Shown here piece after piece: positions 1-13,533 of a stretch of 13,533 nucleotides of DNA (the first letter of the stretch is position 1; each line of letters opens with the position of its first letter). The position numbers and the translations under genes are program-made. The stretch is from Oscillospiraceae bacterium (GTDB taxonomy: Bacteria > Bacillota > Clostridia > Oscillospirales > Ruminococcaceae). Below the pieces are notes generated by a model, which worked only from the letters and a program-made list of their open reading frames with translations, did no database searches and was not told where the DNA came from. Where the stretch lies: assembly GCA_017394475.1 (NCBI GenBank), contig JAFPYQ010000341.1, positions 1 through 13,533 of the forward strand. Direction: 5' to 3'.

Positions 1-1
1 C

Positions 2-967
2 CGCAGTGCGATAATGAAGAACCACACCTCCGTGCATCTGCTCCAGGCTGCACTCAGAAAGGTGCTTGGCGACCATGTCCATCAGATGGGCTCCTATGTG
101 GATGATACAAAGGGACGTTTCGACTTTGTACATCACGAGGCTATGACCGCTGAGGAGATCGCACAGGTAGAGCGCATAGTAAATGATGATATACTGAGGG
201 CTATACCCGTCACCATGACGGAGATGCCCATAGAGGAGGCCAAGAAGCTCGGTGCAATGGCACTGTTCGGCGAAAAGTACGGCGATATCGTAAGAGTAGT
301 GGCAGCAGGGGATGTATCCGTCGAATTCTGCGGCGGTACTCATGTTGACAATACCGTAAAGCTCGGTATGTTCAGGATCGTTTCGGAAAACTCCGTTGCA
401 GCAGGTGTCCGTCGTATAGAGAGCATAACCTGCACAGGCGTGCTCGAACTGCTTGAACATTATGAGAAGCTCCTGCGTGAGGTAGGCAGCATCACAAAGG
501 CATCCACCTTTGAGGAGATACCCGCAAAGGCAACAGCAAATCTCGCACAGCTCAAAGCTGCGGAGAAGGAAGTGGCAAGCCTCAATTCCAAGCTCGCAAA
601 TGCACAGACAGGCGATATCATGGCAGATGCCGTTAAGGTAGGCAGTGTCCGTGCAGCAGTTGCACAGGTGAACAACGTCCCCAAGGATGCTCTTCGCACT
701 ATGGGCGATGATGTCAAGGCAAAGGTTCCCGATGCAGTAGTGCTCTTCGTTGACAAGGCAGAGACCGTCACATTCCTGTGTGTATGCGGTGCGGATGCAG
801 TCAAGGCAGGCGCTGATGCAGGCAAGCTCGTCCGTGAGACAGCAGCCCTCACAGGCGGCAAGGGCGGCGGACGCAAGGACAGCGCTACGGCAGGTGCAGG
901 CGATGCATCAAAGGCAGACGAAGCTGCAGCAGCATTCATTTCGATAGTTGAAAAGTGTATAGGCTAA
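2..967 (+). CDS. alaS: Alanyl-tRNA synthetase, C-terminal part (5' end outside window)
   Basis: Cytoplasmic enzyme that charges tRNA-Ala with alanine. Only the C-terminal part is present: the frame is open to the left edge (R-S-A-I before the first Met at 14), so that Met is internal and the catalytic domain lies upstream. What remains is the editing domain, which hydrolyses mischarged Ser- or Gly-tRNA-Ala, with both halves of its zinc site: HTSVH (H4 and H8, counting from the Met at 14) and CGGTH (C106, H110). A charged alanine-rich helix, probably coiled coil, spans about residues 165-205. The DHHA1-type C-terminal domain carries the glycine motif GGKGGG (281-286) near the end. It stops at TAA 965-967, 31 bases before purA, so co-transcription is likely. 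The editing residues are intact and nothing suggests a pseudogene. Confidence 0.97.
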   Translation, partial: RSAIMKNHTSVHLLQAALRKVLGDHVHQMGSYVDDTKGRFDFVHHEAMTAEEIAQVERIVNDDILRAIPVTMTEMPIEEAKKLGAMALFGEKYGDIVRVVAAGDVSVEFCGGTHVDNTVKLGMFRIVSENSVAAGVRRIESITCTGVLELLEHYEKLLREVGSITKASTFEEIPAKATANLAQLKAAEKEVASLNSKLANAQTGDIMADAVKVGSVRAAVAQVNNVPKDALRTMGDDVKAKVPDAVVLFVDKAETVTFLCVCGADAVKAGADAGKLVRETAALTGGKGGGRKDSATAGAGDASKADEAAAAFISIVEKCIG

Positions 968-985
968 TAGTTACGGCTATAATAT

Positions 986-991
986 AAGGAG
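986..991 (+). promoter_or_regulatory. Ribosome binding site of purA
   Basis: AAGGAG lies 7 bases before the ATG at 999. It is a near-perfect Shine-Dalgarno sequence and fixes the purA start. Confidence 0.85.
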
Positions 992-998
992 TTATAAC

Positions 999-2273
999 AT
1001 GGCAGCGAATATAGTTATCGGAACACAATGGGGCGATGAAGGCAAGGGCAAGATAATCGACCTCCTGGCATCCCGTGCGGATGTGGTAGTACGTTCACAG
1101 GGCGGCAACAATGCAGGCCATACAGTGGCAAGCGGCGGTGAGACCTACAAGCTCCACCTTATCCCCTCCGGCATACTTTACAAGGATACTCTGTGCCTTA
1201 TAGGCGCAGGCGTTGTGCTGGATCCCAAGGATATCCTGGGCGAGATAAGCGAGCTTTCCAAGAGAGGACTTTCCTTTGACAATCTCAGGATCGACCCCCG
1301 TGCACATATCATCATGCCTTGGCACATCGCTCTTGACGGCCTTTCCGAGAAATTCAGGGGCAACAAGGACATCGGCACCACTCACAGAGGTATCGGCCCT
1401 ACATATATGGACAAGTATGAGCGCAGCGGTCTGCGTTTCTTCGACCTTGTAAATCCCGATATATTCAGGGAGAAGGCTCGCAGCGCAGGTGAGCTCAAAA
1501 ATGCCATAATCACCAAGGTATTCGGCGGCGAAGCTCTTGATCTCGATAAGGTCATAGAGGAGTATATCGGTTACGGACAGCAGCTCAAAAAGTACATGGC
1601 TGATGTTTCCGTTCTCACCTATGAGGCAAACAAGGCAGGCAAGACCATACTTTTCGAGGGCGCACAGGCTACTCTGCTCGATATAGACTTCGGTACATAC
1701 CCCTATGTTACAAGCTCCCATCCTCTTTCTGCAGGCGTATGCACAGGTACAGGCGTAGGCCCTCTGATGATAGATGAGATCTACGGCGTTGCTAAGGCAT
1801 ATACCACAAGAGTGGGCAAGGGTCCCTTCCCCACAGAGCTCTTTGATGCAACAGGCGACTACATCAGGGATAAGGGTCATGAGTTCGGTACCATCACAGG
1901 CAGACCCCGCAGAACAGGCTGGTTCGACAGTGTTATCGTCCGCCATGCTGTAAGAGTGAACGGACTTTCCGCACTCTGCATAAACAAGCTCGATACCCTT
2001 GCAGGCATAGATACCCTCAAGGTATGCGTTGCCTACAAGAAGCCCGACGGCACAGTTATCCGCGATTTCCCGCCCACCCTCGAAGGCCTTGAGGGCTGCA
2101 CTCCCGTATATGAGGAATTCCCCGGCTTCTCCTGCGATATTTCCGATATACGCGATTATGATTCGCTCCCCGAGGTCTGCAGGAGCTATATCACACGTCT
2201 TGAAGAGCTTTGCGAATGCAAGGTGAAGATGATAGGCGTAGGTCCGGACAGAAAGCAGATCATAGAAAGATAA
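999..2273 (+). CDS. purA: Adenylosuccinate synthetase
   Basis: Catalyses IMP + aspartate + GTP to adenylosuccinate, the first committed step from IMP to AMP; cytoplasmic. The 424-residue length is normal for bacterial PurA. The N-terminal GTP-binding signature GTQWGDEGKGK starts at residue 8, and the two catalytic residues fall at their classical positions, Asp13 and His41 (in NNAGHT). IMP-site motifs follow in order: GTTHRGIGPTY, then FEGAQATLLDIDFGTYPYVT in the middle, then TGRPRRTGWFD and a guanine-recognising NKLD segment. The ATG start is supported by the AAGGAG at 986-991 and by alignment of the N-terminus with the family. It follows alaS by 31 bases and precedes the next gene by 3 bases, consistent with one housekeeping transcription unit. 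Nothing in it is unusual. Confidence 0.98.
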   Translation: MAANIVIGTQWGDEGKGKIIDLLASRADVVVRSQGGNNAGHTVASGGETYKLHLIPSGILYKDTLCLIGAGVVLDPKDILGEISELSKRGLSFDNLRIDPRAHIIMPWHIALDGLSEKFRGNKDIGTTHRGIGPTYMDKYERSGLRFFDLVNPDIFREKARSAGELKNAIITKVFGGEALDLDKVIEEYIGYGQQLKKYMADVSVLTYEANKAGKTILFEGAQATLLDIDFGTYPYVTSSHPLSAGVCTGTGVGPLMIDEIYGVAKAYTTRVGKGPFPTELFDATGDYIRDKGHEFGTITGRPRRTGWFDSVIVRHAVRVNGLSALCINKLDTLAGIDTLKVCVAYKKPDGTVIRDFPPTLEGLEGCTPVYEEFPGFSCDISDIRDYDSLPEVCRSYITRLEELCECKVKMIGVGPDRKQIIER

Positions 2274-2276
2274 GCT

Positions 2277-2771
2277 ATGAATAAACGTAAGGGTATCTTA
2301 ATAACTCTTGCGGTCATCATAATCTGCATTCTCGCAGCTGTCCTTCTTTTCGGCGGGCAGCTGCGTTGGCGTATGTACACGGGTGACCGCATAAAAGGCA
2401 CTGTATGCGTATATATTGACGGCGCACAGTATACTGTCGATCCCGCTGATGTAAAGCAGGCAGACAGTGTAAGGATAAATGACAGCGGGGCTGTGGAATA
2501 CAGTCTGAAGGCAGATGAATACGGGGCGTACACTGTTGGGCTCGGAAAGTGCGGCACAGAAAAGGATATATACCTGAAATATCATCAATTCAACTGGTGG
2601 AACGTCTATCGTTCGGATATCACGCTGAATATAGATATAAAAGAAAACACTGTCACCTGCAAAGGATACAGCACATCTCTTGATGAGTGGGGACACACTG
2701 TCCGCACGGATATTGACAAAACTCTTACAATGGTCGAAGAGAACGTATTCATATTTTTGGGTAGTGTGTAG
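2277..2771 (+). CDS. Membrane-anchored protein of unknown function
   Basis: I do not recognise this 164-residue protein. A basic N-terminus (MNKRKG) is followed by one strongly hydrophobic segment at about residues 7-26. No lipobox cysteine or clear signal-peptidase site follows, so it is probably a signal anchor with the remaining 135 or so residues outside the membrane. That part is rich in short alternating beta-like stretches (for example CVYIDGAQYTV and YGAYTVGLG), suggesting a small beta-sandwich. It starts 3 bases after the purA stop with only a weak GAAAGA upstream, so translation probably depends on coupling to purA. It ends 9 bases before iorA, whose ribosome binding site begins on this gene's last base. 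Its frame is open and its base composition resembles its neighbours, so I take it as real. A surface or cell-envelope role is inference only. Confidence 0.82.
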   Translation: MNKRKGILITLAVIIICILAAVLLFGGQLRWRMYTGDRIKGTVCVYIDGAQYTVDPADVKQADSVRINDSGAVEYSLKADEYGAYTVGLGKCGTEKDIYLKYHQFNWWNVYRSDITLNIDIKENTVTCKGYSTSLDEWGHTVRTDIDKTLTMVEENVFIFLGSV

Positions 2772-2780
2772 AGGTAAAGT

Positions 2781-4574
2781 ATGCACAAGGAATTTTTGAT
2801 GGGCAATGCAGCCATCGGCAGAGGGGCTGTATATGCGGGACTTGATTGTATAGCCGGCTATCCGGGCACACCATCTTCTGAGGTGCTCGAAACTGTAGCA
2901 AAGGTGAATGACGGCAGTATATACGTGGAATGGTCGGTAAATGAAAAGGCAGCCCTCGAGCTGGCTGCGGGCGCATCCTACTGCGGTGCCAGGTCTATGG
3001 TGACTATGAAGCAGGTAGGGCTCAATGTGGCATCCGATCCTCTCATGTCACTTGCCTATGTGGGCGTGAAGGGCGGCATGATAATCATGGTAGCGGATGA
3101 TCCGGGGCCTATATCCTCCCAGACCGAGCAGGATACGCGGACATTTGCGGCATATTCAAAGCTGCCCTGCTTTGATCCTTCCTCCGTGGAGGAGGCTTTC
3201 TATATGGTGCGTGATGCCTTCGAGCTTTCCGAGAAGTATCACACGCCTGTTATCCTGCGCCCTACCACAAGGATATGTCATGCATACGCATCCATAGCCG
3301 TGCCCGAAAAAGAGGACTATATACATACATCCCCCGAGGGCTTTGTAAAGGACTCATCAAGATGGGTCATATTCCCGCGGCTATCCTACAAGAACCATAT
3401 CGAGATAGAAAAGCGTGACCGTGAGCTCACATCCGTGCTTTCGGAGTATAAGCGAAACAGCTTTGAAAAGGGCGATTTGAAGATCGGTATTGCATCCCAC
3501 GGCATAAGTTCTTCCTATGTAAGGGAAGTACTGAGCGGGATGAAAGAAAAGCCTTCTTTCCTGAATGTGGCAACACCCTTTCCCTTCCCCGAGCAGCTTG
3601 CGGTGGAGTTCCTGAAATGCTGTGATGAGGTATTCTGCATAGAGGAGCTTGACCCTGTCATTGAAAGAGAGCTCACCTATCTCTGCGGAAAATATCATCT
3701 TGATACCTGCATAAACGGAAAGCTCACAGGGGATATACATCCTGCGGGTGAAAATGATCCCACCTATGTAAAGAATGTACTGAACAGTATCATGGGCAAA
3801 ACAGACGTACCCGTGAAAGCTGCGGATGCTCCCGAACTTCCCGCCCGTCCCCCCGTGCTGTGTGCGGGCTGTCCCCACAGGGCGTCCTTCTATGCGGTAA
3901 AGACTGCCATGAAGGGCAGGAAAGCTGTTTTCTGCGGTGATATCGGCTGCTATACGCTCGGCAATGCACAGCCCCTTGACATGGTGGATACCTGCCTTTG
4001 CATGGGTGCGGGAGTGAATATCGCACAGGGCATAGGAAAGATAGAGCCCGATACTACCTGCTTTGCATTCGTAGGCGACAGCACATTCTTCGCATCGGCT
4101 GTGACAGGCGTCATAAATGGTGTCTATAATCAGGCAGATATGACACTTATCGTGCTTGACAATTCCACTACCGCCATGACAGGCCATCAGCCCCATCCCG
4201 GCACAGGCCGCACCATGATGGGCGAGGTCGTGGAAAAGGTGGATATCGCTGCCGTGCTCCACGGGGCAGGGGTAAAGATGGTGGAGACCGTGGATCCCCT
4301 GGACCTTGAAAAGGCAGTTGAGACCGTGAGAAGTGTCAGCGCAGAAAAGGGTGTCAAGGCAATAATATTCAAGTCCCCCTGCGCTATACTCATAAAGCCA
4401 GAAAAGCCTGTTATCATCAGCGAAAGCTGCACTCAGTGCAAAAAGTGCATAAAGAGCCTGGGGTGTCCGGGACTTGTGATAAGTCAGGGCAAGGTGGCAA
4501 TAGAAGCAGCACTGTGTACAGGCTGCGGCCTGTGTGCTCAGGTCTGTCCTTTCCACGCAATACAGAAAGGATAG
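2781..4574 (+). CDS. iorA: Indolepyruvate:ferredoxin oxidoreductase, alpha subunit
   Basis: Thiamine-diphosphate and iron-sulfur enzyme subunit. In the known IorAB complex it oxidatively decarboxylates aryl-pyruvates (from Trp, Phe, Tyr) to aryl-acetyl-CoA, reducing ferredoxin; cytoplasmic and anaerobic. The 597-residue length is normal. Order of domains: the pyrimidine-binding domain with YPGTPSSEV (27-35) and YVEWSVNEKAALE (48-60); a middle domain; the TPP-pyrophosphate domain with CAGCPH (361-366), GDIGCYTLG, and GDS (432-434) through N461 followed by the TAMTGHQPHPGTG stretch; then a C-terminal 2[4Fe-4S] ferredoxin domain with Cys 550, 553, 556, 561 and Cys 579, 582, 585, 589. The start is supported by GAGGT at 2771-2775 and the family N-terminus. 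The beta subunit gene iorB, which usually follows directly, is absent: a Nudix gene starts 3 bases later. The substrate is inferred from the family; a divergent keto-acid oxidoreductase is possible. Confidence 0.95.
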   Translation: MHKEFLMGNAAIGRGAVYAGLDCIAGYPGTPSSEVLETVAKVNDGSIYVEWSVNEKAALELAAGASYCGARSMVTMKQVGLNVASDPLMSLAYVGVKGGMIIMVADDPGPISSQTEQDTRTFAAYSKLPCFDPSSVEEAFYMVRDAFELSEKYHTPVILRPTTRICHAYASIAVPEKEDYIHTSPEGFVKDSSRWVIFPRLSYKNHIEIEKRDRELTSVLSEYKRNSFEKGDLKIGIASHGISSSYVREVLSGMKEKPSFLNVATPFPFPEQLAVEFLKCCDEVFCIEELDPVIERELTYLCGKYHLDTCINGKLTGDIHPAGENDPTYVKNVLNSIMGKTDVPVKAADAPELPARPPVLCAGCPHRASFYAVKTAMKGRKAVFCGDIGCYTLGNAQPLDMVDTCLCMGAGVNIAQGIGKIEPDTTCFAFVGDSTFFASAVTGVINGVYNQADMTLIVLDNSTTAMTGHQPHPGTGRTMMGEVVEKVDIAAVLHGAGVKMVETVDPLDLEKAVETVRSVSAEKGVKAIIFKSPCAILIKPEKPVIISESCTQCKKCIKSLGCPGLVISQGKVAIEAALCTGCGLCAQVCPFHAIQKG

Positions 4575-4577
4575 TGC

Positions 4578-5003
4578 ATGGTAGTCAGGTTCTATGACAT
4601 AGTCAGTGACGAACTGCTGAGATTTGCCGTCATCATCGCAGTGACACAGGGCAAATGGGTGTTCTGCAAGCACAGGGAAAGAGATACCTATGAGGTGCCC
4701 GGCGGTCACAGGGAAAAGGGTGAGGACATCGAGACCACCGCAAGGCGGGAGCTTTATGAGGAAACAGGCGCACTGGAATTTACTCTGAAGCCTGTCTGTG
4801 CATACTCCGTTACCGCTCCCGATGATCTTGACGGCGAAGAGACCTTCGGTATGCTCTTTTTTGCCGATATATCATCCTTTGAGGATGAACTTCACAGCGA
4901 GATAGAAAAGATAGTCATAACCGACATTCTTCCCGATAAATGGACATATCCCCTGATACAGCCGAAGCTGTTTGAAGAAGCACGGCGCAGGGGCATCATC
5001 TGA
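4578..5003 (+). CDS. Nudix family hydrolase
   Basis: A 141-residue hydrolase of nucleoside diphosphates linked to another moiety. It carries an exact Nudix box, G-x5-E-x7-R-E-L-Y-E-E-T-G-A, within about residues 41-64, which binds the catalytic Mg2+ ions. The fold seems complete: an N-terminal beta region before the box and a C-terminal helix ending in EEARRRGII. It begins 3 bases after iorA with AAAGGA at 4566-4571, so it is the last gene of the alaS-purA-iorA block, and a terminator follows its stop. The substrate cannot be told from the sequence. Nudix members of this size include MutT-like 8-oxo-dGTPases and housekeeping sanitising enzymes. The family call is firm; a specific role would be a guess. 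Confidence 0.93.
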   Translation: MVVRFYDIVSDELLRFAVIIAVTQGKWVFCKHRERDTYEVPGGHREKGEDIETTARRELYEETGALEFTLKPVCAYSVTAPDDLDGEETFGMLFFADISSFEDELHSEIEKIVITDILPDKWTYPLIQPKLFEEARRRGII

Positions 5004-5011
5004 ATAAACTG

Positions 5012-5046
5012 AACAGCTTCGCAGGCGATCCGGCGGAGCTGTTTTC
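5012..5046 (+). terminator. Rho-independent terminator after the Nudix gene
   Basis: An 11-bp stem pairs 5012-5022 (AACAGCTTCGC) with 5033-5043 (GCGGAGCTGTT), with one G-U pair and a 10-base loop. It is followed by a short T-run (TTTTC, partly in the stem). It lies 8 bases past the Nudix stop and before the next promoter. The T-run is short, so read-through is possible. Confidence 0.7.
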
Positions 5047-5074
5047 ATATACGGCATTTTACGCACAGAAAACG

Positions 5075-5105
5075 GCAGCTTGTGCAAATCCCCTTGCAAA
5101 ACTGC
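5075..5105. promoter_or_regulatory. Inverted repeat over the LytTR operon promoter, candidate operator
   Basis: Left arm 5075-5087 (GCAGCTTGTGCAA) and right arm 5094-5105 (TTGCAAAACTGC) are inverted copies with one mismatch and one extra base, around a 6-base centre. The same stretch also holds TGCAAA as a direct repeat 12 bases apart (5083-5088 and 5095-5100), about one helical turn. The right arm contains the putative -35 element. LytTR regulators are known to bind paired repeats near promoters and often control their own genes, so an autoregulatory site is a reasonable inference. I see no match to a known LytTR consensus that I could defend. Confidence 0.4.
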
Positions 5106-5120
5106 GGTCAATGTGATAAT
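5094..5120 (+). promoter_or_regulatory. Predicted promoter of the LytTR-DUF3021-ABC operon
   Basis: A -35-like TTGCAA (5094-5099) is followed 15 bases later by an extended -10, TG-T-GATAAT (5112-5120). The 15-base spacing is short, but the TG extension can compensate. An alternative -10, TAATAT at 5117-5122, would give a 17-base spacer. It lies between the preceding terminator and a clear ribosome binding site, where a promoter is expected. Confidence 0.5.
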
Positions 5121-5129
5121 ATCTTATAC

Positions 5130-5137
5130 AAGGGGGG
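5130..5137 (+). promoter_or_regulatory. Ribosome binding site deciding the GTG start of the LytTR gene
   Basis: AAGGGGGG ends 7 bases before GTG at 5145. The in-frame ATG at 5082 has no such site, lies upstream of the predicted promoter and overlaps the inverted repeat, so GTG 5145 is the better start. Confidence 0.8.
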
Positions 5138-5144
5138 CGATACA

Positions 5145-5585
5145 GTGAAGATATCAATAAACATAGACAGGGCACTGAATGACACGGAGATACAGATAAA
5201 CTGTCCGTCACTCACTCCCGAGACCGAAAAGCTCATCGCCGCCCTGCGCATGATGGACAGCAAAATGACCGTCATACGTGACAATGAGGCGTATATAATA
5301 GATATCACCGAGATAGCATATATAGAATCGGTGGACAGGAAGACCTTTGTATACACCGAAAAGGACTGCTATGAAACGAAGCTGAAACTGTATGAGACCG
5401 AAGAAAGGCTCTGCGGCAGCGGATTTGTACGGGTGAGCAAGTCAACTCTTGTGAATCTCAAATTCGTGCGGTCGCTCAAAGCAGAGCTTGACAGGCGCCT
5501 GCGGCTCACACTTGAAAACGGTGAACAGCTGATAGTTTCAAGGCAGTATGCAGATGAGATAAAAGTACAGCTGGGGGTGAAGTAA
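5145..5585 (+). CDS. LytTR-family DNA-binding transcriptional regulator
   Basis: A 146-residue regulator with no receiver domain. A short N-terminal beta-helix segment of about 45 residues (MKISINIDRAL...) precedes a LytTR DNA-binding domain covering about residues 48-143, with the typical features IAYIESVDRKTFVYT, GFVRVSKSTLVNL and ENGEQLIVSRQYADEI. This is the stand-alone form found in LytTR regulatory systems, where an adjacent membrane protein holds the regulator inactive (HdrR/HdrM and BrsR/BrsM of streptococci are the studied examples). The start is GTG at 5145, preceded by AAGGGGGG; an ATG 63 bases upstream is rejected for lack of a ribosome binding site. Its stop overlaps the next start by one base (TAATG). 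It probably regulates its own operon through the inverted repeat at 5075-5105, which is inference. Confidence 0.92.
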   Translation: MKISINIDRALNDTEIQINCPSLTPETEKLIAALRMMDSKMTVIRDNEAYIIDITEIAYIESVDRKTFVYTEKDCYETKLKLYETEERLCGSGFVRVSKSTLVNLKFVRSLKAELDRRLRLTLENGEQLIVSRQYADEIKVQLGVK

Positions 5586-6055
5586 TGGACAAAAGATCAA
5601 CATTGCTGGACTATCTTAAACAGATATTCTTAGGCTTCGGCATAACGACAGCCATACTTGAGATGATGGCGGTACTGTTCGGCGATAAGCTCATGGGCTA
5701 TTCCTCCATGTTCTCTCTTGGTTCACAGGGGATAAGTGCAGCCACTGCCTTTCAGTTCCTGGGTGTGATAGTCCTCATAGTGACACTGCGGTTCATCTTC
5801 ATGACGGATAGCTTTATAAAGGAACTGACGCTCACCGCAAGGATGGTGTTGTTCTTTATCGGTTCCTTTGCAGTAACAGTGGTATTTATATTCATATTCG
5901 GCTGGTTCCCCGTGAACGATCCTCTTGCATGGATGATGTTCATCGTATCCATCACGGTAAAGAGCGTGGTGAGCACGATAGTTTCATCGGCAGCGGAAAA
6001 GCAGGAGAACAGACAGCTCGAAGAAGCTCTCAGAAGGATAAAGGAGGGGCAATAA
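5585..6055 (+). CDS. DUF3021 family membrane protein, probable partner of the LytTR regulator
   Basis: A 156-residue integral membrane protein with four predicted helices: about residues 12-32 (IFLGFGITTAILEMMAVLFG), 51-72, 82-105 and 111-130. A charged cytoplasmic tail ends in EEALRRIKEGQ. The size, four-helix layout and position directly after a stand-alone LytTR gene match the DUF3021 family. In streptococcal LytTR regulatory systems the equivalent membrane protein antagonises the regulator; that this one does so is inference. Its start overlaps the LytTR stop by one base and its stop overlaps the ABC ATPase start by one base, so the three are translationally coupled. GGGGGTGA at 5573-5580 is the ribosome binding site. 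What it senses, if anything, cannot be seen. Confidence 0.87.
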   Translation: MDKRSTLLDYLKQIFLGFGITTAILEMMAVLFGDKLMGYSSMFSLGSQGISAATAFQFLGVIVLIVTLRFIFMTDSFIKELTLTARMVLFFIGSFAVTVVFIFIFGWFPVNDPLAWMMFIVSITVKSVVSTIVSSAAEKQENRQLEEALRRIKEGQ

Positions 6056-6906
6056 TGGAATTTGCGATAAATGCAGGAAATATAACAAAAACATTCGGCA
6101 ACAGAACGGTATTGGACGGTATAGACCTGAAGATCCCGAAAGGGGAGATATTCGGATTGTTAGGGCCGTCGGGAGCGGGAAAGACAACGCTCATCAAGAT
6201 ACTTACGGGGCAGCTCAGGGCAGATGGGGGCATATCCTCCATAAACGGAAAGAGCAGTACCGCCCTCACAGGTGACGATCACAGGCGCTTCGGCATCATG
6301 ATGGATGATTTCGGCATCTATGAGCGGATGAACTGCTATGAGAACCTAAAGATATTTGCCCGTATATACGGGATAGATGACAGCTGCATAAAGACAGCCC
6401 TTGAAAAGGTGGGACTGTGGAAGTCGGCAAAAACGCCTGCCAAAAAGCTATCAAAGGGCATGAAGGGCAGGCTGAGGCTTGCAAGGGCATTTATGACAGA
6501 CCCCGATATCCTGTTCCTTGATGAGCCTACAAGCGGCCTTGACCCGACTGCGGCAGACGAGATACACAAGATAATACTTTCGGATAAGGCAAAGGGAAAG
6601 ACCATATTCCTCACCACCCACACCATGACAGAGGCTGAAAAGCTCTGCGGCCATGTGGCACTGCTAAATGAAGGGAAGATAGTAGAATACGGCACTCCCG
6701 CGGAGATATGCCGCAGATACGACCACTGCAGGAAGTTCCGCATACACATGAGGGACGGCAGCGACCTGGAGCTGCCTCACACTACAGACAGTGCAGTGCA
6801 GATATCAGAGCTTATAGGCAGTGGCAGGATGGAGACCATACACACCACCGAGCCTGATCTTGAAACAGTATTCATGGAGCTTACCGGAAAGGAGCTTTCG
6901 GCATGA
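6055..6906 (+). CDS. ABC-2 exporter, ATP-binding subunit
   Basis: A 283-residue cytoplasmic ATPase that drives the permease encoded next. Walker A is GPSGAGKT (37-44), the signature is LSKGM (132-136), Walker B is DILFLDEP (151-158) with catalytic E157, the D-loop is SGLDP, and the switch His is H189 in LTTHTM. The Q-loop position reads MMDDFGIYE, with Asp84 where Gln is usual, so the ATPase is slightly divergent but otherwise complete. A C-terminal extension of about 70 residues past the nucleotide-binding domain ends in ETVFMELTGKELSA, typical of antibiotic or lantibiotic-type DrrA-like ATPases. I chose ATG 6055 because AAGGAGGGG at 6041-6049 precedes it and the family N-terminus (ITKTFGNRTVLDG) begins there. 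The open frame extends 42 codons upstream but only inside the DUF3021 gene. The cargo is unknown. Confidence 0.95.
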   Translation: MEFAINAGNITKTFGNRTVLDGIDLKIPKGEIFGLLGPSGAGKTTLIKILTGQLRADGGISSINGKSSTALTGDDHRRFGIMMDDFGIYERMNCYENLKIFARIYGIDDSCIKTALEKVGLWKSAKTPAKKLSKGMKGRLRLARAFMTDPDILFLDEPTSGLDPTAADEIHKIILSDKAKGKTIFLTTHTMTEAEKLCGHVALLNEGKIVEYGTPAEICRRYDHCRKFRIHMRDGSDLELPHTTDSAVQISELIGSGRMETIHTTEPDLETVFMELTGKELSA

Positions 6907-7595
6907 GAAACATAAAAGCCATATTTCTGAAACAACTTAGCGATACACTGAAAAACAAGATGGTACTGTTACAGTTCCTGATGTTCCCTGTGGTGGTCAT
7001 CGTGATGGAGAACAGCGTGGATCTCGAGGGGATGCCCGAACATTTCTTCGTGAAGCTGTTTGCGGTGATGTTCGTGGGGATGGCGCCCCTTACATCTATG
7101 TCTTCGATGATAGCAGAGGAAAAGGAGAAAAATACCCTGCGGGTACTGATGATGAGCAATGTAAAGCCTGCGGAATACCTTGCGGGAGTAGGCGCCTATG
7201 TATTCCTCATGTGCATGGCAGGAACAGCGGTATTTGCAGTCGTGGGCGGATATGAAGGGAAGGAACTGGCTGTGTTCATCGGTGCCATGACAGCAGGCAT
7301 ACTCCTTTCCATGATAACAGGGGCAGTCATAGGGATATGGAGCAAGGATCAGATGACAGCCACATCCATCACTTATCCGGTGATGATAGTCTTCTCATTC
7401 GTCCCCATGCTTTCCATGTTCAATGACACCATAAAGAAAGCAGCACAGATAGTATATTCCCAGCAGATAAGCGAGATAATAAACTGCATAGGCACTGCGG
7501 ATATAAAGCCTGTGAGCATAGTGGTGCTGGCAGCAGAACTTGCGGCAGTAATGATGATGTTTGCCTATGTATACAGACGCCGCGGACTTGAATGA
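6903..7595 (+). CDS. ABC-2 type exporter permease
   Basis: A 230-residue membrane subunit paired with the preceding ATPase. Six hydrophobic segments are visible at about residues 20-37, 50-70, 92-115, 122-145, 152-172 and 203-225. Between the second and third is the conserved cytoplasmic coupling stretch AEEKEKNTLRVLMMSNVKP, diagnostic of ABC-2 transporters (compare the E-x-G-T/N-x-x-x-L-x-x-S/T-P motif). The start overlaps the ATPase stop by 4 bases (ATGA), with AAAGGAG at 6888-6894. It is one permease half, so the active exporter is probably a 2+2 dimer. With a LytTR/DUF3021 pair in front, the likely role is export of a peptide, antimicrobial or envelope compound, or self-protection from one. 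That is inferred from context and the substrate is unknown. Confidence 0.93.
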   Translation: MRNIKAIFLKQLSDTLKNKMVLLQFLMFPVVVIVMENSVDLEGMPEHFFVKLFAVMFVGMAPLTSMSSMIAEEKEKNTLRVLMMSNVKPAEYLAGVGAYVFLMCMAGTAVFAVVGGYEGKELAVFIGAMTAGILLSMITGAVIGIWSKDQMTATSITYPVMIVFSFVPMLSMFNDTIKKAAQIVYSQQISEIINCIGTADIKPVSIVVLAAELAAVMMMFAYVYRRRGLE

Positions 7596-7608
7596 ACTGA
7601 TATAACGG

Positions 7609-7615
7609 AAAGGGG
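7609..7615 (+). promoter_or_regulatory. Ribosome binding site of the PaaK-like gene
   Basis: AAAGGGG lies 5 bases before ATG 7621, in the 25-base gap after the permease. No promoter or terminator fits in the gap, so this gene is read from the operon transcript. Confidence 0.7.
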
Positions 7616-7620
7616 CAGCT

Positions 7621-8958
7621 ATGGGACTTTTCAGTGAAATGGTAAAGACTCACAGTGCAGGGAAAATGACACCCGGGCAGACAGAGTCACTGCAGAAACA
7701 GAAGCTGAGGAAACTGGTGAGCTATGCCAGGGATAACAGTCCATTCTACAAAAGGCTGTATTCGGGAGTTGGGGAGGATTTTGATCTCTCCGATCTGCCC
7801 GCTGTGGATAAATCCACTATCATGGCAAATTTTGACAGCGTGCTCACAGACAGGGATATAAATATGCGGAGGATAGAGGAGTTTACCGCGGATAATGAGA
7901 ACATAGGCAGGATGATAGACGGGAAATACCTTGTTTTCAAGACCTCGGGCTCCACAGGCATCCCTGCGGTGGTGCTCTACGACAAGCGGAGCATAGATGT
8001 ATCATCTGCGGTGGCAGCCCTCAGGACATTTGCCAGGGATGAAGATCTGAAAGCCTTCATGAAGCACGGCAAAAAGACAGCAGGCGTCTTTGCGGATCAC
8101 GGTTTCTATCTTGCCTGCGGTATGTCCCGCTATATGCAGCTGAAAATGCCGCATAAAAAGACCAAGATAACGGTGGATGTGAACGCCCCGGAGGAGCAGA
8201 TAGTCAAGGAACTCAACGCTTTCAGGCCTGCCATGCTCAGCGGCTACCCGTCAAATCTGGCGCTTCTCGCGGATATAAAAGAGCTCGATATCACTCCGGA
8301 TGTGGTGATAACAGGCGGGGAACTCCTTACCGATGATATACGAAAGAAGCTGCAGGATAAATTCGGCTGCTATGTCCAGACCCATTATTCCTGCACCGAG
8401 GGCGGTGAACTGGCCTGCGAATGCAGTGAAGGTCATCTGCACATCAATGAGGATATCGTGATACTTGAACCTGTGGACAGTGAAAACAGGCCTGTGGGGT
8501 ATGGTGTGCAGTCGGATAAGGTGCTGATGACAAATCTTTCCAACTTCATACAGCCCTTTATACGCTATGAGATCACCGACAGGGTGGTGATCCATGATGA
8601 GCCCTGCAGATGTGGCAGAAGCTCCCGCTGGATAGAGATAGAGGGGCGCACGGATGATATCCTTGTTTTTGAAAACGGCGTGAAGATAGCCCCTATGTCC
8701 CTTTACAAGATACTCGAAGAGATAAAGCCCATACGCAGGTTCCAGCTGGTGCACACCGCTCCTGAAAGCCTTGAACTGCGCCTTATCTCCGATGATCCCG
8801 AAGGAGCCTTTGAACAGGCAAAGAGAGAGCTGCTCACATTCTTTCAGGAAAAGGGGCTGACAGGCATCAACATCACCCTTTCCGAAAAAATACCGCAGGC
8901 ACACAAGGTCAGCGGCAAATTCAAGCACATATACACCGACTTTAACACGGGAAAATGA
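7621..8958 (+). CDS. PaaK/CapK-type adenylate-forming enzyme (phenylacetate-CoA ligase family)
   Basis: A 445-residue cytoplasmic enzyme of the ATP-dependent acyl or aryl adenylation superfamily; relatives make acyl-AMP and then acyl-CoA. Visible motifs in order: phosphate-binding TSGSTG (108-113); SGYPSNLALLA (207-217); YSCTEGG (256-262), the adenine/substrate motif; YEITD (316-320) with D320 in the ribose-binding position; EGRTDD (341-346) with hinge R343; and a C-terminal K433 in VSGKFKHI for the adenylation lysine. Cysteines C258, C266, C268, His272/274 and C329, C331 resemble the metal-binding cluster of some PaaK-like proteins. Length fits the family (about 430-450). It lies 25 bases after the ABC permease and a terminator follows, so it ends the LytTR operon. 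The substrate is not readable: true arylacetate-CoA ligase is possible, but the sequence looks divergent, so I give no gene symbol. Confidence 0.88.
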   Translation: MGLFSEMVKTHSAGKMTPGQTESLQKQKLRKLVSYARDNSPFYKRLYSGVGEDFDLSDLPAVDKSTIMANFDSVLTDRDINMRRIEEFTADNENIGRMIDGKYLVFKTSGSTGIPAVVLYDKRSIDVSSAVAALRTFARDEDLKAFMKHGKKTAGVFADHGFYLACGMSRYMQLKMPHKKTKITVDVNAPEEQIVKELNAFRPAMLSGYPSNLALLADIKELDITPDVVITGGELLTDDIRKKLQDKFGCYVQTHYSCTEGGELACECSEGHLHINEDIVILEPVDSENRPVGYGVQSDKVLMTNLSNFIQPFIRYEITDRVVIHDEPCRCGRSSRWIEIEGRTDDILVFENGVKIAPMSLYKILEEIKPIRRFQLVHTAPESLELRLISDDPEGAFEQAKRELLTFFQEKGLTGINITLSEKIPQAHKVSGKFKHIYTDFNTGK

Positions 8959-8963
8959 TATCC

Positions 8964-8994
8964 GCCCTTTCCGCCAAAACGGAGAGGGCTTTTT
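8964..8994 (+). terminator. Strong Rho-independent terminator after the PaaK-like gene
   Basis: A 10-bp stem pairs 8964-8973 (GCCCTTTCCG) with 8980-8989 (CGGAGAGGGC), with one G-U pair and a CCAAAA loop, followed directly by TTTTT (8990-8994). It begins 5 bases after the stop codon and closes the LytTR-ABC-PaaK operon. Confidence 0.9.
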
Positions 8995-9043
8995 GAATGT
9001 CATGGTTTTGCGGAGGCAACAGCAGAAAATGCTTTGATGATAG

Positions 9044-9072
9044 TTGACTTTACGGGAAAAATATGTTAGTAT
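9044..9072 (+). promoter_or_regulatory. Predicted promoter of the giant MMPL gene
   Basis: TTGACT (9044-9049), a 17-base spacer, and TAGTAT (9067-9072) preceded by TGT (9064-9066, extended -10). It sits between the terminator at 8964-8994 and the start at 9112, so the gene appears to have its own transcript with a leader of about 30 bases. Confidence 0.65.
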
Positions 9073-9096
9073 TATACTGTATATCTTTTTGTCATC

Positions 9097-9104
9097 AAGG
9101 GGTG
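9097..9104 (+). promoter_or_regulatory. Ribosome binding site deciding the TTG start of the MMPL gene
   Basis: AAGGGGTG ends 7 bases before TTG 9112. The first in-frame ATG comes only after the first membrane helix, so TTG is the supported start. Confidence 0.8.
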
Positions 9105-9111
9105 TTTCAGG

Positions 9112-12100
9112 TTGAAGAAGATCGCAGATCTCATAGTAGAGAAAAGGATCCTGATATTGATACTCGTTCTTATCATATCAGCAGCTTTTGCTGTCATGAT
9201 ACCGCAGGTAGAGATCAACAGGGACATGACAAAATATCTGCCCGATGATTCATCTATGAAGATCGGTATGGATATCATGGAAAGGGAATTTCCCGCCGAG
9301 GAAGAGAACTATACCATAAGAGTGATGTTCAAGGATCTTACCGATGATCAGAAGACCGAGACAAGGGATAGGCTCTTCTATGTAAAATTCGTTACCGATG
9401 TGGAGTATGATGCGGATAGTGACGAATACGAAAAGAACGGCTACACGAAATTCGTGCTCCATACGGATTATGATTACAACAGTCCCCAGGAGCATTCCAT
9501 AGAAAAAACACTGGCGAAGGATTTTGCCTTCAATGACATGAAGTATATGAACGACGGGGACAACACTCCCGGACTCCCGCTGCCGGTGGCCATCTTTGCG
9601 GTATCACTGCTGACTATCATACTTATCATCATGAGCCCATCGTGGATAGAGCCTTTCCTGTTCCTGTTCACCATAGGCGCTGCGATACTCATAAATCTCG
9701 GAACGAATGTCTTCCTGGGCTCCATTTCCGAAAAGACCCTTGCAGTGGCAGCCATACTGCAGCTCATCCTCTCCCTTGACTACTCTGTCATACTCATGAG
9801 CCGCTATCGTCAGGAACTGGTCAGGAACGATGACCCCAAGCGTGCGATGAAAGAGGCATGGGTGGGTGCATTCTCATCTATTTCGAGCAGCTCCCTCACT
9901 ACAGTGGTGGGTCTGCTGGCACTGATATTCATGAGCTTCAAGATAGGCTTCGATATGGGTGTCGTACTGGCAAAGGGCGTGTTCATCAGCGTTATCTGCA
10001 CATTCCTCATGCTGCCCGGGCTTATCCTCATATTCTCCGGAGCAGTGGAAAAAACGAAGAAGCCCTCTCCGAAGGTGCCTACAGACGGCCTTGCATCCCT
10101 GTGCTTCAAGATAAAACTGCCCCTTACCCTCCTTTTTGTGGCACTTTTTGCAGGTGCATACTTCATGCAGAAGCAGACAGATATCAGCTACTCCATGAAA
10201 AACTACGACCCCATCGCCGAGGTGTTCCCGCAGAACAGCACTGTTGTAATGCTGTATGAGAACAAGGACGAAGAAAAGGTGGATGAGATAGCCGAACTTC
10301 TAGAAGTGCGCGATGATGTGGACAGTGCGGTGAATTACTCCAATACCATCGCAAAGAAGTACACAGCCGCAGAAATGCCCGATGCCATAAAGGAACTTTC
10401 CGGGACTATGGGCGGCAAGGGCAGCAGCATCGAACCCGATGAAAAGTTGTTCAATATGCTGTATTACAAGTATTACGGCGGCAAAACGGGAAAGATGACC
10501 GCAGAGGAATTCCTGAACTACGTTTATGACGATGTGCTCTCCAACGGCTCATTCAGCTCCTATATGGACAGCGATATAAAAGCCAATGCAGAGTTCATAA
10601 AAAAACTCACCGATACCGAAGCCCTTTCAAGACCCATGACCGCAGAGGAGCTTTCAGGATTTTTCGGCATGGAAAGATCGGACTGTGAACAGCTGTTCCT
10701 TTACTATTTCATAAAGAATTCGGGTGCGGGAACGGAAAAAATGACTATCGGTGAATTTGCCGATTTCATCCTTGAAGACCTTGCAAAGGATGAGACCTAT
10801 TCAAAAATGCTCGACAGTGAGACCATAGCACAGGTCAAGACCCTTAAGAGCTTTACCGATAAGGACACCGTGGAAAAGGAGATGACGGCATCGGAGATCG
10901 CTGATGCTCTTGGTATGGACGAGCACGCAGCAAAGCTCCTTATGGTATATCGCCTTGCAGAGCAGAAGGACTACAAGCCCGGCACTATGACCATAGATGA
11001 ACTCATCCGCTTCATAAAACAGGATGTGGCAGCAGACAAGGACTTTTCCGTATTTTTTGACAAGGATGCTCTTTCTCAGATAGATAAGCTGGAGAGCTAC
11101 ACGAATACGGCCAATATCACACAGCAGCGCAGTGCGGGCGAGCTTGCACGGATGCTGGGCATGGATGAACAGATCGTAAAGCAGCTTATACGCCTTGATG
11201 CAAGAGGACTGGATCTTGACAACAAGAAGATGACACTGGTGCAGTTCACATCATTCCTTGATACGATGATGCAGGATCCCACCTTCGGGAGCGGATTTGA
11301 TGAGACGACCCGCGCCAATATCCGCAGCATGAAGGCCATAATAGACACCGCAGCATCAAAGAGGGCACTCTCTCAGGCAGAGCTGGCGCAGATCATGCAG
11401 ATGGATGAAAATTCCGTCTCCCAGATGCTCATGGGCTATTCCATACAGACAGGCGGCGACCCTGCTAAGATAACCCTTACCGATTTTGTGGACTATATCG
11501 TCAATTACATCCTTTCCGACCCGGGTTACGCACAGCGTTTCAGTGCACAGAACAGCGCCGAGAATGTGATGATGATGCAGCAGCTTTGCCATGCAGCCGT
11601 AGCTGACACCCAGCTCGGCATGAACGAGTTCTCACAGATGTTCGGCATGGACAAGGAACAGGTCAGACTGATGTTCACGCTGTATTTCGGCGATGCGGAA
11701 AAAAAGATGTCCCTTTATGATCTTGTGGACTATCTTAATTCCTATGTGCTCAAAGACCCCATGCTCTCATCCGGGATAGACCGCTCTCTTTCCGGGGAAC
11801 TGAGTTCTCTCAAAAAGATGATGGATACGGCAGTGAGCAAGAAGAAGCTGAGCTATACCGATTCCGCTGCCATGTTCGGCATGGATGCAGACACCATGAA
11901 GCTGCTTTATGTATTGAAGGAGCAGAGGAAGGCAGGCACATCGGAGGACGGAGAGAAAGAAGAAAACAAGATATCACTATCGGAGCTGGCGGAGTTCCTG
12001 AGCAGCAGCAAGGACAAGCTTGAAGGCATGGCTGATGAGGATATGCTCTCAAAGGTGGATACCCTCAAAGACATCATGGATGCTGCACGGGCAGAAGAAA

Positions 12101-13287
12101 AGCTGAGTGAAAGGCGCCTTTCGGAGATAACAGGCATAGATGCCGGAAATGCAAGAAAGCTGTTTTTCCTCTATACCTACAAAAAGGGCGATACCAGCGG
12201 CTGGCAGCTCTCACCCAAGCGTTTCGTGGATTTCCTTGCGGATAATGTGCTTTCCGATGAGGAACTCTCCAAAAATATATCCGAAAGTGACAGCAGCAGG
12301 CTCACAAGTGCATCAAAAATTATGGATGCAGTTATATCAGGAAAGCCCTGTACAAGTGATCAGATGGCAGACCTGTTTGACGGTATGTCCGAGAAGATGG
12401 ACAGATCGATGATATCTCTGCTGTATCTGTACCATGATGCAAATATCTCACCGGATACCACACAGCGTATGTCCGTTGAAGAGCTGATGGTCTACCTCAA
12501 CGATAACCTGGTCTATGACAGTACGTTCTCAGCGGTACTCACTGCGGATATGACATCGGATATAAAGGAAAGCGCCGACAAGCTGAAGGAAGGCATCAGT
12601 CAGCTCAAGGGCGAGAACTATTCAAGGATGATACTTTCTGTTTCTGTCCCCGACGAGGGCAAACAGACAGATGAATTCTACAGCTTCCTTGACCGCAAAT
12701 GCAGCGAGCTGAACGGCAGCTACCACCTCATAGGTGCATCTGCCATGAATTATGAGATGGGGCAGACCTTTGAGGATGAATATCTGTTCATAACCCTCCT
12801 CACCGCTGCGGCAATATTCGTAGTAGTGCTCATCACCTTCCGCTCCCTGACAGTCCCGCTGATACTGGTACTTCTTGTCCAGTGCGGCGTGTTCATCACA
12901 GTCACCGTGGTAGGTCTGCAGGGATACAGCATCTACTTCATAGCTCTTGTTATAGTGCAGTGCATACTCATGGGCGCTATGATCGACTATGGCATACTGT
13001 TCAGCAATTACTACCGTGAATCAAGGAAGAAATACTTCCGCGAGGACTCGCTGAAACTGGCGTATGCAGGTTCTATACACACTATCCTCACCTCGGGCGT
13101 TATCATAGTGGTGGTCACCGCCATACTCGGCCACAGCTTCGGGGAGCCCACGGTAGAACAGATCTGCCGCACTATCTCCATCGGCGCTGCAAGTGCGCTG
13201 ATACTCATAGTGTTCATCCTTCCCGGCATACTTTCCTGCCTTGACAGGATAATGGGCGGAAGGGATAAGATAGAAGAGATAGGCTGA
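9112..13287 (+). CDS. Giant MMPL/RND-family transporter with tandem repeats in its extracytoplasmic loop
   Basis: A 1391-residue polytopic membrane protein, far longer than a usual Gram-positive MMPL protein (about 700-1050). Helix 1 is about residues 12-32, then an extracytoplasmic loop of about 125 residues, helices 2-6 (about 158-310) and helix 7 (about 335-353). A loop of about 870 residues follows, then helices 8-12 (about 1225-1385). Each half has the family Asp-Tyr pair, D223-Y224 in LSLDYSVILMSRYR and D1292-Y1293 in AMIDYGILFSNYYR, equivalent to the proton-relay residues of mycobacterial MmpL3, so a proton-driven exporter is likely. The large loop starts with a porter-like segment (STVVMLYENKDEEKVDEIAE) and ends with another (YSRMILSVSVPDEGK). 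Between them, residues 461-1168 are tandem repeats. Start TTG with AAGGGGTG. It stands alone between its own promoter and terminator. Substrate unknown; lipids or surface molecules are usual for the family. Confidence 0.94.
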   Translation: MKKIADLIVEKRILILILVLIISAAFAVMIPQVEINRDMTKYLPDDSSMKIGMDIMEREFPAEEENYTIRVMFKDLTDDQKTETRDRLFYVKFVTDVEYDADSDEYEKNGYTKFVLHTDYDYNSPQEHSIEKTLAKDFAFNDMKYMNDGDNTPGLPLPVAIFAVSLLTIILIIMSPSWIEPFLFLFTIGAAILINLGTNVFLGSISEKTLAVAAILQLILSLDYSVILMSRYRQELVRNDDPKRAMKEAWVGAFSSISSSSLTTVVGLLALIFMSFKIGFDMGVVLAKGVFISVICTFLMLPGLILIFSGAVEKTKKPSPKVPTDGLASLCFKIKLPLTLLFVALFAGAYFMQKQTDISYSMKNYDPIAEVFPQNSTVVMLYENKDEEKVDEIAELLEVRDDVDSAVNYSNTIAKKYTAAEMPDAIKELSGTMGGKGSSIEPDEKLFNMLYYKYYGGKTGKMTAEEFLNYVYDDVLSNGSFSSYMDSDIKANAEFIKKLTDTEALSRPMTAEELSGFFGMERSDCEQLFLYYFIKNSGAGTEKMTIGEFADFILEDLAKDETYSKMLDSETIAQVKTLKSFTDKDTVEKEMTASEIADALGMDEHAAKLLMVYRLAEQKDYKPGTMTIDELIRFIKQDVAADKDFSVFFDKDALSQIDKLESYTNTANITQQRSAGELARMLGMDEQIVKQLIRLDARGLDLDNKKMTLVQFTSFLDTMMQDPTFGSGFDETTRANIRSMKAIIDTAASKRALSQAELAQIMQMDENSVSQMLMGYSIQTGGDPAKITLTDFVDYIVNYILSDPGYAQRFSAQNSAENVMMMQQLCHAAVADTQLGMNEFSQMFGMDKEQVRLMFTLYFGDAEKKMSLYDLVDYLNSYVLKDPMLSSGIDRSLSGELSSLKKMMDTAVSKKKLSYTDSAAMFGMDADTMKLLYVLKEQRKAGTSEDGEKEENKISLSELAEFLSSSKDKLEGMADEDMLSKVDTLKDIMDAARAEEKLSERRLSEITGIDAGNARKLFFLYTYKKGDTSGWQLSPKRFVDFLADNVLSDEELSKNISESDSSRLTSASKIMDAVISGKPCTSDQMADLFDGMSEKMDRSMISLLYLYHDANISPDTTQRMSVEELMVYLNDNLVYDSTFSAVLTADMTSDIKESADKLKEGISQLKGENYSRMILSVSVPDEGKQTDEFYSFLDRKCSELNGSYHLIGASAMNYEMGQTFEDEYLFITLLTAAAIFVVVLITFRSLTVPLILVLLVQCGVFITVTVVGLQGYSIYFIALVIVQCILMGAMIDYGILFSNYYRESRKKYFREDSLKLAYAGSIHTILTSGVIIVVVTAILGHSFGEPTVEQICRTISIGAASALILIVFILPGILSCLDRIMGGRDKIEEIG
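10492..12615 (+). repeat. Array of ~80-residue protein repeats (8 full, 1 partial at the end) inside the MMPL gene
   Basis: Protein-level tandem repeats, too diverged to stand out in the DNA. Unit starts by residue (base): 461 (10492), 543 (10738), 625 (10984), 706 (11227), 786 (11467), 865 (11704), 953 (11968), 1032 (12205), 1119 (12466, first half only, to 1168). Unit lengths are 82, 82, 81, 80, 79, 88, 79, 87. Each opens with [KTQR]-[MIL]-[TS]-x3-[FL]-x2-[FYV]-[LIV], then an acidic helix, a region like L-x-S-F-T-D, a second [TS]-x2-E-[LI] helix cap, and GMD- or GMD-like residues before an [L/M]-[F/L/M]-x-x-Y helix. A half unit also precedes the array (about 443-460, DEKLFNMLYYKYYGG). Units look all-helical. 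I know no named domain for them. Confidence 0.85.
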
Positions 13288-13292
13288 TAAAA

Positions 13293-13335
13293 ACACGGCA
13301 CGAGAGCTCTGTGGCTCCGTGCCGTGTATGTTTTT
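13293..13335. terminator. Bidirectional terminator between the convergent MMPL and hydrolase genes
   Basis: A perfect 10-bp stem pairs ACACGGCACG (13293-13302) with CGTGCCGTGT (13318-13327), extended by four inner pairs (GAGC/GCTC) past a single bulged A. A T-run (13331-13335) follows on the plus strand, and an A-run (13289-13292) precedes it, giving a T-run on the minus strand. It therefore serves both convergent genes. It starts 5 bases after the MMPL stop, and the plus-strand T-run overlaps the hydrolase stop codon. Confidence 0.9.
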
Positions 13336-13533
13336 ATCCAAGGCTTTCGGCAAGCTCTTTCATTCTGCCTGCGACTTCATCGGCTTCATTATAGACAATC
13401 TCAATATGGGAGCAGTCAAATTCGGCAGTGGTGATATTATCCATCCCCTTGGCGTAGTCGTATGCATAGCCGCGCCAGGTCTCGTTATCCATGCCGGTGC
13501 CGCCGCCTGCGGAAAGCAGCAGGAGAGTGGGAC
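13334..13533 (-). CDS. C-terminal fragment of a probable alpha/beta hydrolase (5' end outside window)
   Basis: The minus strand is open from the right edge to TAA at 13336-13334, giving the last 65 or so residues of a larger protein. The fragment reads PTLLLLSAGGGTGMDNETW, then a variable stretch, then FDCSHIEIVYNEADEVAGRM and a final helix. This is the usual end of an alpha/beta hydrolase: a hydrophobic strand, a Trp after the acid loop, a catalytic His in CSHIEI, and an ADEVA helix. The catalytic Ser and oxyanion hole would lie outside the window. A thioesterase of the same fold is the main alternative. It converges with the MMPL gene and shares its terminator. Confidence 0.6.
   Translation of the reverse strand, partial: PTLLLLSAGGGTGMDNETWRGYAYDYAKGMDNITTAEFDCSHIEIVYNEADEVAGRMKELAESLG

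What the first reader, a model, noticed from the sequence alone, without database searches (positions are those of the whole stretch)
10492..12615. Eight-plus tandem ~80-residue repeats inserted in the porter loop of an MMPL transporter
Ordinary MMPL/RND proteins have one compact porter domain in each extracytoplasmic loop. Here the second loop is about 870 residues, and most of it (461-1168) is a diverged array with a regular beat of 79-88 residues. Each unit has a [MIL]-[TS]-x3-[FL] opening and a GMD-type motif before its last helix. The array interrupts a porter domain: strand-like segments (STVVMLYENK before, YSRMILSVSVPD after) flank it. A long helical stalk on the outer face of a Gram-positive cell could reach through the wall, bind cargo or dock a partner. 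The repeats are visible; the role is inference. I recall similar long MMPL proteins in gut Clostridia but no described function or named domain.
Basis: partly seen in the sequence, partly recalled or inferred. Interest (0 to 1): 0.78.

Follow-up and report, generated by a model that had tools for sequence, protein, structure and literature searches.

The report
Membrane exporter with expandable outer arm
A bacterial membrane export pump of a kind found in gut bacteria carries nine tandem copies of an 80-residue block in its outer loop, where its plainer relatives carry one copy or none and its close relatives from one to thirteen; the stack is predicted to be a helical arm of adjustable length outside the membrane that likely helps move fatty cargo through the cell wall.

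Summary
The MMPL/RND protein at 9112-13287 (+) has nine tandem ~80-residue units (residues 421-1168, nt 10372-12615) inside porter loop 2. Held-out units score 20-64 bits against at most 10.5 for shuffles. No Pfam family covers the unit. All 183 proteins held (the window's included) carry 1 to 13 units, always in loop 2; length tracks copy number (r 0.986). End units are fixed and the middle grows. Copy number is uniform in the five genera that could be compared (16 genomes) but changed at least 55 times on the core tree. Of 29 ordinary MMPLs of relatives, 19 have one unit-like segment at the same place and 10 have none, so the array most simply is one element multiplied. AlphaFold2 gives repeated short-helix units between porter halves and an MmpL4-like RND core; overall array shape is not settled (pTM 0.5). 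Best reading: an exporter with a length-variable extracytoplasmic arm, analogous to, but different in fold from, the MmpL4/5/10 coiled-coil extension. Cargo and function are inferred. New variant of a known kind.

The parts
9112..13287 (+). MMPL/RND transporter, 1391 aa, TTG start
   Evidence: ORF; PF03176 E 9.4e-36, two stretches; only PF03176 gene found in the genome, 72% complete
9112..10170 (+). N-terminal half of core: TM1, porter loop 1, TM2-TM7 (residues 1-353)
   Evidence: PF03176 at 160-312; Asp-Tyr at 223-224 seen in sequence; TM order by homology to the full-length model of P0088
10171..10371 (+). first half of porter domain 2 (beta-alpha-beta), residues 354-420
   Evidence: model strands 23-30 and 50-54; aligns to MmpL4 porter
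10372..10635 (+). array unit 1 (residues 421-508), terminal type
10636..10881 (+). array unit 2 (residues 509-590)
10882..11127 (+). array unit 3 (residues 591-672)
11128..11370 (+). array unit 4 (residues 673-753)
11371..11616 (+). array unit 5 (residues 754-835)
11617..11850 (+). array unit 6 (residues 836-913)
11851..12105 (+). array unit 7 (residues 914-998)
12106..12351 (+). array unit 8 (residues 999-1080)
12352..12615 (+). array unit 9 (residues 1081-1168), terminal type; the last-unit type scores highest against the single segment of ordinary MMPLs
12616..12783 (+). second half of porter domain 2 (beta-alpha-beta), residues 1169-1224
   Evidence: model strands 817-824 and 851-854
12784..13284 (+). 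C-terminal TM bundle (residues 1225-1391) with the second Asp-Tyr pair (1294-1295)
   Evidence: PF03176 match at 12724-13254; Asp-Tyr seen in sequence and invariant in A3

Best explanation
This is an MMPL/RND membrane exporter in which an 80-residue element, single or absent in ordinary relatives, is present nine times in tandem inside porter domain 2, predicted to form a long extracytoplasmic helical arm that likely carries or hands on an amphiphilic cargo away from the membrane through the Gram-positive wall. Shown: the array, its place in loop 2, the copy-number ladder in relatives, fixed end units with growth in the middle, purifying selection, and one copy at the same place in 19 of 29 ordinary MMPLs. 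Predicted: units of about five mostly short helices between the halves of a porter domain, on a core of MmpL4/MmpL3 type. Inferred: proton-driven transport (both Asp-Tyr pairs are kept), an amphiphile or lipid as cargo, and the arm as its path or hand-over site, with unit number setting the reach. The shape of the whole arm (stiff solenoid or jointed chain) and any trimer are not settled.
Against: pTM is 0.50 and 0.51, so the overall shape is not supported; no PAE or coordinates were available and no complex was modelled. No substrate evidence in the window; neighbours are variable, and a FarR-like divergent TetR was confirmed in only 4 of 24 loci, not in the window. Such cells have no outer membrane, so a conduit is less needed than in mycobacteria; the MmpL4 channel is itself predicted to be very narrow (PMC12803245). 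The array is acidic (-45 net in the window, median -6.7 per unit), which does not by itself suggest a greasy lumen. First-unit profiles do not match the segment of ordinary MMPLs (15.7 and 16.0, no better than controls), and only 2 of those 29 proteins (L031, L032) reach E 0.01 with the unit profile singly. The array evolves faster than the core (dN 1.5-2 times in 18 of 21 pairs). Of 19 same-genus genomes, 15 have only a shorter MMPL and 4 no match, so the long form is dispensable at genus level.
Confidence: 0.5

Rival explanations
1. The array is a string of cargo-binding modules: each unit binds an amphiphile or peptide, and more units mean more capture, with no conduit or reach.
For: Units recur as similar helix sets in the model; units within an array diverge to about 22% identity, which would fit diversified binding; middle units turn over most.
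Against: No known ligand-binding domain matches the unit; pockets were not examined; copy number held constant in five genera favours a set length over a simple dose.
Confidence: 0.2
2. The array is an assembly or docking arm: it drives oligomerisation or anchors the transporter to wall polymers or a secreted partner.
For: The MmpL10 extension drives trimer formation (PMC12183618). The shorter MMPL genes of two relatives overlap a gene for a secreted-looking protein with weak coiled-coil-type Pfam hits, 2 of 2 such loci looked at (L098, L099).
Against: Reading two ORFs on each side of 24 array-bearing loci showed no constant partner (no systematic clustering was done). No wall-binding domain matched the window protein.
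Confidence: 0.2
3. The array is a neutral or slippage-driven expansion with no specific role.
For: Copy number changed at least 55 times on the core tree; P0026 units 8 and 9 are 99% identical; patchy presence (21 of 398 genomes of one family).
Against: One copy number in each of five genera (16 genomes), array dN/dS well below 1, fixed end units.
Confidence: 0.07
4. The array is a fast-evolving surface decoy or phage/antagonist-facing feature whose turnover reflects escape.
For: Extracytoplasmic place by topology; array dN above core dN in 20 of 21 within-genus pairs.
Against: No phage link was tested; dN/dS is far below 1 in the usable pairs; the faster rate may just be relaxed surface evolution.
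Confidence: 0.03

Closest known systems
Mycobacterial MmpL4/MmpL5/MmpL10 with coiled-coil domain
   Different: There it is one 196-residue insertion forming an antiparallel coiled coil in MmpL5; here it is 1-13 repeated units of about 80 residues with about five mostly short helices each. No MmpS partner among the window's other ten ORFs. Residue-level equivalence of the insertion point was not tested.
Staphylococcus aureus FarE with divergent TetR regulator FarR
   Same: Firmicute MmpL-type RND pump (passages read, PMC10019231); 4 of 24 array-bearing loci have a divergent TetR gene
   Different: The window has no TetR neighbour. FarE confers resistance to linoleic acid; the substrate here is unknown. 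The FarE sequence was not compared here.
MmpL3, HpnN and other PF03176 proteins
   Same: Two-fold RND core with two porter loops and Asp-Tyr pairs
   Different: No multi-unit array; of 29 ordinary MMPLs from the window's relatives, 19 have one unit-like segment and 10 none

Membership tests
MMPL/RND (PF03176) | PF03176 in both halves above curated cut-off | tested here: met
   123.8 bits against 20.5, two stretches
MMPL/RND (PF03176) | RND fold with 12 TM helices and two porter loops | tested here: met
MMPL/RND (PF03176) | Asp-Tyr proton relay in TM4 and TM10 (feature recalled) | tested here: met
   D223-Y224 and D1294-Y1295 in the window sequence; both pairs invariant in the 34 rows of A3
MmpL with coiled-coil domain | helical insertion in periplasmic domain 2 | tested here: met
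   array lies between the beta-alpha-beta halves of loop 2; exact site not tested
MmpL with coiled-coil domain | long antiparallel two-helix coiled coil | tested here: not met
   model shows repeated short helices, about five per unit
MmpL with coiled-coil domain | MmpS operon partner | tested here: not met
   none among the ten other window ORFs of 90 aa or more scanned with Pfam; shorter genes not examined; contig ends 246 nt after the gene
MmpL with coiled-coil domain | trimer with helical tube | not testable with these tools
   no complex prediction available
FarE/FarR-like fatty-acid pump | divergent TetR regulator | tested here: not met
   absent next to the window gene; Pfam-confirmed in 4 of 24 array-bearing loci
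FarE/FarR-like fatty-acid pump | fatty-acid efflux | not testable with these tools
   needs an assay
known repeat domain | unit matches a curated Pfam family | tested here: not met
   none of the 9 units gave a match better than E 0.017; whole-protein hits inside the array were below cut-off

The most novel reading that the evidence does not exclude
A single polypeptide that does the work of a multi-part efflux machine in a Gram-positive cell: three copies assemble so that their arrays form a wall-spanning helical conduit, and evolution tunes its length to the wall by adding or removing 80-residue units in the middle, between fixed base and cap units.
Probability: 0.15. Interest if true: 0.85.

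Novelty: new variant of a known kind. Interest (0 to 1): 0.6.

Why it matters
RND pumps in Gram-positive bacteria are little understood, and how their cargo leaves the outer leaflet and crosses the wall is open. A family with a natural ladder of 1-13 units on a conserved core, with plainer cousins that have one or none, offers a ready experiment: compare reach, oligomer state and export against unit number. It also shows a single porter-domain element turned into a tandem array with fixed ends and a growing middle.

Tried and rejected
Chance or composition artefact: rejected (0 units called in 500 shuffled arrays, 2 in 183 reversed proteins).

First version of the origin claim: I had taken all 29 ordinary MMPLs to carry one unit; a row-by-row count shows 19 with the segment and 10 without, and the text was mended.

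Misbinned contig: rejected. The window's purA protein is 84-92% identical to the full-length matches in 14 of 18 same-genus genomes searched; 2 more gave partial matches and 2 none. alaS-purA order was seen in 1 of 6 congener loci fetched (L100); the rest of the window was not next to purA in any of the 6.

Conserved partner gene: none seen in 24 loci by reading up to two ORFs on each side where the locus reached; only some neighbours were scanned with Pfam. L004, a 25th locus, holds a truncated gene and was left out. The L107 neighbour that looked like TetR matched no Pfam family.

The genome-contig scan returned only two loci. Literature: searches for MMPL with repeats, extracellular or periplasmic loops, Firmicutes, Clostridia, Lachnospiraceae, coiled coil, YdfJ listed no paper whose title or abstract start shows this array; I opened none of the papers that those six searches listed, and the library lacks most subscription papers.

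Rows dropped: P0018 (truncated core) from the tree. L116 is a very long branch with a doubtful gene start, kept in the tree. P0175 is 1369 aa with five units and a long tail after the array, not explained. Unit counts vary by one with the threshold in a few proteins (differ for L090, L111, L113, L115; one search gives 1-14), so single-copy differences between proteins are soft. In many within-genus pairs dS is saturated (over 0.6 of synonymous sites differ), so only low-dS pairs are quoted.

Full report
What is there. The window's last gene (9112-13287, +, 1391 aa, TTG start) is an MMPL/RND transporter: PF03176 matches both halves, and NCBIfam gives generic RND subfamily matches far below their cut-offs. 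It is the only PF03176 gene found in this 72%-complete genome. Porter loop 2 spans residues 354-1224 and holds a tandem array.

The array is real. Lag-82 autocorrelation stands far above 200 shuffles, and each unit is recognised by a profile of the others at 19.7-63.8 bits against at most 10.5 for shuffles. In the best register a unit is B (helix-GMD-helix) plus A (M-[TS]-x3-F and further helices), nine units from residue 421 to 1168. Window units are only 22% identical on average.

A family-wide copy-number ladder. A profile of the unit, refined on relatives, finds units in all 183 proteins held (the window's own included), from 1 to 13 per protein, the first always starting at residue 369-452, that is in loop 2. 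Protein length rises by about 78 residues per unit (r 0.986). Controls: no unit in 500 shuffled arrays and 2 in 183 reversed proteins. The proteins are the top listed rows of two searches seeded with array-bearing queries, so this describes the family and is not a census. Across 391 genomes of the class, the narrow window-unit profile matched 9, with multi-unit arrays in 3 including the window's; in one family it matched 21 of 398.

How it grows. Window unit i best matches unit i in three of the six nine-unit relatives compared and in 7-8 of 9 units in the other three; shorter arrays correspond to the two ends of the nine-unit array, so the middle is what changes. P0026 has two neighbouring units that are 99% identical, a likely recent duplication (an assembly artefact was not excluded). 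On a tree of the core with the array removed, copy number needs at least 55 changes, against a shuffled mean of 123.8 (205 rows, FastTree, 57 of 201 inner branches with support under 80). Yet in five genera with two or more array-bearing genomes each genus has one copy number (9, 5, 5, 7, 6; 16 genomes), and array dN/dS is low in the pairs with usable dS. The array evolves faster than the core (dN 1.5-2 times in 18 of 21 pairs) but is constrained.

Where it came from. I took 29 ordinary MMPLs of the window's relatives (the loci L006-L034, 14 of them from the window's own genus). As one profile they match the unit at one place in loop 2: hhalign 40.7 with last units and 35.4 with middle units, against maxima of 18.1 and 14.4 in 40 column shuffles. 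Row by row, 19 of 29, all 14 congeners among them, have this single segment, and 10 of 29 lack it altogether; the 19 score 45.3 and 38.3, the 10 score 10.1 and 12.8. Singly the match is weak: only L031 and L032 reach E 0.01, and first-unit profiles do not match (16.0). So the array most simply is a tandem multiplication of one element that sits, or is absent, at the same place in ordinary MMPLs. Direction of change was not rooted.

Function. Both Asp-Tyr pairs are kept in the window and invariant in the 34 rows of A3, so the transporter is probably active. MmpL5's loop-2 coiled coil is required for efflux and is modelled as a 13 nm tube (PMC12501195, abstract and section 6 read); MmpL10's drives trimerisation (PMC12183618, abstract and section 20 read); in the MmpL4 hexamer the extension is tilted and its predicted channel narrow (PMC12803245, abstract and section 10 read). 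The present array is analogous in position but not in fold. In S. aureus the MmpL-type pump FarE, with divergent TetR regulator FarR, confers resistance to linoleic acid (PMC10019231, passages read; abstract starts); 4 of 24 array-bearing loci have a Pfam-confirmed divergent TetR gene, the window does not. I therefore favour an amphiphile exporter with an arm whose unit number sets its reach; this is inference.

Limits. No complex, coordinates, PAE or ligand data; no named culturable host identified; habitat and Gram-positive wall inferred from names of relatives; insertion-point equivalence with MmpL not tested at residue level (one search aligned only the stretch after the array); the long form was not found in 19 same-genus genomes, so gain or loss cannot be told apart.

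Noticed in passing
window 5082-7595: LytTR regulator, DUF3021-like membrane protein (below cut-off), ABC ATPase and ABC-2 permease in a row, likely one operon.
   Followed up: partly
window 7621-8958: AMP-binding/phenylacetate-CoA-ligase-like gene (weak PF00501, below cut-off) 153 nt upstream of the transporter on the same strand.
   Followed up: partly
window 2781-4574: Indolepyruvate:ferredoxin oxidoreductase alpha-like gene (POR_N, TPP, Fer4) followed by a NUDIX gene rather than the usual beta subunit (recalled expectation).
   Followed up: no
L098 4908-11032 and L099 6263-10694: In relatives, the shorter MMPL gene overlaps by a few bases a downstream gene for a large secreted-looking protein (1221 and 711 aa) with weak coiled-coil-type hits: a possible two-part export system.
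   Followed up: partly
L003 5397-7991: A Cthe_2159 carbohydrate-binding protein gene starts 11 nt after the nine-unit MMPL gene.
   Followed up: no
P0026 units 8 and 9: Two adjacent units 99% identical, pointing to a recent tandem duplication or an assembly artefact.
   Followed up: no
L116; P0175: L116: array seems to start at residue 131 of the called ORF and the row is a very long tree branch, so its start or frame is likely off. P0175: five units but 1369 aa, with about 500 residues after the array.
   Followed up: no
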